From positions 2,480,001-2,544,000 of the forward strand of contig NZ_LT629710.1 of assembly GCF_900104535.1 (NCBI RefSeq): a stretch of 64,000 bases of DNA, read 5' to 3'. Shown in pieces: positions 1-64,000 of this stretch. The position numbers and the translations under genes are program-made. The notes beneath the pieces are model-generated. The model was not told the origin of the DNA. It saw only the letters and a program-made list of their open reading frames with translations, and ran no database searches. This DNA is from Nakamurella panacisegetis. GTDB taxonomy: Bacteria > Actinomycetota > Actinomycetes > Mycobacteriales > Nakamurellaceae. Each line of letters begins with the position of its first letter. Positions within the stretch are counted from its first letter, which is position 1.

Positions 1-322
1 CGCACCCACAGCACAGGTCGACCACGACCGGCGGTGGTGTGCGGTCCCCGATCAGCTCCATCGCCCGGCGGACCAGGAACTCCGTGCGCTGCCGGGGCAC
101 GAAGACACCGGGCTCGACCACGACCCGGAGCCCGCAGAAGTCGACCCAGCCGACGATGTGCTCCAGCGGCTGCCCGGCCGAACGCAGACCGACCATCGCG
201 TCGAGATGGTCCTCGTCGGTGGCCTCGGCGATCAGCAGGGTGGCCTCGTCCTCGGCGAAGACGCACCCGGCGCGGCGCAGCCGGCCGACAATGGCGGCTT
301 CCGTCGCCGGGGTCACGTTCAT
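1..322 (-). CDS. Putative protein N5-glutamine methyltransferase, PrmC/HemK-related (partial)
   Basis: The minus strand reads MNVTPATEAAIVGRLRRAGC from an ATG at 322 and stays open for 107 codons to the left window edge, so only the N-terminal part is present. It contains the small helical domain with the substrate-loop region (GQPLEHIVGWVDFCGLRV), the PRQRTEFLVRRA segment typical of HemK-like enzymes, and the start of SAM motif I (VVVDLCCGCG) where the window cuts it. Family members methylate glutamine in release factors. The exact target of this actinobacterial subgroup is not known to me, and the catalytic NPPY motif lies outside the window. Plus-strand frames over this stretch are shadows. 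Confidence 0.8.
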   Translation of the reverse strand, partial: MNVTPATEAAIVGRLRRAGCVFAEDEATLLIAEATDEDHLDAMVGLRSAGQPLEHIVGWVDFCGLRVVVEPGVFVPRQRTEFLVRRAMELIGDRTPPPVVVDLCCGC

Positions 323-504
323 CGGCGACGACGCTACCCGGGCCGGTCGGCGGACGCAGCGCCGCCGCTCGTGTGACCGGCCGGCGACGTTGTGTTTCCG
401 GTTGGTCACAGCTCGTCCCAGGGCGGCGCGGCGCGGCGCGCCGCACCGGTTCCGGTTCTAGTTTCGGACTCGTCCCTGCTCGATCAGCCCCGTTGGAGAC
501 ACCG

Positions 505-786
505 ATGACGATCCGCATTTCCCACCCGGACACCAAGGCCGCGAAGGTCCAGTTCGTGCTGCCCGATGATGTGCACGACGGCGCGGTGTCAGTGGTCGGG
601 TCGTTCAATGACTGGCGTCCGGGCGCCCACCGGCTGGTGCGGCGCAGCAACGGGACCCGCAGCGTCAGCGTGGCCGTGCCCCGGGGCCAGGAGATCCGGT
701 TCCGCTACCTCGGCGTGGGCGGCGTCTGGTTCGACGACCCCGATGCCCACGAGATCACCCACGACGGATCGCTCGTCCGCGTCTGA
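505..786 (+). CDS. Small CBM48/early-set glycogen-binding domain protein
   Basis: A 93-residue protein starting at ATG 505, preceded by GGAG at 494-497. Almost the whole protein is one early-set beta-sandwich of the AMPK/isoamylase N-terminal type: the hallmark VSVVGSFNDWRPG lies near residue 30, followed by a basic beta-strand and the FRYLGVGGVWFDDPDAHE segment. Stand-alone copies of this domain are common in Actinobacteria; they are presumed to bind alpha-glucans, but no function is proven. The longer frame starting further upstream has no such homology. Its 3' half overlaps, tail to tail, the end of the exporter gene on the other strand by 198 bp. Confidence 0.75.
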   Translation: MTIRISHPDTKAAKVQFVLPDDVHDGAVSVVGSFNDWRPGAHRLVRRSNGTRSVSVAVPRGQEIRFRYLGVGGVWFDDPDAHEITHDGSLVRV

Positions 787-1647
787 CCTCGAACGCCGCT
801 GGTGGCCCAGCACCGACCAGGTGTTGGACGCCACGATGGCGGCGATGCCGGCCCACTGGGGCCAGGCCAGGCGCTGGTGCAGGGCCACCGTGCCGACGGT
901 CGCCGCGAACACCGGGTGGGCACTCATCAGGATGCCGAACAGGTGGGCCGGCAGGCGGCGGAGCGTGATCAGGTCGGCCACCTGCGGGACCACGGAGGAC
1001 AGCAGGCCCGCGCAGAGGGCGAGACCGAGGGCGGCCATGGTCGGCGGGTGCAGGACGAACGTCACGATGCCGACCGGGATGAACAGCAACGCGGACAGTC
1101 CGGCGGCCGCGGCCGATCCCTGGATTCCGGGCAGCCGCCGTCCGATCTCGCGGTTGAGCAGGATGTAGGCCGCCCAGCACAGCGCGGCCGACACGCCGAA
1201 CCCGACGCCCAGGTAGTCGGTGGTCGGCCGCGGATCGGTCAGCAGCACCACACCGACGACCGCCAGCGCCGCGCAGCCGAAGGTCGACCTCCGGCGGGAA
1301 CCGGCCAGCGCGACCCCCAGCGGCCCGAGGAACTCCAGGGTGACCGCGAGCCCGAGACCGATCCGGCTGATCGCCACGTACAGGCTCAGGTTCATCAGCC
1401 CGAAGACCAGCCCGAGGGCGATGGTCGGCATCCACTGCCGGCGGGTGAACGTGCGGAGTGGCGGTCGGGCGATGGACAGCAGGGTGATGGCGGAGACGAA
1501 CTGCCGCACGGTGACGACCCCGACCGCGCCGATCGTCGGAAAGGCCAGCGAACCGGCGGCCGCGCCGATCTGGGACGACAGGGCGCTTCCGAGCAGGATG
1601 GCCAGGCCGGTGCGCCGAGCCTCCGGTGACGTCGGTCGGTCGCTCAT
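589..1647 (-). CDS. RhtA-like EamA-family amino-acid exporter
   Basis: A 352-residue integral membrane protein of the drug/metabolite transporter superfamily. Ten hydrophobic segments are visible, arranged as two EamA repeats. Segments such as TLEFLGPLGVALAGSRR and DLITLRRLPAHLFGILMS resemble the RhtA threonine/homoserine efflux branch. ATG 1647 (MSDRPTSPEARR) is preferred over the in-frame ATGs upstream because those would run into the divergent LysR control region. The family usually ends around 285-300 residues. Here about 70 extra residues of non-membrane, proline/alanine-rich sequence are antisense to the CBM48 gene, so the tail is probably a read-through extension after loss of the original stop. 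The divergent LysR regulator likely controls it. Confidence 0.8.
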   Translation of the reverse strand: MSDRPTSPEARRTGLAILLGSALSSQIGAAAGSLAFPTIGAVGVVTVRQFVSAITLLSIARPPLRTFTRRQWMPTIALGLVFGLMNLSLYVAISRIGLGLAVTLEFLGPLGVALAGSRRRSTFGCAALAVVGVVLLTDPRPTTDYLGVGFGVSAALCWAAYILLNREIGRRLPGIQGSAAAAGLSALLFIPVGIVTFVLHPPTMAALGLALCAGLLSSVVPQVADLITLRRLPAHLFGILMSAHPVFAATVGTVALHQRLAWPQWAGIAAIVASNTWSVLGHQRRSRSDADERSVVGDLVGIGVVEPDAAHAEVAEPDLLAPGHGHADAAGPVAAPHQPVGARTPVIERPDH

Positions 1648-1674
1648 GCCGGAAAGTCTTCTCCGGCGCCGGCT

Positions 1675-1693
1675 ATTCATGAAATGCATGAAT
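1675..1693. promoter_or_regulatory. Inverted repeat in divergent exporter/LysR promoter
   Basis: ATTCATG-AAATG-CATGAAT is a perfect 7-bp inverted repeat with a 5-bp spacer, lying between the exporter start (1647, minus) and the LysR start. A third CATGAAT half-site follows at 1716-1722. Position and dyad symmetry fit a LysR operator, although the strict T-N11-A form is not met. The repeat covers the earliest possible LysR start (1684), which argues for a later start codon. Confidence 0.5.
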
Positions 1694-1716
1694 CGCACGC
1701 GTCATACGATCTGCTC

Positions 1717-2586
1717 ATGAATCCGGCACGGATGGTCGAGATCCGGCATCTGCGATGTCTGGTCGCCATTGTCGATGCCGGAACCCTGACCGACGCGGCG
1801 ATCGAGCTCGGCGTGTCCCAGGCCGCCGTCTCCCGGACGCTGGCCGCCCTGGAGTCCGCCCTCGGCGTCCGGCTGCTCCGGCGCACCACGCGGGTGGTCG
1901 CGCCGACCGCCACCGGCACCCGGGTGCTGGTGCACGCCCGGCGGCTGTTGGCCGATCTCGACGGACTGGTCACCGACGTCACCACCGGCCACGACCGGCT
2001 GCGGCTGGGCTACGCGTGGTCTGCCGTCGGCCGTCACACCGTGCCGCTGCAGCGCCAATGGCCGAGCCGGCGTGAGCAGACCGAGCTGGTCCTGGTCCGC
2101 CACAACTCCGTCACCGGTGGTCTGGCCGAAGGCAGCTGCGACGCGGCGATCATGCGCAGCACGCCGGACCCCCGGCGGTTCGACGGGACGATCGTCGGCC
2201 TCGAGCGGCGGTACTGCGCCGTGGCCAGCGACGACCCGTGGGCGCGCCGTCGCAGCGTCGTCCTGGCCGACTACGCCGGACGCACCCTGGGTATCGACCG
2301 GCGCACCGGGACGACGACGCTCGACCTGTGGCCGGGCGCGGCCCGCCCGGCCGAGGTGATCGACATCGTCGACGTTGACGACTGGTTGGGCCTGATCGGG
2401 GCGGGCCGGGCGGTCGGCATGACGACCGAGGCGACGGTGGCGCAGTACCCCCGGCCCGGGGTCACCTACCGGCCGGTGCGGGACGGCCCGCCGGTGCCGG
2501 TGTACGTGGCCTGGTGGCGGGACGACCCGCACCCGGCCACGCCGCAGATCGTCGACATCCTGACCGAGCTCTACCGGCAGCCATAG
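1717..2586 (+). CDS. LysR-family transcriptional regulator
   Basis: An N-terminal winged helix-turn-helix (EIRHLRCLVAIVDAGTLTDA, then LGVSQAAVSRTLAALESALG) within the first 70 residues is followed by a LysR substrate-binding domain, giving about 289 residues. ATGs occur at 1684, 1717 and 1732. The first lies inside a palindrome, so 1717 is used here; 1732 (MVEIRHLR) fits family alignments equally well, and none has a clear ribosome binding site. The gene is divergent from the RhtA-like exporter, the usual layout for a LysR protein that senses the exported compound. The effector is unknown. Confidence 0.82.
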   Translation: MNPARMVEIRHLRCLVAIVDAGTLTDAAIELGVSQAAVSRTLAALESALGVRLLRRTTRVVAPTATGTRVLVHARRLLADLDGLVTDVTTGHDRLRLGYAWSAVGRHTVPLQRQWPSRREQTELVLVRHNSVTGGLAEGSCDAAIMRSTPDPRRFDGTIVGLERRYCAVASDDPWARRRSVVLADYAGRTLGIDRRTGTTTLDLWPGAARPAEVIDIVDVDDWLGLIGAGRAVGMTTEATVAQYPRPGVTYRPVRDGPPVPVYVAWWRDDPHPATPQIVDILTELYRQP

Positions 2587-2593
2587 GCCCGGT

Positions 2594-3607
2594 TCAGCTG
2601 GACTCGCCGATGTCCAGGGCATAGGCGACGCGGCGGTGGGTGGCCGGACCCGACGCCGGCGCGGTTCCGGCGTGCATGGCCAGGACGATCTCCAGGGCGG
2701 CCGATGCGACGGCCGACAGGTCAAGGGCCAGGGTGGTCAGCCGGGGAGTCACGAAGCGGCCGATGCGGAGTCCGTCCACGCCGACCACCCGGATGCGCCC
2801 GGGCACGTCGATCCCGGCCAGGGCCAGCGCGCGGAGCACCCCGAACCCCATGACGTCGTTGAACGCGACCACGGCGTCCGCCTCCGGGTGGTGCCGCAGC
2901 ACCAACCCGGCCTGACGGGCGCCACCGTCGAGATCGGTGGCGGCGCCGGCGATGAGCGTGGGCGTCAGGCCGGCGGCCCCGAACTCGCGGAGGAACAGCT
3001 TGGCCCGGGCGCTGGGCCCGACCCGGTCCAGCACCACCGGGGCCCTGACCCCGCGATCTCGCAGGTGCCGGACCGCCTCCCGGACCGCCGGTTCCATGTC
3101 CAGGTCCACCCGGCCGTGCCCGGTGACCGGGTTCCACGGGTCGATCTCGACGATCGGCTGGTCCGGCAGCCCGTCGCTCCGGCCGGGTAGGCCGGTGCTG
3201 ATGAAGCTCACCAACGCGTCGACCTGGTCGGCGAACGCCTCCACCAGGAATTCGTCGGCCGCGGCATGCGCCCGCTCGGCCAGGACGACGTTCCAGCCGG
3301 CGTCGGCGGCCAGACCGAGGACGGCCGACGCGAGTTCGGCGTAGTAGGGGTTGGCCAGGTCGTCGATCAGCAGCCCCAGGGTGCGGGCCTGCGGCTTCAC
3401 CAGTCCCCGGCCGAACCGCGACGGCCGGTAGTGCAGGTCCCGCGCGGCGGCCAGCACGCGCTCGCGAGTCGCGGCGTTGATGCCGGGCATGTTGTTGACC
3501 GCCCGGGTGACGGTCTGCCGGGAGACCCCGGCCGCCGCGGCCACATCGTTGATGGTGGCCGGGCGGCCGGACGACGCGGCCGGGCCGGCGTGCCCCTCCT
3601 CCGGCAC
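2594..3607 (-). CDS. LacI-family transcriptional regulator
   Basis: A 337-residue repressor with the LacI helix-turn-helix near the N-terminus (ATINDVAAAAGVSRQTVTRA), a hinge helix (RPSRFGRGLV) and a periplasmic-binding-protein-like effector domain (TLGLLIDDLANPYYAELAS, then VVAFNDVMGFGVLRALALAG). The start is GTG 3607, three bases after the stop of the upstream oxidoreductase fusion gene, so the two form one operon on the minus strand. It is the obvious candidate to bind the perfect 20-bp palindrome in front of that operon (5623-5642), giving autoregulation together with the enzyme. The ligand is presumably a sugar or sugar derivative. Confidence 0.85.
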   Translation of the reverse strand: MPEEGHAGPAASSGRPATINDVAAAAGVSRQTVTRAVNNMPGINAATRERVLAAARDLHYRPSRFGRGLVKPQARTLGLLIDDLANPYYAELASAVLGLAADAGWNVVLAERAHAAADEFLVEAFADQVDALVSFISTGLPGRSDGLPDQPIVEIDPWNPVTGHGRVDLDMEPAVREAVRHLRDRGVRAPVVLDRVGPSARAKLFLREFGAAGLTPTLIAGAATDLDGGARQAGLVLRHHPEADAVVAFNDVMGFGVLRALALAGIDVPGRIRVVGVDGLRIGRFVTPRLTTLALDLSAVASAALEIVLAMHAGTAPASGPATHRRVAYALDIGESS

Positions 3608-3610
3608 CGG

Positions 3611-5599
3611 CTAGTCCCGAAGATCGAGCCAGGCGAGCTGGGCCGCGTCCAGGTCGACCGACAGTCCGGCCATCGACGACCGCATCTCGGCCGTGCTCCG
3701 GGGGCCGAACAGCGGGAACGTCGGGAAGGTCTGGGACAGCACGAAGGCCAGCGCCACCGCGGTCGCCGGGACTCCGAGGTCGGCGCCCAGTTTCTCGGCT
3801 CGCCGCTTGCGCTCGAAATTGCCGTCACTGTAGTAGCAGCGGACGAGTTCGGCGTCGCTGTGATCGTTCGCATCGGCCCGGGCGAAGAACCCACGGGCCT
3901 GCGAGGACCAGGGCAGCAGCGGGATCTGCTTGCGTTCGAGCCAGGCCTTCGCGGTCGGGTCGGTCATCTGCACGCACCCGGCCCAGGGCACGTCGTAGGC
4001 CTCGGCCAGCCCGAAGTGGTTGCTCAGGACCGAGAATCCGCGTTTGCCGTTGGCCGCGGCATAGGCATCTGCGGCATCGACCCGCTCCGGCGTCCAGTTC
4101 GAACCGCCGAACACCGTGATCCGCCCGGCGTCGACGTGCTCGTTCATCACGTCGACGAATTCCCCCACCGGGATCTCGGGATTGTCCCGGTGCATCATGT
4201 AGATGTCGGCGCGGTCGTGCTGCTGGCGGTCCAGGGATTCCAGCAGTTGGCGGGACAGGGATTCCGGGTCGCAGTGCGGGGTGTGGGCCCCCTTCACGAT
4301 GACGACGACGTCGTCCCGGATGCCGCGGTTGGCCATCCACTGCCCGAAGAGCTTCTCGTAGTAGCCCTTCCCGTACAGCCAGGCGGTGTCGAAGGTGTTG
4401 CCGCCGGAGCTGAAGAACGCGTCGAAGATGGACGACGCCTGGGCCAGGTCGGGCTGGTTGTCGCAGCCCATGACCAGCCGGGACACCGGCTTGGTGAGAC
4501 CGGGAATGGCGCCGTAGCGCATCGGTGCCGACCGGTCGACCGCGAGCGGCCGGCCGGAGACGGTCGGAATGTTCGAGGTGTCGGTCTCGAACGGGTACCT
4601 CAGGCCGATCGCGGCCCGCCACCGGTCGAGAACCCTGGCGTTGCCGAGAGAGTCGTCCAGCGACATCAGGCCCGCTTCGCCGCTGCCGGCGACCGCGGCG
4701 GCCAGGCCGTCCGCCTCCAGGGCGTAGGGCCGGTGCTCGGCCGAGTCCGACGCGAAGGTGTGGACCTGCGGTTCGGCTCCGGCCACCCGCAGCGTCAACG
4801 TGGTGTTGCCGCCGATCGTCCACGGGTCGTTCAACGCGATGTAGCCGTTGGAGCCGTAGACGGTCACGCTCTGCGGGTCGGCCAACCGGACCCCGGTCCG
4901 CAGCGACGCCGTCATCCCGTCGGCAAAGGTGAGATGGGCCAGCGCCCACTCGTCAACGCCGGTGGATCCGATGCGGCCCGAGGCCCGCAGGTCGAGCGGC
5001 TCGGCGAAGGCGGCGCCGATGGCCGCGCCGGCGACGGCCCGAGCCATCGACACCGGGTAGCCGCCGACGTCCAGGATGCCGCCGCCGGCCAGGGCCGGGT
5101 CGAACAGCCGGCCGGTCTGGGCGGGGACCGCGAAGGAGAAGCTGGCGTCGACGTGCTGAACCGCCCCGATGGCGCCCTCCCGGACCAGGCGGAGCAACAG
5201 CTCGGTCTGGGGGTGGAAGCGGTACATGTAGGCCTCGACCACCGTCACCCCGGCCGCGCGGGCGGCGTCGACCACCGCCATCACGCTCCCGAGGTTCGGC
5301 GCCAGCGGCTTCTCGACCAGGACGTGCTTGCCCGCGGCGATGGCGGCCAGGGCCAGACGGGCGTGGCTGGTGTGCACGGTGGCGATGTAGACCGCATCGA
5401 CCGCCGGGTCGGCCAGGACCTCGTCGTAGGTGCCGGCGCGGACGTCGCCACCGACCTCGTCGGCCAGCGCGCGCGCCCGGCTCGGGTCCGAACTGCCGAC
5501 CGCGACCAACCGGCCGGTGCGGCTGGACGGGAGCTGCGAGACGAAACGACGGGCGATGGCGCCGGGGCCGAGGACGGCCCAGCCGCAGGTGGATTCCAT
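3611..5599 (-). CDS. Fusion of Gfo/Idh/MocA oxidoreductase and aldo/keto reductase
   Basis: A 662-residue two-enzyme fusion. Residues 1 to about 335 form a Gfo/Idh/MocA dehydrogenase: Rossmann motif GPGAIA at 11-16, conserved EKP at 96-98 (HVLVEKPLAPN), and a C-terminal alpha/beta domain. Residues from about 345 to the end form an aldo/keto reductase barrel with the full tetrad visible: Asp about 402 (GGNTFDTAW), Tyr about 407 (LYGKG), Lys about 434 (VIVKGA) and His about 470 (YMMHRDNP). ATG 5599 is chosen because GGAGAG precedes it at the right distance; upstream in-frame codons lie in the palindromic operator. The fusion suggests sequential redox chemistry on a sugar, such as oxidation then reduction at different carbons, but the substrate is unknown. 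It is co-transcribed with the downstream LacI gene. Confidence 0.85.
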   Translation of the reverse strand: MESTCGWAVLGPGAIARRFVSQLPSSRTGRLVAVGSSDPSRARALADEVGGDVRAGTYDEVLADPAVDAVYIATVHTSHARLALAAIAAGKHVLVEKPLAPNLGSVMAVVDAARAAGVTVVEAYMYRFHPQTELLLRLVREGAIGAVQHVDASFSFAVPAQTGRLFDPALAGGGILDVGGYPVSMARAVAGAAIGAAFAEPLDLRASGRIGSTGVDEWALAHLTFADGMTASLRTGVRLADPQSVTVYGSNGYIALNDPWTIGGNTTLTLRVAGAEPQVHTFASDSAEHRPYALEADGLAAAVAGSGEAGLMSLDDSLGNARVLDRWRAAIGLRYPFETDTSNIPTVSGRPLAVDRSAPMRYGAIPGLTKPVSRLVMGCDNQPDLAQASSIFDAFFSSGGNTFDTAWLYGKGYYEKLFGQWMANRGIRDDVVVIVKGAHTPHCDPESLSRQLLESLDRQQHDRADIYMMHRDNPEIPVGEFVDVMNEHVDAGRITVFGGSNWTPERVDAADAYAAANGKRGFSVLSNHFGLAEAYDVPWAGCVQMTDPTAKAWLERKQIPLLPWSSQARGFFARADANDHSDAELVRCYYSDGNFERKRRAEKLGADLGVPATAVALAFVLSQTFPTFPLFGPRSTAEMRSSMAGLSVDLDAAQLAWLDLRD

Positions 5600-5622
5600 G
5601 AGCGTCTCTCCGCGAGGGTTAT

Positions 5623-5642
5623 GGCCGTGAACGTTCACGGCC
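5623..5642. promoter_or_regulatory. 20-bp perfect palindrome, probable LacI operator
   Basis: GGCCGTGAACGTTCACGGCC is perfectly self-complementary with a central CG, the classic form of a LacI-family operator. It sits 24 bp upstream of the fusion-gene ATG (5599, minus), where binding would block transcription of the oxidoreductase-LacI operon. Confidence 0.75.
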
Positions 5643-5695
5643 GGGCCAGGCTATGACCGCGGTGGTGCTCTGTCAATGGCGATACAGTCGGCCGC

Positions 5696-6151
5696 ATGAG
5701 CGGCGACGGATGGACGGTGTGCGCCCTCGGGCACCGCCACTGGGGGCGGTTCGGGGCGGCCGGGCTGCTCATCGTCCGCGGCTCGGACGTGCTGCTGCAG
5801 TTGCGGTCGACCCATGTCCACAACGGCGGAACGTGGAGCATCCCGGGCGGTGCGCGCGATCGGGCGGAGTCCGCGGCCCAGGCCGCGCTGCGCGAGTCGG
5901 CCGAGGAGATCGGCCTGCGCGCCTCCGACGTCCGGCCCGGAGCCGAGTTCGTCGACGATCACGGCGGGTGGTCGTACACCACCGTCATCGCGCCGCTGGT
6001 GGTCCCGTTCGTGCCGCGCAACAACCACGAATCCTCCGGCACCGCATGGGTCGCGTCGTCCCGGGTCACCGAACTGCCCCTGCACAACGGGTTTGCCCAC
6101 ACCTGGCCGCGGGTCGCCGAACTGGTCGACGCGGTGCTGCCCCGGCCGTAG
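5696..6151 (+). CDS. Nudix hydrolase
   Basis: A 151-residue Nudix protein. The Nudix box begins at Gly52 (GARDRAESAAQ, then LRESAEEIGL at about 65-74) and follows GX5EX7REUXEEXGU except that Ser replaces the usual hydrophobic residue after RE. The N-terminus CALGHRHWGRFGAAGLL is shared by a common actinobacterial subgroup of unknown substrate; NTP or nucleotide-sugar pyrophosphohydrolysis is the family role. It is a stand-alone gene divergent from the palindrome-controlled operon. Confidence 0.83.
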   Translation: MSGDGWTVCALGHRHWGRFGAAGLLIVRGSDVLLQLRSTHVHNGGTWSIPGGARDRAESAAQAALRESAEEIGLRASDVRPGAEFVDDHGGWSYTTVIAPLVVPFVPRNNHESSGTAWVASSRVTELPLHNGFAHTWPRVAELVDAVLPRP

Positions 6152-6279
6152 GGCCGCGTCGACGGTGTGCTGCTCGGAGTCGGGCCAGACCCTGACATCG
6201 GCCGGACCGTTCGGCGACGTCGCGCCGATCGTTGGCCGCGGTGGGGGTCCACTCGGCGGGCGGACCTACAGTTGGCAGC

Positions 6280-7083
6280 GTGAATGACGGCCAGGTCGAA
6301 CTGTTGGCCGACGACGACCGTCCGGGCGGGTGGTTGTTGCTGCTGGACCGCGTCCGGCAGTCCTACGTCGCCCTGGACGATCCCTCCTACCTGGAGTTCC
6401 CCTACGTCCAGGCCCTGGCCGAGGCCGTCGTCGCCATGCCGGAAGGGCCACTGGAGGCGATCCACATCGGCGGCGGGGGAGCGACCCTGCCGCGGTGGCT
6501 GGCCCAGGTCCGGCCGGGTAGTGCACAAGTGGTGTTCGAGCCGCACCCCGAATTGCTCCGGGTGGTGCAGTCCAGGCTTCCGGTGCCGCCCGATTCCGGG
6601 ATCGAGTTCCGGCCGGCCGACGGTCGCCGCGGGCTCGGCGCGCATCCGGCCGACTCGGCCGACGTGGTGGTGATCGACGCCTTCAGCGGCGGGCGGGTCC
6701 CGGCCGAGCTGAGCACCGCGGAGTTCTTCGCCGACGTGGCCCGCGTCCTGCGCTCGACCGGCCTGCTCCTGATCAATACCACCGCGGCCGCGCAGTCGAT
6801 GTACCTGCGGCGGATCGTGGCCGCCGTGGCCACGCAGTTCGCCGAGATCGTGGTGAGCGGCCAGACCACGGGCGATGTCGGCAATCTGGTGATCGTCGCG
6901 GGCCGGGCCGGGCACCTGCCGATCGAACTGGTGCTCGCCGAGGACGGACCGCTGGGTCCGTCGCTCGCGCTGTCCGGACCGGCGCTGGGCGACTTCGTCG
7001 GTGACGTGGAGCCGCTCACCGACGCGTCTCCGATGCGTTCACCGATCCCGCCGGACGCGACCTGGCGGGTCGGCGGCGACTGA
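6280..7083 (+). CDS. Spermidine-synthase-like SAM-fold protein
   Basis: A 267-residue Rossmann-fold protein from GTG 6280 (VNDGQVELLADDD). The SAM/dcSAM-binding glycine loop IHIGGGGATLPRW is followed by an acidic strand end (VVFEPHPELL) and by VVVIDAFSGGRVPAEL, the layout of spermidine synthases. The protein lacks the fused membrane domain found in some bacterial homologues. Many actinobacterial members are annotated as polyamine aminopropyltransferases but are biochemically uncharacterised, so methyltransferase-like activity is equally possible. The rpiA gene follows in the same direction. Confidence 0.72.
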   Translation: MNDGQVELLADDDRPGGWLLLLDRVRQSYVALDDPSYLEFPYVQALAEAVVAMPEGPLEAIHIGGGGATLPRWLAQVRPGSAQVVFEPHPELLRVVQSRLPVPPDSGIEFRPADGRRGLGAHPADSADVVVIDAFSGGRVPAELSTAEFFADVARVLRSTGLLLINTTAAAQSMYLRRIVAAVATQFAEIVVSGQTTGDVGNLVIVAGRAGHLPIELVLAEDGPLGPSLALSGPALGDFVGDVEPLTDASPMRSPIPPDATWRVGGD

Positions 7084-7169
7084 GCGTGGCGAGCCGACCC
7101 GGGCCGGTGGCGCCGGCGCAGTCCGGCATCGGCATGATGAGCACCGGAAGATCGACCACGAGGAGAGCC

Positions 7170-7850
7170 GTGACATCCAGTCCAGCAACACCCGCCGCCA
7201 CGCCGGACGACAGCCAGGAGGGTGAGAAGCGGCGTGTCGCCGAGGCGGCGGCGCTGCTGGTCGAGGACGGCATGCTGGTCGGCCTCGGCACCGGTTCGAC
7301 GGTGGCCTACCTGCTGCCCGCCCTGGCCCGGCGACAGCTCGACATCCGGTGCGTGTCGACCTCGCCGCAGACCGAGGCGGCCGCGGCCGCGCTCGGCCTG
7401 GCCGTCGGACCCTTCGGCAGCATCGTGCGATTCGACATCGCCATCGACGGAGCCGATCAGGTGACACCGGACGGGTGGCTGGTCAAGGGCGGCGGGGCGG
7501 CGCACACCCGCGAGAAGATCGTCGCCGCGACGTCGGACCGGTTCGTCGTGATCGCCGACTCGTCGAAGGCGGTGGACGTCCTCCGGGCGCCGATCCCGGT
7601 CGAGCTCCTGGCCTTCGGGCTGGATTCCACCCTGCGCCGGCTGGGTTCGACCCGGTTGCGTGACGTGCCGCCGAGCCCGGACGGGGGCGTCATCGCCGAC
7701 TTCTTCGGGGCGATCGACGATCCGGCCGTCACGGCGCGGTTCCTCCGTGACACCGCCGGGCTGGTCGAACACGGCATCTTCCCGCCCGAGTTGAGCACCG
7801 ACATCATCCTGGCCACCGGGTCGGGCGTGGTGCACCGCACGCTCCGCTGA
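7170..7850 (+). CDS. rpiA: Ribose-5-phosphate isomerase A
   Basis: Interconverts ribose-5-phosphate and ribulose-5-phosphate in the cytosolic pentose phosphate pathway. Signature motifs are GLGTGSTVAYLL (phosphate-binding loop), FDIAIDGADQV (catalytic Asp region) and KGGGAAHTREKIVA (catalytic Glu/Lys). GTG 7170 is chosen because a strong AGGAG (7161-7165) lies just upstream, giving 226 residues, normal for the family; the frame is open further upstream without homology. The gene would receive pentose phosphates from 6-phosphogluconate made by the gluconokinase operon that starts about 2 kb away, but it lies outside that operon. Confidence 0.92.
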   Translation: MTSSPATPAATPDDSQEGEKRRVAEAAALLVEDGMLVGLGTGSTVAYLLPALARRQLDIRCVSTSPQTEAAAAALGLAVGPFGSIVRFDIAIDGADQVTPDGWLVKGGGAAHTREKIVAATSDRFVVIADSSKAVDVLRAPIPVELLAFGLDSTLRRLGSTRLRDVPPSPDGGVIADFFGAIDDPAVTARFLRDTAGLVEHGIFPPELSTDIILATGSGVVHRTLR

Positions 7851-7913
7851 CCCCGGGGCCGGAACACCGTCCGCCACCTACGACCGGGACCGCCCCGGCT
7901 GCCGCGGTGTCGG

Positions 7914-9584
7914 TCAGCGCGCACTCTGCTGGGCGAAGTCCTTGCTGCGTATGGCGAAGAAGGCGACGACCGCCGAGACCAGGACGATGATCGCGGCGAC
8001 GAGCATGATCCGGTCCAAGCCGCTGGTGAAGGCGGTGCGGGACAAGGCACCGACCTGTTGGCGCAGGTCGGCCGGCAGCCCGGCGATCAGCTGGGCCACG
8101 CCGCCGGACCCGATGGCGGTGGCGATCCGGTCGCCCTGGTCGGCCAGGGCCGGCACGCCGGCGGTGGCCGACCGGACGGCGGCCGTCACCTGACCGGTGA
8201 ACAGGGTTCCCAGCAACGCGATCCCGGTCGCGATGCCCACCTGCCGGAACGTGGAGTTGATGCCGGAGGCCATGCCGGCCCGGTGGGCGTCGACCACCCC
8301 GACCGCGGTCGAGGCCAACGGCGGATTGACCATCCCGACCCCGGCTCCGGCGACGATCAGGCCCGGGATCAGGTGGGTCCACGTCGAGTTCGCGTCCAGC
8401 CCGCGCATGAGCAGCAGGCCGACGCCGACCAGCAGCAGACCGGGGCCGATCAGGAACCGCACCGGAACGTGCGAGGTCAACCGGCCGGCCACGGCCGACG
8501 TGGCGATGATGCCGCCGGAGAGCACCAGCAGGCGCAGGCCGGTCTGGAAGGCGTTGAACCCCAACACGTCCTGGATGTACAGGACCAGGTAGAGCAGCAG
8601 CGCGAAGATGGAGGCGCTGAGCCCGAACGCCGCCACCGCGCCCCCACTGAAGGTCGGGAGCCGGAACAGCGACAGGTCGAACATCGGCGACCTGCTGCGC
8701 AACTCCACCAGCACGAAGAGCAGCAGCAGGACGCCGGCCGCGACCAGACAGCCGATGACCAGCCCGCTGCCGAATGTTCTCTGATTCGACTCGATCAGAC
8801 CGTAGACCAGGCTGGACAACGCCAGCGTGAAGACCACGAAGCCGAGCCAGTCCGGCCGGCGGGCGTTCTGGGCCCGCGATTCGGCGACCCGCAGCAGGCA
8901 GATGACGACGGCGAACGCGCCGATCGGCAGATTGACCAGGAAGATCCACCGCCAGGACAGACCAGACGTCAGAGCGCCGCCGAGAAGCGGGCCGATGGCC
9001 ACCGCGAGACCGGTGATCGCGCCCCACACGCCGAACGCGACGCCGCGGTCCTTGCCGCGGAACGCGTCGGCCAGCAGGGCCAGCGAGACGGCGAACATGA
9101 TCGCTCCGCCGATGCCCTGCAGACCGCGGGAGAGCTGGAGCAACAGAGACGTGCCGGCCAGCCCGCACAGCAGTGACGCCGCGGTGAACAGAACGAGACC
9201 GATGACGTACAGCCGGCGCCGGCCGAACAGGTCGGCCAGGCTCCCGGAGGTCAGCAGCAGCGCTGCGAGGGTCAGCGCGTAGGCGTCGACCACCCATTGC
9301 AGCCCGGAGAACGAGGTACCGAGCGCAGCCTGGATGTCGGGTAGAGCGACGTTGACGATGGTCACGTCCAGCAGCAGCATGAACGTCCCGAGGCAGACCG
9401 CGACCAGTGTCCACCACTTGTGGGGTTCGGGTCCGGAGCGTCCGCGCACCGTGCCGTCCGCTGAGTCCTCGTCAGTGATCCGCAGGTGAGCCGGCCGGTG
9501 CTCCGGGTGCGGGGTGGCGACCCCGGGCGCCTCGTGCGCGGGCACGTGCGGCCGGGCCGAATCTGGCCTGTCCGGCTCAGTCAT
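7914..9584 (-). CDS. MFS drug-efflux transporter, DHA2 (EmrB/QacA) family
   Basis: A 556-residue proton-driven multidrug antiporter with about 14 predicted membrane helices. It carries the DHA2 motif in helix 1 (LLLDVTIVNVALPDIQ), motif A (GSLADLFGRRRLYVIG) and motif C-like glycines in helix 5 (GPLLGGALTSGLSWRWIF). The N-terminal 55 residues are a charged, Pro/His-rich cytoplasmic tail. Start ATG 9584. No adjacent TetR/MarR regulator is present. The substrate cannot be predicted. Confidence 0.88.
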   Translation of the reverse strand: MTEPDRPDSARPHVPAHEAPGVATPHPEHRPAHLRITDEDSADGTVRGRSGPEPHKWWTLVAVCLGTFMLLLDVTIVNVALPDIQAALGTSFSGLQWVVDAYALTLAALLLTSGSLADLFGRRRLYVIGLVLFTAASLLCGLAGTSLLLQLSRGLQGIGGAIMFAVSLALLADAFRGKDRGVAFGVWGAITGLAVAIGPLLGGALTSGLSWRWIFLVNLPIGAFAVVICLLRVAESRAQNARRPDWLGFVVFTLALSSLVYGLIESNQRTFGSGLVIGCLVAAGVLLLLFVLVELRSRSPMFDLSLFRLPTFSGGAVAAFGLSASIFALLLYLVLYIQDVLGFNAFQTGLRLLVLSGGIIATSAVAGRLTSHVPVRFLIGPGLLLVGVGLLLMRGLDANSTWTHLIPGLIVAGAGVGMVNPPLASTAVGVVDAHRAGMASGINSTFRQVGIATGIALLGTLFTGQVTAAVRSATAGVPALADQGDRIATAIGSGGVAQLIAGLPADLRQQVGALSRTAFTSGLDRIMLVAAIIVLVSAVVAFFAIRSKDFAQQSAR

Positions 9585-9959
9585 GGACAGCTCCTCCGAC
9601 GGTCGGGTGGCCCGAGTTCGGAACCACGGACCATCTTTACCCGCGGACCGTCACCATGACGCTCGCCGCGGGCCAATCGGGCGATTCGCTGGAGTTCGTG
9701 CCCAGGGAAGGCATCGACTTCCCTCCTGCACGCGTTCACCGAACAGAGTTGATGTCGCGCCCCCAGTTGTCGCTGCTCCGGTGGACGTGATGCGACATCG
9801 GCCGTGAAGACGCTGGATCTCCGGGCGGGAATTTGCTGACCAGGCACAACGCTCTCGCGGCAACTTATGGCAACCGGTTCCCGTATGACCTGCGTCTCTC
9901 CTACCGTCGGACCACACGAACCCGCCAGAGTGGCCGGGTCCGCCGAGAAGGAGTGGATC
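9585..9959. other. Intergenic promoter region between MFS gene and sugar-acid operon
   Basis: This 375-bp divergent intergenic region holds no convincing gene. It must contain the promoter of the 15-gene operon that begins at 9960. Two dyads stand out: AACCGGTT at 9872-9879 (listed separately), and an 8-bp inverted repeat GATGTCGC (9751-9758) / GCGACATC (9792-9799) with a 33-bp spacer. Confidence 0.5.
9869..9882. promoter_or_regulatory. Candidate LacI-type operator of the sugar-acid operon
   Basis: GGCAACCGGTTCCC contains the palindrome AACCGGTT (9872-9879) with a central CG and near-symmetric GG/CC flanks, the form bound by many LacI-family sugar regulators. It lies about 80 bp upstream of the first operon gene. 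The LacI gene inside the operon (19821) is the likely partner; this is inference. Confidence 0.4.
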
Positions 9960-11306
9960 ATGCGACGATCACGCCCCATTTTCACCGCGGTGGCCGTCCT
10001 GGCCGGCGCCTCGCTGTTGCTGACCGGATGCGGAAGCAAGAGCAGCAGTTCCGGATCCGGGGGTGGAGGCAGCCTGGACGTCTTCATCAGTGCCCAACCC
10101 AATTACCCCGATCAATTTGCGGCCTGGTCGAAGGAGATCACGGCCAAATTCAAAGCCGCCACCGGGGCCGACCTGACGATCGAGACCTACGCCAGCAGTT
10201 CGGACGAGACGACGAAGATCCAGGCGTCGATCGTCAGCGGTACCGGTCCGGACGTCTACCAGCTGGGCACCACCTTCACCCCGGTCGCCTATGCGACCAA
10301 GGGCTTCACCACCCTGACCGACGCCGATTGGGCGAAGATCGGTGGACGTGCGCGCTACTACCCGGAGTCGTTGGCGATGTCCGGCCCGGATGCCGCCCAC
10401 CAGATCGGCATCCCCGTCGCGATGCGCCCGTACGCCATGGTCTACAACACCGACATGTTCAAGGCGGCCGGGATCACCACCCCGCCGGCCACCTGGGACG
10501 ACCTGATCAAGGTGGCCACGAAACTGACCAAGAACGGCGTCTACGGCCTCGCCATGGACTACGCCGACGGGTTCGACCCCTGGAAGTACATCTGGACCCT
10601 GAGCGAGCAGTCCGGGGGCTCGTTCGTCAGCAAGGATCTGAAGACGGCCCAGCTGACGTCCCCCAAGGTGGTGGCCGCGACCGCCACGTACTTCGATTTC
10701 GTGACCAAGTACAAGGTGACGGACACCAAGAGCGTCGGGTGGAAGAACGCCGACGCCGTGACCGCGTTCGGTTCGGGCAAGGCGGCCATGATCGTGATGT
10801 CCGGTCCCGGTGCGATTCCGAGCCTGGACAAGTCGTCGGTGAATGGTAAGTACGCATTCGCACCGCTGCCGGACGTCCCGGTCGGCATGACCACTCGCCC
10901 GGCCGGCGCTTCGGCCGCGCAGAGCATCGTTTCCGGTGACAACGTGGCGATCGCCTCGTATTCGAAGAACAAGGACCTGGCCCTGGCTTACGTGAATCTG
11001 CTGACCGGCAACGAGATGCAGACCGCCCAGTTCAACTACTTCGGATTCCTGCCGACCAACAAGGACGCCTTCGCCGCGCTGGCCGCGAAGAACAGCACGC
11101 TGGCCCCGTTCGCCGCGGCTGAGAAGGGTTCCACCCCTACGGCCTTCACCGGCGCGTGGTCGGATGTGCAGAACGGGGTCACCAACACCGTGGTGCAGTC
11201 ACTGCCTTCCCTGGTCAAGGGAAGCTACGACACCGGCGCCATCACGGCATTGCTGACCAAGGCCAACAGCGCGGCGCAGTCGAGTCTGGACCGAGCGAAC
11301 AAATGA
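9960..11306 (+). CDS. Sugar ABC transporter substrate-binding lipoprotein
   Basis: A 448-residue type I sugar-binding protein (SBP_bac_1, MalE-like). ATG 9960 has a GAAGGAG ribosome binding site. A lipoprotein signal peptide ends in lipobox LLTGCGS with Cys near residue 21, followed by a Ser/Gly-rich linker, so the protein is anchored outside the membrane. Conserved features include GTGPDVYQLGTTF and FGSGKAAMIVMSGPGA. It heads an operon with two permeases and uronate-processing enzymes, so hexuronates, glycosiduronates or oligouronides are the probable ligands. The stop overlaps the next ATG by 4 bp (ATGA). Confidence 0.88.
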   Translation: MRRSRPIFTAVAVLAGASLLLTGCGSKSSSSGSGGGGSLDVFISAQPNYPDQFAAWSKEITAKFKAATGADLTIETYASSSDETTKIQASIVSGTGPDVYQLGTTFTPVAYATKGFTTLTDADWAKIGGRARYYPESLAMSGPDAAHQIGIPVAMRPYAMVYNTDMFKAAGITTPPATWDDLIKVATKLTKNGVYGLAMDYADGFDPWKYIWTLSEQSGGSFVSKDLKTAQLTSPKVVAATATYFDFVTKYKVTDTKSVGWKNADAVTAFGSGKAAMIVMSGPGAIPSLDKSSVNGKYAFAPLPDVPVGMTTRPAGASAAQSIVSGDNVAIASYSKNKDLALAYVNLLTGNEMQTAQFNYFGFLPTNKDAFAALAAKNSTLAPFAAAEKGSTPTAFTGAWSDVQNGVTNTVVQSLPSLVKGSYDTGAITALLTKANSAAQSSLDRANK

Positions 11307-12250
11307 CCACCGGCCTGCAACCCCACCCGGTGGTCGCCGGGGCGGTGAGTGCCGAGAAGCCGCGTAAGGTCCGCACTCCTGGGGGGCGGCCGCTGTGGTT
11401 GATGTCACCCACGCTGCTGCTGTTGCTGCTGGTGATCGTGGTGCCGTTCGCACTGGCCGTGGTGATGAGTTTCCTGGACCTGGACCAGTACTCGCTCAAA
11501 TCGTGGATCAGCGCCCCGTTCATCAGTTTCGACAATTACAGCGAAGCTCTCAGTACCTCCGGGCTGTTGCATTCGCTGTGGGTCAGCGTGGCGTTCTCGG
11601 TGTTGACCACGGTGGTGTGTGCGCCGATCGGCCTGCTGGCCGCGCTCGCGGTCAACACGCCGTTCCGCGGCCGGTTCCTGGTTCGGTCACTGTTCCTGGT
11701 GCCCTATGTGCTGCCGTCGTTCGTGACGGCGACGGTCTGGCGATTCATCCTGCAGCCGAACGGGGCGTTCAATCACTTCCTCTCCCTGTTCGGTATCGAC
11801 GGCGGCCAGTGGCTGATCGGTGACAACACGTTCTGGGCCCTGGTCATCGTCGACATCTGGGCCGGTTGGCCGTTCGTCTACATGATGACCATCGCCGGGT
11901 TGCAGAACATTCCGAACGAGTTGTACGAAGCGGCCGACATGGACGGGGTGACGTGGTGGGAGAAGATCCGCTACGTCGTGCTCCCGCAGATCCGCAACCA
12001 ACTGTTCCTGGGCCTGTTGCTGTCGACCTTGGCCCACTTCAACAACTTCACGTTGCCGTTCGTCCTGTTCGGCAGTCCGGCCCCCGATCCGGTGCTGACC
12101 CTGCCGGTGAACATCTATCAGACGTCGTTCCAGACGTTCCGGTTCGGGCTGGGCGCCGCCATGTCGGTGCTGTCGCTGATTCTGCTGCTCATCCCCGCAG
12201 TGTTCTATCTGCGGGCGTCCAGGTTGACGGCCAGAGCCGGGGAGGACTGA
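11303..12250 (+). CDS. Sugar ABC transporter permease (MalF-like)
   Basis: A 315-residue membrane protein with six predicted helices after a roughly 30-residue cytoplasmic N-terminus. The EAA loop that contacts the ATPase is visible near the C-terminal third (ELYEAADMDGVTWWEKIRYV). ATG 11303 overlaps the stop of the binding-protein gene (ATGA). It partners the next gene as the first permease of a carbohydrate uptake system. No ATPase gene is found in the operon, so a shared MsmK/MsiK-type ATPase encoded elsewhere must energise it. Confidence 0.9.
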   Translation: MTTGLQPHPVVAGAVSAEKPRKVRTPGGRPLWLMSPTLLLLLLVIVVPFALAVVMSFLDLDQYSLKSWISAPFISFDNYSEALSTSGLLHSLWVSVAFSVLTTVVCAPIGLLAALAVNTPFRGRFLVRSLFLVPYVLPSFVTATVWRFILQPNGAFNHFLSLFGIDGGQWLIGDNTFWALVIVDIWAGWPFVYMMTIAGLQNIPNELYEAADMDGVTWWEKIRYVVLPQIRNQLFLGLLLSTLAHFNNFTLPFVLFGSPAPDPVLTLPVNIYQTSFQTFRFGLGAAMSVLSLILLLIPAVFYLRASRLTARAGED

Positions 12251-12251
12251 C

Positions 12252-13145
12252 ATGACCGCCATTCAAACCCGAACCGGGGCCAGGGTCCGCGCCCGGAATC
12301 CGCAACGGCTGCTGCCGCGATGGCTGTCGATCGTGATCGTCGCCCTTTTGATGTGCATGCTGTTGCCGATCGTCTACATGGTGATCATCTCGATCAGTCC
12401 AGATTTCGAGTCCTCGTCCGGCGAGTTCTGGCCCAGCCAGTTTGTGTTCAGCAACTACGTCAGCGTGTTCTCGACGGTGGACCTGGCCCAGGGTCTGATC
12501 AACAGCCTGGTCGCCTCGCTGAGTGCGGCGGTGATCGCCACATTCTTCGGACTGGGCGCAGCATACTGTTTGGCCCGGTTCAACTTTCGCGGTCGGGGAC
12601 CGTTGATGACGTCCCTGGTCGGTTTCCAGTCAATTCCGGGCGTGATGATCATCCTGCCGTTGTTCGTGGTGTTCTCCTCGTTCGGCTCGGCTCTCGGCAT
12701 TCCGATCATCGGGACCCGGCCGGCGCTGATCATCACCTACCTGACATTTGCCATTCCGTTCGCGACCTGGCTGTTGCTGACCAATCTGCGGCAGATTCCG
12801 GTGGCGTTCGAGGAGGCGGCGATGATCGACGGGCTGACCCGATTCGGCGCCCTGCGCAAGATCATCTTTCCCCTGATGGTCCCGGGAATGGTGGTGACGC
12901 TGATCTTCTCGCTGCTGGTCGGTTGGAACGACGTCCTGTTCGCCACCGTGCTGACCTCCCCGGAGACGCAGACGGTGGCGATCAAGCTGCAGACGTTCGC
13001 CGTGACGACGGAGGGCGGTTCGTTGCCGCTCTACGGGCAACTGATGGCGGCGTCGCTGATCTCGGCCGCACCGGTCGTCATCCTCTACATGATCTTCCAG
13101 CGGCAACTGGTCGGCGGACTGACCGCCGGCGGCGAGAAGGGCTGA
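12252..13145 (+). CDS. Sugar ABC transporter permease (MalG-like)
   Basis: A 297-residue permease with six helices and the EAA loop FEEAAMIDGLTRFGALRKII, typical of the MalG subunit, which is often the second permease. It starts one base after the previous stop. Together with 9960 and 11303 it forms the membrane part of the operon's uptake system; the operon continues with the uronate isomerase gene 6 bp downstream. Confidence 0.9.
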   Translation: MTAIQTRTGARVRARNPQRLLPRWLSIVIVALLMCMLLPIVYMVIISISPDFESSSGEFWPSQFVFSNYVSVFSTVDLAQGLINSLVASLSAAVIATFFGLGAAYCLARFNFRGRGPLMTSLVGFQSIPGVMIILPLFVVFSSFGSALGIPIIGTRPALIITYLTFAIPFATWLLLTNLRQIPVAFEEAAMIDGLTRFGALRKIIFPLMVPGMVVTLIFSLLVGWNDVLFATVLTSPETQTVAIKLQTFAVTTEGGSLPLYGQLMAASLISAAPVVILYMIFQRQLVGGLTAGGEKG

Positions 13146-13151
13146 AAACCA

Positions 13152-14588
13152 ATGACTGTCACCGATCCACTCCCCCGGGCGGCCCCGCTCACCCTGCACG
13201 ACGACCGCCTGTTCCCAGCCGAGTCGCGCACCCGGGACATCGCCCGTGAGCTGTACGAAACCGTGCGGAACCTTCCGATCATCTCCCCGCACGGGCACGT
13301 CGATCCGACCATGTTGCTCTCCGACGAGGCGTTCGCCGATCCGACCAGCCTGCTGCTGCAACCGGATCACTACGTGACCCGCATGTTGCACGCCAACGGC
13401 ACGCCGTTGACCGAACTCGGGGTCGGTGAGGGCCCGCTGCCCGAAGCCAAGGCCCGGAAGGCGTGGCGGACGTTGTGTGCGAACTGGGCGGTCTTCCGGG
13501 GCACGCCCGTGCGGTACTGGTTCGACTCCGAACTGGGTGGCATCTTCGGTGTCACCGAGCGACCGAGCGCTGAGAATGCCGATCGGCTCTACGACCAGGT
13601 CGCGGAGCGGTTGGCCGAACCGGAGTTCCGGCCGCGGGCGCTGCTCGCCCACTTCCGGATCGACGTGCTGGCGACCACCGACGACCCGTCCGACGACCTG
13701 TCGGCCCACCGTGCGCTGGCCGCCGATCCCACGTTCGGTGCCCGGGTCGTCCCGACCTTCCGCCCCGACAGGTACCTGGAGCCGTTCGAGGACGGCTGGA
13801 ACGCCGCGGTCGATCGACTGGCCGCCGCGGCCGACATGGATGCCGGTGACTACAACGGCTACCTGCGGACCCTGGAGGCCCGGCGGCGGTTCTTCATCGC
13901 CAACGGTGCCGTCTCCGCCGATCACAGCCACGACGACGTCATCACCACCGGGTTGGAACCGGAGGAGGCCGCGCGGATCTATCGTGCGGCCCGGGCCGGT
14001 GACGTGACGGCGGCCCAGGCCACGGCGTTCCGCCGGCACATGCTGTCCGAGATGGCGCGGATGTCGTGCGACGACGGGCTGGTGATGACCGTGCATCCCG
14101 GGGTGCTCCGCAATCACCACCCGGCGACGATGGCCGGCTTCGGTTCCGACACCGGCCACGACATCCCGGTCGCCACCGAGTACACCCGCGCCCTGCAGCC
14201 GTTGCTGACCCGGTACGGAACCCACCCCAACCTGCACCTGGTGCTGTTCACGGTGGACGCCGACACGTTCAGCCGGGAGATCGCGCCGCTGGCCGGCTTC
14301 TACCCGTCGGTGTACGTCGGGGCGCCGTGGTGGTTCCTGGACAACCCGGCCGAGATCCGCACCTTCCAGCGGTCGGTCTCCGAGATCGCCGGGCTGTCGC
14401 GGCTGTCCGGTTTCATCGACGACACCCGGGCGTTCTGCTCCATTCCGGCGCGGCACGACATGTCGCGCCGGCTGGACGCCGGATTCCTGGCCGAGTTGGT
14501 GGCCGAGCACCGGCTCGACCTCGACGAGGCGATGGACGGTCTCAGCCGCCTGGTCACCGACCAGCCCAGGGCCGTGTTCAAGCTGTGA
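13152..14588 (+). CDS. uxaC: Uronate (glucuronate) isomerase
   Basis: A 478-residue amidohydrolase-superfamily enzyme converting D-glucuronate to D-fructuronate, and in most homologues D-galacturonate to D-tagaturonate. The metal-binding HxH is in ISPHGHVDPTMLL near residue 50; other family motifs are VLATTDDPSDDL, VMTVHPGVLRNHHPATM and YVGAPWWFLDNP. Length matches the family (about 470). Its position directly after the transporter, and before a fructuronate-reductase-type dehydrogenase, indicates hexuronate catabolism as a core job of the operon. The 3' end overlaps the next gene's GTG start (GTGA). Confidence 0.93.
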   Translation: MTVTDPLPRAAPLTLHDDRLFPAESRTRDIARELYETVRNLPIISPHGHVDPTMLLSDEAFADPTSLLLQPDHYVTRMLHANGTPLTELGVGEGPLPEAKARKAWRTLCANWAVFRGTPVRYWFDSELGGIFGVTERPSAENADRLYDQVAERLAEPEFRPRALLAHFRIDVLATTDDPSDDLSAHRALAADPTFGARVVPTFRPDRYLEPFEDGWNAAVDRLAAAADMDAGDYNGYLRTLEARRRFFIANGAVSADHSHDDVITTGLEPEEAARIYRAARAGDVTAAQATAFRRHMLSEMARMSCDDGLVMTVHPGVLRNHHPATMAGFGSDTGHDIPVATEYTRALQPLLTRYGTHPNLHLVLFTVDADTFSREIAPLAGFYPSVYVGAPWWFLDNPAEIRTFQRSVSEIAGLSRLSGFIDDTRAFCSIPARHDMSRRLDAGFLAELVAEHRLDLDEAMDGLSRLVTDQPRAVFKL

Positions 14589-15982
14589 GGGCACTTCTGC
14601 GGGCCGGCGACGGTCCACCGATCCGCATCGTCCACCTCGGTCTCGGCAACTTCTTCCGGGCCCATCAGGCCTGGTACACCGCTCACGCACCGGATGCGCC
14701 GGACTGGGGGATCGCGGCGTTCACCGGTCGGTCGACCGCGCTGGCCGAGGCGCTGGAGGCGCAGGGCGGCCTGTACACGCTCATCACCCGGGGGGGCGAC
14801 GGGGACCGGGCCGAGATCGTCCCGGCGGTGGCCCGTGCCCATCCCGGGGCGGACACGGCGGCCCTGACCGGCTACCTGTCCGATCCGGCGGTGGCGGTGG
14901 TGACGTTGACCGTGACCGAAGCCGGGTACGTCCGGGGCCCGGACGGGCGGCTCGGCATCGACCGGCCGGAGGTGCAGGCCGACCTCGCCGCGCTGACCAC
15001 GGCCGGCGGACCGCTGCAGACCATGCCGGGCCGGCTGGTGGCCGGGCTGCGCGCACGGCGGGCGGCCGGCGCCGGGTCCCTGGCCGTCGTCTCGTGCGAC
15101 AACCTGCCCGACAACGGCCGGGTCACGGCGGCCGTCGTCGGTGAGCTGGCCGACCGGGTGGACCCGGCCCTGGCCCGGTGGATCGACGACCACGTGAGCT
15201 TCGTGACGACCATGGTCGACCGGATCACCCCGGCCACCACCGACGCCGATCGGGCGGCGGCCGCCGCCCTCACCGGATCGGACGATGCCGCACCGGTGGT
15301 CACCGAGCCGTTCAGCGAATGGGTGCTGTCCGGCGACTTCCCGGCCGGCCGGCCGGCCTGGGACGCCGCCGGCGCCCGCTTCGTCGACGACATCCGGCCG
15401 TTCGAACAGCGGAAACTGTGGATGCTCAACGGCGCTCACAGTCTGCTGGCCTACGCCGGCAGCGCCCGCGGGCACGACACCATCGCCGAGGCGATGGCCG
15501 ACCCGGTGTGCCGGGGCTGGGTCGACGAGTGGTGGGCCCAGGCGCTGCCTCACCTGACCCTGCCCGCCGCGGAGAACCAGGAGTACCGCGACGCCCTGGT
15601 GGCTCGGTTCACCAACCCGGGGATCCGGCACCGGCTGGCCCAGATCGCCGCCGACGGATCGCAGAAGATCGGCGTCCGCATCCTGCCCGTGCTGCGCCGG
15701 GAACGCGCGGCCGGACGGATGCCGACCGGTGCGATCCGGGTCGTCTCGGCCTGGATCAATCACCTGCGCGGGGCCGGGGCGCCGGTGAAGGACGCCACCG
15801 CGGGCCTGGCGGATCTGGCCGCCGGGGAATTGGATGCAGCCGTCGTCGCCGTGCTCGGATCGCTCGACCCCGCCCTGACGCGCGACCGCGACCTGGTCGA
15901 CGCCGTCACCGCCGGTTGCCGGGAACTGGTCGGCCCGACGGGAATCACCTCACAACGGACCAACGCAAGGGAGCGCAAGTAA
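14585..15982 (+). CDS. Mannitol dehydrogenase family oxidoreductase, probable fructuronate reductase
   Basis: A 465-residue long-chain polyol dehydrogenase family protein from GTG 14585, overlapping uxaC by 4 bp. The NAD-binding motif IVHLGLGNFFRAHQAWYT lies at the N-terminus, and the catalytic Lys/Asn/His region is KLWMLNGAHSLLAYAG. Next to uxaC the expected reaction is D-fructuronate to D-mannonate (UxuB type); tagaturonate to altronate, or mannitol/arabinitol oxidation, are alternatives the sequence alone cannot exclude. It supplies the proposed substrate of the LarA homologue. The stop and next ATG share one base (TAATG). Confidence 0.85.
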   Translation: MRALLRAGDGPPIRIVHLGLGNFFRAHQAWYTAHAPDAPDWGIAAFTGRSTALAEALEAQGGLYTLITRGGDGDRAEIVPAVARAHPGADTAALTGYLSDPAVAVVTLTVTEAGYVRGPDGRLGIDRPEVQADLAALTTAGGPLQTMPGRLVAGLRARRAAGAGSLAVVSCDNLPDNGRVTAAVVGELADRVDPALARWIDDHVSFVTTMVDRITPATTDADRAAAAALTGSDDAAPVVTEPFSEWVLSGDFPAGRPAWDAAGARFVDDIRPFEQRKLWMLNGAHSLLAYAGSARGHDTIAEAMADPVCRGWVDEWWAQALPHLTLPAAENQEYRDALVARFTNPGIRHRLAQIAADGSQKIGVRILPVLRRERAAGRMPTGAIRVVSAWINHLRGAGAPVKDATAGLADLAAGELDAAVVAVLGSLDPALTRDRDLVDAVTAGCRELVGPTGITSQRTNARERK

Positions 15983-16812
15983 TGACGTGGACCCTCTCGG
16001 GATTCGCCGACGAGATCGACCCGGATCTGGAAACCCAGTGCCGGCTGCTGGATCAGCTCGGCATCGGCCACATCGAGTTGCGCTCGGCCTGGAACGTCAA
16101 CGTTCTCGATCTCACCGACGAGCAACTCGACGAGGTCGAGAAGGTGCTGGCCGCGCACTCGATCGCGGTCTCCTCGATCGGCTCGCCGATCGGGAAGGTC
16201 AACATCGAGGACGATTTCGACGAACACCTGGTCCGTCTCGACCGGGCCCTGGCTGTCGCGGCCCGGCTGCGGGCGCCGTACATCCGGATCTTCTCGTTCT
16301 TCCTGCGTCCCGACCAGCCCCCCGCTGATCACCGGGACGAGGTGATCCGCCGGATGCGGGCGATGGCCGAGCGGGCGGAGGGAACCGGTGTCGTCCTCCT
16401 GCACGAGAACGAGAAGGAGATCTTCGGGGACGTCCCCGAGCGGGTGCTGGACATCGTCGAATCGGTCGACCGACCCACCCTGAAGTTGGCCTGGGACGCG
16501 GCCAACTACGTGCAGTGCGGGGTTCGGCCGTTCACCCAGGCCTACGACCGGCTCCGTCCGCACACGGTCTACATCCAGGTCAAGGACGCGGTGCTGGCGA
16601 CCGGCGAGGTGGTGGCTGCGGGCGAGGGTGACGGTCAGGTCCGCGAGACGATCAGCGCCCTCCGGGCCGACGGCTACGACGGGTTCTTCTCCATGGAGCC
16701 CCACCTGGCGGCGGTGAATCCGCTCGGTGGCTTCTCCGGCGCGGCCGAGTTCACCCGGGCCACCAACGCATTCACCGCCCTGCTGGACAACGAAGGGATC
16801 ACCTACGCATGA
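15982..16812 (+). CDS. Sugar phosphate isomerase/epimerase family TIM-barrel protein
   Basis: A 276-residue AP-endonuclease-2-like TIM barrel. Probable metal ligands lie in VLLHENEKEIFGD (His/Glu), LKLAWDAANYVQCG (Asp) and the C-terminal FFSMEPH (Glu). The ribosome binding site AGGGAG precedes ATG 15982. The family covers hydroxypyruvate isomerase, IolE/IolI, ketose epimerases and 3-keto-glycoside-processing proteins, so the reaction is not assignable. It is too short for mannonate dehydratase UxuA and lacks its signatures. It is paired with the Gfo/Idh/MocA gene that follows (ATGA overlap), and the operon contains a second such pair. Confidence 0.8.
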   Translation: MTWTLSGFADEIDPDLETQCRLLDQLGIGHIELRSAWNVNVLDLTDEQLDEVEKVLAAHSIAVSSIGSPIGKVNIEDDFDEHLVRLDRALAVAARLRAPYIRIFSFFLRPDQPPADHRDEVIRRMRAMAERAEGTGVVLLHENEKEIFGDVPERVLDIVESVDRPTLKLAWDAANYVQCGVRPFTQAYDRLRPHTVYIQVKDAVLATGEVVAAGEGDGQVRETISALRADGYDGFFSMEPHLAAVNPLGGFSGAAEFTRATNAFTALLDNEGITYA

Positions 16813-17861
16813 GCAAGATCAGATTCGCCGTGATCGGTGCCGGCGTCATCGGCGAGGTGCATTGCCGGGCCCTGGCCGGTCTGGCCGACTCGGCCGAACT
16901 GGTGGCCATCGCCGACATCAAGCTGGACAAGGCATCCGCGATGGCCGCCAGGTTCGGCCGTGTCGAGGCGTTCGACGACGTGGCTGCCCTGCTGGCCCGG
17001 CCGGACATCGATGCGGTCACCGTCTGCACCCCCAGCGGCCTGCACGCCGACGTCGCGGTCGACGCGTTGGAAGCCGGTAAGCATGTCGTGGTGGAGAAGC
17101 CGATCGACATCAGCCTCGGCGCGGCCGACCGGATCATCGCGGCCGAGGCACGTTCGGGCCGGAAGGTCACCGTGATCAGTCAACACCGGTTCGACCGGTC
17201 GACCGAGAAGGTGCTGGACGCGGTGCGGGCCGGGCATCTCGGCACCGTCACCTCGGCCATCGCCTCCCATGCCTGGTGGCGCGGGCAGACGTACTACGAC
17301 TCCGGGGACTGGCGCGGCACCTGGGCCCTCGACGGCGGCGGCGCGATCATGAACCAGAGCGTCCACACGATCAATCTGATGGTCACCACGGTGGGCACTC
17401 CGGTCGAGGTCTTCGCCCACACCGCCTGTCTGGCCCACGAACGCATCGAGGTCGAGGACACCGCGGCCGCGGTGGTCAAGTTCTCCTCCGGCGCCCTCGG
17501 GCTGATCCACGGCACCACCGCCGCCTACCCGGGCCTGGACGCCAGCCTCCGAATCTTCGGCACCAAGGGATCAGCGGTGATCTCCGACGACGAACTGGTG
17601 TTCTTCCACGAGAACGTCGGTCCCGCACCGGAGATCCAGATGTCCAGCGGGACCGGGCTCAACCAGGTGACCCCGGACTTCAGACTCGACCCGGCGGACG
17701 CGGGACTGGGCGACGCGCACCAGAGGCAACTGGCCGATTTCGTCGAAGCGATCCGTACCGACCGACAGCCGCGGGTGAGCACGACCGACGCCCGCACCTC
17801 GCTGGCCGTCATCCTGGCCCTGTACGAATCGGCCCGCACCGGCCTACCTGTCACGCTGTAG
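16809..17861 (+). CDS. Gfo/Idh/MocA-family oxidoreductase (first copy)
   Basis: A 350-residue NAD(P)-dependent dehydrogenase. The Rossmann motif is VIGAGVIGEVHC at residues 7-18, the lysine-containing signature is VVVEKPIDIS near residue 95, and the substrate region includes ISQHRFDRS and GGGAIMNQSVHTINLM. Family members oxidise or reduce sugars, inositols and glycosides, often at C3. It overlaps the upstream TIM-barrel gene by 4 bp and precedes the second TIM-barrel gene by 23 bp. Confidence 0.87.
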   Translation: MSKIRFAVIGAGVIGEVHCRALAGLADSAELVAIADIKLDKASAMAARFGRVEAFDDVAALLARPDIDAVTVCTPSGLHADVAVDALEAGKHVVVEKPIDISLGAADRIIAAEARSGRKVTVISQHRFDRSTEKVLDAVRAGHLGTVTSAIASHAWWRGQTYYDSGDWRGTWALDGGGAIMNQSVHTINLMVTTVGTPVEVFAHTACLAHERIEVEDTAAAVVKFSSGALGLIHGTTAAYPGLDASLRIFGTKGSAVISDDELVFFHENVGPAPEIQMSSGTGLNQVTPDFRLDPADAGLGDAHQRQLADFVEAIRTDRQPRVSTTDARTSLAVILALYESARTGLPVTL

Positions 17862-17884
17862 CCCTGCACCCCGAGGAGACACCC

Positions 17885-18778
17885 ATGAGCACGCAACCCC
17901 GGCTGGCGGTCAACCCGATCGCCTATTGGCTGATCGACGGCACACCGGACCGTTCGACGGCCAACCTGGGCCGGGCCTTCGCCGAACTCGCCGACATCGG
18001 GTACCGCGCGGTCAAGGCCGACGTGCCCAGCGACATGAACCCGGCCGACTACCTGCCGTGGCTGGAGGGTTTCGGCCTCGCCCCGGCGGTGAGCCTGTTC
18101 AACGGATCGTTCGACGACCCGGCGCGGCACGCCGAGGTGGCCGAGGCCGCCGGACGGTTCGCCGCCGTGCAGGCCGGGCTGGGCCAGTCGGTCTGCATGA
18201 TCTCGACGATCGAGCCGCCCGGTTCGCCCCGGATGCTCCGCCCGGCGGTCGGAACCGATGCCGACGAAGGCCGGCTGTCCGGGGTGATCGACGGCATGGG
18301 TGCTGCCTGCCGGGCCATGCAGGCCGAAGGGGTCACGGCGGCTCTCCACCCGCACGTCGGGGGATGGGTGGAGACCGAGGCCGAGATCCGCCGAGTCTTG
18401 GACGAGCTCGGCGCCGGCGTGATCTCGTTCGGTCCGGACACCGGCCACATGTCCTGGGCCGGAGCGGATGTCGCGCAGGTGCTGCGCGACTACGCCGACC
18501 GCATCGTCGCGATCCATCTCAAGGACACGTTCGCCGCCGGGATCGCCCGGGCCGATGCGGACGGGCTCGACTACCGTCAGGCCACGCTGCCCGGACGGAT
18601 CTGGGCCGAGCCCGGCGCCGGTGACGTGGACCTGCAAGGCTGCATCGATGCGTTCGCCTCCGGCTTCACCGGCGACTACATGATCGAGGTGGACGTGCCG
18701 ACGGTGCCCTTGCGGGAGTGTCACCAGATCGCCTACGACTGGGCCATGTCGACCCTGCCGCGGGGCGCATCGTCCTGA
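17885..18778 (+). CDS. Sugar phosphate isomerase/epimerase family TIM-barrel protein (second copy)
   Basis: A 297-residue TIM barrel related to IolE and similar enzymes, from ATG 17885 after GAGGAG. Candidate metal ligands are in AALHPHVGGWVETEAE (His, Glu), ISFGPDTGHMSW (Asp, His), IVAIHLKDTF (His, Lys/Asp) and DYMIEVDVP (Glu). It differs clearly from the first TIM-barrel copy, so the two are not a recent duplication. The reaction is unknown; IolE-type dehydration or 3-keto-sugar isomerisation are possible given the flanking dehydrogenases. It overlaps the next ATG (TGATG). Confidence 0.8.
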   Translation: MSTQPRLAVNPIAYWLIDGTPDRSTANLGRAFAELADIGYRAVKADVPSDMNPADYLPWLEGFGLAPAVSLFNGSFDDPARHAEVAEAAGRFAAVQAGLGQSVCMISTIEPPGSPRMLRPAVGTDADEGRLSGVIDGMGAACRAMQAEGVTAALHPHVGGWVETEAEIRRVLDELGAGVISFGPDTGHMSWAGADVAQVLRDYADRIVAIHLKDTFAAGIARADADGLDYRQATLPGRIWAEPGAGDVDLQGCIDAFASGFTGDYMIEVDVPTVPLRECHQIAYDWAMSTLPRGASS

Positions 18779-19824
18779 TGACGGCTCTGCGGATCGCCCT
18801 GGTCGGGTGCGGTGACATCTCGGCCGTGCACCTCGACGCCATCGCCGCGCACGGGGACGCCGAGCTGGTGGCCGTGTGTGACGTCGAGCGGAGCCGGCTG
18901 ACCGCGGCCTCCCAGCGGTGGGACGTCACGCCGTACCCGGGCTTCGAATCGATGCTCGAGGCCGAACGGCCGGATGTCGTCCACATCTGCACCCCCCACG
19001 CCCAGCACGCCGCCATGACGACGGCCGCGCTGCGCCGGAACGTCAACGTGCTGGTGGAGAAGCCGGTGGCCACCTCGATGGCCGACGCGCAGGAGGTCCA
19101 GCGCGCGGCCGAGGGCGGCTCGGCCATCGTCGGCGTCTGCTACCAGAACCGGTACAACAACACGTCCCAGGCGCTGCGCTCGTTGATCGACACCGGCGCT
19201 CTCGGCGCCCTGCGGGGCGGCCGGGCCAGCGTGGACTGGTTCCGGGACAACAGCTATTACGAGCGTCGGCCGTGGCGCGGAACCTGGGCCGAGGGCGGCG
19301 GCGGGGTGCTCATCAACCAGTCCATCCACACCCTGGACCTGTTGCAGTGGTTCCTGGGCGAGGTGGTCGACGTCCGGGGGCAGGCCTCTCGACTCACGTT
19401 GGACGATCCGGTCGAGGTCGAGGACACCGCCAGCATCGTGCTGCGTCACCGAGGCGGGGCCGGATCGATCTTCCAGGCCACCAACTCCTACATCGACAAC
19501 GCGCCGGTGATGATCGAGCTGCTCGCTGACCGGGCCACCGTCCGGCTGGAGAACGACCTGACCGTCACCTACACCGACGGGCAGACCCTGTTCGTCGCCG
19601 CGGACGGGATCGCCACCGGAGAGAAGGCGTACTGGGGCCTGTCCCATGAGCGGCTGATCGACGACTTCTACCGGCACGTCCGCCGCCGGCGCCCGTTCTG
19701 GATCGATCCGGCCGCGGCCATGGAGACTCTGCGCATCGTGACCGATGTGTACGCCCAGTCCGACCTGGCCCGGCGCCGGCCCGGCCGGTGGCCCGGGGCA
19801 AGCCTGGATCGAGTCGCGCGGTGA
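18778..19824 (+). CDS. Gfo/Idh/MocA-family oxidoreductase (second copy)
   Basis: A 348-residue dehydrogenase with Rossmann motif ALVGCGDISAVHLDA at the N-terminus, the conserved NVLVEKPVATS, and GGGGVLINQSIHTLDLLQ. The last motif closely resembles that of the first copy, placing both in the same subgroup of sugar or glycoside dehydrogenases. ATG 18778 overlaps the preceding stop. Two Gfo/Idh/MocA plus two TIM-barrel genes in alternation suggest an oxidation-isomerisation-reduction module acting on a second sugar or on a glycosidic bond; this is inference. Confidence 0.86.
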   Translation: MTALRIALVGCGDISAVHLDAIAAHGDAELVAVCDVERSRLTAASQRWDVTPYPGFESMLEAERPDVVHICTPHAQHAAMTTAALRRNVNVLVEKPVATSMADAQEVQRAAEGGSAIVGVCYQNRYNNTSQALRSLIDTGALGALRGGRASVDWFRDNSYYERRPWRGTWAEGGGGVLINQSIHTLDLLQWFLGEVVDVRGQASRLTLDDPVEVEDTASIVLRHRGGAGSIFQATNSYIDNAPVMIELLADRATVRLENDLTVTYTDGQTLFVAADGIATGEKAYWGLSHERLIDDFYRHVRRRRPFWIDPAAAMETLRIVTDVYAQSDLARRRPGRWPGASLDRVAR

Positions 19825-20885
19825 AGTCCGACAGCCCCCGGACCAGGGCCGACGGTCCGGGCGACGACGGGACGGACGCGCCGAAGTCCGCCACCATCTA
19901 CGACGTGGCGCGGAAGGCCGGCGTGGCCGCCTCCACCGTCTCCCGGGCCTTCGCCCGGCCGGGCCGGGTCAACGCGGTCACCGCCGAACGCATCCGTGGC
20001 GCCGCCGAAAGCCTCGGCTACCGGGCGAACCCACTGGCTCGCGCCCTGCCCACCGGCCGGACCTCCATCATCGCCTTCACCATCTCCGACGTGGCCAACC
20101 CGTTCTACGCCGAGATCATCCGGGGGGCCCAGGCGGCGGCGGCCGAAGCGGGATTCACCATGGTGCTGGCCGACGGCCAGGAGTCCGAGGTGCTGGAACG
20201 AGAGGCACTGGAACGGGTCATTCCCATCGTGGACGGGATCGTGCTCGCGACCAGCCGGATGTCCGACGCGGCGATCAAGGTGACCGCCCGGCAGAAGCCC
20301 ATGGTGGTGCTGAACCGCTCGATCCCGGAGGTCCCCAGCTTGACCACAGACAACCAGTCCGGCGTCCGTCAGGTGGTGGAGTACCTGCTGGGCCTCGGAC
20401 ACCGATCGGTCACCTACGTGGCCGGTCCGGAAGCCTCGTGGGCGGACGGCGCCCGCTGGCGCGCGCTGCTGGAGGTCGGTGCGAAGTTGAAGGTCTCGAC
20501 CCGCCGTATCGGACCCTTCGCTCCCACCGTTCACGGCGGCCGGGAGGCCGCCACTCACCTGATGTCGCCCCTCCCGTCCGCCGTGCTCGCCTACAACGAC
20601 CAGGTCGCCATCGGTGTGATCAACCAACTCGCCGAGGCCGGCATCGTCGTCCCCACGGCCGTCAGCGTCATCGGCTTCGACGACATCTTCGCCTCCAGCC
20701 TCATCACCCCGGCCCTGACCACGGTGGCTGCCCCCCTGCAACAGATGGGCGTCATCGCGGTCCGTAACCTGCTGGCGGTGATCAACGGTGCCCAACCACG
20801 AGCCGGTGGCGCGCTGGTGGTCCCCACCCACCTGATCGAGCGTGGCTCGGCCGGCCCCGCCCGTCACCGGAAGGACAAGGAATGA
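19821..20885 (+). CDS. LacI-family regulator inside the sugar-acid operon
   Basis: About 354 residues with an N-terminal LacI helix-turn-helix (ATIYDVARKAGVAASTVSRA), hinge (YRANPLARALPTGRT) and effector domain (AFTISDVANPFYAEIIRG, then AVLAYNDQVAIGVINQLAEA). GTG 19821 is chosen because it overlaps the upstream stop as GTGA; GTG 19788 is possible. It lies between the catabolic half and the lar half of the operon, so it is likely the operon's own repressor, acting at the AACCGGTT palindrome at 9872-9879. The inducer is presumably a uronate or aldonate. Confidence 0.87.
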   Translation: MKSDSPRTRADGPGDDGTDAPKSATIYDVARKAGVAASTVSRAFARPGRVNAVTAERIRGAAESLGYRANPLARALPTGRTSIIAFTISDVANPFYAEIIRGAQAAAAEAGFTMVLADGQESEVLEREALERVIPIVDGIVLATSRMSDAAIKVTARQKPMVVLNRSIPEVPSLTTDNQSGVRQVVEYLLGLGHRSVTYVAGPEASWADGARWRALLEVGAKLKVSTRRIGPFAPTVHGGREAATHLMSPLPSAVLAYNDQVAIGVINQLAEAGIVVPTAVSVIGFDDIFASSLITPALTTVAAPLQQMGVIAVRNLLAVINGAQPRAGGALVVPTHLIERGSAGPARHRKDKE

Positions 20886-22222
20886 CCACGATGGTTCCCG
20901 CTCTGCATACGCTGGGCGGCCCGGGCGCGGAGCTGAGCCACGAGGACGTCTCGGCGTTCATCGGGGAAGCCTTGGCCGACATCGACTTCCGTGGTCAGCG
21001 GGTGGCCCTGGTGGTGCCGGACGGCACCCGGACCTGCCCGCTGCCGCTGCTGTTGCGGGCCGTGCACGCCGTGCTCGCCCCGCAGACCGACGCCGTGACG
21101 GTCGTCATCGCGCTGGGCACCCACCAGGGCATGACCCCCGAGCACCTGGCCCGGCACCTCGGGTATCCGGAGGGAGAGGTCGGGTCGGTGTACCCCGGGT
21201 GGACCGTGATCAACCACGAATCCTGGCGGCCCGAGACGTTCACGACGCTGGGCACCATCACCGCGGACCGGTTGGCCGAGTTGACTCACGGACTGCTGAA
21301 CGGGCCGGAGGTCACGGTCCGGATCAACCGGCACGTCGCGCAGGCCGACATCGCGTTGGTGATCGGGCCGGTGTTCCCGCACGAGGTGGTCGGATTCTCC
21401 GGCGGCAACAAGTACTTCTTCCCCGGGGTGTCGGGTCAGGAACTCATCGACCTGTCGCACTGGGTCGGCGCGCTGATCACCAGTGCCGACATGATCGGCA
21501 CCAGCGGGATCACCCCGGTCCGAGCGCTGATCAACGAGGCGTCGAGGCTGATCCCGGCGCAGCGGCTGGCCCTGTGCCTGGTCGTCGCGTCCGGCACGGA
21601 TTCGTTGCACGCCATCGCCTTCGGTACCCCGGAGGACGCCTGGGCGGCATGTGCGGAGATCTCTGCCGAGACCCACGTGACCTATCGGGACGCGCCCGTG
21701 CGGCGGGTGCTGTCGATCATGCCGAGCAAGTACGAGGACATCTGGACCGCGGCCAAGGGCTTCTACAAGCTGGAGCCGATCGTGGCCGACGGCGGCGAGG
21801 TGATCATCTACGCGCCGCACATCACCGAGATCTCCGTGATGCACCCGCACATCGCCGAGATCGGGTACCACAATCGGGACTACTTCCTGGGTCAGTGGGA
21901 CCGGTTCAAGGACGTGCCCTGGGGCGATCTGGCCCACTCCACCCACCTGCGGGGGCAGGGCACCTGGAGCCCGGCCGACGGCGAGCGGAACCGGGTCCAG
22001 GTCACCCTGGCCACCGGCATTCCGGAGGACGTGGTGCGCGCGGTCAACCTCGACTACCTGGATCCGGCCACCGTCGACATCGCCGAGTACGAGGCCGATC
22101 CGGACACCTTCGTCGAACCGCACGCCGGTGAGGTGCTGTACCGCCTCCGTCGCCCCGGCGGCCCCCCGGGGACCGGGGAGCCCGACGGCCGCAGCGCGGG
22201 GCCCGACGGAGCCCAGGGATGA
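20882..22222 (+). CDS. LarA-family nickel-pincer-dependent racemase/epimerase
   Basis: A 446-residue homologue of lactate racemase LarA. The nucleotide/substrate loop DGTR is at 47-50, GTH at 79-81 and the core PHEVVGFSGGNKYFFPG at 166-182. His167, Lys177 and His193 are spaced exactly like His174, Lys184 (the cofactor-tethering lysine) and His200 as I remember them for Lactiplantibacillus LarA. It should therefore bind the nickel-pincer nucleotide made by the larE, larB and larC products encoded just downstream. LarA homologues racemise or epimerise alpha-hydroxyacids at C2. Flanked by uronate enzymes and gluconokinase, the most attractive substrate pair is D-mannonate/D-gluconate, which differ only at C2. 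The last 25 residues are a Pro/Gly-rich extension. ATG 20882 overlaps the regulator stop. Confidence 0.85.
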   Translation: MTTMVPALHTLGGPGAELSHEDVSAFIGEALADIDFRGQRVALVVPDGTRTCPLPLLLRAVHAVLAPQTDAVTVVIALGTHQGMTPEHLARHLGYPEGEVGSVYPGWTVINHESWRPETFTTLGTITADRLAELTHGLLNGPEVTVRINRHVAQADIALVIGPVFPHEVVGFSGGNKYFFPGVSGQELIDLSHWVGALITSADMIGTSGITPVRALINEASRLIPAQRLALCLVVASGTDSLHAIAFGTPEDAWAACAEISAETHVTYRDAPVRRVLSIMPSKYEDIWTAAKGFYKLEPIVADGGEVIIYAPHITEISVMHPHIAEIGYHNRDYFLGQWDRFKDVPWGDLAHSTHLRGQGTWSPADGERNRVQVTLATGIPEDVVRAVNLDYLDPATVDIAEYEADPDTFVEPHAGEVLYRLRRPGGPPGTGEPDGRSAGPDGAQG

Positions 22223-22746
22223 CGGCGGCCGAAAGGGCAGGTAAGGCCAAGACGGTCGTCGTGGTGATGGGGGTGGCCGGATCGGGCAAGACGACCGTCG
22301 CGCAGGAACTCGGGGCGGCGCTCGGGTGGCGGGTGGCCGAGGCCGACGACTTCCACAGCCCGGCCAACGTGGCCAAGATGGCCGCCGGCGTCCCGCTGAC
22401 CGACGAGGACCGCTGGCCGTGGCTGGCGTCGATCGTGGACTGGATCAACTCGATCGACGACAACGCCGTCGTCACCTGCTCGGCCCTGAAACGCATCTAC
22501 CGGGACCGCCTGGTGCAGGCCGCGGCCCGGGTCCGGTTCCTGCACCTGTCCGGCAGCCACGACACCGTCGGCGTCCGGATGGCCGCTCGCAGCGGGCATT
22601 TCATGCCGACCTCGCTGCTCGACTCCCAGTTCGCCACGCTCGAACCGTTGCAGCCAGGCGAGGACGGCGTCGCCGTCAGCATCGAAGGATCGCCGGAGCA
22701 AGTGCTGCGCCGGGCGCTGGACGCGCTGGGTCTGGAACAGAAATGA
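22219..22746 (+). CDS. gntK: Gluconokinase (GntK family)
   Basis: A 175-residue P-loop kinase that phosphorylates D-gluconate to 6-phosphogluconate. It has the Walker A VMGVAGSGKTTVAQ near residue 16 and family signatures EADDFHSPANVAKMAAG, TDEDRWPWL, CSALKRIYRDRLV and RSGHFMPTSLLDSQ. Length is typical for GntK/IdnK. It overlaps both neighbours by 4 bp (ATGA), tying it to the LarA homologue upstream and larE downstream. Its presence implies that gluconate is formed or imported by this operon. Confidence 0.92.
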   Translation: MTAAERAGKAKTVVVVMGVAGSGKTTVAQELGAALGWRVAEADDFHSPANVAKMAAGVPLTDEDRWPWLASIVDWINSIDDNAVVTCSALKRIYRDRLVQAAARVRFLHLSGSHDTVGVRMAARSGHFMPTSLLDSQFATLEPLQPGEDGVAVSIEGSPEQVLRRALDALGLEQK

Positions 22747-23582
22747 GCGCCGACCGGACCGAACTCCCGGTCCCCCGTTCACTTTCCGACGGATGGGCCG
22801 GCGTCGAGCGGCTCGGCGTTGCCTTCTCCGGCGGCGTCGACTCGTCCGTCCTGCTGGCCGCGGCCGTGCGTGATCTGGGTGCCGGCCAGGTGGTGGCGAT
22901 TCTCGGGGTATCGCCCAGCCTGGCCGCCGACGAGCACGAGGCAGCGCGGGCCACCGCCGCCCACATCGGAGCCACCCTGGTCGAGGTGCAGACCCACGAA
23001 GGCGACAACGACGCGTACCGCCGCAACGGGCCGGACCGGTGCTTTCACTGCAAGGACGAGCTGTTCACCCGGATCGACGAGGAGGTCCTGCACCGGAACC
23101 GGCTGGACGCCATCGCCTACGGCGAGAACGCCGATGACGCCGTCCGTCCGGACCGACCGGGGTCGAGAGCCGCGACCGGGCATCGGGTGCTGCGCCCGCT
23201 GGCCGACGCCGGGCTGGACAAGGCGGCCGTCCGCCGGCTGGCCCGGTCCTGGCGGCTGCCCTGCGCCGACAAGCCGGCCGCGCCGTGCCTGGCCTCCCGC
23301 ATCCCGCATTTCGACGAGGTCACCCCGCAGAAGCTGGCCCAGATCGACCGGGCCGAGAGCGCGTTGCGCCGCCTTGGACTGACCGACTTCCGGGTCCGCC
23401 ACCACGGTGACATCGCCCGACTCGAACTCCCGGCGGCCGACCTGGTCCGGGCCGCGGCCGACCCGTTGCGACGCCAGATCCGCCAGGCCGTGCTGGACGC
23501 CGGATTCCGTTACGCGGCCGTGGATCTGGGCGGCCTGGCGTCCGGAGCCTTCACCCTGACCGTGCTGGCCTCCGGTGCCTGA
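22743..23582 (+). CDS. larE: ATP-dependent sulfur transferase LarE (nickel-pincer cofactor synthesis)
   Basis: A 279-residue PP-loop protein. LarE adenylates the pyridinium dicarboxylate mononucleotide and donates sulfur, in the lactobacillar enzyme by sacrificing its own cysteine, to build the dithiocarboxylate of the nickel-pincer cofactor. The PP-loop SGGVDSS is at 29-35, a CFHCKDELF motif at 100-108, and PCLASRIPH with Cys182 corresponds to the sacrificial-cysteine region. Cys174 lies 8 residues before it, so an iron-sulfur-cluster type LarE that works catalytically is conceivable but cannot be decided here. ATG 22743 overlaps gntK; the 3' end overlaps larB by 8 bp. Confidence 0.9.
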   Translation: MSADRTELPVPRSLSDGWAGVERLGVAFSGGVDSSVLLAAAVRDLGAGQVVAILGVSPSLAADEHEAARATAAHIGATLVEVQTHEGDNDAYRRNGPDRCFHCKDELFTRIDEEVLHRNRLDAIAYGENADDAVRPDRPGSRAATGHRVLRPLADAGLDKAAVRRLARSWRLPCADKPAAPCLASRIPHFDEVTPQKLAQIDRAESALRRLGLTDFRVRHHGDIARLELPAADLVRAAADPLRRQIRQAVLDAGFRYAAVDLGGLASGAFTLTVLASGA

Positions 23583-24243
23583 CGACGCGCTGGCCGGGAT
23601 CGCCGACCTGGATCTGAACCGGGTCCGCCGGCGCGGATATCCGGAGGCGATCTACTGCGAGGGCAAGACGGCCGAGCAGGTCGGCCTGATCGCGGCCGAG
23701 ATCGCCCGGCACCGGGAGATCACCACGCTGTTCACCCGGGCCGGGGCCGCGCACGCCGCCGCGGTGCTGGCCCACCTGCCCGACGCGCGGTACGACACCA
23801 CCGCCCGGCTGCTGGCCTGGCCCCCGGAACCGCCGGCCCCCACCGGACGACCGGTGGTGGTCGTCGCCGCCGGCACCTCCGACCTGCCGGTGGCCCAGGA
23901 AGCCGCCCTGACCGCGCGCTACCTGGGTCGGGAGGTCGAACTGATCGTCGACGTGGGAGTGGCTGGGCTGCATCGGATCCTGGCCCGGCTGGACACCCTG
24001 CGCGGGGCCGGGGCGCTGGTGGTGGCGGCCGGAATGGACGGCGCCCTGCCGAGCGTGGTGGGCGGACTGGTGCAAGCGCCGGTCATCGCGCTGCCCACGT
24101 CGGTCGGCTACGGCGCGTCCTTCGGTGGCATCGCGGCTCTGCTGGCCATGCTGAACTCGTGTTCGCCCGGGGTGAGCGTGGTCAACATCGACAACGGTTA
24201 CGGCGCCGGCTATCTGGCCGCGCAGATCACCGCCCCGACATGA
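23575..24243 (+). CDS. larB: Pyridinium-3,5-biscarboxylate synthase LarB
   Basis: A 222-residue protein from GTG 23575. LarB carboxylates and hydrolyses nicotinic acid adenine dinucleotide, the first step of nickel-pincer nucleotide synthesis. N-terminal signature: DLNRVRRRGYPEAIYCEGKT. The C-terminal PurE-like domain has AAGTSDLPVAQEAALTA, DVGVAGLHRIL, GMDGALPSVVGGLV and LNSCSPGVSVVNIDNGYGAG; Cys196 in the last motif is the probable nucleophile corresponding to the essential cysteine of characterised LarB. It overlaps larE (8 bp) and larC (4 bp). Confidence 0.92.
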   Translation: MPDDALAGIADLDLNRVRRRGYPEAIYCEGKTAEQVGLIAAEIARHREITTLFTRAGAAHAAAVLAHLPDARYDTTARLLAWPPEPPAPTGRPVVVVAAGTSDLPVAQEAALTARYLGREVELIVDVGVAGLHRILARLDTLRGAGALVVAAGMDGALPSVVGGLVQAPVIALPTSVGYGASFGGIAALLAMLNSCSPGVSVVNIDNGYGAGYLAAQITAPT

Positions 24244-25457
24244 CGCACCTGTGGATCGACCCGTCGGCCGGCGTGGCCGGGGACATGTTGCTCGGAGCCC
24301 TGCTGGACGCCGGGGCCGACCTGACCGCGGTGCAGGGCGCGATCGATTCGGTGGTGGCCCGATCGGTGCGCCTGCGGGTCGAGGCGGTGACCAGGGCCGG
24401 GCAGCGGGCCACCAAGGCTCACGTCGACGTCCTGGTCGACGATCCGCCGCATCGCACCTGGCGCACCGTGCGGGGGCTGCTGGACGGGCTGCCCGGGGCG
24501 GTCGGGGTGTCGGCCCAGGCCGTGTTCGAACGGTTGGCGCGGGCCGAAGGTCACGTGCACGGCATCGATCCGGAACAGGTCCATTTCCACGAGGTCGGGG
24601 CGCTCGACTCGATCGCCGATGTGGTCGGGGTGTGCGCCGCGGTGGCGGACCTCGGCGTCACGTCGATCTCGGCCGGCGCGGTGGCGTTGGGCTCGGGCCA
24701 GGTCCGGGTCGCCCACGGCACCATCCCGGTCCCGGTGCCGGCCGTGGCCCAGCTCGCCCTCGGCTGGCCGGTCAGCGCCGGTGGCGATGGTGAGCTGACC
24801 ACACCGACCGGAATGGCGCTGCTGGCCGCGCTGGCCCGGCCTGAGCCGGAACTTCCGGCGATGGTGATGCGGACCGTCGGCGTCGGCGCCGGGACACGTG
24901 ACATCACCGGTCGGGCCAACGTCACCCGGATCCTGCTCGGTGACCTGATCGAGAAGGGTTCTCCCGCCACCAGTGCGGCGTTGATCCTGCAGGCCAATGT
25001 CGACGATCTCGACCCGCGGCTCTGGCCCGGCGTCCTGCAGGAGCTGCTGATCTCGGGCGCCGACGACGTGTGGCTCACGCCGATTCTGATGAAGAAGGGC
25101 CGTCCGGCCCACACGCTCAATGTCCTGTGCCGGCCCGAACGGGCGGATGGACTGCGGGACCGGATGTACGACCTGACCAGCACCATCGGTGTCCGTCAGG
25201 TCGAAGCGGCCAAACACGCCCTTCGCCGCTTCTTCGTCGACGTCGACGTGGACGGCGGCCCGGTGTCGGTCAAGATCGCGCTCCGGGACGGGGTCGTCAG
25301 CCAGGTCACCCCGGAGTTCGACTCGGTCGCGGCCCGGGCCGCCGCGCTGTCCCGGAGCCAGCCCGACGTGCTCCGGGCGGCGGAGCTGGCCGCCCGGGCC
25401 GCGGGTTGGCACCAGGGGGTTGTGGTCCCGCCGGCGGCTCCGGGCCGGACCGGTTAG
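24240..25457 (+). CDS. larC: Nickel insertase LarC (single ORF)
   Basis: A 405-residue CTP-dependent cyclometallase that inserts nickel into the pincer nucleotide. The N-terminus WIDPSAGVAGDMLLGALLDA, the HVHGIDPEQVHFHEVGALDS His-rich segment and the C-terminal ILQANVDDLDPRLWPGVLQE, WLTPILMKKGRPAH and TSTIGVRQ are all family marks. In lactobacilli larC is split into larC1 and larC2 with programmed frameshifting; here both parts are one continuous frame. It is the last gene of the operon; a convergent gene on the minus strand ends 22 bp away. Confidence 0.93.
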   Translation: MTHLWIDPSAGVAGDMLLGALLDAGADLTAVQGAIDSVVARSVRLRVEAVTRAGQRATKAHVDVLVDDPPHRTWRTVRGLLDGLPGAVGVSAQAVFERLARAEGHVHGIDPEQVHFHEVGALDSIADVVGVCAAVADLGVTSISAGAVALGSGQVRVAHGTIPVPVPAVAQLALGWPVSAGGDGELTTPTGMALLAALARPEPELPAMVMRTVGVGAGTRDITGRANVTRILLGDLIEKGSPATSAALILQANVDDLDPRLWPGVLQELLISGADDVWLTPILMKKGRPAHTLNVLCRPERADGLRDRMYDLTSTIGVRQVEAAKHALRRFFVDVDVDGGPVSVKIALRDGVVSQVTPEFDSVAARAAALSRSQPDVLRAAELAARAAGWHQGVVVPPAAPGRTG

Positions 25458-25479
25458 CGGTCCAGGAAGCAGACGTCGT

Positions 25480-27528
25480 TCAGATCGCGAGGCACAACCG
25501 GTAGGCGTCGAGCACCGCGGCGTGCACGTTGCGGCTGGACACCGCATCCCCGATCCGGAACAGCTGGTACCGGCCGGCCGGGTTCGGCGTCAACGACTGG
25601 GTCGCGGTGGCCAGCAGGGCCCGATGGTCGACGGCGCCCAGGTTCTTCGAGCCCGGCACCAGAGCGTGGTAGAGCTCGTCGTTGGGCAGGGTCCCGTGTT
25701 CGACCACCACCTGGTCGACCGTCAATTCGGTCTCGAGCTCGCTGTACTCGCTGAACAGGGTGGCCACCAGCCGGCCGTCGGCACCGCGGCGGACCGAGCG
25801 GAGTCGTTGCAGCAGCGTCGTTCTCGCGTGCGCTCGGTCCAGGATCCCGAAGTAGCGCGGATAGTTCATCCCGCCCACGTCCATGGCCAGGGTGCGTTCC
25901 GGGGTGACGATGTGCAGACGCGCTCCGGACTCGGCGATGGCCGTTGCGGCGTCCATGGCGCTGTGTCCGCCGTGGTCGTCGTAGAGCAGCACGTCACCGG
26001 CCGGCGGCCGCGAGCCGGCCAGGACGTCCCAGGTGTCGAGCACCAGCTCCGACCCGGACTCCAGGAAGCCGGTGTTGGGCATCCCGCCGGTGGCCACGAC
26101 CACCACATCCGGCGCCTCGGCCATCACCGTCGCGGCATCGGCGTAGGTGTTGTATCGGATACGGACGTCGCACCGCGCCGATTCGGTCAGGCGCCAGTCG
26201 ACGATCCCGAGCAGATCCCTGCGCGCCGCCGAGCGGGCGGCCAGCAGCAGTTGGCCGCCGGCCTCCGGTGCCGCCTCCAGGACCACCACCCGATGTCCTC
26301 GTTCGCCCAGGACCCGGGCCGCCTCCAGCCCGGCCGCGCCGGCCCCGATCACCACCACCTTCCGGCTCGGCCCAGTGGACGGCGGCACATGGTGTGGGAG
26401 CAGCAGTTCGCGTCCGGTGGCCGGGTTGTGGATGCACTTGGTGTCGCTCGCCTGGTAGATCGCGTCCAGGCAGTAGCCGGCCCCGACACAGGGCCGGATC
26501 CGGTCCTCCTGGCCGGCGGCGATCTTGGCCACCAGGTAGGGATCGGCGATCTGCGCTCTGGTCATCCCGACCAGGTCCAGCAGTCCGTCCCGGATCGCAT
26601 GTCGGGCGGTGGCGACGTCGGCGATCCGGGAGGCGTGCATCACCGGCACGCCGAGTTCCTTCTTCACCCAGCCCGCGAACTCCAGATGCGGGGCCGACGG
26701 CGTGCCCATCGGCGGGATCACCCTGGCCAGGGCGGCGTCGGTGTCGATGTGGCCGCGGATGACGCTGATGAAGTCGATGCCCTCGGCGATGAGAGTGCGG
26801 GCCGCCGAGATACCGGAGTCGGGGTCGATGCCGCCCGGGACGTCCTCGTCGATGACCAGGCGCATCCCGATCGGGAAGGTCGGCCCGACCGCGTCGCGGA
26901 TGCTCCGGACCACGGCCAGGGCCAGGCGCAGCCGGCGTTCCGGGGTGCCTCCCCATCCGTCGGCGCGGCGATTGGTGGCCGGGGAGAGGAACCCGTCCAG
27001 GAGGTGCCCGTAGGCCTCCAATTCGATGCCGTCCAGCCCTCCGGCCACGGCTCGCTGGGCGGCGGCGGCGTAGTCGGCCACCACCCGGGCCAGATCCCAC
27101 CCCTCGGCCTGCTTCGGGAACGCACGGTGCGCGGGCTCGCGCAGGGGGGAGGGGGCCAGGACCGGCAGCCAGTCGCCGGCGTAGTTGCTGGTCCGCCGAC
27201 CGAGGTGGGTGAGCTGACACATCACCGCCGCGCCGTGTTCGTGCACCTGATCGGTGAGCCGGGAGAGCCAGGGGACGATCTCGTCCTTGTACATCAGCAG
27301 GTTCCCGAACGCCGGCGGGCTGTCGGGGGAGACCACGGCCGACCCGCCGATCATCGTCAGCGCCACTCCGCCCTTCGCCTTCTCGACGTGGTAGGCGGCG
27401 TAACGCTCCTTCGGCATGCCGTCCTCGGAGAACGCCGGCTCGTGCGACGTGCTCACCACCCGGTTGCGCAGGGTCAGGGGCCCGAGTTGGAAGGGCTCGA
27501 GGAGCGGATCGGTGAGCAGCGATGACAT
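25480..27528 (-). CDS. NADH:flavin oxidoreductase, DgcA/TMADH-like (probable N-demethylase subunit)
   Basis: A 682-residue two-part flavoenzyme. Residues 1 to about 345 form an old-yellow-enzyme FMN barrel (LGPLTLRNRVVSTSHEPAFS near the N-terminus). A short Fe-S binding region follows with three cysteines (RPCVGAGYCLDAIYQ and TKCIHNPATGRE). The C-terminal half is an NAD(P)/FAD Rossmann module (KVVVIGAGAAGLEAARVLGE). This architecture is shared by trimethylamine dehydrogenase, 2,4-dienoyl-CoA reductase and DgcA-type dimethylglycine/betaine demethylases; the cysteine pattern and the nearby GbcAB-like genes favour the last. No dgcB partner is present. It is divergent from the ABC-transporter operon, with a shared control region at 27.6 kb. 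Confidence 0.78.
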   Translation of the reverse strand: MSSLLTDPLLEPFQLGPLTLRNRVVSTSHEPAFSEDGMPKERYAAYHVEKAKGGVALTMIGGSAVVSPDSPPAFGNLLMYKDEIVPWLSRLTDQVHEHGAAVMCQLTHLGRRTSNYAGDWLPVLAPSPLREPAHRAFPKQAEGWDLARVVADYAAAAQRAVAGGLDGIELEAYGHLLDGFLSPATNRRADGWGGTPERRLRLALAVVRSIRDAVGPTFPIGMRLVIDEDVPGGIDPDSGISAARTLIAEGIDFISVIRGHIDTDAALARVIPPMGTPSAPHLEFAGWVKKELGVPVMHASRIADVATARHAIRDGLLDLVGMTRAQIADPYLVAKIAAGQEDRIRPCVGAGYCLDAIYQASDTKCIHNPATGRELLLPHHVPPSTGPSRKVVVIGAGAAGLEAARVLGERGHRVVVLEAAPEAGGQLLLAARSAARRDLLGIVDWRLTESARCDVRIRYNTYADAATVMAEAPDVVVVATGGMPNTGFLESGSELVLDTWDVLAGSRPPAGDVLLYDDHGGHSAMDAATAIAESGARLHIVTPERTLAMDVGGMNYPRYFGILDRAHARTTLLQRLRSVRRGADGRLVATLFSEYSELETELTVDQVVVEHGTLPNDELYHALVPGSKNLGAVDHRALLATATQSLTPNPAGRYQLFRIGDAVSSRNVHAAVLDAYRLCLAI

Positions 27529-27605
27529 CTTCTCGACTCGTCTCTGGTCAATCGGGAGGTGGGGAGCGGCGATTTACTTGCCGGAAACAGGAGATTTATC
27601 TTCCC

Positions 27606-27652
27606 GTATCGCACGGTCGTACGGTTTAATCGTACGGTCGTTAGAGTATCGC
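27606..27652. promoter_or_regulatory. Repeat-rich control region, probable TetR operator
   Basis: Between the divergent starts at 27528 and 27734, two copies of the self-complementary hexamer CGTACG (27618-27623 and 27631-27636) are separated by 7 bp. They are part of three ACGGT repeats and are bracketed by GTATCGC direct repeats (27606-27612, 27646-27652). Such paired dyads are typical of TetR-family operators. CGTACG recurs at 36129-36134, just before the Rieske oxygenase gene. Confidence 0.5.
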
Positions 27653-27733
27653 GCAGAGCCGCCGCCAGTCGATACCCGACTCGACACGCAAGTCGTTTCC
27701 GGTCGATCCGACACCAGCTGAGAGGTCCTTGAA

Positions 27734-29428
27734 ATGGATGCCACGCCCAGCAATGCTTCAGAACCGGCACCGAGCGTAGTTCCGGCCATGCCTCCCGCTG
27801 CCAGACCAGGTCTGGCGCAAGGCATCTCGCGAAGGGCCGTGCTCTTCGGAGGCGCCGGCCTTGTGGTCGCGCCGTGGATTCTGGCGGCTTGCGGAAGCAG
27901 TTCGTCATCGACGTCGGGCACCTCCTCGGCTGCGGTCGGAGGGGCCACCACCAGTGCCGCGGGTTCGGCGGCGGTCACCAGCGGCGCGACCGGAACGGCG
28001 AAGTCGGGCGGCACCCTGCGCATCGCGCGGCCCCCGGCCTCCACGGTCGAGACGCTGGACCCGGCCAGTTCGCTCTCGGCCTACGAGTACCTCGGCGCGC
28101 TCTACAACCGCCTGGTCAAGCAGGATGCCTCGGGTGCCGTCGCCCCGGATCTGGCCGCCAGCTGGTCGGTCTCGGCCGACCAGATGACGTGGACGTTCGT
28201 ACTCCGCGAGGGGGTGACCTTCCACAACGGGAAGGCGTTCACCTCGGCCGACGCCGTCTACACCCTGCAACACATCCTGGATCCGAAGACGAAGTCACCG
28301 CAGGCCGGCGTGCTCTCGCCGTTCCTCGACAGTTCCGGTGTCTCCGCCAAGGACGCCAAAACCCTTGTCGTCAAGCTGAAGTCGCCCAACGCCGAGTTCG
28401 TCAGCCTGTTGATGAACTACAACTGCTACGTCATTCCGGCCGGTTCGGCCGGCACCATCGGATCGACCGGAATCGGGACAGGGCCGTTCTCCCTGGTCTC
28501 GTTCAAGGCAGCCGGAAAGGGGACGGTGAAGGCGAACCCGAACTACTTCGGCGGGGCGCCGAAGGTGGACAGCATCGAGTTCACCGCGATCGCCGACGTG
28601 CAGGCCAGGGTCAACGCCCTGCTGGCCCAGCAGGTCGACCTGGTGGCCCAGACCAACCTGGACTACGCCACCTCGAAGACGGTCACCGCCTCCGGCACCG
28701 CCACCACAGCCACCGTCAAGAACGCCGCCTGGTACGTGATGCCGATGCTCTACACGGCAAAGCCTTTCACTGATGTGAAGGTCCGTCAGGCATTCAAGCT
28801 GGCCTACGACCCGAAGGAGGTCATCGACCTGTCGATCCACGGGCTCGGAACCGTGGCCAACAACAACCCGGTGCCCCCGACCGACCCGAACTACCTCGAC
28901 TACTCGGTCCCGCACGACCCCGACAAGGCCAAGTCGTTGCTCGCCTCGGCCGGATTCTCCGGCAGCCAGCAGCTCTACACCTCCAGCTACGAGCCGGTCA
29001 TGTCGATCCTGGCCCAGGCCTACCAGAGTTCGGTCAAGGGCGCCGGGCTGGACATCAGCATCCAGACGGCCTCGGCCGATTCCTATTACACCGACGTCTG
29101 GATCAAGAAGCCGTTCTGTGTGTCGTACTGGTACACAGGCCGGCCCATCGACCAGTTGCTCAACCAGATCTTCCGGACCGGTTCGTCCTACAACGAGTCG
29201 CTCTGGTCCGATTCCTCCTTCGACAAGATCCTGGACAGCGCCCGCAAGGAGGCCGACACGGCCAAGCGGAAGCAGTACTACCAGGACGCGCAGAAGATCC
29301 TGGTCGACTCCAGCGCCTCGATCGTGCCCTTCTTCGCCGACCGGATCATCGGCCTGTCCAAGAAGGTCGTCAACTACAAGGAATTCGGCTTCGAGTTCGA
29401 CTACGTCAACATCGGGTTCGGCGCATAA
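27734..29428 (+). CDS. Oligopeptide/nickel-type ABC transporter substrate-binding lipoprotein
   Basis: A 564-residue SBP_bac_5 (DppA/OppA) protein. The N-terminal region is unusually long and contains a twin-arginine-like signal (ISRRAVLFGGAGLV) ending in lipobox ILAACG near residue 56, so Tat export plus lipidation is likely. Typical family segments are EYLGALYNRLVKQD, VTFHNGKAFTSADAVYTLQH and QAFKLAYDPKEVIDL. Ligands of this family include peptides, opines, nickel-histidine and other amines; the Rieske demethylase genes downstream suggest an N-methylated or quaternary compound or a conjugate of one. Confidence 0.87.
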   Translation: MDATPSNASEPAPSVVPAMPPAARPGLAQGISRRAVLFGGAGLVVAPWILAACGSSSSSTSGTSSAAVGGATTSAAGSAAVTSGATGTAKSGGTLRIARPPASTVETLDPASSLSAYEYLGALYNRLVKQDASGAVAPDLAASWSVSADQMTWTFVLREGVTFHNGKAFTSADAVYTLQHILDPKTKSPQAGVLSPFLDSSGVSAKDAKTLVVKLKSPNAEFVSLLMNYNCYVIPAGSAGTIGSTGIGTGPFSLVSFKAAGKGTVKANPNYFGGAPKVDSIEFTAIADVQARVNALLAQQVDLVAQTNLDYATSKTVTASGTATTATVKNAAWYVMPMLYTAKPFTDVKVRQAFKLAYDPKEVIDLSIHGLGTVANNNPVPPTDPNYLDYSVPHDPDKAKSLLASAGFSGSQQLYTSSYEPVMSILAQAYQSSVKGAGLDISIQTASADSYYTDVWIKKPFCVSYWYTGRPIDQLLNQIFRTGSSYNESLWSDSSFDKILDSARKEADTAKRKQYYQDAQKILVDSSASIVPFFADRIIGLSKKVVNYKEFGFEFDYVNIGFGA

Positions 29429-29430
29429 GC

Positions 29431-30390
29431 ATGCTGGGAAAGCTGATTGCCCGGCGGCTCGCGCTCGCGGTCCTGACGATCGTGCTGGCCACCGTGCTGG
29501 TCTTCGTTGCGCTGCAGGCACTGCCGGGCAATCTGGCCACCCAGATCCTCGGCAAGGACGCCACGCCGGACGCGGTGGCCCAACTCACCGCGCAGTTGCA
29601 CCTCGATCGCCCGGGCGTTCTGCGTTACCTGAGCTGGCTGGGCGGGGCGGTGCACGGGGACTTCGGCACCTCGCTGGCCACCTCGCAGCGGGTGGTCACC
29701 ATGGCCGGCGACTACCTGCGGAACACCGCGGTGCTGGCCGGGATCACCATCGTCGTCGGGATCACCCTGGCCCTGATCCTCGGGGTGGTGGCCGGTCTCA
29801 CCCGGGACCGGCTGCCCGACGTCCTCATCTCGGGCGTCGCCCTGGTGGCGATGAGCGTGCCGGAGTTCACCCTGGCCACCTTGTTGGTCCTGGTGTTCGC
29901 GGTGAAGCTGGCCTGGTTCCCGGCGGTCGTGACGGACGGGCCGGATGCCCCGCTGAGCACCATCCTGCACAACGTACCGCTGCCCGCCGCCGCCCTGTCG
30001 ATCGTGATGGCGGCCTACATCGTGCGCATGATGCGGACCAGCGTCATCGACGTGATGGCCAGTGAGTACGTGGCCATGGCGACCCTGCGCGGCCTGCCCC
30101 GCCGCCGGGTGCTGCTGCACCACGCGCTGCCCAATGCCCTGCTGCCCGCCCTGAACGTCATCGCCATCAACATCGCCTGGCTGGTCGGCGGGGTGGTGGT
30201 GGTCGAGGCGGTCTTCAACTATCCGGGGATCGGCACGCTGATGCTCGACGCCGTGCACAACCGCGATGTCCCGGTGCTGCAGTACATCGCCGTCATCGGC
30301 GCGCTCGTGTACGTCGTCTCCAACCTGTTGGCCGACCTGGCCGCGACCGCGCTGAACCCGCGACTGCGCACCCCGGCGCGGGCGTCATGA
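29431..30390 (+). CDS. DppB-type ABC transporter permease
   Basis: A 319-residue permease with six predicted helices. The N-terminus (LIARRLALAVLTIVLATVLV) and the EAA-like loop (LRGLPRRRVLLHHALPNALL) are typical of DppB/NikB. It begins 2 bp after the binding-protein stop and overlaps the next permease by 4 bp. Confidence 0.9.
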   Translation: MLGKLIARRLALAVLTIVLATVLVFVALQALPGNLATQILGKDATPDAVAQLTAQLHLDRPGVLRYLSWLGGAVHGDFGTSLATSQRVVTMAGDYLRNTAVLAGITIVVGITLALILGVVAGLTRDRLPDVLISGVALVAMSVPEFTLATLLVLVFAVKLAWFPAVVTDGPDAPLSTILHNVPLPAAALSIVMAAYIVRMMRTSVIDVMASEYVAMATLRGLPRRRVLLHHALPNALLPALNVIAINIAWLVGGVVVVEAVFNYPGIGTLMLDAVHNRDVPVLQYIAVIGALVYVVSNLLADLAATALNPRLRTPARAS

Positions 30391-31298
30391 GCGAGAACAT
30401 TTCCGGTCCGGTGGGCGACGCGCCGCAGCGCAACGACCCGAAGGGCCGGCCCCGGCGCGGTACCGGCACCCTGCGGTCCCTGCTCGGATCGCCGGTCGCC
30501 ATGACGGGCGTCGTCCTGGTGCTGCTGCACGTGGTGGTAGCCGTGGCCGCTCCCTGGATCGCGCCGTACTCGCCGATCGCCACCAGCCCCCTCGAGGCCA
30601 TCGTCAACCCGACATCGTCGCACTGGCTCGGCACCGACCAGCTGGGCCGGGACGTGCTGTCCCGGGTCATCTACGGTGGCCGCAACGCGATGCTGATCAG
30701 CGCGGCCGCCGCGGTGCTGTCGGTCGGGATCGGAACGGCGCTCGGCTGTGCCGCCGCCTACTTCCGCGGTTGGTTCGACGAGGTCCTGATGCGCATCCTG
30801 GACGCCGTGCTGTCGGTACCGGCCATCCTCGCCCTGCTGGTCGTGGTGTCGGTGCTGGGGGCCGGCGCACCGGTGATCGTGCTGGCCGCCACCGTCGTCT
30901 ACTGCCCGGCGGTGATCCGGGTGGTCAGGGCCGGGGCGCAGTCCGTGGTCGGGCTCGACTACGTCACCGCGGCCCGGGCCAGGGGCGAGAACCCCTGGGC
31001 CACCATGGTTCGCGAGATCCTGCCCAACATTCTGGACGTGGTCCTGGTCGAGTTCGCCATGCGCGCCTCGTGGATCGTCCTGCTGGTCAGCTCGCTGTCG
31101 TTCCTCGGATTCGGCGCCAATCCGCCGACGCCGGACTGGGGCCTGATGGTGTCCGAGAGCCGCAGCCTGCTCACCGTCACCCCCTGGGCCGCCATCGGGC
31201 CGATCATCGCGCTGGCCACCCTGATCGTCGGACTCAACCTGGCCGCCGACGGCCTGGCCAAGGCCCGCGGCATCGACCGCATCACCGGAGGTGCCTGA
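30387..31298 (+). CDS. DppC-type ABC transporter permease
   Basis: A 303-residue permease. A cytoplasmic N-terminus of about 40 residues precedes the first helix; the DppC signature HWLGTDQLGRDVLSRVIYGG and the loop ARGENPWATMVREILPNIL are visible. Start ATG 30387 overlaps dppB-like; its stop overlaps the ATPase ATG at 31298 (TGATG). Confidence 0.9.
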   Translation: MSENISGPVGDAPQRNDPKGRPRRGTGTLRSLLGSPVAMTGVVLVLLHVVVAVAAPWIAPYSPIATSPLEAIVNPTSSHWLGTDQLGRDVLSRVIYGGRNAMLISAAAAVLSVGIGTALGCAAAYFRGWFDEVLMRILDAVLSVPAILALLVVVSVLGAGAPVIVLAATVVYCPAVIRVVRAGAQSVVGLDYVTAARARGENPWATMVREILPNILDVVLVEFAMRASWIVLLVSSLSFLGFGANPPTPDWGLMVSESRSLLTVTPWAAIGPIIALATLIVGLNLAADGLAKARGIDRITGGA

Positions 31299-33415
31299 TG
31301 GACACGACGAAAGCGGCGACGCCGCTGGAGGTCTCGGGCGAGGCGACCGGAGGGCCGGTCGTCGTGGTCGAGAAGGTCACGGTGTCCTACCGGGCCGGCA
31401 AGAAGGTGATGCCTGTGCTGGTCGACGTGGATCTGACCGTGGCGCCGGGCGAGATCGTCGCCGTCGTCGGTGAATCCGGCTGCGGGAAGTCCACCCTGGC
31501 CGGGGCCCTGGTCGGCCACCTGCGGGCCGGTTCGAAGATCACCCAGGGCCGCGTGCTGATCGGCGCCCAGGACCTGTTCCGCAGTTCCGGGCCCACGCTC
31601 CGCCGGATCCGCAGCGGCACAGTTGCTTTCGTCCCGCAGAACGCCGGCCACGCGTTGACTCCGTCGATGCGCGTCGGTGACCAGATCGGCGAGGTGCTCC
31701 GTTTCGGACGGGGGATGGACCGCGCGGCCGCCCGGGCCGAGGCCATCCGGCTGTTCGGGCTCGTACGTCTCCCGGAACCCGAGCAACTGCTGGCCCGGTA
31801 TCCGCACCAGCTGTCCGGCGGCCAGTTGCAGCGCGTGGCGATCGCCATCGGTATTGCCGGCTCGCCTCGCCTGCTGGTGATGGACGAGCCGACCACCGGC
31901 CTTGACGTGGTCACCCAGGCCGGCATCCTCGCGCTGCTGGCCGACCTGCGCGCCACCTTGGGGGTGGCCATCGTCCTGGTCAGCCACGACCTCGGCGCCG
32001 TGGCCCGGCTGTGCGACCGGATGTTGGTCATGTACTCGGGCCGGGTGGTCGAGGCCGGCCCGACGGCCGAACTGTTTGCCGCGCCTGCTCATCCGTACAC
32101 CCGCGGCCTGCTGGCCAGCGTGCCCCGGATCAGTGCCCCCGGCCTTCCGGTGGGGATGACGGGCGGTTCACCGGTGGGTCCGGGAACGTTGCCCGGTTGC
32201 GCCTTCGCGCCCCGCTGCCCGTTCGCCCAGGAGGCCTGCACGCACGACCCGGCGCCGGCCCTGGCCACCCGCCGGCCCTTGACCGACGGTCGGGTCAGCG
32301 CCTGCCTGCGGACCGAACACGTTCTGGACCAACCGGTCTGGACGTCCCAGGTCCGGCCCCGCGAGCACCGGGAGTTCGGCCCGGTCCTGCTCCAGGTGCG
32401 CGGGCTGCAGGTCGACTACCGGGCCAAGCCCGATGCCGCCACCGGCCCGACCGTGGACGGGATCGACCTCGAGGTCCGGCAGGGTGAGGTGGTGGCGCTG
32501 GTCGGTGAGAGCGGCAGCGGGAAATCCACCATCGCCTGGACCCTGGCCGGGTTGCGACGGCCGACCGCGGGAGAACTCACCCTGCACCCGCGCCAGGCCG
32601 GAACAACGGGGGCCACGGCCGATCTGACGCTGCCGGCGGCCAAGCGTGCCCCGCAGTGGCGCCGGCAGGTCCAGTTGATCTTCCAGAACGCCGACACCTC
32701 GCTGAACCCGCGGCGCTCGGTCGGCGATGCCGTCGCCCGCCCGCTGCGATTGCTCGGCCTCCGGGGCCAGAAGGCCACCGCACGCCGGGACGAGGTGTTC
32801 GCCGACGTGGGACTGCCGACGTCGTTCGCCGATCGGCTGCCGGCCCAGCTGTCCGGCGGTCAGCGGCAGCGCGCCGGTATCGCTCGGGCGCTGGCCGCCG
32901 ATCCGGCCCTCCTACTGGCCGACGAAGTCGTCTCCGCGCTGGACGTCTCGGTGCAGGCGTCGGTGCTCGGGCTGCTGGACGATCTGCGGGCCGAACACCA
33001 GTTGGGCTACCTGTTCATCGGACATGACCTCGCGGTCGTGCGCGGCCTGGCCGACCGGGTGGTGGTGCTGTATCTGGGCCGGATCTGTGAAGAGGGCACC
33101 GTCGAGGACGTCTTCGGCGTGCACGGCGCGGGTGCGGTCAACCACCCGTACACCCGGCTGCTGTTGGATTCGGTGATGGACCCGGTACCGACGGCGACGG
33201 CCCGGGTCGCCGCGCCGCGCACCAGGGCCGACGAGCCCGAGTCGGCACCGCCGCCGGCCGGTTGCCCGTTCTACCGCCGGTGCGAACTGCGGATCGAGGG
33301 AACCTGCAACACACAGGCACCGCCCGTCCGGCAGCCGGCCGACCGCCACCGGATCCGGTGTCACCTGCCGCTCACCGACCTGAACCACCCCGGCGAACTG
33401 GTCGATGCCCGATGA
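31298..33415 (+). CDS. Fused DppD-DppF ABC transporter ATPase
   Basis: A 705-residue protein with two complete nucleotide-binding domains in one chain. Domain 1: Walker A GESGCGKST near residue 63, signature LSGGQLQR, Walker B LLVMDEPTTGLD. Domain 2: Walker A GESGSGKST near residue 405, signature LSGGQRQR, Walker B LLLADEVVSALD. Each domain ends in the oligopeptide-transporter C-terminal extension with clustered cysteines (CAFAPRCPFAQEAC; CPFYRRCELRIEGTC). Usually these are two subunits; the fusion powers the permease pair upstream. The stop overlaps the next ATG (ATGA). Confidence 0.93.
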   Translation: MDTTKAATPLEVSGEATGGPVVVVEKVTVSYRAGKKVMPVLVDVDLTVAPGEIVAVVGESGCGKSTLAGALVGHLRAGSKITQGRVLIGAQDLFRSSGPTLRRIRSGTVAFVPQNAGHALTPSMRVGDQIGEVLRFGRGMDRAAARAEAIRLFGLVRLPEPEQLLARYPHQLSGGQLQRVAIAIGIAGSPRLLVMDEPTTGLDVVTQAGILALLADLRATLGVAIVLVSHDLGAVARLCDRMLVMYSGRVVEAGPTAELFAAPAHPYTRGLLASVPRISAPGLPVGMTGGSPVGPGTLPGCAFAPRCPFAQEACTHDPAPALATRRPLTDGRVSACLRTEHVLDQPVWTSQVRPREHREFGPVLLQVRGLQVDYRAKPDAATGPTVDGIDLEVRQGEVVALVGESGSGKSTIAWTLAGLRRPTAGELTLHPRQAGTTGATADLTLPAAKRAPQWRRQVQLIFQNADTSLNPRRSVGDAVARPLRLLGLRGQKATARRDEVFADVGLPTSFADRLPAQLSGGQRQRAGIARALAADPALLLADEVVSALDVSVQASVLGLLDDLRAEHQLGYLFIGHDLAVVRGLADRVVVLYLGRICEEGTVEDVFGVHGAGAVNHPYTRLLLDSVMDPVPTATARVAAPRTRADEPESAPPPAGCPFYRRCELRIEGTCNTQAPPVRQPADRHRIRCHLPLTDLNHPGELVDAR

Positions 33416-35427
33416 CGACCATCCTCCCGACCGCGGGATCGGTCGAGGTCCTGGACCACGTGCTGATCGAGATGACCGACGGCACCAGGCTCTCGGCCCG
33501 GATCTGGTTGCCGTCCGACGCAGCGGCCCGGCCGGTGCCGGCCCTGCTGGAATACCTGCCCTACCGCAAGGGCGACTGGACGGCGCCGCGGGATGCTCAG
33601 CGCCATCCCTGGTACGCCGCCAACGGATACGCCTCCGTCCGGGTCGACCTCCGCGGTTCCGGCGACTCCGAGGGGGTGATGACCGACGAGTACAGCCCGA
33701 CCGAACTGGCCGACGGGGTCGAGGTCATCAACTGGCTGGCCCGGCAGAGCTGGTGCACCGGCGCGGTCGGGATGTTCGGCATCTCCTGGGGTGGCTTCAA
33801 TTCCCTGCAGCTGGCCGCCATCGCCCCGGAGCCGCTGAAGGCCATCGTCACCGTCTGCTCGACGGACGACCGCTACGCCGACGACGTGCACTACTTCGGC
33901 GGCGCCGTGCTGGGGATCGACATGGCCGGCTGGGCGACGACGATGCTCGCCTTCACCGCCCGTCCGCCTGACCCGGCCCGGGTCGGACCGGCCTGGCGCG
34001 AGATGTGGCAGCAACGGCTGGTAGCGGCCGAGCCGTATCTGGACAAGTGGCTCGCGCACCAGGAACGCGACGAGTACTGGCAGCACGGCAGCGTCTGCCA
34101 GGACTACTCCCGCATCGGTGCGGCCGTGCTCGCCGTCGGTGGTTTCGCCGATCCGTACCGCAACACGGTGTTCCGGCTGCTGGAGAATCTCTCGGCGCCG
34201 GTGAAGGGCATCGTCGGGCCGTGGTCGCACCAGTACCCGGACCGAGATCTGGAACCGGGCCCGGCCATCGGATTCCTGCAGGAGACGCTGCGCTGGTGGG
34301 ACCACTGGCTCAAGGATGTCCCGAACGGGGTCCAGGACGATCCGGCGCTGCGGGTCTGGATGCAGGACTCGGTCCGGCCCGCCACCCGCTACGCGCAGCG
34401 TCCAGGACGGTGGATCGGGGAAGCGACCTGGCCCAGTCCGGCCGTGCAGCCGGTGGCCTTCTCGTTGGCCGAGATGACCTGTGCCGCAGCCGATGCCGGC
34501 CGGGTACTGGTGTCGGCGCCGCAGCACACCGGCGTCGACGCGGGCCGGTACTTCCCGTTCGGCAACCCGTCGGATCTTCCGCCCGACCAGCGCGCCGAGG
34601 ATGGGCGGTCGACCTGCCTGGACACGGCGCCCCTGGCCGAGACGCTGGAGATGCTCGGCATCGCGTCGTTGCGGCTTCGGCTGACCGCCACCGCGGCGGC
34701 CAACGTGGTCGTCCGGATCTGCGATGTCGCCCCGGACGGGAGCTCCACCCTGGTCACCCGCGGCTGCCTCAATCTGCTCAGCCGGGCCGGGATGGACTCC
34801 ATCTCCCCGGTCGTGCCGGGCCAGGACATGGAGGTCGACGTCCCGCTGGTCGCCATGGCCTGGGCCTTCCCGGCCGGGCACCGGATCCGGATCGCCGTCA
34901 GCAACAGCTACTGGCCGTGGGTCTGGCCGCACCCGGAACCTTCGGTGCTGTCGCTGGACCTGACGGCGGGCGTCCTGCACGTGCCCTGCCGGTCGCTCGA
35001 CCAACCCGGCGAACCGGTGACCTTCCTGCCGCCCGAACAGTCCGAGCCGCTCGCCGTGGTGATGCACGCCGCCGCGCCGGACATCCCCGAGCGCGAGGTG
35101 CGGTACGAACCGGCCAGCGGCCGGTGGACCCTCACCGTCGACCCGAACTACGGCGGCAGCCGCACCTATCCGGACGGTCTGGTCTTCCACGAACGAGCCC
35201 TCGAGACGTATTCGATCCGGGCCGACGACCCGCTGTCGGCCACGGCCACCTCCAGCTGGCACATCGGCCTGGTGCGCGAGGGCTGGGACGTGCGCATCGA
35301 CGTCACCGCCACCATGACCGCCGACGCCACGCATTTCGTGACCGAACACCGTCTGGCCGCCACCCTCGACGGCGAGGACGTCTTCGTCAACACCTGGCGC
35401 CGGCGCACACCCAGGACGTCGTGTTGA
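33412..35427 (+). CDS. CocE/NonD-family hydrolase (peptidase S15, X-Pro dipeptidyl-peptidase-like)
   Basis: A 671-residue alpha/beta hydrolase. The nucleophile Ser125 is in MFGISWGGFNS, the acid is probably Asp247 (VGGFADPYR) and the base His273 (GPWSHQYP). A C-terminal jelly-roll domain of the PepX_C type follows (from about residue 330), and the last 130 residues form a further beta-rich domain. The family includes cocaine esterase, glutaryl-7-ACA acylase and X-Pro dipeptidyl-peptidases, so ester or amide hydrolysis of an imported conjugate is expected. No signal peptide is seen, so it acts in the cytosol after uptake by the ABC system encoded just upstream. Confidence 0.85.
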   Translation: MTTILPTAGSVEVLDHVLIEMTDGTRLSARIWLPSDAAARPVPALLEYLPYRKGDWTAPRDAQRHPWYAANGYASVRVDLRGSGDSEGVMTDEYSPTELADGVEVINWLARQSWCTGAVGMFGISWGGFNSLQLAAIAPEPLKAIVTVCSTDDRYADDVHYFGGAVLGIDMAGWATTMLAFTARPPDPARVGPAWREMWQQRLVAAEPYLDKWLAHQERDEYWQHGSVCQDYSRIGAAVLAVGGFADPYRNTVFRLLENLSAPVKGIVGPWSHQYPDRDLEPGPAIGFLQETLRWWDHWLKDVPNGVQDDPALRVWMQDSVRPATRYAQRPGRWIGEATWPSPAVQPVAFSLAEMTCAAADAGRVLVSAPQHTGVDAGRYFPFGNPSDLPPDQRAEDGRSTCLDTAPLAETLEMLGIASLRLRLTATAAANVVVRICDVAPDGSSTLVTRGCLNLLSRAGMDSISPVVPGQDMEVDVPLVAMAWAFPAGHRIRIAVSNSYWPWVWPHPEPSVLSLDLTAGVLHVPCRSLDQPGEPVTFLPPEQSEPLAVVMHAAAPDIPEREVRYEPASGRWTLTVDPNYGGSRTYPDGLVFHERALETYSIRADDPLSATATSSWHIGLVREGWDVRIDVTATMTADATHFVTEHRLAATLDGEDVFVNTWRRRTPRTSC

Positions 35428-36137
35428 CCGGCCGCACCCCGGCTCGGGGAACGGGCGGCAGTGTGGCCCGAGGCCGGCGGGAGGGCGACCGGGTCCGTCA
35501 GCCGACCGAGATCCGGCGGCAGCTGATCGTGGAGGCGGCCCGCGTACTGATCGCCGATCGCGGGCTCTTCGCGGCCAGCATGCGCGACATCGCCCAGGGG
35601 GCCGGGGTTTCACTGGGCACCGTCACCTATCACTTCACCGGTATCGCCGAGCTGCTGGCCGAGGTGCTGCACGCCGAGATGGACGACTTCTACCGGCCCA
35701 TCTCGGCCCGCGCCGCCCTGGAACCGGACGGCGCCGCGGCCTTGGGAACCATCATCGACGGCTTCTTCGCCGACGGCGCCCGGACGGTCGAGCACTGGCG
35801 GCTCTGGCTGGACTTCTGGACCCTGTCGGCCCACGACCAGTTCCACGCGGACTGGCAGGTGAAGGTGTACGTCCAGTGGCGGGCCGACATCGTGGCCATC
35901 CTGGAACGGGGCCGGACGGACGGCACCTTCGAATTCGACGACATCGACGTCGCGGCGATGGAATTCATGGCCGTCTTCGACGGCTGGGCGGCCCAGGCCT
36001 TCCTCCCCGGTGGACCCATCGGACCACAGCGGGCCAGAGCCCTCCTGCACGACTACGTCGACCGGCGGCTGGCCGCGGCCCCCGACACCGCACGCAGCAA
36101 CCGAGAACCGCACCGCCGCTCACGCGACCGTACGTGA
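35421..36137 (+). CDS. TetR-family transcriptional regulator
   Basis: About 238 residues. After a basic N-terminal tail, the TetR helix-turn-helix is clear (RRQLIVEAARVLIADRGLFA, then MRDIAQGAGVSLGTVTYHFT), followed by an all-helical ligand domain with the BetI/TetR-C-like segment WRLWLDFWTLSAHDQFHADW. GTG 35421 overlaps the hydrolase stop; TTG 35424 or GTG 35463 are alternatives. It probably represses the cassette through the CGTACG elements at 27.6 kb and 36.13 kb. The BetI-like look agrees with a betaine-type inducer, but this is weak evidence. Confidence 0.82.
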   Translation: MLTGRTPARGTGGSVARGRREGDRVRQPTEIRRQLIVEAARVLIADRGLFAASMRDIAQGAGVSLGTVTYHFTGIAELLAEVLHAEMDDFYRPISARAALEPDGAAALGTIIDGFFADGARTVEHWRLWLDFWTLSAHDQFHADWQVKVYVQWRADIVAILERGRTDGTFEFDDIDVAAMEFMAVFDGWAAQAFLPGGPIGPQRARALLHDYVDRRLAAAPDTARSNREPHRRSRDRT

Positions 36138-36162
36138 GAGCCGAAATGGAAGAGGCAGCACC

Positions 36163-37410
36163 GTGACCACCAGCCGGATCCGAGAAGATGTCGCCGGGCT
36201 CATCGCGACCCGAACCCCAGGTCGCTCGCTCGAGGGTGACCTGTACGTCTCGCCCGAGGCGCTTGACCTCGATCTCGACGCGATCTTCTACCGCAGCTGG
36301 ATCTTCGTCGCGGTGGAGCCGGATCTGCCGGAGGCCGGCGACTACGTCACCGTCTCGGTCGGGCGCTACTCGGTGATCATCACCCGGGACGACGACGAGG
36401 AGATCCGCGCATTCCACAACGTGTGCCGGCACCGCGGGTCCCGGCTGCTGGACGACAAGTGCGGCTCCATCGGAAACATCGTGTGCCCCTACCACCAGTG
36501 GACCTACGACCAGCAGGGGCACCTGCTGCACGCGGAATCGACGCCGCCCGGTTTCGACCGGTCGTTGTTCTCCCTCCGGAAGGTGAACCTGCGCAACGTC
36601 TCCGGGTTGATCTTCGTCTGTCTGTCGGACGATCCGCCCGAGGACTTCGACGAGTTCGCCTCGCGCGTGACGCCCTACCTGGCGCCGCACCGGTTGCCGA
36701 CGACGAAGATCGCCCATCAGATCGACATCGTGGAGAACGGCAACTGGAAGCTGGTGATGGAGAACAACCGCGAGTGCACGCACTGCGGCGGGCACCCGGA
36801 GCTGCTGTGCTCGTTGTTCCCGGTCTACGGCTACCAGGAGTCCGACATCGGGCCGCGCCTGCGTCCGGCCTGGGACCGATACCTGGCCGCCAAGGCCGAA
36901 TTCGAGGGGATCTGCGCCCGCAACGGCCTGCCGTGGGCGGCCATCGAGGAGCTGGACACCCGGCGCACCGGGTTCCGCATCGAACGGGAGCCGTTGGACA
37001 TGGCGGGGGAGTCGTTCACCATCGACGGCACCCTGGCCAGCCGGAAGCTGTTGGCCGACTTCACCGAACCGCGGCTCGGCCGGCTCTCGATGCACCTGCA
37101 GCCCAATGCCTGGTTCCACTTCCTGTCCGATCACATCGTGACGTTCTCGGTGCTGCCCCTGACCGCGGACAGCTCGCTGCTGCGGACCACCTGGCTGGTG
37201 GCCGCCGATGCGGTGGAAGGGGTCGATTACGACGTCGACAAGTTGACCTATGTCTGGCAGCAGACCAACGACCAGGACCGGGCGTTCGTGGCCCGGGCCC
37301 ACGCCGGGGTCGGGAACCCGGCCTACGTCCCGGGGCCCTACCTGCCGCCGGAATATCAGGTGGAGGCGTTCTGCAACTGGTACGTCCAGCGCGTGCGAGA
37401 GATTCTGTGA
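36163..37410 (+). CDS. Rieske non-haem iron oxygenase, GbcA/Stc2-like demethylase alpha subunit
   Basis: A 415-residue ring-hydroxylating-type oxygenase. The Rieske cluster ligands are Cys88-X-His90 (FHNVCRHRG) and Cys108-X2-His111 (VCPYHQWTY). The mononuclear iron site region ENNRECTHCGGHPEL contains the bridging Glu204 and His207/His211. The ENNREC/HPEL pattern is that of glycine betaine monooxygenase GbcA and stachydrine demethylase rather than aromatic dioxygenases. Expected reaction: oxidative N-demethylation releasing formaldehyde. GTG 36163 starts 25 bp after the TetR stop; the next gene, its reductase, overlaps by 4 bp. Confidence 0.85.
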   Translation: MTTSRIREDVAGLIATRTPGRSLEGDLYVSPEALDLDLDAIFYRSWIFVAVEPDLPEAGDYVTVSVGRYSVIITRDDDEEIRAFHNVCRHRGSRLLDDKCGSIGNIVCPYHQWTYDQQGHLLHAESTPPGFDRSLFSLRKVNLRNVSGLIFVCLSDDPPEDFDEFASRVTPYLAPHRLPTTKIAHQIDIVENGNWKLVMENNRECTHCGGHPELLCSLFPVYGYQESDIGPRLRPAWDRYLAAKAEFEGICARNGLPWAAIEELDTRRTGFRIEREPLDMAGESFTIDGTLASRKLLADFTEPRLGRLSMHLQPNAWFHFLSDHIVTFSVLPLTADSSLLRTTWLVAADAVEGVDYDVDKLTYVWQQTNDQDRAFVARAHAGVGNPAYVPGPYLPPEYQVEAFCNWYVQRVREIL

Positions 37411-38471
37411 GCCTGCCCGTCTGGGATCCCGACCGGGACGACGTGCTGGTCTGCCGGGCCGTGCGGACCGTCACCGCGACGGTGAAGACCTTCGTGCTGG
37501 CCGCCCGCACCCCGCAGCGGTTCTCGTTCCGCGGTGGTCAGCACCTGGTGTTCGCCTTCGACATCGACGGTGCGGAGGTGCTGCGCAGCTACACGTTGTC
37601 CTCGCCGCCGACCCGCCCCGAGACCATCTCGATCACGGTTCGCCGCCGGCCGGGCGGAGTGGTCTCGACCTGGTTGCACGACCACCTGCGGCCCGGCATG
37701 ACGGTGCGGGCGATCTCGGATCCCCTGGGCGAATTCACCATGGAGGATCACCCGGCGGCGAAGTACCTGATGCTGGCCGGCGGCAGCGGTATCACCCCGT
37801 TCCTGGCCATGCTCCGCGCCCTGCACGACGGCGGGCGCGCCCACGACATCGTCCTGGTGCACGCGGCGCACACTCCGGACGATCTGATCCAGCGGGCCGA
37901 GCTGGCCCTGCTCACGGCCGAGACCACCGGACTGCGAACCGTTCTCGTACCCAGCCATGACGACGACGGCTGGCCCGGCTACCGCGGGCGGGTGTCGGCC
38001 GGGCTGCTGACCCACATCGCGCCCGATCTGGCCGAGCGGGTAGTGCTCACTTGCGGCCCCGAATCGTTCATGTCGGACCTGCAGCACGAACTGATCGCCC
38101 TCGGCTGCGACCCGGGTGATCTGCACCGCGAGAGTTTCACCTTCGCCGACCCGGCGGTGGCGCTGCAGCGGCAGGACGCCGATCCGGCCGAGCATCTGGC
38201 CGACGCCGGTTTTCCCATCGAGTTCGCCCACCTGGGGCGGACCGTGCACAGCCCGCCGGGCAGCACGGTGCTGCAGGCCGCTGCCGCGGCCGGTATCACC
38301 CTGCCGTCGTCCTGTTCGCAGGGCCTGTGCGGTACCTGCAAGAGTCGCCTGGTATCGGGCCAGGTGGACATGCAGCACGCCGGCGGCATCCGGCCGAAAG
38401 AGATTGCCCAGGGCCGGTTCCTGCCCTGCTGTTCGGTGCCGCTGTCGGCCCTGGTCGTCGATCGGCTCTGA
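37407..38471 (+). CDS. Ferredoxin reductase component of the Rieske oxygenase (GbcB-like)
   Basis: A 354-residue electron-transfer protein: FAD-binding domain (LRSYTLSSPPTRPE near residue 60), NAD-binding domain (KYLMLAGGSGITPFLAM) and a C-terminal plant-type [2Fe-2S] ferredoxin with CSQGLCGTCKSR and a distal cysteine in LPCCSVP. This order (FAD-NAD-2Fe2S) is that of GbcB/CntB-type reductases. It passes electrons from NAD(P)H to the Rieske cluster of the preceding subunit. GTG 37407 overlaps the oxygenase stop; it is the last gene of the cassette. Confidence 0.9.
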   Translation: MSLPVWDPDRDDVLVCRAVRTVTATVKTFVLAARTPQRFSFRGGQHLVFAFDIDGAEVLRSYTLSSPPTRPETISITVRRRPGGVVSTWLHDHLRPGMTVRAISDPLGEFTMEDHPAAKYLMLAGGSGITPFLAMLRALHDGGRAHDIVLVHAAHTPDDLIQRAELALLTAETTGLRTVLVPSHDDDGWPGYRGRVSAGLLTHIAPDLAERVVLTCGPESFMSDLQHELIALGCDPGDLHRESFTFADPAVALQRQDADPAEHLADAGFPIEFAHLGRTVHSPPGSTVLQAAAAAGITLPSSCSQGLCGTCKSRLVSGQVDMQHAGGIRPKEIAQGRFLPCCSVPLSALVVDRL

Positions 38472-38653
38472 CCCGGCGTCGACCGCCATGCCGGCGACCC
38501 GGGCGAAGTCGCGACCCCGACCGAACGCGCCGTCTCGGCCGATCCGCGAACGGGGCGGGTTTCGATTTCGATTTCCGGTCGTCCCGGTCGCGGCCCGAAA
38601 GTCCTCGCTGATCGGCCGTGATAGGTTATTTTCCGAGGTCAGGAGGGTATCAG

Positions 38654-39637
38654 ATGCAGATTCCGCAGTTCGGCGCCAGCACGACGTTCGACGATGCCTG
38701 CGCGATGGTACTCGAGTACCTGCAGGCCGCGATACCGATGGGATTCTGGTCCGTGACCCGGCACAGCCAGGACACGCAGCTCTACCTGGCGGTGAAGGAC
38801 TCGGTCTATGGCCAGCGGGCCGGAAACTCCCACCTGTGGTCGGATTCGATGTGCCAATACATGCTGGCCGGCGATGGGCCTCGGATCGCGCCCGACGTCG
38901 AACAGGTCCCGGCCTACGCCGGTGCCGGCGTGCGACGGGATCTGCGGATCGGCGCCTACGTCGGCCTGCCGTTGCTGCAGGCCGACGGTGAGGTGTTCGG
39001 CACCCTGTGCGGATTGGACGAAGAACGTCAGCCGGCCGAATTGAAGGAACACGAGCCACTGCTGCAGATTCTCGCGCAATTGCTCACGACGATTCTGCAG
39101 ACCGATCTGATGCGCACGCAGGCGGAGCAATTGGCCGAACGCTCGGCCACAGCCGCCGAGACCGACGTTCTGACCGGTTTGTACAACCGACGCGGATGGG
39201 ACCGGTTTCTGGCCACCGAAGAGGCGCGTTATCGCCGGTTCGGGCACACCGGCTCAGTGATCATTCTGGATCTGGACAGCCTGAAATTGGTCAACGACCG
39301 CTACGGGCACGACGCCGGTGACGCCCACATCCGGCAGGCGGCCCGGGCGATTGCGGAAACGACCAGAGATATGGACATCGTGGCCCGCCTCGGCGGTGAC
39401 GAATTCGGAATCCTGGCCGCCCACACCAACTCCGAGCAGGCCCAGCATCTCGTCGACCGTCTCTCCGAGCAGTTGACGCTGGTCGGCACTCCTGGTTCGA
39501 TCGGGTACGCCCCGTACAGCATCATCTCCGGGTTCCCCGGTGCCTGGCAGAGTGCGGATGCCGCGATGTACGAGCAGAAGCGTCACCGGCGGGCGGCGGC
39601 GTCGCAGTCGGCGAAGCGGATCCAGCCGCAAACCTGA
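38654..39637 (+). CDS. GAF-GGDEF diguanylate cyclase
   Basis: A 327-residue protein from ATG 38654 with a strong AGGAGGG site at 38641-38647. A GAF sensory domain occupies roughly residues 10-155. The C-terminal GGDEF domain has the intact active site RLGGDEFGIL (GGDEF at about 247-251), TDVLTGLYNRRGWDRF at its start, and an allosteric I-site RDMD (RxxD) five residues before GGDEF. It should make c-di-GMP from two GTP and be product-inhibited. The GAF ligand is unknown, and no membrane segment is seen. Confidence 0.9.
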   Translation: MQIPQFGASTTFDDACAMVLEYLQAAIPMGFWSVTRHSQDTQLYLAVKDSVYGQRAGNSHLWSDSMCQYMLAGDGPRIAPDVEQVPAYAGAGVRRDLRIGAYVGLPLLQADGEVFGTLCGLDEERQPAELKEHEPLLQILAQLLTTILQTDLMRTQAEQLAERSATAAETDVLTGLYNRRGWDRFLATEEARYRRFGHTGSVIILDLDSLKLVNDRYGHDAGDAHIRQAARAIAETTRDMDIVARLGGDEFGILAAHTNSEQAQHLVDRLSEQLTLVGTPGSIGYAPYSIISGFPGAWQSADAAMYEQKRHRRAAASQSAKRIQPQT

Positions 39638-39688
39638 CCGCAGACCGCCCGCAGATCTGACCCAGGCAGCAGCGAGAAGAGAACTCGC

Positions 39689-40912
39689 TCAGAACGGTTC
39701 GGCGAGCGGCGGCCGCACCCGTCCGACGACCGGGCCGAGATCCACCCGGGGGCCACGACCGGTGCGGGCGGTGATGGTCACGGTGTCCCCGTCGCGCAGG
39801 TAGCCGCGTTGCGTCCCGTCGTCCAGGACGACGGGGACGGTGCCGTCCAGGGATGCCTCGAGCAGGCTGCCGGCCTGGCCCGGCTCCCATCCGGAGACGG
39901 TGCCGGAGGCGTACAGGTCACCGGTGCGAAGGCGCGCGCCGTTGCTGGTGAGATGGGCCAGTTGCTGGGCCGGGCTCCAGTACATGCCCTCGAACGGCGG
40001 CTCGGCGACGGTCGTCGTGTTCACATCCACCCGCAGGCGGAGATCGATTCCGCGGCGGTCGCAGCCCGCCAGGTACGGCGGCGGCAGCGGATCCTGCGGT
40101 GGGCCTTCCACCCGAGCCTGATCGAAGGCGACCAGGGGCGTGACCCAGGCCGATACCGACGTGGCGAAGGACTTGCCGAGAAACGGTCCGAGGGGTACGT
40201 ATTCCCAGCGCTGCACGTCGCGGGCGCTCCAGTCGTTGACGAGTACGACCCCGAAAACGTGGTCCTCCAGCACATCTTCCTGCAGCCGGGCCGGCCCGTC
40301 GCGTCCTACGCCGACGACGAATCCGACCTCGGCCTCGATATCCAGTTTGCGGGTCGGGCCATCGACGACGGCGCCGGCGTCATCGAGGTACTGCCCGCGC
40401 GGCCGCGTCACCTCAGTACCCGACACCACGACGGAACCGGCCCGCCCGTGATATCCGATGGGCAGGGAGCGCCAGCTCGGAGGTAGTTCGGGACTGCTCG
40501 GCCGGAAGATGCGGGCGGTGGCCTTGGCGTGGGCCTCGAAGGAGTAGAAGTCGACGTAGTCGGTCACGTCCCACGGCAGCCATTCGCGCAGGGACTGGCG
40601 CTCCACCAGGACACCTCGGGTGCGGTCCTGGTGGCGGGAGGCGCTGAGCAGTTCGACCAGGCGCTCCCGCAGTTCGCGCCACATGGTCGGGCCGGTGCTC
40701 ATGAAGCGATTGAGGGAGTCCGCGGCGAACCATTCCGTGACGAGGCGAGGCCCGAGGATCCCGGCCCCGGCGGCGGCCGCCAGGTCCAGCGCCTGGCCGC
40801 CGATGGCCACGGCGACCCGTCGGTCACCTCCGGCCGAGGGTGAGACGACGCCGTAGGGAAGCGTTCCCAGTCCGAAGGGTGCGTCGGGGTCGAGATCCAG
40901 CCAGCTGTCCAC
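39689..40912 (-). CDS. fahA: Fumarylacetoacetase
   Basis: A 407-residue FAA hydrolase cleaving fumarylacetoacetate to fumarate and acetoacetate, the last step of tyrosine/homogentisate degradation. Family marks are the N-terminal FGLGTLPYGVVSP, DFYSFEAHAKATARIFRP, PIGYHGRAGSVVVSGT, the metal-binding KLDIEAEVGFVVG (Glu), VLVNDWSARDVQRWEY (Asp) and PLGPFLGKSFATSVSAWVTP. GTG 40912 is the start. The usual partner hmgA is not in the window, so the gene stands alone here. Confidence 0.93.
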   Translation of the reverse strand: MDSWLDLDPDAPFGLGTLPYGVVSPSAGGDRRVAVAIGGQALDLAAAAGAGILGPRLVTEWFAADSLNRFMSTGPTMWRELRERLVELLSASRHQDRTRGVLVERQSLREWLPWDVTDYVDFYSFEAHAKATARIFRPSSPELPPSWRSLPIGYHGRAGSVVVSGTEVTRPRGQYLDDAGAVVDGPTRKLDIEAEVGFVVGVGRDGPARLQEDVLEDHVFGVVLVNDWSARDVQRWEYVPLGPFLGKSFATSVSAWVTPLVAFDQARVEGPPQDPLPPPYLAGCDRRGIDLRLRVDVNTTTVAEPPFEGMYWSPAQQLAHLTSNGARLRTGDLYASGTVSGWEPGQAGSLLEASLDGTVPVVLDDGTQRGYLRDGDTVTITARTGRGPRVDLGPVVGRVRPPLAEPF

Positions 40913-41009
40913 GTTTTCCCTCCGGCTCGACCACGCCGTCCCAGCCGTTCCCGCCAGCGTGGCATCGTCAGACCATCGACACCCTACAAGCCGCCGGTGC
41001 CGGCGTGGC

Positions 41010-41597
41010 CTACTTCAGATGCGGGATCATCTTTCGGTACAGCGCAACGGCGAACCCGTCGGTGAAGGAATTCTCCGATGTCTGCAGCATGAGGTCACCG
41101 ACCCGGACGACGGTCTGACCGTCTCCCTTGTAGGCCTCGTCCCCCAGTCCCGGGACTTTCACTCCGCCGGCGTAGATGGCGAAGTTGTCGGCGGAGAGGA
41201 CATCGATCTCGACCGTGCCCGAGGCTCCGTCACCGTCGATCGTGAACGTGCAGCCCGACATCGGCATGGTGGCGCCCCCGGTGGTGGCCGACCTGGTCGC
41301 CTTCAGCGTGTACTTCGTGGCCGACGTCTGGGCTCCGTTGAGGCCCCTTTCCCGGGCGACCGCCGCGGCGTCGGCCTCGCTGAGCAGTGCGCAAACATCG
41401 ATGGAACCGGCCCGGCTCGCCCCAGCGGCCGCCGAAGGGCCGGCCATCGCCGCTGAAGGGCCGCCCATGGCCGACGGAGGGCCGGCCGGGACCGACCCAT
41501 TCGACGCGGCCGTCGTGGACGTTGACGGCCTGCCGCAGGCGACCAGGAGGAGCAGGAGCGCCGCCGTGGATGCCCAGCGCAGGCTATGTGAGGTCAT
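41010..41597 (-). CDS. Putative lipoprotein, DUF3558-like
   Basis: A 195-residue secreted protein from ATG 41597. The signal peptide STAALLLLLVACG ends in a lipobox with Cys near 21. An Ala/Pro/Gly/Ser-rich linker with PSAA repeats follows, then a globular domain beginning DVCALLSEADAAAVARE. This resembles the C-xx-LLT-x-ADV opening of DUF3558 proteins common on actinobacterial surfaces. The domain has a second cysteine (SGCTF) that could pair with the first. Function unknown. Confidence 0.7.
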   Translation of the reverse strand: MTSHSLRWASTAALLLLLVACGRPSTSTTAASNGSVPAGPPSAMGGPSAAMAGPSAAAGASRAGSIDVCALLSEADAAAVARERGLNGAQTSATKYTLKATRSATTGGATMPMSGCTFTIDGDGASGTVEIDVLSADNFAIYAGGVKVPGLGDEAYKGDGQTVVRVGDLMLQTSENSFTDGFAVALYRKMIPHLK

Positions 41598-41708
41598 GGG
41601 GCAGCTTAGGCCGACGGCCGCCACTTGGACCGGCGAACACCCAACAGATTCCTGGCCCGCGGCGCGGCTGCCGTTGCGCTCGGCGAAGGCGGCCGTCGGT
41701 GGCTCGCA

Positions 41709-43460
41709 TCAGTGCGGCCGGCTCCGGTGGGCCACGACCTGGTTGCGGCCGGCCTGTTTCGCGGCGTAGAGCGCGGCGTCCGCCTCGGCCAGGAGCAACT
41801 GCGGATTCTCGACGTCGTCGGTCGAGCACACGCCGCAGGAGAGGGTCACCCGGCCGACCTCGTCGAAGTGGTGGCCGGCGATCGCGGCGCGGGCGCGTTC
41901 GGCCGCCAACGTCGCGGACGCGGTGTCGGTGCGAGGGAGCACCCAGAGGAATTCTTCGCCGCCGATGCGTGCGAGTATCTCGGACTTTCGCGCGACCGAG
42001 GTCAGGATGGCCGCGACCTCGGTCAGGACGCGGTCACCGACGGCGTGACCGTGCGTGTCGTTGACCTCCTTGAAGTGATCCAGGTCCATCGCGATGACGC
42101 TGAGCGGCTCGTGGGTGAGTCGGGCCGTCTCCTGTTCCCGGGCGAGGTGATCGTCCAGGGCCCGGCGGTTCGACAGGCCGGTCAGCGGATCGGTGGCGGC
42201 CTGCGCGGTCAGGGTCGACCAGGCGGTGAGGTTGGTGAGGGTGAGTTCGACCAGTTCGGCGAACTTGGCCAGTTGCTCGAGCACCTCGGAGGTCAACTGG
42301 TCGGCCTCGTGTGCGGCCAGGGCAATGGCGCCCCACAACTGGCCCTGGTGCCGGATCGGGGCAGCGGCTCCGGCGACGAGTCCCTCGGCGCGGAGTGCGC
42401 CGACCAGGCCGGCGTCCTGCTGCCGGTAGCCGACGAGAGCGGGAAGGCCGGTCTTGGCAACCTGGGCGGTGGCTGACCAGTCCTCCGGCCCGAACGTCAG
42501 TGACGCCGACACGGTGTCGGGCTGAACCGGTGCCATGGAGATGATCTCGCCGTGGTCCGGGTCGCTGAACTTCACGACGGCCGCCGTGTCGGCGTTGAAG
42601 ATGGCGGTCAGGCTGTTCGCGATCTGGGCGCTGACCCGGTCGATCGGCTCAGCCCGGGCGACCGCCGTGGCGATCTCGCGCAGGGCCGCCTGCAGCGCCT
42701 CGGCGCGATGCTGCACGGTGACGTCCTGCGCGATGACCATTCCGGCGAACACGGTGCCGTCGGCGTCGGCCACCGGGGCTGCTCTGAGACTGAACACGCG
42801 GTCACGTACCCGCTGGGTCCACACCGTGAGCTCCCCGCCGAGCGCCCTCCGATAACGCGGTTCGAGATCGGCGGCCAGGCCGGGGTCGAAGGCCTCGCTG
42901 ACCGTCTTGCCCTCCAGATCTTGCGGTCGGTATCCAAAGCTGGCCAGCTCACTGCCTTCGGCGATCTGGAACCGGAGTTGGGAGTCGAACAGCAGCACGA
43001 AACCGCCCGGGATGCTGGCCGCCAGTGCCCGGTACTGCTTGGCGCTGCGCCGCAGGGTCTGCTCGGCCTCGACCCGATCGGTCATGTCGGTCACGAGCAC
43101 GAAGAAACCTTCGACCTTGCCGTCGACGATGTGCGGCACGTAGGAGGCCTGGGTGTGCCGGGTGCGGCCCTGCTGATCGACCAGGGTCCGATCGAACAGT
43201 TGCTCCTCACCCTGCAGGGCCAGTTCCATGTACGAGCGGTTCGCCTGGAACAGCTTCTCACCGAGGACCTCGCGGATGTGAAGGCCCGGCATGGCCTCAG
43301 GGGCGTAGCCGAAGTAGTCCTGATAGGCCCGGTTGGCCAGGACGTTGCGCAGGTCCCGGTCCCACAGCGCAACCAAGCCGGGCAGGCCGTCCAGGACGGC
43401 CAGCGCGGCCTCGGCCGAACGCAACTGGCGAAGCTGCTCTGCGCTCCCGGGCGAACCCAT
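41709..43460 (-). CDS. PAS-PAS-GAF-GGDEF diguanylate cyclase
   Basis: A 583-residue cytosolic signalling protein. Two PAS domains (about 15-135 and 140-255; for example NVLANRAYQDYFGYAPEAMPG) are followed by a GAF domain (about 260-405) and a C-terminal GGDEF domain (TDPLTGLSNRRALDDHLARE, active site ARIGGEEFLWVLP). The cyclase site GGEEF is intact, but the I-site position reads RKSE instead of RxxD, so product inhibition may be weaker than in the GGDEF protein encoded at 38654. PAS domains may bind haem or flavin; the cofactor cannot be told. Confidence 0.9.
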   Translation of the reverse strand: MGSPGSAEQLRQLRSAEAALAVLDGLPGLVALWDRDLRNVLANRAYQDYFGYAPEAMPGLHIREVLGEKLFQANRSYMELALQGEEQLFDRTLVDQQGRTRHTQASYVPHIVDGKVEGFFVLVTDMTDRVEAEQTLRRSAKQYRALAASIPGGFVLLFDSQLRFQIAEGSELASFGYRPQDLEGKTVSEAFDPGLAADLEPRYRRALGGELTVWTQRVRDRVFSLRAAPVADADGTVFAGMVIAQDVTVQHRAEALQAALREIATAVARAEPIDRVSAQIANSLTAIFNADTAAVVKFSDPDHGEIISMAPVQPDTVSASLTFGPEDWSATAQVAKTGLPALVGYRQQDAGLVGALRAEGLVAGAAAPIRHQGQLWGAIALAAHEADQLTSEVLEQLAKFAELVELTLTNLTAWSTLTAQAATDPLTGLSNRRALDDHLAREQETARLTHEPLSVIAMDLDHFKEVNDTHGHAVGDRVLTEVAAILTSVARKSEILARIGGEEFLWVLPRTDTASATLAAERARAAIAGHHFDEVGRVTLSCGVCSTDDVENPQLLLAEADAALYAAKQAGRNQVVAHRSRPH

Positions 43461-43503
43461 ACGACCACTTTAGGGGTTTCTCCCGACGGGGTTCCGGCCC
43501 TGC

Positions 43504-43905
43504 TCAGTGGGTGTCTGCGGCCAGAGCCGGATGGGTGCCGGCATCGAGACCTTCGCTGCCCGCCCTTCTGCGCTCCATCCGATTGACCATCCGGTGAGGG
43601 CGCCCGGACGCCTCCTGGGCCGCGCCTCGCTCCAGCCGGTCGTCGAGTGGCCTCAGCTCGTCGATCACGTGGCGACGGCGGAGTGCGGAAAGAAGCAGAT
43701 GATCAGTGAGGGCAGGATTCTTGGGAAGGATGGGTCCTGCAGGTAGGTGCCGATAGCGCCTCGGGTGATCGCGCCCTCGGTCCCGCCGTCGCTGTTGTTC
43801 CCCCAGCCTTTCACGACGCGCCCCAGGCTCTGCTGACCATCCGACAAGATCGTTTGGCCGGAGTGGTTCTCGAAGCCGGTCAGATCACGCCGACGAGCGA
43901 ACGGC
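43504..43905 (-). pseudogene. Decayed gatD-like glutamine amidotransferase remnant
   Basis: The minus strand encodes LTGFENHSGQTILSDGQQSL then GRVVKGWGNNSDGGTEGAI in one frame from about 43895. After GTYLQ, near 43738, homology jumps by one frame to GPILPKNPALTDHLL, RRRHVIDELRPLDDRLE and a stop at 43504. This is the C-terminal third of GatD (CobB/CobQ-like amidotransferase that, with MurT, amidates lipid II): LTGFENH, GRV-GNN, GTEGA and YLHGP-LPKNP are its conserved blocks. The catalytic cysteine half and the murT partner are missing and there is at least one frameshift, so it is a dead fragment. Confidence 0.7.
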
Positions 43906-44194
43906 GCGGTCGTACCGGGGAGCAGCGTCGCACCGGAGAGTCCAATCCCGCACAGCCAAGCTACTATCAGAGGGGTAGTAGCTGGGTCGAGGCTAACGAG
44001 CGAAGCTCAGGGAATCCTATGACCAGACGATCTGGCCGGATGTGGACGAAGAGTCCGGACCGGCCGGGTAGACGATGGTGTGGTAAATGCAGGGGACAAA
44101 CACCCATCCGGCGTCGCCCTCGGGTATAAGGAGTATCCCGACAAGGGTCTTTGGTCCCTTGGCACCCTGGCGACAACCACCTACCGTCGGTGGG
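43906..44194. other. Degenerate intergenic stretch with DosR-like elements
   Basis: About 290 bp with no supported gene. The left end may hold further decayed gatD sequence. The right end is the upstream region of the small gene at 44195 and carries the palindromic GGGTCTTTGGTCCC and a weaker GGGACAAACACCC (44093-44105). Confidence 0.4.
44145..44158. promoter_or_regulatory. DosR/DevR-like box
   Basis: GGGTCTTTGGTCCC lies within a symmetric AAGGG...CCCTT context, 36 bp before the ATG of the small gene at 44195. It matches the DosR consensus core GGGACTWWAGTCCC at 12 of 14 positions. DosR boxes drive hypoxia/dormancy genes in many actinobacteria. No DosR gene is in the window, so the assignment rests on the motif alone. 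Confidence 0.4.
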
Positions 44195-44389
44195 ATGGCA
44201 TGGTTCTTTCGGGTGATGGAGCAGGGAGATGGCACGTGGGCGTGTCGTCACGGTCAAACGGTCTTCGATGCCCATGAGGCGCTCTCCCCGGCCCTGACCC
44301 ACATTGCCGAGTTGGCCCGCGGTTCCGGGCCGGCTCGAATATTTCTGCATTCCCTCGACGGGGACGTTCAGGAGTTGGAGCACCTGTAG
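44195..44389 (+). CDS. Small conserved-looking protein of unknown function
   Basis: 64 residues from ATG 44195: MAWFFRVMEQGDGTWACRHG, then an Ala/Leu helix (DAHEALSPALTHIAELARG) and a strand pair ending FLHSLDGDVQELEHL. The beta-alpha-beta pattern with W, C and H near the N-terminus resembles small DUF2188-like actinobacterial proteins, but I cannot name the family securely. A DosR-like box sits just upstream, suggesting hypoxia control. The gene lies between two pseudogenes, so it could itself be recently disturbed. It has no clear ribosome binding site. Confidence 0.5.
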   Translation: MAWFFRVMEQGDGTWACRHGQTVFDAHEALSPALTHIAELARGSGPARIFLHSLDGDVQELEHL

Positions 44390-44476
44390 GGGCGATGGCG
44401 ACCGGCATTGTCGGGCCCGGTTTCATCCCCCGGCGCAGCCACTCCACCAGGTCTTCCACCTGCACGTAGATCTGCC

Positions 44477-44800
44477 GCGGTAAATCGAGCCCAAGGGCCG
44501 GGTCTGCCCGGTCGTCATCTCTTCGATGACCTTGTCCGTGATCCGCGAGATCGTTTCTTTGGACACCGCCGCCGCCGTAGCTCTCCTGGAAGTGGGCCGA
44601 GATCTCCCCGGCGGTCAAGCCTTTCTCGTACAACGACGGCACGATCTCATCGACCCCGGCCAGTCGGCGCTGCCGCTCCTCCCGGGATCGGCGGCTCGAA
44701 CGTGCCAGCCCGGTCCCGCGGCACCTCGATCTCCATGTGCCAGTCAAGGATTGTGGTGCCGGTGCACCGTTTCGGTTGCGCGGCCCTGAGTTGTGAATGC
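44477..44800 (-). pseudogene. Decayed IS256-family transposase remnant (left)
   Basis: Reading the minus strand downward, three successive frames carry pieces of one IS256/Mutator-type transposase: MEIEVPRDRAGTFEPPIPG from 44736, then ERQRRLAGVDEIVPSLYEKG and LTAGEISAHFQESYGGG, then VSKETISRITDKVIEEM near 44570-44520. The order and spacing equal those of intact transposases (EVPRDR, KRQRRL-GVDE, GLTTGEISAHF, SKETISRITDKV). At least two frameshifts are present, and the catalytic DDE region and both ends are gone. It abuts the stop codon of the kinase gene at 44809. Confidence 0.8.
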
Positions 44801-44808
44801 ACCGGCTG

Positions 44809-47187
44809 TCAGCCGATGTGGTTGACGTAGATGCCGGTCTTGGCCAGGGCGAGGCACGTGCCGCCAGCGGGGGCGCAGGCGAGCCCGGCAAGGTAGCCGT
44901 CGAAGGTTTGTCGGGTGGTCCAGGTGGTGCCGTCGGTGGTGCTGGCAAGAACGGAGTTGGTGAACGTGTCGGTGCGGAGCAGGCAGGCGGTGTCGCGACA
45001 TACGGCGAAGGTGCCGTCGCCATATCTCGTGACGTCCGTCAGCGCCCAGAAGGTCCAGGTGTCTCCGCCGTCGTGCGTGCTGAACAGGGCGGATGCGCAT
45101 TTTGTGACGCCCTGGCCTCCGCATTGCGCGCCGCCGAAGACGATGCCGTCTGTGTCCGAGCCGAACGCGACCCCATTCAGCACGATTCTCTCGCCGCCGA
45201 AGAATCGGCCTGGGCCGGTGGGCGGGGGCGCGCCGGTGGCCTGGTCGAAGTCGCTGGGAAGAGGGATCGTGCGCCAGGACTGGCCAAGGTCCGCGCTGAA
45301 CCACGCGCGTGTCCCGACGGCCCAGCAGTGGGTGGCGTCGATGCAGTCGAGCGAAATGGCGGGCCCGGGCGCGGTAACGGGATGCCAGCGGTGGCCGCCG
45401 TCGGTGCTCGCCACCGATTCGGCCAGCCCGGACCGCTCGTCGCCGCCGACGGCGAGGCAGTCGTTCGCGGTGGGGCAGCTCGTGCTGTGCAGTGCGCTCA
45501 GCGGTGGCGCGCTTGCGGGCTGCCAGGTGGCGCCGGCGTCATCGGAGACGACGAGGGCGTCGCTGTGGCCGGTGTCTTGTGCGCCGATACAGTGCGCTGG
45601 ACTGGTGCAGGTGATCAGCCCGAGCGCGTAGGCAACAGGGGGGTACGTCGTGTGCCAGGTGAGGCCGGAGTCGGTGGTTGTGCTCAGGATCGGCTGCCCG
45701 GCCGCGTCCTTGCCGACGGCGAGACAGGTTGGCGATGTTGGGCAACTGGCGCTGTAGTAGGTATTCGCGGCAACGGCAGCGACCGGGGTGAAGGCGTGCG
45801 CAGCCACTGCGGCGAACGCCCGGGCCGGGGCCGTCGCGCGGGCGGTGGTGGACTCCCCGGTACCGACGGCAGGCAAAGGTGGGGGCGCCGGACCGGTCGA
45901 GTGGGTGGTCAGCTCGCTTTTCGTCGAGGTGGTGGCAGGGAGGGTGGGGTGGGCAACGGTGTCGGGTGTGGTCGGCCCGCCTGCTGGTGGTTGCCCAACA
46001 AGGTTTGTCGTGACGGAAGCGGGCCCAGCCGTCGTGGATGCCTCTGCGGTTCCCGCAGCAGCCGACGGATGGGAAGTGATCTTCCCGGCGACAACGACGA
46101 TGACGGCGGTGGCGACTACGGCCGCTACGGCGGACGCGCCGATCCGGGACCGTCTGGTGAGTCGGCTGATCCTGCGGGCCGACGAAGAACGGGGGCGATG
46201 CCCAGCGGCTGGGGTGCGGCTTGAGACGGATTCGGGGGTCGTTGTGATCGGCGGGGAAACCGAGTCCGTCTGTGCGACTGCGTGGGTGATGAGGGCGGCG
46301 GCGGCGCCGGCCAGGGCTCCCAGGCCGAGGCCGGTTCGCCACGCCGCGCCGTACCTCTGCTGGGCGGCCTGCTCCAGGGCGGCCAGGAAGTCCGCGGCCG
46401 TGGCGTACCGGTCGGCGGGGTCTTTGGACAGCCCTTTCATGCACAGTTGCGCCAAATCGGCGGCGAGGGTGGGTTCGAATTCCCTGGGGTCGGGCACAGG
46501 TGCGTTCAGGTGCATCCGGGCAACGTCGACCACCCGGTCCGATACGTAGGGGCGGCGCCCGGTGAGCAACTCGAACAGCACCGCCGCGCAGGCGTAGATG
46601 TCGCTGCGTCCCGTTACCTGATGGCCTGTGATTTGTTCCGGGCTCATGTATGCCGGCGAACCGGCCACCGAGCCGTCCGCTGACACCGCCCCCTGCGGGC
46701 GGGCCAGGCCGAAGTCGATGAGCCGGGACACTCCCCGCCGGTCGACCAGGATGTTGTCCGGTTTGACGTCGCCATGTATCAGGCCTGCGGTGTGTACCGC
46801 AGTCAAACCGAGCAGGGCCCCGCGCATGACGTCCAATGCCTGCGGGCCGGTGAGCCGACCGGCGGCGCGGGTCAGCACGGCCCGCAGCGATGCGCCGTCG
46901 ATCAATTCGGTGACGATCGCGGTGACATCGGGCTCATCGACGACGTCGATGACCCGGACGCAATGCCGATCCTGGATGCGCCGCATCGCATCGGCTTCGG
47001 ACCGCAATGCGGCCATGGACGCCTGGTCGTCGGTGCGATCTCGGTCCAGCACCTTCACCGCGACCGGCGACCCGATGGTCGGGTCAGAGCCCAGATAGAC
47101 GGTGCCGAAACTTCCCGATCCCAGCACCGCGCTCACCCGGTAGCGGCCCACGTGGGCCGGTTGATCACCACGGCGTTGTTCCCTCAT
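44809..47187 (-). CDS. Receptor-type Ser/Thr protein kinase with extracellular repeat domain
   Basis: A 792-residue membrane kinase. Residues about 15-275 form the kinase domain: glycine loop GSGSFGTV at 23-30, Lys45 in VAVKVL, catalytic loop HGDVKPDN with Asp140 and Asn145 (Gly replaces the usual Arg of HRD), and DFG at 158-160. A basic juxtamembrane stretch precedes the membrane segment at about 350-369; a hydrophobic stretch also occurs at about 286-303. Outside lie a Pro/Thr-rich linker and five or six repeats with paired cysteines and CxAVG ends (SCPTSPTCLAVG, SCPTANDCLAVG, DCIDATHCWAVG), looking like a BNR/sortilin-type beta-propeller. ATG 47187 overlaps the upstream stop as ATGA. It probably phosphorylates the FHA-LuxR protein encoded in the same operon. 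Confidence 0.87.
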   Translation of the reverse strand: MREQRRGDQPAHVGRYRVSAVLGSGSFGTVYLGSDPTIGSPVAVKVLDRDRTDDQASMAALRSEADAMRRIQDRHCVRVIDVVDEPDVTAIVTELIDGASLRAVLTRAAGRLTGPQALDVMRGALLGLTAVHTAGLIHGDVKPDNILVDRRGVSRLIDFGLARPQGAVSADGSVAGSPAYMSPEQITGHQVTGRSDIYACAAVLFELLTGRRPYVSDRVVDVARMHLNAPVPDPREFEPTLAADLAQLCMKGLSKDPADRYATAADFLAALEQAAQQRYGAAWRTGLGLGALAGAAAALITHAVAQTDSVSPPITTTPESVSSRTPAAGHRPRSSSARRISRLTRRSRIGASAVAAVVATAVIVVVAGKITSHPSAAAGTAEASTTAGPASVTTNLVGQPPAGGPTTPDTVAHPTLPATTSTKSELTTHSTGPAPPPLPAVGTGESTTARATAPARAFAAVAAHAFTPVAAVAANTYYSASCPTSPTCLAVGKDAAGQPILSTTTDSGLTWHTTYPPVAYALGLITCTSPAHCIGAQDTGHSDALVVSDDAGATWQPASAPPLSALHSTSCPTANDCLAVGGDERSGLAESVASTDGGHRWHPVTAPGPAISLDCIDATHCWAVGTRAWFSADLGQSWRTIPLPSDFDQATGAPPPTGPGRFFGGERIVLNGVAFGSDTDGIVFGGAQCGGQGVTKCASALFSTHDGGDTWTFWALTDVTRYGDGTFAVCRDTACLLRTDTFTNSVLASTTDGTTWTTRQTFDGYLAGLACAPAGGTCLALAKTGIYVNHIG

Positions 47188-47384
47188 CGGAGCCAACACA
47201 TCAGTGCGGCGGCGACGAGCAGCGCAGCGACGACGAACCCGTACAGGAAGGCTCGGGCCCGGTAACGACGCGGCCGGTACACCCGCACCCGCGCGGGAAC
47301 CGTGGGCAGCCCGCGGGGTGCCGCACCCCCCGCGGCCGGGGCGGTCGCGGCGAGGGTGTCCTCGGGGTGTTCAGGCGATGCCAT
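47184..47384 (-). CDS. Small single-pass membrane protein
   Basis: 66 residues from ATG 47384: an Ala/Pro-rich cytosolic N-terminus, a basic patch (RVYRPRRYRARA) and one C-terminal hydrophobic helix (FLYGFVVAALLVAAALMCWL). It overlaps the FHA-LuxR gene by 14 bp and the kinase gene by 4 bp (ATGA), so it is translationally coupled to both and may be an accessory subunit of the kinase system. No family recognised. Confidence 0.65.
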   Translation of the reverse strand: MASPEHPEDTLAATAPAAGGAAPRGLPTVPARVRVYRPRRYRARAFLYGFVVAALLVAAALMCWLR

Positions 47385-47913
47385 GATCGATCGCGTAACG
47401 GACCAGCTCAACCCTGCGGCGGCAGCCGGTCTTGTCGCGGATCCGGTCCAGATGCGAATGCACCGTCTTGACACTGATGAACAACTCGCCGGCCACCTGC
47501 AGGTCACCGTGCCCGGCACAGACCAGCCGGAGCACATCCAGCTCCCGCGCCGACAAACCTGTCTCCAGCCGGGTCCGGGTCAGGTCCCGCCCCTGCGCGT
47601 CGATGGTCTGCACCGGAGCGTCCTCGTCGCCCTGGAAGACCACGACGTAGTCGCCGATCAACAGCCGATCACATGAGCGAATGGCGGCCGGACCGGACAC
47701 CTTGCGCCCGTTGAGGTAGGTGCCGTTGCGGCTCCCACCGTCCTGCACCACCCAGTGCCCGTCCTGGGTCCGCAAGATGGCGTGCAGCCGGGACACCGTG
47801 GGATCTCCGGGGAGCTGGACCTCGCAGGTCTCGTCCCGCCCGATCCGGACCGGGTCGACCATCACGGACACGGTCCGGCGGCGGCTGCCGTCATGCACCT
47901 CGAGCCGGACCAT
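47371..47913 (-). CDS. FHA-domain LuxR-type transcriptional regulator
   Basis: 180 residues from ATG 47913, which has GGAGG six bases upstream; earlier in-frame codons are rejected for that reason. Residues about 1-100 form a phosphothreonine-binding FHA domain (RIGRD 23-27, SRLH 41-44, GSRNGTYLNG 60-69). Residues about 118-178 form a LuxR/GerE helix-turn-helix (GLSARELDVLRLVCAG, then ISVKTVHSHLDRIRDKTG). FHA fused directly to a LuxR DNA-binding domain is an uncommon pairing. It suggests that binding to a phosphothreonine, for example on the kinase encoded two genes downstream, controls promoter activity. It is the first gene of a three-gene operon, divergent from a secreted CHAP protein. Confidence 0.87.
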   Translation of the reverse strand: MVRLEVHDGSRRRTVSVMVDPVRIGRDETCEVQLPGDPTVSRLHAILRTQDGHWVVQDGGSRNGTYLNGRKVSGPAAIRSCDRLLIGDYVVVFQGDEDAPVQTIDAQGRDLTRTRLETGLSARELDVLRLVCAGHGDLQVAGELFISVKTVHSHLDRIRDKTGCRRRVELVRYAIDHGIA

Positions 47914-48243
47914 CCGCGCCTCCACCGAGAGGACCCACGCCGTTGTCCACGATGCGTGGTTCCAGCCACATCGCCGGTGATCCCGATTGACATCAACGCG
48001 GCCGATGCCGCTGCACACCAGGAACCGATACCCACACATTTAACGCCGAAATGCCCGCAGCCAACACCGGACTGCGGGTGCCACCGTTTGGGAACAACTT
48101 CCTGCACCGCCGCGAAGCCCCGCCGCGCGGAACTCCCGCCGCCAACGGCCCCGCCGGACTGACACGGCGCGCAGCACCTCCGTCCACCTGCGCCGTCACC
48201 GACGGCAACCAGAGACTGACCCCCTAGGCAAGGAGCAAAAGAG
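47914..48243. other. Divergent promoter region with a stem-loop/dyad
   Basis: 330 bp without a supported gene, between the FHA-LuxR operon and the CHAP gene. It contains the inverted repeat CCCGCAG (48054-48060) / CTGCGGG (48072-48078) with an 11-base spacer, which could be an operator for the FHA-LuxR protein. Confidence 0.4.
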
Positions 48244-49077
48244 ATGGAGCGCAAGCGAAGGATGATGCATCCAGATGCGGCGGTTGGCGCCGCCACCAGC
48301 CGTGGGGGCTGGGTCCGGCGCGCCGTCCTGGTCGCCGCCGCGGTCGCCGCCAGCTGCGTGGTCGCCCTGCAAAGCGGCGGTATCGCCTCGGCCACCGGCG
48401 TTTTCTCCACCACGGCGGCCGTCAACGTCCGCAGCGGCCCGGGCACCAACGCCGCCGTCATCGGCGGTGAACCCGCGGGCGCAACCTTCACCCTGCGCTG
48501 CCAGTGGCAGGGCGGCACCAACATCGGCGGCAACGCTACCTGGGACAGCGTGCAATTCGGCAACGGCGTCGTCGGTGCGATCACCGACTACCTGACCACC
48601 ACCCCATCCTGGAACAACTACGCACCTGGCACACTGCCCTGCCTACCTGCGACGCCTGGCCCGCCCGCACCGTCGCCGGCTGTCACCCCGCAGATGCAGA
48701 ACGCCGCCAACTGGGCCGTCGGCGAGAAGAATTCCCCGGACCCGACATGGAGCGATTACTTTCATCGCCCCTGGAGCGGCTTGTGCGAAGCATTCGTTCA
48801 ACAGGCGGAAGGATTCCGGTTCCAGTTCGGTTCCGCGTTGGCCGACTACTACTGGCAGAAGAACAACGGCCGCATCCACCTGGATCCTTACCCGCCGGTT
48901 GGGGCGCTGGTCTTCTACGCTGGCGGCGCCTACGGACACGTTGCGGTCTCTATCGGTGGCGGCCAGGAAGTGGGAACCTACGGTTTCGACGGGCAACGGC
49001 TACCCGTCAGGCAGTACCCGGTGACCGGCTACTTGACTAATCGGTACCTCGGCTGGTCCCGGCCCATCGGCAGTTGA
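48244..49077 (+). CDS. Secreted SH3b-CHAP domain protein, probable cell-wall amidase/endopeptidase
   Basis: 277 residues from ATG 48244 with AAGGAG upstream. A signal peptide (VRRAVLVAAAVAASCVVAL, cleavage near ASA-TG) is followed by an SH3b domain (AAVNVRSGPGTNAAVIGGE) at about 57-120, a Pro-rich linker, and a CHAP/NlpC-like domain with Cys in WSGLCEAFVQQAEG and His in AYGHVAVSIGGGQEV. Such proteins cleave peptidoglycan peptides or bind the wall. It is divergent from the kinase/FHA-LuxR operon and upstream of two lipoprotein genes, so wall remodelling under control of the kinase is plausible. Confidence 0.8.
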   Translation: MERKRRMMHPDAAVGAATSRGGWVRRAVLVAAAVAASCVVALQSGGIASATGVFSTTAAVNVRSGPGTNAAVIGGEPAGATFTLRCQWQGGTNIGGNATWDSVQFGNGVVGAITDYLTTTPSWNNYAPGTLPCLPATPGPPAPSPAVTPQMQNAANWAVGEKNSPDPTWSDYFHRPWSGLCEAFVQQAEGFRFQFGSALADYYWQKNNGRIHLDPYPPVGALVFYAGGAYGHVAVSIGGGQEVGTYGFDGQRLPVRQYPVTGYLTNRYLGWSRPIGS

Positions 49078-49291
49078 CCCAAGCCCGACCACCGTCGGAT
49101 CTGGGCCGAAAGACTGCGACCACGTGCCGAGCATGGCGACCGGCAGTCATTTGAGCGCGATCAGAACCGCCGCCCGGCCTCGAGTGTGGGCCGCCACCTC
49201 CCGGTGGCCCGAACTCCCCAGACTCTCGATCCCACCACTGCCACCGTTGCGCTCGGCACGGCCGAGCACAGCAACCGACCTGGAGGTTGTC

Positions 49292-50338
49292 ATGAACACA
49301 GAGACCGGCCCAGCCGCCCGGACACTGTTGGGGGCGCTGGTGGGCGTCGCCTTGTTGGTCGTTCTGGCCGGGTGCGGCGGCACCGCCTCGCCGCCGCCCA
49401 CCGCGTCCGGTCCGCCGATCCGGGACGTCTCGGTCGCCTCCGGTGTGCGTTCCGCGCCACCGCCGGGCCGGCTCACCGGCTCGGCGACCGCAGCAGAATC
49501 TGTGGCCTCGGCGCCCGGCTTGCCGGCCGATTGGTCCGTCCAATCGATCCGCGCAGCTACCGCCGGCCTGCGGGCGTGCGCGCAGGCCGCCACCCTCACG
49601 CCGCCGGGTTGCCCCCAAGCAGTCAACACCTACGGCGATGCCCTCACCGCCCACTGGCACCTGCTCAACCAGCCCCTCGAGCACGCCGTCGCCGTTCGGA
49701 TGGAACCACCCGGCGAAACGGGCGGCGCCCACTCCGCGGGAAGGGTCGCGGTCTTCGGCCTGTACCAGATGGACGTCTCCTACACCCTCGCGGGCCAGGG
49801 CCTACGCCCCTACCGCGACTACATCGGCGGCACCGCGGCGGCCATCGTGACCTGGGACGGCAGCGCCGTGTCCAACGTCGCGTTCCCCCAGAACAGTGCT
49901 CTGCTCACTGATCTGCCCTCGGTGACCGTCAAACCGTTCAGCCGCCCCGCCGAGGTCAGCGACGCCGCCGTGCTGCAGGCTGTCACAGCAGGATTCAAGC
50001 AATGCGTGACGTTGAAGATGCCGCTTTCGGCCGTGGTCGGCATCCACAGCACAGCGCCCGCCGTCCCCAACTGCCCGCAACAACTGCTCGGCGGTTTGGA
50101 CGTGAACACCGTCAGCGCCAGCTGGGTCCTCAACGCCGACCCCATCCAGGGCGCGCTGGTGTCCTTCGACACCCAACACGGCAATTTCGCGCTCACCGGC
50201 AGCTACGACATGACCCTGAACAGTGTGATCGCCAACGTCCCCTACGCCGGCCCGCGCACATCCCGCAGCACCGGCACCTACACCGCCACCCTCACATGGG
50301 ACGGGCAGCAACTCACCCTGGTCACAATCGACCGATAA
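49292..50338 (+). CDS. Lipoprotein of unknown function (paralogue 1)
   Basis: 348 residues from ATG 49292 after TGGAGG. The lipoprotein signal GALVGVALLVVLAGCGG puts the lipid-modified Cys near residue 29. The mature part repeats a two-half pattern: each half has a paired-cysteine motif (CAQAATLTPPGCPQ; CVTLKMPLSAVVG then NCPQQ) followed by a beta-rich stretch (AVFGLYQMDVSY; GALVSFDTQHGNFALTGSYD) and a WDG strand (VTWDGSAV; LTWDGQQ). Disulfides are likely. No family recognised. It is about the same size and design as the next gene. Confidence 0.72.
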   Translation: MNTETGPAARTLLGALVGVALLVVLAGCGGTASPPPTASGPPIRDVSVASGVRSAPPPGRLTGSATAAESVASAPGLPADWSVQSIRAATAGLRACAQAATLTPPGCPQAVNTYGDALTAHWHLLNQPLEHAVAVRMEPPGETGGAHSAGRVAVFGLYQMDVSYTLAGQGLRPYRDYIGGTAAAIVTWDGSAVSNVAFPQNSALLTDLPSVTVKPFSRPAEVSDAAVLQAVTAGFKQCVTLKMPLSAVVGIHSTAPAVPNCPQQLLGGLDVNTVSASWVLNADPIQGALVSFDTQHGNFALTGSYDMTLNSVIANVPYAGPRTSRSTGTYTATLTWDGQQLTLVTIDR

Positions 50339-50373
50339 CCAGCCACCGCTCGCCCGTCATCCGGAGGTCCGCA

Positions 50374-51384
50374 ATGACCGCACATCCACCGACCGCTGCC
50401 ACCAACGGCCCCCTGCGACGTGGGCTACTCGCGGTCGCGGTCGCGGTCGCGGCCTGCGCCCTAGCAGCCGGCTGCAGTTCCAACCTCACCGAGCCTGGAA
50501 CCCCAACAGCCATGCCCTGCGCGTCACTGCCGGGATGCACACCGCCGATCCCGCTACCCTCCACGTCCGTCCCGCCGGGACTTCCGCTGGACTGGTCCGT
50601 GCAGGCGATTCGCGCCACCACCGTCGCGTTCCTGACCTGCGCCCAGTCGACCTCGTTGCAGCCGCCGAACTGTCCCCAAAGCCTGGCCGCCGGTGAAGCC
50701 CTTACCGCGCACTGGAGGGTCCTCAACCGACCCCTGGACTACGCCGTCGCCGTCCCCGCGCCTGCCCAGCCCGGCGTAGCGACTGCGGCCGGTCAGGTCA
50801 CTGTATTCGGGCTATACCAGATGGACGTCTCCTACACGATCGGCGGTCAGAGTCTGCGGCCCTTCCTCGACTACGTCGGTGGCATCGCGGCGGCCACCAT
50901 GACGTGGGACGGACACTCATTCCAGAACGTCCAATTCCTCTCCAGCGACGCGGCCGCCGCGGAGCCTGCCCCGAACCTGCCGCCCTTCGCCCGCCCCACC
51001 GAGGTCGCGGACGCCGCGGTTCTGACCGCCGTCAAGGCCGGCTTCACCGACTGCGCGACCCTTGCCGTTCCGCTCACCGCAGGCGGCCTGGCCATCCCCA
51101 ACTGCCCTCAGAGCGCCGCCGTGATCCAAGTCGGCACAGTCACCAGCGCCCAATGGACCCTCACCAGCGACCCCGTGCAGGGCGCGCTCGTCTCCTTCGA
51201 CACCGCCCACGGCAATTTCGCCGTCACCGGCAACTACCACATGGACCTGCACTACACCACCACCAACGGCAACGCCCTCTCACCTGACAACGGACCCCAC
51301 ACCGGCAAGGCCAGCGGCAACTACACCGCAACCCTGGACTGGGACGGCCACCAACTGAAACTGCTCAAGATCGCCGCCCCGTGA
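50374..51384 (+). CDS. Lipoprotein of unknown function (paralogue 2)
   Basis: 336 residues from ATG 50374 with CGGAGG upstream. Lipoprotein signal LLAVAVAVAACALAAGCSS. The mature sequence aligns along its length with the preceding gene: LDWSVQAIRATTVAFLTCAQ, VFGLYQMDVSYTIGGQSLRP, FARPTEVADAAVLTAVKAGF and QGALVSFDTAHGNFAVTGNY all have close counterparts, including the cysteines. This marks an old tandem duplication that has diverged. Function unknown; surface location and linkage to a CHAP protein and a kinase suggest cell-envelope work. Confidence 0.72.
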   Translation: MTAHPPTAATNGPLRRGLLAVAVAVAACALAAGCSSNLTEPGTPTAMPCASLPGCTPPIPLPSTSVPPGLPLDWSVQAIRATTVAFLTCAQSTSLQPPNCPQSLAAGEALTAHWRVLNRPLDYAVAVPAPAQPGVATAAGQVTVFGLYQMDVSYTIGGQSLRPFLDYVGGIAAATMTWDGHSFQNVQFLSSDAAAAEPAPNLPPFARPTEVADAAVLTAVKAGFTDCATLAVPLTAGGLAIPNCPQSAAVIQVGTVTSAQWTLTSDPVQGALVSFDTAHGNFAVTGNYHMDLHYTTTNGNALSPDNGPHTGKASGNYTATLDWDGHQLKLLKIAAP

Positions 51385-51549
51385 GATTATTCGGTCGCCA
51401 AATCATCTGGTTCTAAGGACCAGCGTGAGCACACAAATCGGGAGTATCCGGGGAAGGGTGTACATGATCTTGGTCCTTGACACGCCGCGCTCAGCTTGGC
51501 GGGAAGGAACCGAGATCATCGATGCCATGCCGAATCGGAACGGATTGAT

Positions 51550-51660
51550 CAGCAGCCGTTCGGCCAGGCCCTGGTGGAGCAGGCCCGATCTGAGGGGGTC
51601 GACCCGATTGGGCCCCAGGGTCTGCTCGAGCCGGCGATCGTGCGCAAGCGCCAACGCCGC
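51550..51660 (+). pseudogene. IS256-family transposase remnant (right)
   Basis: QQPFGQALVEQARSEGVDPI followed by GPQGLL is the N-terminal start block of IS256-type transposases (LVEQARAEG-x-x-L-GP-GLL). It is joined directly to EPAIVRKRQRR, a block that normally lies about 80-100 residues later (FEPQIVRKRQRR), so an internal deletion is evident. The frame then continues into integrase sequence at 51661. Confidence 0.7.
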
Positions 51661-51804
51661 GCCAACGTGAAGTCAGTGCAGATGATGCAGGGGCACAAGT
51701 CGGCTGCGACGACGCTGGACGTCTACGCGGACCTGTTTCCCGACGACCTGGATCTCGTCGCAATCGCGCTTGATCAGGCAGCGTCTGCAGCGGTTGTGCC
51801 GAAA
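51661..51804 (+). pseudogene. Tyrosine recombinase (integrase) C-terminal remnant
   Basis: ANVKSVQMMQGHKSAATTLD followed by VYADLFPDDLDLVAIALD is the C-terminal end of a phage/ICE-type integrase, with the GHxSAxxTLDxY box and the nucleophilic tyrosine. The HxxR part and the rest of the enzyme are absent. It lies 70 bp from the end of tRNA-Pro, the usual place for an integrase next to its attachment site, so an integrated element once ended here. Confidence 0.75.
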
Positions 51805-51817
51805 ACTGCCCAAGGTC

Positions 51818-51862
51818 AGAAGAAGGGCCAGCCTCCGACTGGCGTAGGCTGGCCCTTCTTCT
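51818..51862. terminator. Strong hairpin, probable bidirectional terminator
   Basis: A perfect 17-bp stem, AGAAGAAGGGCCAGCCT (51818-51834) against AGGCTGGCCCTTCTTCT (51846-51862), with an 11-base loop. It lies 11 bp beyond the 3' end of tRNA-Pro on the minus strand and just after the integrase remnant on the plus strand, so it can stop transcription from both sides. Confidence 0.8.
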
Positions 51863-51871
51863 GCGGTGTCA

Positions 51872-51949
<78 letters not shown>

Positions 51950-52021
51950 GTGAACCTCGAAAAGTCTATCCGATCCGACGGGGTGCTCCGAACCAGATTG
52001 ACCGGCGAGGTGGGCTGGGAT

Positions 52022-52897
52022 TCATGCTCTTGGCACCAGCGTCAGCAGCGTGGCCTCGGGGCGGCAGCAGAACCGGACCGGCATGTACGGCGAGTTGCCC
52101 AGGCCGGCCGAGACGTTCAGCCACATGTCGGCCCCCCACCGGGACAGCCCGCGGGCGCGACCCCGGTCGATGCCGGAGTTGGTGACGATGGCCCCGTACC
52201 CGGGGATGCGGAGCTGGCCGCCGTGGGTGTGCCCGGCCACCACCAGGTCGTAGCTGTCCTCGGCGAACGCGTCCAGGACCCGGGGTTCGGGGGAGTGGGC
52301 GACGCCGATCCGGACCACGGCGTCAGGGTCGGCCGCGCCGGCGATCTCGGCGTACCGGTCGCGCTTGAGGTGCGGGTCGTCCACTCCGGCCAACGCGATC
52401 CGCTGCCCACGCACGGTGAGGACCTGCTTGCGATTGGACAGGTCGACCCAACCGCGTTCAGCCTGGGCGGCCCGGAGATCACGCCACGGCAGCGGGTCCG
52501 TCTTGGGCAGCGGAGTCGACTTCAAGAAGTACCGGTGCGGCGACTTCGGCCGCGGAGCGTAGTAGTCGTTGTTGCCGAAGACGAACGCACCCGGCACGTC
52601 CAGCAGCGTTCCGAACGCCTTGACCACCATCGGGACGGCCTGGTGGTGCGAGAGGGAGTCACCGGTGTTGATCACCAGGTCGGGCCGCAGGTCAGCCAGA
52701 GCACTCACCCACGCCGCCTTGTGGTGGTGGGCCGGCGTGATATGCAGGTCCGACAAGTGCAGCAGCCGGATCGGCCATGCCCCCGGCTCCAGCACCGGCA
52801 CCTCGACCCGGCGCAGGGCGTACCACCGACGTTCCAGCACGGTGGAGTAGACGAGGCCGGCGGCGGCGGTCCCGGCCACTGCGGCGGCCGACCTCAT
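52022..52897 (-). CDS. Membrane-associated metallophosphoesterase
   Basis: About 291 residues of the calcineurin-like phosphoesterase family (YkuE/Rv3683-like). A short hydrophobic N-terminal segment (SAAAVAGTAAAGLVYSTVL) anchors it. Metal-binding motifs are LLHLSDLHI (D-x-H), VINTGDSLSHH (GD), VFGNNDYY (GN-D), IGVAHSP and VVAGHTHGGQL (GH-x-H). ATG 52897 is used; GTG 52918, overlapping the PBP stop, is possible. In the same order as in mycobacteria it follows the class A PBP gene, which suggests a cell-envelope role, perhaps lipid or polyprenyl-phosphate hydrolysis. Confidence 0.87.
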   Translation of the reverse strand: MRSAAAVAGTAAAGLVYSTVLERRWYALRRVEVPVLEPGAWPIRLLHLSDLHITPAHHHKAAWVSALADLRPDLVINTGDSLSHHQAVPMVVKAFGTLLDVPGAFVFGNNDYYAPRPKSPHRYFLKSTPLPKTDPLPWRDLRAAQAERGWVDLSNRKQVLTVRGQRIALAGVDDPHLKRDRYAEIAGAADPDAVVRIGVAHSPEPRVLDAFAEDSYDLVVAGHTHGGQLRIPGYGAIVTNSGIDRGRARGLSRWGADMWLNVSAGLGNSPYMPVRFCCRPEATLLTLVPRA

Positions 52898-52907
52898 CAG
52901 GGCGCGA

Positions 52908-55337
52908 TCAGCCGCCACTGGTCGTGGGTCCCGCCGAGTAGTAGACGGTGACCGTGCTGCCGGGCAGAGCATTCTCCAAACCGGCCGGGGACTGCCGGGT
53001 CACGTGGTTGACCGCCACCGACTGGCTCTGCGTCTCGATCTGCAGATCGGCCACGAAGCCCTTGGCCTGGAGATCGGCCGCAGCCTGGGTGGAGAGCTCC
53101 CCGACGACGTTCGGGACGACCGTCTTCGGGTCGCCGTCGACCGAGTAACCGCTGGCCGGGGGGAACAGGGTGGGGTTGGCCTGGTCGTAGGTCGGGTCGG
53201 CCTTCTGGATGCCGAGCATGGCCTGGAACCAGGTCGTGGCCGGGACCGATCCGCCCGTCATACCGGTGATCGTCGCGGTGGTGTTGCCCTCGGAACTCTT
53301 CGCCTGGGCGACCGTGCAGGTTCCGGCGGCGGTCAAGGCCAGCGGGTCGGTCGCGGCCTTCGGCGGGTTCATGCAGATCGGTTTCGGCTTGGGCGTGTAG
53401 TCCCAGGTCAGGTTGGCCGCGCTGTACTTGGGGGTGAAGCCCAGGAAGGCCGAGGACTTGTAGTCGCCGGTGGTGCCGGTCTTCCCGGCCGCCGTCCCTG
53501 GGGTCAGGTTCCAGCCGGCCGCCTTGGCCGACTGGTTCGCCGTCCCCTTGCTGCCGTCGATGTCCTCACCCATGGCCCGGGCCAAGGCGTTGGCGATGTC
53601 CGGGCTGACCGCCTGGGTGCACGTGGCCGGCGCCTTGACCGTGACGACCCCGCCGTTGCGGTCGGTCACGATGTTGATCGGGTTGGGCGGGCACCACTCA
53701 CCGTTGTCGGCCAGCGAGGCCCCGACGTTGGCCAGTTCCAGCGGGCTGACCGGCGTGACACCCAGGGTGAACGATGCCACCTTCTGGGTCACCAATTCCT
53801 GGGCGTAGGTGTTGGTGCTGCCGGTGAACAACGTGTCGACCTGGCCGGCCGGCAGGTTGTAGCCCTTCATGCCCAGCGCGACCGCCATGTTCACCACCAC
53901 CGGCAGGGTCAGCTTGTCCTCCAACTCGACGAAGGCGGTGTTGGGGGACGTAGCCAGGGCATCGGTGATGGACAGCCGGGTGGGGAAGGTCTCGGCGTTG
54001 TCGGTGTTGTTGTGGAAGGCGTGGGCCGGGGCGATGGTGCTGGCGTACTGCACCGGGTTGTCGACCTTGGAATTGATGCCAAGGCCGGCCTTCAGCGCGG
54101 CCGCGGCGGTGAAGATCTTGAACGTCGAACCGGCACCGAGCGGCGCGAACGTGGTGGTCAGCTTCTGCACGGTCTGACCCTTGGTGGTGTCGAGCCCATA
54201 CGGCCGGTTCGCCACCAGGGCGAGAACCTTCCGGTTGGAGTTCGGTTGAACCACCGCCATGACGTTGGCGATGTTCTTGTACGTGGTCGGCGACACCGTC
54301 TTGTTGACGGCGGTCTTCGCGTTCGTCGTCGCGGTCTTGTCCAGGTTGGTGACGATCTTGTACCCGCCGTCGGCGATCGCCGAGGCGCTGATCCCCGCCG
54401 TGGCCAGGTAGTCGAGTGCGTACTGGCAGTAGTAGCCGTTGGTGAAACGGCTGTCGCTGACCGCATCCGAGCGGGGGACGCAGCCGGTGGAGATCGACTT
54501 GCGCTTGCTCAGCTCCGCGCGCAGGTCGTCGCTCTTGGCCGCCTGCATCTGGGCGGTGGTGATGTAGCCCTGCTGGGTCATCAGGGTGAGCACCACGTTC
54601 CGCCGGTCGATGGAGTCCTGGTAGGACGACTGGTCGGTCGGGTTGTACTTGTTGGGGTTGTTGACCATTCCGGCCATCATGGCCGCCTCGGCGAGGGTCA
54701 GATCCGACGCGTGCACCCCGAACAGGGCCTCGGCGGTGGCCTCGGCTCCGTAGACGTTCGGCAGGAACGCGACCAGGTTGAGATAGCCGGTCAGGATGTC
54801 GTCCTTGGTCTCCTTCTGCTCCAGGGTCAAGGCCAGCTTGGCCTCGCGGAGCTTGCGGCCCGGCGTGACGGCGATGGCCGCGGCCTTCTCGGCATCGGTC
54901 TTCGCCTGCACCAGGAACAGGTAGTTCTTCACGTACTGCTGCGTCAGCGTGGATCCGCCCTGCTGCCCGCCGGATGCGTTGCTCAGCAGCGCCCGCACGG
55001 TGCCGCGCCAGTCGACGCCCTTGTGGATGAAGAAGCGCTTGTCCTCGATGGCGACGATCGCCGACTTGAGGGTCTGGGAGATCTTCGCGCTCGGGACGAT
55101 CTGTCGATTCTGGTCGTAGACGTAGGTGATCAGGTTGGTGCCGGTGTTGTCGTAGATGGCGCTGCGCTCCGGGATCACCCCGTCGAGGACGTTCTCGTTG
55201 GTGGCCGCCAAGGCGCCGGTGATCTTGTTGGACGCCAGCCCCAGCCCGAGCGAATACGGCAGCAGGAGACCCGCGACCAGCACTCCGGCCAGCAGAGTCG
55301 CGATCGTCAATCGGCCGATACCACCTAGAACTCGCAC
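52908..55337 (-). CDS. Class A penicillin-binding protein with PASTA domain (PonA2-like)
   Basis: 809 residues from GTG 55337, bifunctional in peptidoglycan synthesis. After a short cytosolic end and one membrane helix (about 8-30) comes the GT51 glycosyltransferase domain with catalytic Glu98 in VAIEDKRFFIHKGVDW and QGGSTLTQQYVKN. The transpeptidase domain has the three boxes: STFK (LGAGSTFKIFTA), SPN (ALATSPNTAF) and KTG (AAGKTGTTGDY). One PASTA domain closes the protein (VVPNVVGELSTQAAADLQAKG). The position next to whiB4 and the phosphoesterase matches mycobacterial ponA2. Upstream in-frame codons lack any homology. Confidence 0.92.
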   Translation of the reverse strand: MRVLGGIGRLTIATLLAGVLVAGLLLPYSLGLGLASNKITGALAATNENVLDGVIPERSAIYDNTGTNLITYVYDQNRQIVPSAKISQTLKSAIVAIEDKRFFIHKGVDWRGTVRALLSNASGGQQGGSTLTQQYVKNYLFLVQAKTDAEKAAAIAVTPGRKLREAKLALTLEQKETKDDILTGYLNLVAFLPNVYGAEATAEALFGVHASDLTLAEAAMMAGMVNNPNKYNPTDQSSYQDSIDRRNVVLTLMTQQGYITTAQMQAAKSDDLRAELSKRKSISTGCVPRSDAVSDSRFTNGYYCQYALDYLATAGISASAIADGGYKIVTNLDKTATTNAKTAVNKTVSPTTYKNIANVMAVVQPNSNRKVLALVANRPYGLDTTKGQTVQKLTTTFAPLGAGSTFKIFTAAAALKAGLGINSKVDNPVQYASTIAPAHAFHNNTDNAETFPTRLSITDALATSPNTAFVELEDKLTLPVVVNMAVALGMKGYNLPAGQVDTLFTGSTNTYAQELVTQKVASFTLGVTPVSPLELANVGASLADNGEWCPPNPINIVTDRNGGVVTVKAPATCTQAVSPDIANALARAMGEDIDGSKGTANQSAKAAGWNLTPGTAAGKTGTTGDYKSSAFLGFTPKYSAANLTWDYTPKPKPICMNPPKAATDPLALTAAGTCTVAQAKSSEGNTTATITGMTGGSVPATTWFQAMLGIQKADPTYDQANPTLFPPASGYSVDGDPKTVVPNVVGELSTQAAADLQAKGFVADLQIETQSQSVAVNHVTRQSPAGLENALPGSTVTVYYSAGPTTSGG

Positions 55338-55683
55338 GTCGGCAAGGTTACCGGGGCCAGGGTGAGGTCGAGGTTTCCTCCCGTCCGGACCACGAGCACG
55401 CCACTTGCTGGTCACGTTCGGTGACGGCGGCCCGGGTCGCCTGACACCCGGTGGAGGCGCAGGCCACACAGATTCCTCCGAACGGGACGTATCTGCGTTC
55501 GGTGATCCCTGCTCTTCCCGACATGGAACGCCCGGGAGGCGGGCTGCGTCACAACTGCCGTCGTCACCGGCCACCCGATCCGGGGGTCGGTTTGAACGAA
55601 TGGCTGCGGGAGCACTTCCAGTGCAGGTGGGGCGCCCGGCGCAACCGATCGATGTCAGAGCTCCGCGAGGAGCAAGAAGGGAT
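55338..55683. other. Divergent intergenic region, PBP/whiB
   Basis: 346 bp carrying the promoters of the PBP and WhiB genes. Short frames here show no homology. The only clear symmetric element is GTCAC-GTTCG-GTGAC at 55411-55425; it is not a Crp site (arms are inverted relative to TGTGA-N6-TCACA) and its binder is unknown. Confidence 0.5.
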
Positions 55684-56082
55684 GTGTCGAAGATGGTCCG
55701 ACCCACGCTGAGCGTTGTCCCCGAGGACGCCGGTGTCTCTGCGAGCTACGGCGGGCAGGACATCGAGGCCGGCCGGCCCGCCATCACCACCTTGCTCCGC
55801 GACTCCGAATGGACGGTCCGCGCGGTCTGCGCCGGGGCCGACCCGGATGCGCTCTTCGTCACCGGCGCCGCTCAGCGTGACGCCGCCAAGATCTGCCAGG
55901 CCTGCCCGGTGCGCCTGGAGTGCCTGGCCGACGCCCTGGACAACCAGATCGAGTACGGCGTCTGGGGCGGTATGACCGAGCGGCAGCGCCGCGCCGTCCT
56001 GAAGAAGTCCCCGGAGGTCACCAGCTGGCGTCCCCTGCTCGAGGAGGCCAGGGCATCGGCCACGGCGGAAGCGGCTAGCTGA
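55684..56082 (+). CDS. WhiB-family Fe-S regulator, WhiB4-like
   Basis: 132 residues from GTG 55684 (ATG 55693 is also possible; GAAGGG lies upstream). WhiB fold with four cluster-binding cysteines, Cys49, Cys71, Cys74 and Cys80 (AVCAGADPDALF, CQACPVRLECL), the GVWGG turn at 92-96 and a basic C-terminal DNA-binding tail (MTERQRRAVLKK). The [4Fe-4S] cluster senses redox or gases. The neighbourhood (PonA2-like PBP, two ArsA-like ATPases) identifies it with mycobacterial WhiB4, an oxygen/redox-responsive repressor. It ends overlapping, tail to tail, the ArsA-like gene. Confidence 0.9.
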   Translation: MSKMVRPTLSVVPEDAGVSASYGGQDIEAGRPAITTLLRDSEWTVRAVCAGADPDALFVTGAAQRDAAKICQACPVRLECLADALDNQIEYGVWGGMTERQRRAVLKKSPEVTSWRPLLEEARASATAEAAS

Positions 56083-57190
56083 TCGCTCCGCCGGTCAACC
56101 GGGCCGCGATGATGCGCAGATCCGGAAGGTCGTGCGCGTCGAAGGCCAGAGCCGGCACCTCCACCACCGGCAGGTCGGGGTGGGCCCGGTCCAGCCGGGC
56201 CCGGATGCGCTGCTCCTGGGCCCGTACGTTGAGCCGGTCGGCGTGGATGCCCAGGGCCGCCGCGGTGAGCGGGGACGAACCGGCCGCGTCGCGGATCGCC
56301 GCGGCCGTGCTGGCCGCATCCAGATCCGCCGTCGGTGGATGGGTGCGATTCAGGATCAGCCCGGCCAACGGCATCCGGTCGGCCCGCAACCGATCCGCGA
56401 AGTACGACGCCTCGCGCAGGGCATCCGGCTCCGGAACCGCGACCACCACGAACACCGTCCGCGAGGAGCGCAGCAGGTCGTAGGTGGCCTGGGCCCGCTC
56501 CCGGAAGCCGCCGAACATTCCCTCGAAGAGCTGCACGAAGGTCGCGGCGTCGCTGAGCATCTGGCCGCCGATCACCGACGTCACGGCCTTGGTGAAGATC
56601 TGGAAGCCGGCCCCGACGATCCGCATGACGCCTCGGCCCGGGCTGGCCAGCAGGCGGATCATCCGGCCGTCGAGGAACGATGAGAGTCGTTGCGGCGCAT
56701 CGAGGAAATCCAGCGCCGAGCGGGACGGCGGAGTGTCGACCACGATCAGGTCGTACTCGTTGGTGGCGGCCAACTGGCTCAGCTTCTCCATCGCCATGTA
56801 CTCCTGGGTGCCGGAGAACGAGGTCGAGATGGTCTTGTAGAACGGGTTGGAGAGGATCTTCCCGGCGTGATCGGCGTTCGCGTTGGACGACACCATCTCG
56901 TCGAACGTGCGCCGGGTGTCGAGCATCATGGCCCACAGTTCCCCGCCGTCATCGGCGTGCACCACGTCGACCTTGCGGGGGACGTTGTCCAGTTCGCCCA
57001 GTCCGAGCGACTGGGCGAGCCGGCGGGCCGGGTCGATGGTCAGCACCGCCACCTTGCGTCCCTGGTCGGCCGCGTACAGGGCCATCGCCGCCGCGGTCGT
57101 CGTCTTCCCGACCCCGCCGGAACCACACGTGACCACGACGTGGACGGACGGGTCGGTGAGCACCCCGGCCAGATCCAGTGGCGCCTTCAT
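56075..57190 (-). CDS. ArsA/GET3-like ATPase (Rv3680-type)
   Basis: 371 residues from ATG 57190, overlapping the upstream paralogue by 4 bp (ATGA). Deviant Walker A CGSGGVGKTTTAA at 22-34, switch region IDPARRLAQSLG and A-loop LILNRTHPP mark the ArsA/GET3 class of anion-transport-like ATPases. Residues such as IVVDTPPSRSALDFLDAP form switch II. In actinobacteria it always pairs with the preceding paralogue and WhiB4; as far as I recall the mycobacterial pair is implicated in stress/metabolite tolerance rather than arsenite export. No arsenite-binding cysteine triad is seen. Confidence 0.87.
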   Translation of the reverse strand: MKAPLDLAGVLTDPSVHVVVTCGSGGVGKTTTAAAMALYAADQGRKVAVLTIDPARRLAQSLGLGELDNVPRKVDVVHADDGGELWAMMLDTRRTFDEMVSSNANADHAGKILSNPFYKTISTSFSGTQEYMAMEKLSQLAATNEYDLIVVDTPPSRSALDFLDAPQRLSSFLDGRMIRLLASPGRGVMRIVGAGFQIFTKAVTSVIGGQMLSDAATFVQLFEGMFGGFRERAQATYDLLRSSRTVFVVVAVPEPDALREASYFADRLRADRMPLAGLILNRTHPPTADLDAASTAAAIRDAAGSSPLTAAALGIHADRLNVRAQEQRIRARLDRAHPDLPVVEVPALAFDAHDLPDLRIIAARLTGGAIS

Positions 57191-58230
57191 CGCCCGACTC
57201 CCTGTCCGGCTAGCTCGTCGGCCAACTCGTACACCCCGCCGAGATCGGCCCCGTCGACCAGCCGCGGCAACGACAGCATCGGCACCCCGGCCGCGGCGAG
57301 CTGGGCGCGGCACTCCTGCTCGGCCAGTACCCGGATGGCGTGGTCGGCCGTCTCCTGGGCCAGCCCGTCCAGCAGCTCGGGGTCAGGATCGATACCGGCG
57401 CCGGCCAGTCCCGCGCCGAGGCGGTTGATGTCGAGACGGTGCTCGGCCGCCGGCCTGAGCGAGGCCGGGCCCAGATGCGAGACGGTGGCGGCGTTGACGA
57501 TGATCGAACCGACCGGCAGGTCCGCCGAGCGCAGTTCGGTGATCGCCTCCAGGGTCTCGGTCACCGGCATGTCCTCCAGCAGCGTGACCAGATGCACCAC
57601 CGTGTCGGCCGAGTGCAGCAGTTCGACCACCCCGTCGGCCTGGTTCCGGATCGGACCGCGCTTGGCCAGATCGGCCATGGCCACGGTCACGTTGAGGAAC
57701 GTCACGATCCGGCCCGTCGGCGGGGCATCCATCACCACCGCGTCGTACACCGGCCGGGCATCGTGACCGCGCCGGGTCACCGTCTCCTTGACCTTGCCGG
57801 TCAGGAGGACGTCACGCAGGCCCGGGGCCAGGGTGGTAGCGAACTCGACCGCTCCCATCCGCTTCAGGGTCCGCCCGGCGAAGCCCAGGTTGTAGAACAT
57901 CGCGAAGTATTCGAGCAGGGCGGCCTCGATGTCGACGGCCAGCGCCCGCACCTCACCGCCACCCGAGGCGACGGCGATCTTCCGCTCCTCGTAGGGCAAC
58001 GGCGGAACGTCGAACAGCCGGGCGATGCCCTGCCGCTCCTCGACCTCGGCCAGCAGCACCCGCCTGCCGTCGGCGGCCAGCGCCAGGGCCAGGGCCGCCG
58101 CGACCGTCGTCTTGCCGGTTCCGCCCTTCCCGGTGACGACGTGCAGCCGCGCGCGGCGGGCGGCCGCCGGCCACGCGTCGGGGTCGATCCTGGTGCGGGG
58201 GGCCGCGTCCGCGGCCTCTCGGGGAGTCAT
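57187..58230 (-). CDS. ArsA/GET3-like ATPase (Rv3679-type)
   Basis: 347 residues from ATG 58230; a longer upstream frame has no homology. Walker A HVVTGKGGTGKTTVAA at 30-45, then LLAEVEERQGIARLFDVPPL (switch I region) and AVVMDAPPTGRIVTFLNVT (switch II). It is the partner of the next gene, and the two probably form a heterodimer as in mycobacteria. The operon runs from the small membrane protein gene at 58496 through both ATPases. Confidence 0.87.
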   Translation of the reverse strand: MTPREAADAAPRTRIDPDAWPAAARRARLHVVTGKGGTGKTTVAAALALALAADGRRVLLAEVEERQGIARLFDVPPLPYEERKIAVASGGGEVRALAVDIEAALLEYFAMFYNLGFAGRTLKRMGAVEFATTLAPGLRDVLLTGKVKETVTRRGHDARPVYDAVVMDAPPTGRIVTFLNVTVAMADLAKRGPIRNQADGVVELLHSADTVVHLVTLLEDMPVTETLEAITELRSADLPVGSIIVNAATVSHLGPASLRPAAEHRLDINRLGAGLAGAGIDPDPELLDGLAQETADHAIRVLAEQECRAQLAAAGVPMLSLPRLVDGADLGGVYELADELAGQGVGR

Positions 58231-58247
58231 GTCGGGTCCGGTTCCCC

Positions 58248-58496
58248 TCAGCTCGACAGCGCCATGACGCCCACAGTGACCGCCGGCACGGCGATCAGTA
58301 TCAACCCGACCCAGATCGGGACGAAGAGCACCGCCACGAATCCGATCGGGACGACGACGGCCAGCTTGGCCGCCGCCCTGGTCGCCCGGCCCAGGGTCCA
58401 GGCCGGCCGATCGCGCAGGGTGTCGTAGCGCAGCAGCACCAGCACCCCGAGGATCAGCGCCTCGACCCCGGCCGCCAGGGCGTGCCACCCGTCCAT
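58248..58496 (-). CDS. Small membrane protein upstream of the ArsA-like pair
   Basis: 82 residues from ATG 58496. Two hydrophobic helices are visible: ALAAGVEALILGVLVLL near the N-terminus and AVVVPIGFVAVLFVPIWVGL then ILIAVPAVTVGVMA at the C-terminus, linked by a basic loop (RYDTLRDRPAWTLGR). The gene ends 17 bp before the ATPase start in the same direction. No family assignment. Confidence 0.65.
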   Translation of the reverse strand: MDGWHALAAGVEALILGVLVLLRYDTLRDRPAWTLGRATRAAAKLAVVVPIGFVAVLFVPIWVGLILIAVPAVTVGVMALSS

Positions 58497-58600
58497 GCGC
58501 GCCACACTATCCCCGGTGCGGCGCGGCCCGGACGAGACAACCGCGGGCCCGGGTGGCGCTGGTCCGGGTGATCGGCCGGTCAGCCCCTAGAGTTGTTCCC

Positions 58601-58774
58601 ATGACGACACCCGCCACCCGGCGAACCTTCGAGTACGCCACCGTGCCTCTGCTCACGCACGCCACCAAGGCCATCCTGGACACCTGGGGAGAGGACGGCT
58701 GGGAACTCGTCCAGGTCGTCCCCGGACCCAACCCCGAGCAGCTGGTCGCCTACCTGAAGCGGGAGCGCGCATGA
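58601..58774 (+). CDS. DUF4177-like small protein
   Basis: 57 residues: FEYATVPLLTHATKAILDTW, then GEDGWELVQVVPGPNPEQLV and a basic end. The FEYxTVPL...GEDGWELVQV pattern is the DUF4177 family, a small beta-alpha protein of unknown role (Rv3678A-like). ATG 58601; it overlaps the RidA gene by 4 bp (ATGA), so the two are translationally coupled. Confidence 0.75.
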   Translation: MTTPATRRTFEYATVPLLTHATKAILDTWGEDGWELVQVVPGPNPEQLVAYLKRERA

Positions 58775-59226
58775 CCGTCGCCGATCGTCTGGCCGAACTC
58801 GGCATCGAGCTGCCGAGCCCCGCGGCCGCCGCCGGTTCCTACGTCCCGACCGTGCGGTCGGGGTCGATGCTGTACACGTCCGGGCAACTGCCGTTCGTCG
58901 ACGGCAAGCTCCCGGCCACTGGCAAGGTCGGTGCCGAGATCAGCCCGGAGGACGCCAAGGGCTACGCCCGGCTCGCGGCGCTGAACGCGCTGGCCGCGGT
59001 GGACGCCGCAGTCGGACTGGACAACGTCGTCCGCGTGGTCAAGGTGGTCGGTTTCGTGGCCTCCGCCCCGGGATTCACCGCGCAGCCCGGTGTCATCAAC
59101 GGCGCGTCCGACCTGTTCGTGGAGGTACTGGGCGAAGCCGGTCGTCACGCCCGGTCGGCCGTCGGTGTCGCCGAGTTGCCGTTGGGCACCCCGGTCGAGG
59201 TGGAAGCGATCTTCGAGGTCCGCTAG
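58771..59226 (+). CDS. RidA/YjgF-family protein
   Basis: 151 residues. RidA-type enamine/imine deaminases detoxify 2-aminoacrylate-like intermediates. Family segments: AGSYVPTVRSGSMLYTSGQL, EDAKGYARLAALNALAAVDA, VVRVVKVVGFVASAPGF and SAVGVAELPLGTPVEVEAIF. In archetypal RidA an Arg about residue 105 binds the substrate carboxylate. Here the equivalent region reads GRHARSAVGVAELP with Arg124 and Arg127 nearby, and the longer sequence puts it in the Rv3678c subgroup, whose substrate is unknown. Confidence 0.88.
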   Translation: MTVADRLAELGIELPSPAAAAGSYVPTVRSGSMLYTSGQLPFVDGKLPATGKVGAEISPEDAKGYARLAALNALAAVDAAVGLDNVVRVVKVVGFVASAPGFTAQPGVINGASDLFVEVLGEAGRHARSAVGVAELPLGTPVEVEAIFEVR

Positions 59227-59248
59227 GGATCCGGCCGGGCCCCAGTGG

Positions 59249-59995
59249 TCAGTCGGCCGCCAGGTTGGCGGCATGGGCGTCACGCATGCCCATGTTCGCC
59301 AGCCGCGGGTCGCTCACCTCGTGGCCGGCCAGAACGGCGTCGAGATACCGGCGGTCTGCCTCCCACCGCCGCATGGGATCCGATGTTGGATGCCCGTGTC
59401 CGGGCACCAGGACCCGGGCCTGGCGCACGTAGGGCAGCAGCACCGTGAGGCCCTGGTCGTAGGCGGCCAGGCCGGTTTCCTGGGCCAACGGCAGCTCGAC
59501 GTCGCTGAGCATGTCACCGGCCAGCAGCACGCCGGGCCCGGGCAACCAGACCGCGGCGTGCCCGGCGGAATGCCCGTCGTGGACGACGATCTCGGCCCGC
59601 GGCCCGTCCCACGGCAGGACGTCGCCGTCCAGCGGCCGAACCATCCCGACGAGTGGCATCAAGGCCACCGGCCAACTCGGCCCCAATGCCTCCACCAGTT
59701 CGCCGCGGTACTCGGCCACCAGGTCGGCGGCGGCCGGCGAGGCCCACCGGGGAGGGCCGCCGAACCCGGGATGCCACAACACGTGATCGTGGTGGGCGTG
59801 CGTGGAGAAGCCGGCCTCCACCCGCAACCCCGACTCCTCCAGGAAGTCGGCCAGATCCGACAGTTCGTCCGGATCCCAGGCCGGGTCGACCAGCAACGCC
59901 GTGCCTGCGTGCACCACGACGGTGGACGTGGTGACCTCCCGGCGGCTGGTCGCGACCAGCACCCCCGATGCCACCTCCACCATCGTCCGGCTCAT
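59249..59995 (-). CDS. Metallo-beta-lactamase-fold hydrolase
   Basis: 248 residues (ATG 59995; a GTG directly precedes it). The zinc-binding HxHxDH is in FSTHAHHDHVLWHPG, the third His in VHDGHSAGHAAVWLPG, the bridging Asp in VLLAGDMLSD and the last His in VLVPGHGHPTS. Substrates in this superfamily range from thioesters and lactones to nucleic acids, and no subgroup is recognised. It faces the RidA gene tail to tail. Confidence 0.83.
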   Translation of the reverse strand: MSRTMVEVASGVLVATSRREVTTSTVVVHAGTALLVDPAWDPDELSDLADFLEESGLRVEAGFSTHAHHDHVLWHPGFGGPPRWASPAAADLVAEYRGELVEALGPSWPVALMPLVGMVRPLDGDVLPWDGPRAEIVVHDGHSAGHAAVWLPGPGVLLAGDMLSDVELPLAQETGLAAYDQGLTVLLPYVRQARVLVPGHGHPTSDPMRRWEADRRYLDAVLAGHEVSDPRLANMGMRDAHAANLAAD

Positions 59996-60070
59996 CACGG
60001 CAGCCTATGTGCAGGGCAACATCCGGTGTCGGCGTGGATGACCGGCGGGTGGGCGGGCTAGCGTGACGTC

Positions 60071-60853
60071 GTGGCAGAACAGAGTCCCCATGGGCCCGCC
60101 GGTGCCGAACCGGTCGAGCCGCGCCTGGCGGCGACCGTCATGCTGCTGCGCGAGGGGTCGGCCGGCCTCGAGGTCTTCGTCATGCACCGCGTCGCCGGCA
60201 TGGCCTTCGCCCCCTCGGTCACCGTGTTCCCGGGTGGTGGCGTCGACCCTGGAGACCATGACGCCCCGGTCTGGTCCGGACCCGACCGACGCTGGTGGGC
60301 GACGGCGCTGGCCAAGGAGCAGGATCTGGCGTCGGCTCTGGTGGTGGCGGCTGTGCGGGAACTGTTCGAAGAGACCGGCGTCCTGCTGTCGGAAGGTGGC
60401 CTGGGCGAGTCCGAACGCCAGGCCGTGGCCGAACACCGCAGCACCCTTCGCGAGGTGATGGACCCGCACCGGCTCAGGCTCCGGTCCGAACTGCTGCGGC
60501 CGTGGGCGAACTGGATCACCCCGCCGGGCAACACGCGCCGTTACGACACCTTCTTCTTCCTGGCCGCACAGCCGGAGGGCCAGGAGGCGCAGATGCTCAC
60601 CTCCGAGGCCGAATCCGGGCGGTGGGCGCGACCGGTGGACCTGCTGGCCGAGCACGCCGGCGGTCAGCTCGCCATGATGCCGCCGACCCTGTCCATGCTG
60701 ATCGATCTCCAGCGGGCCGGCACCGTGCAGTGGGCGATGAGTCAGAGCAAGACGGTCACCCCGCTCACGCCGGTGGTCCGCAGCCGGCCCGGGGAGCCGC
60801 TGGAGATCGAAGCTGACGGCCGGGTCTTCTCCTTGCGGAGGCAGGGCACATGA
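60071..60853 (+). CDS. Nudix hydrolase (NUDT19/CoA-diphosphatase-like)
   Basis: 260 residues from GTG 60071. The Nudix region has FPGGGVDPGDHD, an insert of about 30 residues, then VAAVRELFEETGVLLSE. This split Nudix box with an insertion is typical of the NUDT7/NUDT19 branch and of Rv3672c-like actinobacterial proteins, for which CoA-derivative pyrophosphatase activity is suggested. C-terminal WANWITPPGNTRRYDTFFFL is also typical. It overlaps the next gene by 4 bp (ATGA). Confidence 0.82.
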   Translation: MAEQSPHGPAGAEPVEPRLAATVMLLREGSAGLEVFVMHRVAGMAFAPSVTVFPGGGVDPGDHDAPVWSGPDRRWWATALAKEQDLASALVVAAVRELFEETGVLLSEGGLGESERQAVAEHRSTLREVMDPHRLRLRSELLRPWANWITPPGNTRRYDTFFFLAAQPEGQEAQMLTSEAESGRWARPVDLLAEHAGGQLAMMPPTLSMLIDLQRAGTVQWAMSQSKTVTPLTPVVRSRPGEPLEIEADGRVFSLRRQGT

Positions 60854-61638
60854 CGCACCCGCTGGTCGGCCGCGTTCGCGGCGTCACGTACGGGGTCAGC
60901 GTGCTGCTGGCCGACAACGCCGGCCCGATGACGCTCGACGGAACCAATTCCTACCTGCTCGCCGGCCCGGATTCGGTGGGGTTCGTCGTGGTGGACCCCG
61001 GTCCGCTGGACGAGGAGCACCTGCAGACGCTGGCCGCCGAGGGGCCGGTCGAACTTGTGCTGATCACCCACCGCCATCTCGACCACACGGCCGGCGCGCG
61101 CCGGTTCGCCGAGATCACCGGGGCGCCCGTCCGGGCGGCCGACCCGGGCCACTGCCATCGCGGTCTCCCGCTGGTCGACGGGGAGCTGATCGAGGCGGCG
61201 GGTCTGCAGATCCGGGTACTGGCCACGCCGGGTCACACCGATGATTCGGTGTCGTTCCATCTGCCCGAGCCCGACGGGCCCGGTGCGGTCCTGACCGGTG
61301 ACACGATCCTGGGCCGCGGTACCACCGTGATCGCGTATCCGGACGGCGACCTCGGATCCTTCCTGGAGTCGCTGGACCGGCTGGCCGGTCTGGGCAGCGC
61401 CATGGTGCTGCCGGGCCACGGCCCCGAACTGCCGGATCTGGCTGCCGTCTGCCGCGACTACTACGAACACCGGCAGCAGCGGTTGGACTCGATCCGGGCG
61501 GCGCTGCTGGTGCTCGGCGCAGACGCCGGCGTCGACGCAGTGACGGATCTGGTCTACACCGACATCGAGCCGGCCGTGCGCGGGGCGGCGGAGTTGTCGG
61601 TGGCCGCCCAGCTCGCCTACCTCCGCACCTCCGGGTGA
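60850..61638 (+). CDS. Metallo-beta-lactamase-fold hydrolase, LACTB2-like (Rv3677c-type)
   Basis: 262 residues. N-terminal NPMTLDGTNSYLL-like segment (GPMTLDGTNSYLL), zinc motif LITHRHLDHTAG, third His ATPGHTDDSVSFHLP, bridging Asp VLTGDTILGRG, final His VLPGHGPELPD, and a C-terminal helical domain. This is the LACTB2/glyoxalase-II-like subgroup, in which LACTB2 is a single-strand RNA endonuclease. It is translationally coupled to the Nudix gene upstream and the RlmA-like methyltransferase gene downstream (GTGA). Confidence 0.86.
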   Translation: MTHPLVGRVRGVTYGVSVLLADNAGPMTLDGTNSYLLAGPDSVGFVVVDPGPLDEEHLQTLAAEGPVELVLITHRHLDHTAGARRFAEITGAPVRAADPGHCHRGLPLVDGELIEAAGLQIRVLATPGHTDDSVSFHLPEPDGPGAVLTGDTILGRGTTVIAYPDGDLGSFLESLDRLAGLGSAMVLPGHGPELPDLAAVCRDYYEHRQQRLDSIRAALLVLGADAGVDAVTDLVYTDIEPAVRGAAELSVAAQLAYLRTSG

Positions 61639-62576
61639 AGCCCGGACACGTGCGGGCCGCCGCCCTGCACCACGTGCGGCACCCCACCCACCGGTACCCG
61701 CCGGCCGCGGTGGCCGCTCTGGCCTGCCCGCACTGCGGGACCGGCCTGACCTGTGATGACGACACTTTCACCTGCCAGAACGGGCACACCTTCGACATCG
61801 CCCGGCAGGGCTACGTCGCCCTGCTCGCCGCCCGGGCGCGGACCGACACCGGCGACAGTTCGGACATGGTCACCGCCCGCGAGCAGTTCCTGGGGGCCGG
61901 GCACTACGCCCCCATCGCGGCGGCTCTCGGCCCGGTGTCGGGGCCGGTGCTGGAGATCGGGGCCGGGACCGGTTACTACCTGAGCGCCGTCCTGGATGCG
62001 GGGGCGACGGGGGATGTGGCCGGAGCGACGGGGGATCTGGCCGGGGCGACGGGGGATCTGGCCGGGGCGAAGGTGGGGATCGCTCTGGACTCGTCGAAGT
62101 TCGCTGCGCGCCGGGCGGCCCATGACCGGCGGGTGCTGAGCGTCGTGGCCGACGCCTGGTCGTCGCTGCCGATCCGGTCGGAGTCGCTCGGTGCCGTGCT
62201 GAGCGTGTTCGCGCCGCGCGATCCGTCCGAGGTGCGCCGGGTACTGCGACCCGGCGGTCGGTTGATCGCCGTCACGCCGAACCCGAAGCACCTGGGTGAA
62301 CTCCGGGATCGCATAGACATGCTCACCGTCGACGAGGGCAAGGCCGACCGTCTGGTCGCCGCGTTCGACGGACTGCTGACCCCGGTCGGCCACCGCGTGG
62401 TCGAGTTCGCGATGAGCCTGACCCGGGCCGATGTCTCCGCCCTGGTCCGGATGGGCCCGAGCGCTCGGCACCTGACCGCGGACGGGTTGGCCGCGCGGGT
62501 CGAGGCCCTGCCGGAACCGTTACCGGTCACCGCAACGGTCACCGTGAGCACGTTCGAGAAGCCGGCTGGACGGTAG
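61635..62576 (+). CDS. RlmA-like rRNA (guanine-N1) methyltransferase
   Basis: 313 residues from GTG 61635. An N-terminal zinc finger with four cysteines/histidine (ACPHCGTGL, FTCQNGHTFD) and the IARQGYVALLAA helix is followed by a SAM-dependent methyltransferase domain with motif I VLEIGAGTGYYLSAVL. This is the layout of RlmA(I)/RlmA(II), which methylate G745/G748 of 23S rRNA. Between motif I and motif II an in-frame insert of three ATGDxAG heptads (62004-62066) lengthens a loop; intact homologues do not have it as far as I know. It overlaps the upstream hydrolase gene by 4 bp. Confidence 0.85.
   Translation: MKPGHVRAAALHHVRHPTHRYPPAAVAALACPHCGTGLTCDDDTFTCQNGHTFDIARQGYVALLAARARTDTGDSSDMVTAREQFLGAGHYAPIAAALGPVSGPVLEIGAGTGYYLSAVLDAGATGDVAGATGDLAGATGDLAGAKVGIALDSSKFAARRAAHDRRVLSVVADAWSSLPIRSESLGAVLSVFAPRDPSEVRRVLRPGGRLIAVTPNPKHLGELRDRIDMLTVDEGKADRLVAAFDGLLTPVGHRVVEFAMSLTRADVSALVRMGPSARHLTADGLAARVEALPEPLPVTATVTVSTFEKPAGR
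62004..62066 (+). repeat. In-frame 21-bp tandem repeat (three copies)
   Basis: Three adjacent 21-bp units begin with GCGACGGGGGAT at 62004, 62025 and 62046. Units two and three are identical; unit one differs at two positions. Each encodes ATG-D-(V/L)-AG, giving a seven-residue protein repeat inside the RlmA-like gene. Identity of adjacent copies suggests recent expansion. Confidence 0.9.
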
Positions 62577-62636
62577 TTCGGTGTCCACCCGTGGGCGGAC
62601 GCCGCTACCGGCCCTGAGTGAGCTGTGAGCGGGAGG

Positions 62637-63311
62637 TCAGCGCGCCCGGCGGGAAAGACGTTCGGCGTCGAGGATGACGACGCTCTTGCCTTCCAGGCGC
62701 AGCCAGCCGCGGTGCCCGAAGTCGGCCAGTGCCTTGTTGACCGTCTCGCGCGAGGCGCCGACCAGCTGGGCCAGTTCCTCCTGCGTCAGGTCGTGGGTGA
62801 CCCGGAGGTGACTGCCCTCCTGCTGGCCGAACTGGCGAGCCAGCTGCAGCAATGCCTTGGCCACGCGTCCGGGGACGTCGGTGAAGATCAGGTCGGCGAG
62901 GTTGTTGTTGGTGCGCCGGAGACGGCGGGCCAACACGCGGAGCAGCTGTTCGGCGATCTCCGGGCGCTTGGCGATCCATTCCCGCAGAGCGGCGCGGTCC
63001 ATCGTGGCCAGGCGGACGTCGGTGACGGCCGTGGCGCTGGACGTGCGGGGACCGGGGTCGAAGACCGACAGCTCGCCGAACATGTCGGACGGACCCATGA
63101 TGGCCAGCAGATTCTCCCGGCCGTCGGGGGAGTTGCGTCCGAGCTTCACCTTGCCGGACAGGATCACGTAGAGCCGGTCGCCGAGCTCGCCCACCGAGAA
63201 GATCGAGCTACCGCGGGGGTACTCGACCGATTCCAGCTGCGACCCGAGCGCCAACGCGGCATCCGGGTCGACCCCCTGGAAGATGCCGGCCCTGGCAAGG
63301 GTTTCCTCCAC
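62637..63311 (-). CDS. crp: Crp/Fnr-family regulator (GlxR/Rv3676 type)
   Basis: 224 residues. An N-terminal cyclic-nucleotide-binding domain ([40 protein letters not shown] with the FGE-L and R-TSSAT cAMP contacts) and a long dimer helix are followed by a C-terminal winged helix ([20 protein letters not shown]). Size and sequence match the actinobacterial global cAMP receptor protein. Start ATG 63311; the upstream 180 bp to 63490 hold its promoter and no gene. Context with the Rv3677c-like gene supports orthology. Confidence 0.93.
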
Positions 63312-63490
63312 GTGTCCTCCTGATCAGCAATTGCCTTCGCGCAGCATTCTTGTCCGCAGACGAGCGAACAGTGCCTACTGGCGGAGCCAGAGATCACATT
63401 CCACCACGGCAACTGCCCTGCGCACACGCTGGGGCGCAAAACGCGCGGGCGTGGCGGGCCGGAGAGCGACGGGTTCGAGCGGTCCCGAGG

Positions 63491-63727
63491 TCAGCCCCGG
63501 CGAACCTTGCGGCCGCGCGGGCGACGGCGCAGCCGGAAGCGGTCGAGCGCACCGGACCAGCCCTCGCGGATCAGGGTGTTGACCTCTTCCGGGCGCGCCT
63601 GGTCGAGGAACTCACCGACCTCGTCCTCGGTGACCAGGGCAGGTCGCAGCCGGTCCTCGACGCGGCTCATCAGCAGCGCGAAGACCATCAGCAGGAGCGG
63701 GAACAGGAGCACCAGGAAGACCGTCAT
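63491..63727 (-). CDS. Small membrane protein of unknown function
   Basis: 78 residues from ATG 63727: one N-terminal membrane helix (TVFLVLLFPLLLMVFALLMS) followed by a charged cytosolic segment (EDEVGEFLDQARPEEVNTLI) and a strongly basic end (RLRRRPRGRKVRRG). It lies upstream of crp in the same direction, separated by 180 bp. The longer upstream frame lacks coding features. No family recognised. Confidence 0.6.
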   Translation of the reverse strand: MTVFLVLLFPLLLMVFALLMSRVEDRLRPALVTEDEVGEFLDQARPEEVNTLIREGWSGALDRFRLRRRPRGRKVRRG

Positions 63728-63930
63728 GATCGGGTCATCATCGCATCCGGCGGCCGGTGCCCGGTGGCGGAACGCTCGGATTCGTCGGTCTATCGGGTCA
63801 CTCGGCCGCGACGGTCGGCCAGGAACCAGGGCGGTGTCGCGGCGCCCCGTCCCGGGCCGACCGGCCCCGAAGCGTCCCGGCTCGTCGGCCGCACGGCACT
63901 GATGTCGGTCCCTTGTGGGACGCTGGCATC

Positions 63931-64000
63931 GTGCCAAGGACAACCGGCGATCAGGTCGCCGTCACCGACCCGGTCGCCGTGCCGGTGCGAACCCCGAGGA
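63931..64000 (+). CDS. Possible start of endonuclease III gene (partial)
   Basis: An open frame begins at GTG 63931 (VPRTTGDQVAVTDPVAVPVR) and runs off the window. Only a low-complexity N-terminus is visible. In related genomes the gene divergent from crp in this neighbourhood is nth, and nth proteins often carry such a leader ending in a basic PVRTPR-like stretch. The call rests on context and is weak. Confidence 0.3.
   Translation, partial: MPRTTGDQVAVTDPVAVPVRTPR

Follow-up and report, generated by a model that had tools for sequence, protein, structure and literature searches.

The receptor-type Ser/Thr kinase (STPK) and the FHA-LuxR regulator encoded in one operon of the soil actinobacterium Nakamurella panacisegetis are probably a cognate pair, since STPKs adjoin the genes of FHA-HTH proteins far more often than they adjoin LuxR-only genes and the regulator keeps the FHA contacts to phosphothreonine. 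The operon lies in a stretch of 64,000 nt, hereafter the window (GCF_900104535.1, NZ_LT629710.1, positions 2,480,001-2,544,000, forward strand). Four things are observed and form the basis of our reading: the domain make-up of the proteins, the overlap of their genes, the recurrent linkage of such regulators to STPKs, and the conservation of a linker threonine together with the FHA contacts. The features are as follows (window positions):

47371..47913, minus strand: FHA-LuxR (GerE) regulator, 180 aa (Pfam FHA and GerE above cut-off; ATG with GGAGG upstream)
47605..47607, minus strand: codon (ACC) of linker Thr103, which we propose as the site of phosphorylation and as ligand of an FHA domain (linker Thr in 89/89 proteins)
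47184..47384, minus strand: 66-aa protein with a single membrane helix at its C-terminus; the gene overlaps those on either side (hydropathy, overlaps, codon score)
44809..47187, minus strand: receptor-type Ser/Thr kinase, 792 aa (Pfam Pkinase; motifs; Cys-pair pattern)
47914..48243, no strand: intergenic region between the divergent genes (CCCGCAG-N11-CTGCGGG, 48054-48078, is its best inverted repeat)
48244..49077, plus strand: secreted SH3b-CHAP-like protein, neighbour and at most a candidate member of the system (Pfam SH3_3 and CHAP below cut-off)
49292..50338, plus strand: lipoprotein 1, paralogue of lipoprotein 2, neighbour and at most a candidate member (sequence comparison)
50374..51384, plus strand: lipoprotein 2, possibly tandem NTF2-like domains, neighbour and at most a candidate member (low-confidence AF2 model, weak Foldseek matches)
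51873..51949, minus strand: tRNA-Pro(CGG), edge of a variable region (ARAGORN)

The operon and its kinase

The gene order given in the preliminary description is confirmed on reading the sequence: the genes for the regulator, the 66-aa protein and the kinase overlap in one operon, divergent from the SH3b-CHAP gene and the two paralogous lipoprotein genes. The regulator gene (stop 47371) and the 66-aa gene (ATG 47384) overlap by 14 nt, and an ATGA at 47187 is common to the stop of the latter and the ATG of the kinase gene. The regulator likely starts at ATG 47913 behind GGAGG, and the divergent region is therefore 47914-48243, as first proposed. The 66-aa protein is tail-anchored (hydropathy 2.47 at its C-terminal residues 45-63); the codon score of its gene is weakly positive in frame (9.4) and negative in the other two frames, and the protein matches no Pfam or NCBIfam family.

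The kinase is of the Hanks type, with a Pkinase match (PF00069) of 155.1 bits (cut-off 31.7), the ATP-binding Lys (AVKV), the catalytic Asp (HGDVKPDN) and DFG. Its kinase domain (residues 16-262) is followed by a Thr-rich stretch (Thr315-317, Thr325), a membrane helix (about 349-367) and the outer domain. The catalytic loop indeed has HGD instead of HRD, as noted earlier, and the segment DFGLARPQGAVSADGSVAGSPAYMSPE holds no Thr, so that the protein falls outside the RD-type kinases with activation-loop control; among the 15 partner kinases that could be read, it is the only one with an activation segment lacking Thr. Neither is it a PASTA kinase of the PknB type: NF033483 reaches 260.2 bits against a cut-off of 450, and PASTA matches in the window kinase are absent.

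The outer domain carries seven Cys pairs (482/488, 527/533, 571/577, 615/621, 689/697, 730/735 and 771/778; first-Cys spacings 45, 44, 44, 74, 41 and 41 residues), and a pattern search gave five Asp-box-like motifs. The cysteine-paired exterior of the preliminary description thus stands, and the term 'propeller-like' rests on the repeat pattern: Pfam BNR (17.6, cut-off 27) and Sortilin-Vps10 (20.5, cut-off 33) both score below cut-off, and the single-sequence AF2 model is unusable (pLDDT 36). One PDB sequence matched, a sialidase (E 0.055); a close relative of the domain was not found in 60 related genomes.

The divergent genes and the tRNA-Pro region

The SH3b-CHAP protein has its matches to SH3_3 (20.3, cut-off 27) and CHAP (19.4, cut-off 26) in the order expected, although both fall short of the cut-off. 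The lipoproteins, 52-53% identical to each other, have a hydrophobic N-terminus ending in Cys; the AF2 model of lipoprotein 2 is of low confidence (pLDDT 52.9), and its NTF2-like Foldseek matches are weak (E 3e-3 at best), so that our reading does not lean on this fold. A full-length relative of the lipoproteins was not found in 60 related genomes, and neither they nor the CHAP protein were seen beside any other FHA-HTH copy examined. These genes appear to be species-specific and to lie outside the conserved kinase-regulator set.

Control of the CHAP and lipoprotein genes by the LuxR domain, as first proposed, is supported by their position but not otherwise: the genes do not accompany the other copies examined, and a shared operator was not found. 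The HTH helices of the window protein and that of N. aerolata are identical over FISVKTVHSHLDRIRDKTGCRRR, yet the best words shared by their upstream regions are no better than in shuffles, except at the FHA coding start, and no 5-bp dyad is common to any two of five upstream regions. The inverted repeat CCCGCAG-N11-CTGCGGG, the best candidate in the divergent region, is absent from the relatives. A promoter and terminator scan of 47900-48300 found neither.

By their surroundings, the CHAP and lipoprotein genes appear to sit at an integration hotspot at tRNA-Pro. This tRNA gene is near the same metallophosphoesterase gene in the 11 Nakamurella stretches examined, and the gene content beside it differs among the Nakamurella genomes fetched. 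It is quite conceivable, at somewhat below even likelihood, that a mobile element brought these genes as cargo or left them behind as remnants, with no relation to the kinase system, and that the kinase operon itself may have the same origin. A tyrosine-recombinase-like tail reads into tRNA-Pro with transposase-like pieces at the far end, and this origin would agree with the variable content, with the lack of close relatives of the lipoproteins and the outer kinase domain in the 60 genomes, and with the lipoprotein's weak structural resemblance to NTF2-like proteins of conjugation. Against it, no attachment-site repeat was recognised, the G+C is not unusual, and a shared divergent promoter region would also fit co-regulation.

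The linker threonine and the linkage to kinases

The regulator combines FHA (67.8 bits, cut-off 20.7) and GerE (51.7, cut-off 23.5) in one protein, as do the members of the FHA+LuxR subfamily; the FHA domain lies near residues 23-88, the linker at 94-118 and the HTH at 119-180. For comparison we assembled 89 FHA-HTH proteins in a first set of 72 and a later set of 17. From the matches listed, the sample took the 57 full-length rows with E values up to 6.7e-17, leaving out at least ten further full-length rows that ranked lower; several loci end at contig ends, and the later set leaves out loci under 5 kb.

The linker has Thr at positions 7-15 in all 89 proteins (shuffled mean 53.9; highest of 2000 shuffles 67) and in 29/29 of a non-redundant set (mean 19.5, highest 27). 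FHA-only proteins, a control drawn from loci fetched for other reasons, are at the shuffled level with 17/31 (mean 13.2, highest 19); the difference from the FHA-HTH proteins (Fisher p 2e-5) is descriptive, related sequences not being independent. The main linker column holds Thr in 76 and Ser in none of the 89. Such conservation across FHA-HTH proteins is a new observation. Thr103 of the window protein, at linker offset 10, is two to three residues off the main column; in the window, N. aerolata, KLAP17 and Ilumatobacteraceae the strict column lacks Thr, their Thr being at offsets 10-14, and the case for Thr103 itself is therefore weaker than that for the family. Each of the 50 unlinked proteins in the first set has a linker Thr too, so that this residue is no marker of a neighbouring kinase in particular.

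The phosphothreonine contacts of the FHA domain, which we take to be Arg, Ser, His and Asn, are all kept in the window protein. The Arg is replaced by Lys, Leu or Thr in 9/22 kinase-linked proteins and by Ala in one protein of the later set. The Asn of the NG motif is present in 21/22 linked versus 17/50 unlinked proteins of the first set and in 17/17 of the later set, which includes seven unlinked proteins, a pattern that we read as a property of one large unlinked clade and not of kinase linkage.

The search for conserved gene sets suggested in the preliminary description showed that the STPK-FHA-HTH pairing recurs, including after rearrangement. Among the FHA-HTH genes, 32/89 have an STPK within 1.7 kb (22/72 in the first set, with two more at 1.7-6 kb, and 10/17 in the later set), as against 0/25 LuxR-only control loci, all near-copies from Streptomyces. 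Outside the large clade the count is 31/47, inside it 1/42. The window's own branch holds nine FHA-HTH genes (support 100/99 in an enlarged tree of 58/89 rows, from which 31 near-copies of the unlinked clade had been left out beforehand); for five of them an STPK is found no more than 2.6 kb away, with four arrangements among the five, and for the other four none is in reach. The STPK is downstream and codirectional in the window, divergent in N. aerolata, convergent in KLAP17, upstream and codirectional in G490, and divergent at 2.6 kb in Ilumatobacteraceae. The sensors of the partner kinases vary: Kelch, YVTN-like, cyclase-STAND, and others.

A proposed kinase-gated transcription factor

On our reading the operon encodes a kinase together with its cognate transcription factor. 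The membrane kinase would sense an outside signal through its Cys-paired repeat domain and phosphorylate the linker Thr of the regulator (Thr103 in the window); a second copy of the regulator would capture the phosphothreonine with its FHA domain, and this pairing would join two LuxR domains for DNA binding. We give this reading about even chances. Binding in trans is favoured because some ten residues would hardly let the site fold back onto the FHA face of its own protein. Four genes of the window's branch without an STPK in reach, the substituted Arg of several FHA domains and two related kinases without an FHA-HTH neighbour weigh against the reading. Judged by position, the operon itself would be a likely target, the divergent genes perhaps.

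The preliminary description had the FHA domain read the phosphothreonine of the kinase. The link between FHA domain and kinase is retained, but that ligand is less likely because the activation segment has no Thr and HGD replaces HRD; the conserved linker Thr seems the better candidate. It is accordingly unlikely, though worth weighing, that the FHA domain docks on the autophosphorylated kinase, with the regulator phosphorylated elsewhere or held at the membrane and the linker Thr not a ligand. PknH-EmbR is so described, FHA mutations abolishing EmbR phosphorylation in the account of PMC4601284, and Thr315-317 and Thr325 before the membrane helix could serve; yet the Thr-free activation segment and HGD speak against activation-loop autophosphorylation, and docking leaves unexplained a linker Thr in 89/89 proteins, linked or not. 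That the regulator serves general kinases (PknA/PknB type), the adjacent kinase acting on other substrates in a loose functional clustering, is improbable: 50/72 FHA-HTH genes without an STPK within 1.7 kb keep the linker Thr and two related kinases (G038, 43%; G059, 39%) have no FHA-HTH gene in the DNA fetched around them, but the reading frames overlap in the window operon and STPKs adjoin 31/47 genes outside the large clade in every possible orientation.

Beyond the window pair, we tentatively suggest, at less than even confidence, that FHA-HTH proteins are widespread single-protein kinase-gated factors of Actinomycetota and Chloroflexota, the linker phosphothreonine being captured by a partner protomer's FHA domain much as in the dimerisation of Chk2, the dimer binding DNA, and kinases with interchangeable exteriors feeding a common output. 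If true, they would be an STPK-based counterpart of two-component systems. Like two-component systems with NarL/LuxR-type output, the window system has a membrane sensor kinase and a LuxR-type DNA-binding output; unlike them, it has STPK and FHA in place of histidine kinase and receiver domain, neither of which was matched among the Pfam and NCBIfam rows listed.

The PknH-EmbR system of Mycobacterium tuberculosis, in which the pknH and embR genes adjoin each other, likewise joins a receptor Ser/Thr kinase to an FHA-bearing DNA-binding regulator, and in the window too the kinase gene adjoins that of the FHA regulator, in an overlapping operon with recurrent linkage. EmbR consists of OmpR-type DNA-binding, BTA and C-terminal FHA domains, whereas the window protein has an N-terminal FHA domain and a LuxR HTH, with no OmpR-type or BTA Pfam match at E <= 1; the outer domains of the kinases differ as well. 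The EmbR-PknH interaction needs the FHA domain, according to PMC4601284. GarA, regulated by phosphorylation at ETTS beside its FHA domain, and OdhI resemble our proposal in being FHA proteins controlled through Thr phosphorylation at an acidic-flanked motif close to the FHA domain, as PMC12321487 presents them; their motif, unlike that of the window protein, is N-terminal to the FHA domain, and they have no DNA-binding domain and act on enzymes.

The routes from bacterial STPKs to specific transcription are described as poorly defined; in most known cases a kinase with pleiotropic effects acts on a two-component or other regulator (PMC4601284, PMC6213207, in the text available). A kinase that serves one regulator, with a single residue named as the candidate switch, would bring the question within reach of an experiment on two proteins and a point mutant, one that could be repeated for the many further FHA-HTH genes of our sample.

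To call the system undescribed, as was done at first, is too strong: STPK-controlled FHA regulators follow the EmbR-PknH paradigm (PMC4601284), and FHA and LuxR_C in one protein were listed in 2012 for Nocardia and Rhodococcus in PMC3466318, a census that infers one origin in the ancestor of the two. In its available text that census gives no kinase linkage or linker Thr, unlike the present set. The spread found here exceeds its Nocardia and Rhodococcus, FHA-HTH genes being present in many more families of Actinomycetota and in Chloroflexota, whose rows are placed differently in our two FHA-HTH trees.

Operon structure and the receptor-type kinase

The locus lies in a source genome of 5.01 Mb that forms a single contig, and holds the following features:

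47371-47913, minus strand: FHA-LuxR protein (FHA domain and LuxR-type helix-turn-helix, HTH), 180 aa
47184-47384, minus strand: 66-aa protein with a single C-terminal hydrophobic helix
44809-47187, minus strand: receptor-type Ser/Thr protein kinase (STPK), 792 aa
plus strand: SH3b-CHAP-like gene, then two paralogous lipoprotein genes

The preliminary description of an operon with overlapping genes holds: the FHA-LuxR and 66-aa genes overlap by 14 nt, the 66-aa and kinase genes share an ATGA, and Pkinase, FHA and GerE exceed their Pfam cut-offs. The SH3b-CHAP and paralogous lipoprotein genes that it placed divergently are likewise present. Of the kinase's two membrane segments, the one at 349-367 is strong and the one at 287-305 weaker; an Arg-rich stretch ahead of residue 349 suggests that the weaker segment does not cross the membrane, which would place the C-terminal part, with its seven Cys pairs and Asp-box motifs, outside the cell. 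The HGD catalytic loop occurs in 5 of 22 partner kinases, and among the 15 that are readable the window kinase alone has an activation segment without Thr. Loss of both this Thr and the HRD Arg suggests that activation-loop phosphorylation does not control the window kinase; its activity may be set by the outer domain or by the 66-aa protein.

Linkage of FHA-HTH genes to kinases

The first set consisted of 72 full-length FHA-HTH proteins: the window protein, 7 from related genomes, 57 fetched from a search of 396 genomes of the phylum, and 7 from a scan of genome contigs (5 of these from Chloroflexota). With a profile built from five partner kinases, an STPK was detected within 1.7 kb of 22 of the 72 genes, and two more at 2.6 and 3.9 kb. 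The 22 are arranged as 8 downstream co-directional, 7 divergent, 5 convergent and 2 upstream co-directional. Linkage follows the tree (the label requires 6 changes, shuffled labels 19.1 on average), and a 99/96 branch separates 30 rows (21 linked) from 42 (1 linked). Ten of 17 proteins in a later set are linked, five of these ten being closely related to the Kelch type of the first set. Of the gene set for which the preliminary description proposed a search, the pairing of STPK and FHA-HTH gene recurs: an STPK lies within 1.7 kb in 32 of 89 pooled cases (31 of 47 when the 42-row clade is set aside) and in none of 25 LuxR-only loci, near-copies from Streptomyces, of which one carries an STPK anywhere in the locus.

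The mostly unlinked 42-row clade (e.g. L125-L129) has the linker EDATMVF or similar and has often lost the FHA Asn. Five Chloroflexota loci (L104, L108, L111, L114, L115) combine a divergent kinase with the conserved linker motif SDATMPL.

The window branch, four rows in the first tree, grew to nine (100/99) once later rows were added: the window, Nakamurella aerolata (genome G004, NZ_JABEND010000007.1), an Ilumatobacteraceae MAG, the KLAP17 MAG, G490 and four f116-family proteins. Among the first five, four gene arrangements occur, with the STPK at 0.19, 0.26, 2.6, 0 and 0.45 kb, respectively; two predicted genes separate the Ilumatobacteraceae pair. No STPK was found in the DNA fetched around the four f116 genes, two of which stand in tandem on a 7.2-kb contig. 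This contig (L241, genes at 7-534 and 714-1220) yielded no kinase, and both of its linkers are of another type.

Outside the kinase domain the partners vary, and include Kelch, YVTN/lactonase-like, NADase-translocation-like, and cyclase plus AAA/STAND NTPase parts; in four of ten scanned, nothing but the kinase domain matched at E 1e-5, and one (L127) is truncated at a contig end. At L148 (5363-11308) and L159 (6570-9815) the FHA-HTH gene is followed by an HGD kinase fused to cyclase and AAA/STAND NTPase domains.

The linker threonine and a candidate mechanism

All 72 first-set and all 17 later proteins have a Thr in the stretch that joins the last FHA strand to the HTH. It falls at linker positions 7-15 in 89/89 (shuffled linkers: mean 53.9, maximum 67 in 2000 shuffles) and, after reduction at 60% identity, in 29/29 (mean 19.5, maximum 27). 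An acidic residue immediately precedes it in 79/89 (mean 37.6, maximum 51), or 21/29 non-redundant proteins (mean 12.7, maximum 20). Control FHA domains without HTH have Thr in the same stretch in 26 of 41 cases (17 of 31 non-redundant), about the shuffled level. The main column holds 76 Thr, 4 gaps, 9 other residues and no Ser among the 89; every other column has at most 21% Thr among the 29. Exceptions at the main column include the window, N. aerolata, KLAP17 and Ilumatobacteraceae proteins, with Thr at offsets 10, 10, 14 and 10.

The preference for Thr over Ser fits the phosphothreonine specificity of FHA domains. Actinobacterial STPKs prefer acidic residues ahead of the target Thr. The acidic residues of the linker fit this preference and the ETTS motif of GarA (PMC12321487). 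FHA+LuxR proteins are already listed in PMC3466318; in the open-licence PMC literature we found no publication that describes a pairing of STPK with FHA-LuxR, nor one that describes a linker Thr in FHA-HTH proteins.

The conservation pattern suggests a dual role for the linker Thr, as kinase substrate and as FHA ligand. In FHA folds the binding face lies opposite the termini. With only some ten residues between the Thr and the FHA C-terminus, the reach to the protein's own binding face would be short, so the simplest output would be binding of the phosphorylated Thr in trans, by the FHA domain of another protomer, and dimerisation of the LuxR heads.

Divergent genes and the tRNA-Pro flank

It is the position of the wall-protein genes that suggests that the LuxR domain may switch them. 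Among 61 genomes, lipoprotein relatives amount to the two copies of the source genome and one 40-residue match (E 9.8e-4); the CHAP protein has weak matches in four other genomes and none in the other 16 Nakamurella genomes searched. The kinase outer domain has a single weak match elsewhere. The metallophosphoesterase gene that lies beside tRNA-Pro is present in 19/19 genomes, and the tRNA in 11/11 fetched Nakamurella stretches; the genes beyond the tRNA differ. In the window this hotspot (51385-51949 and 43967-44830) has a C-terminal frame by the tRNA (51496-51894), which we take to be recombinase-like, and at the opposite end (ca. 44.0-44.8 kb) presumably transposase-like fragments in several frames; no attachment-site repeat was recognised at the two ends of the variable region. 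Given these sparse relatives, the variable flank and the mobile-element-like pieces, the CHAP and lipoprotein genes may be cargo; that FHA-LuxR controls them is a positional reading. Elsewhere in the window (20882-25457), what we take to be LarA, LarE, LarB and LarC-like genes (nickel-pincer cofactor) lie within a sugar-acid catabolic cluster.
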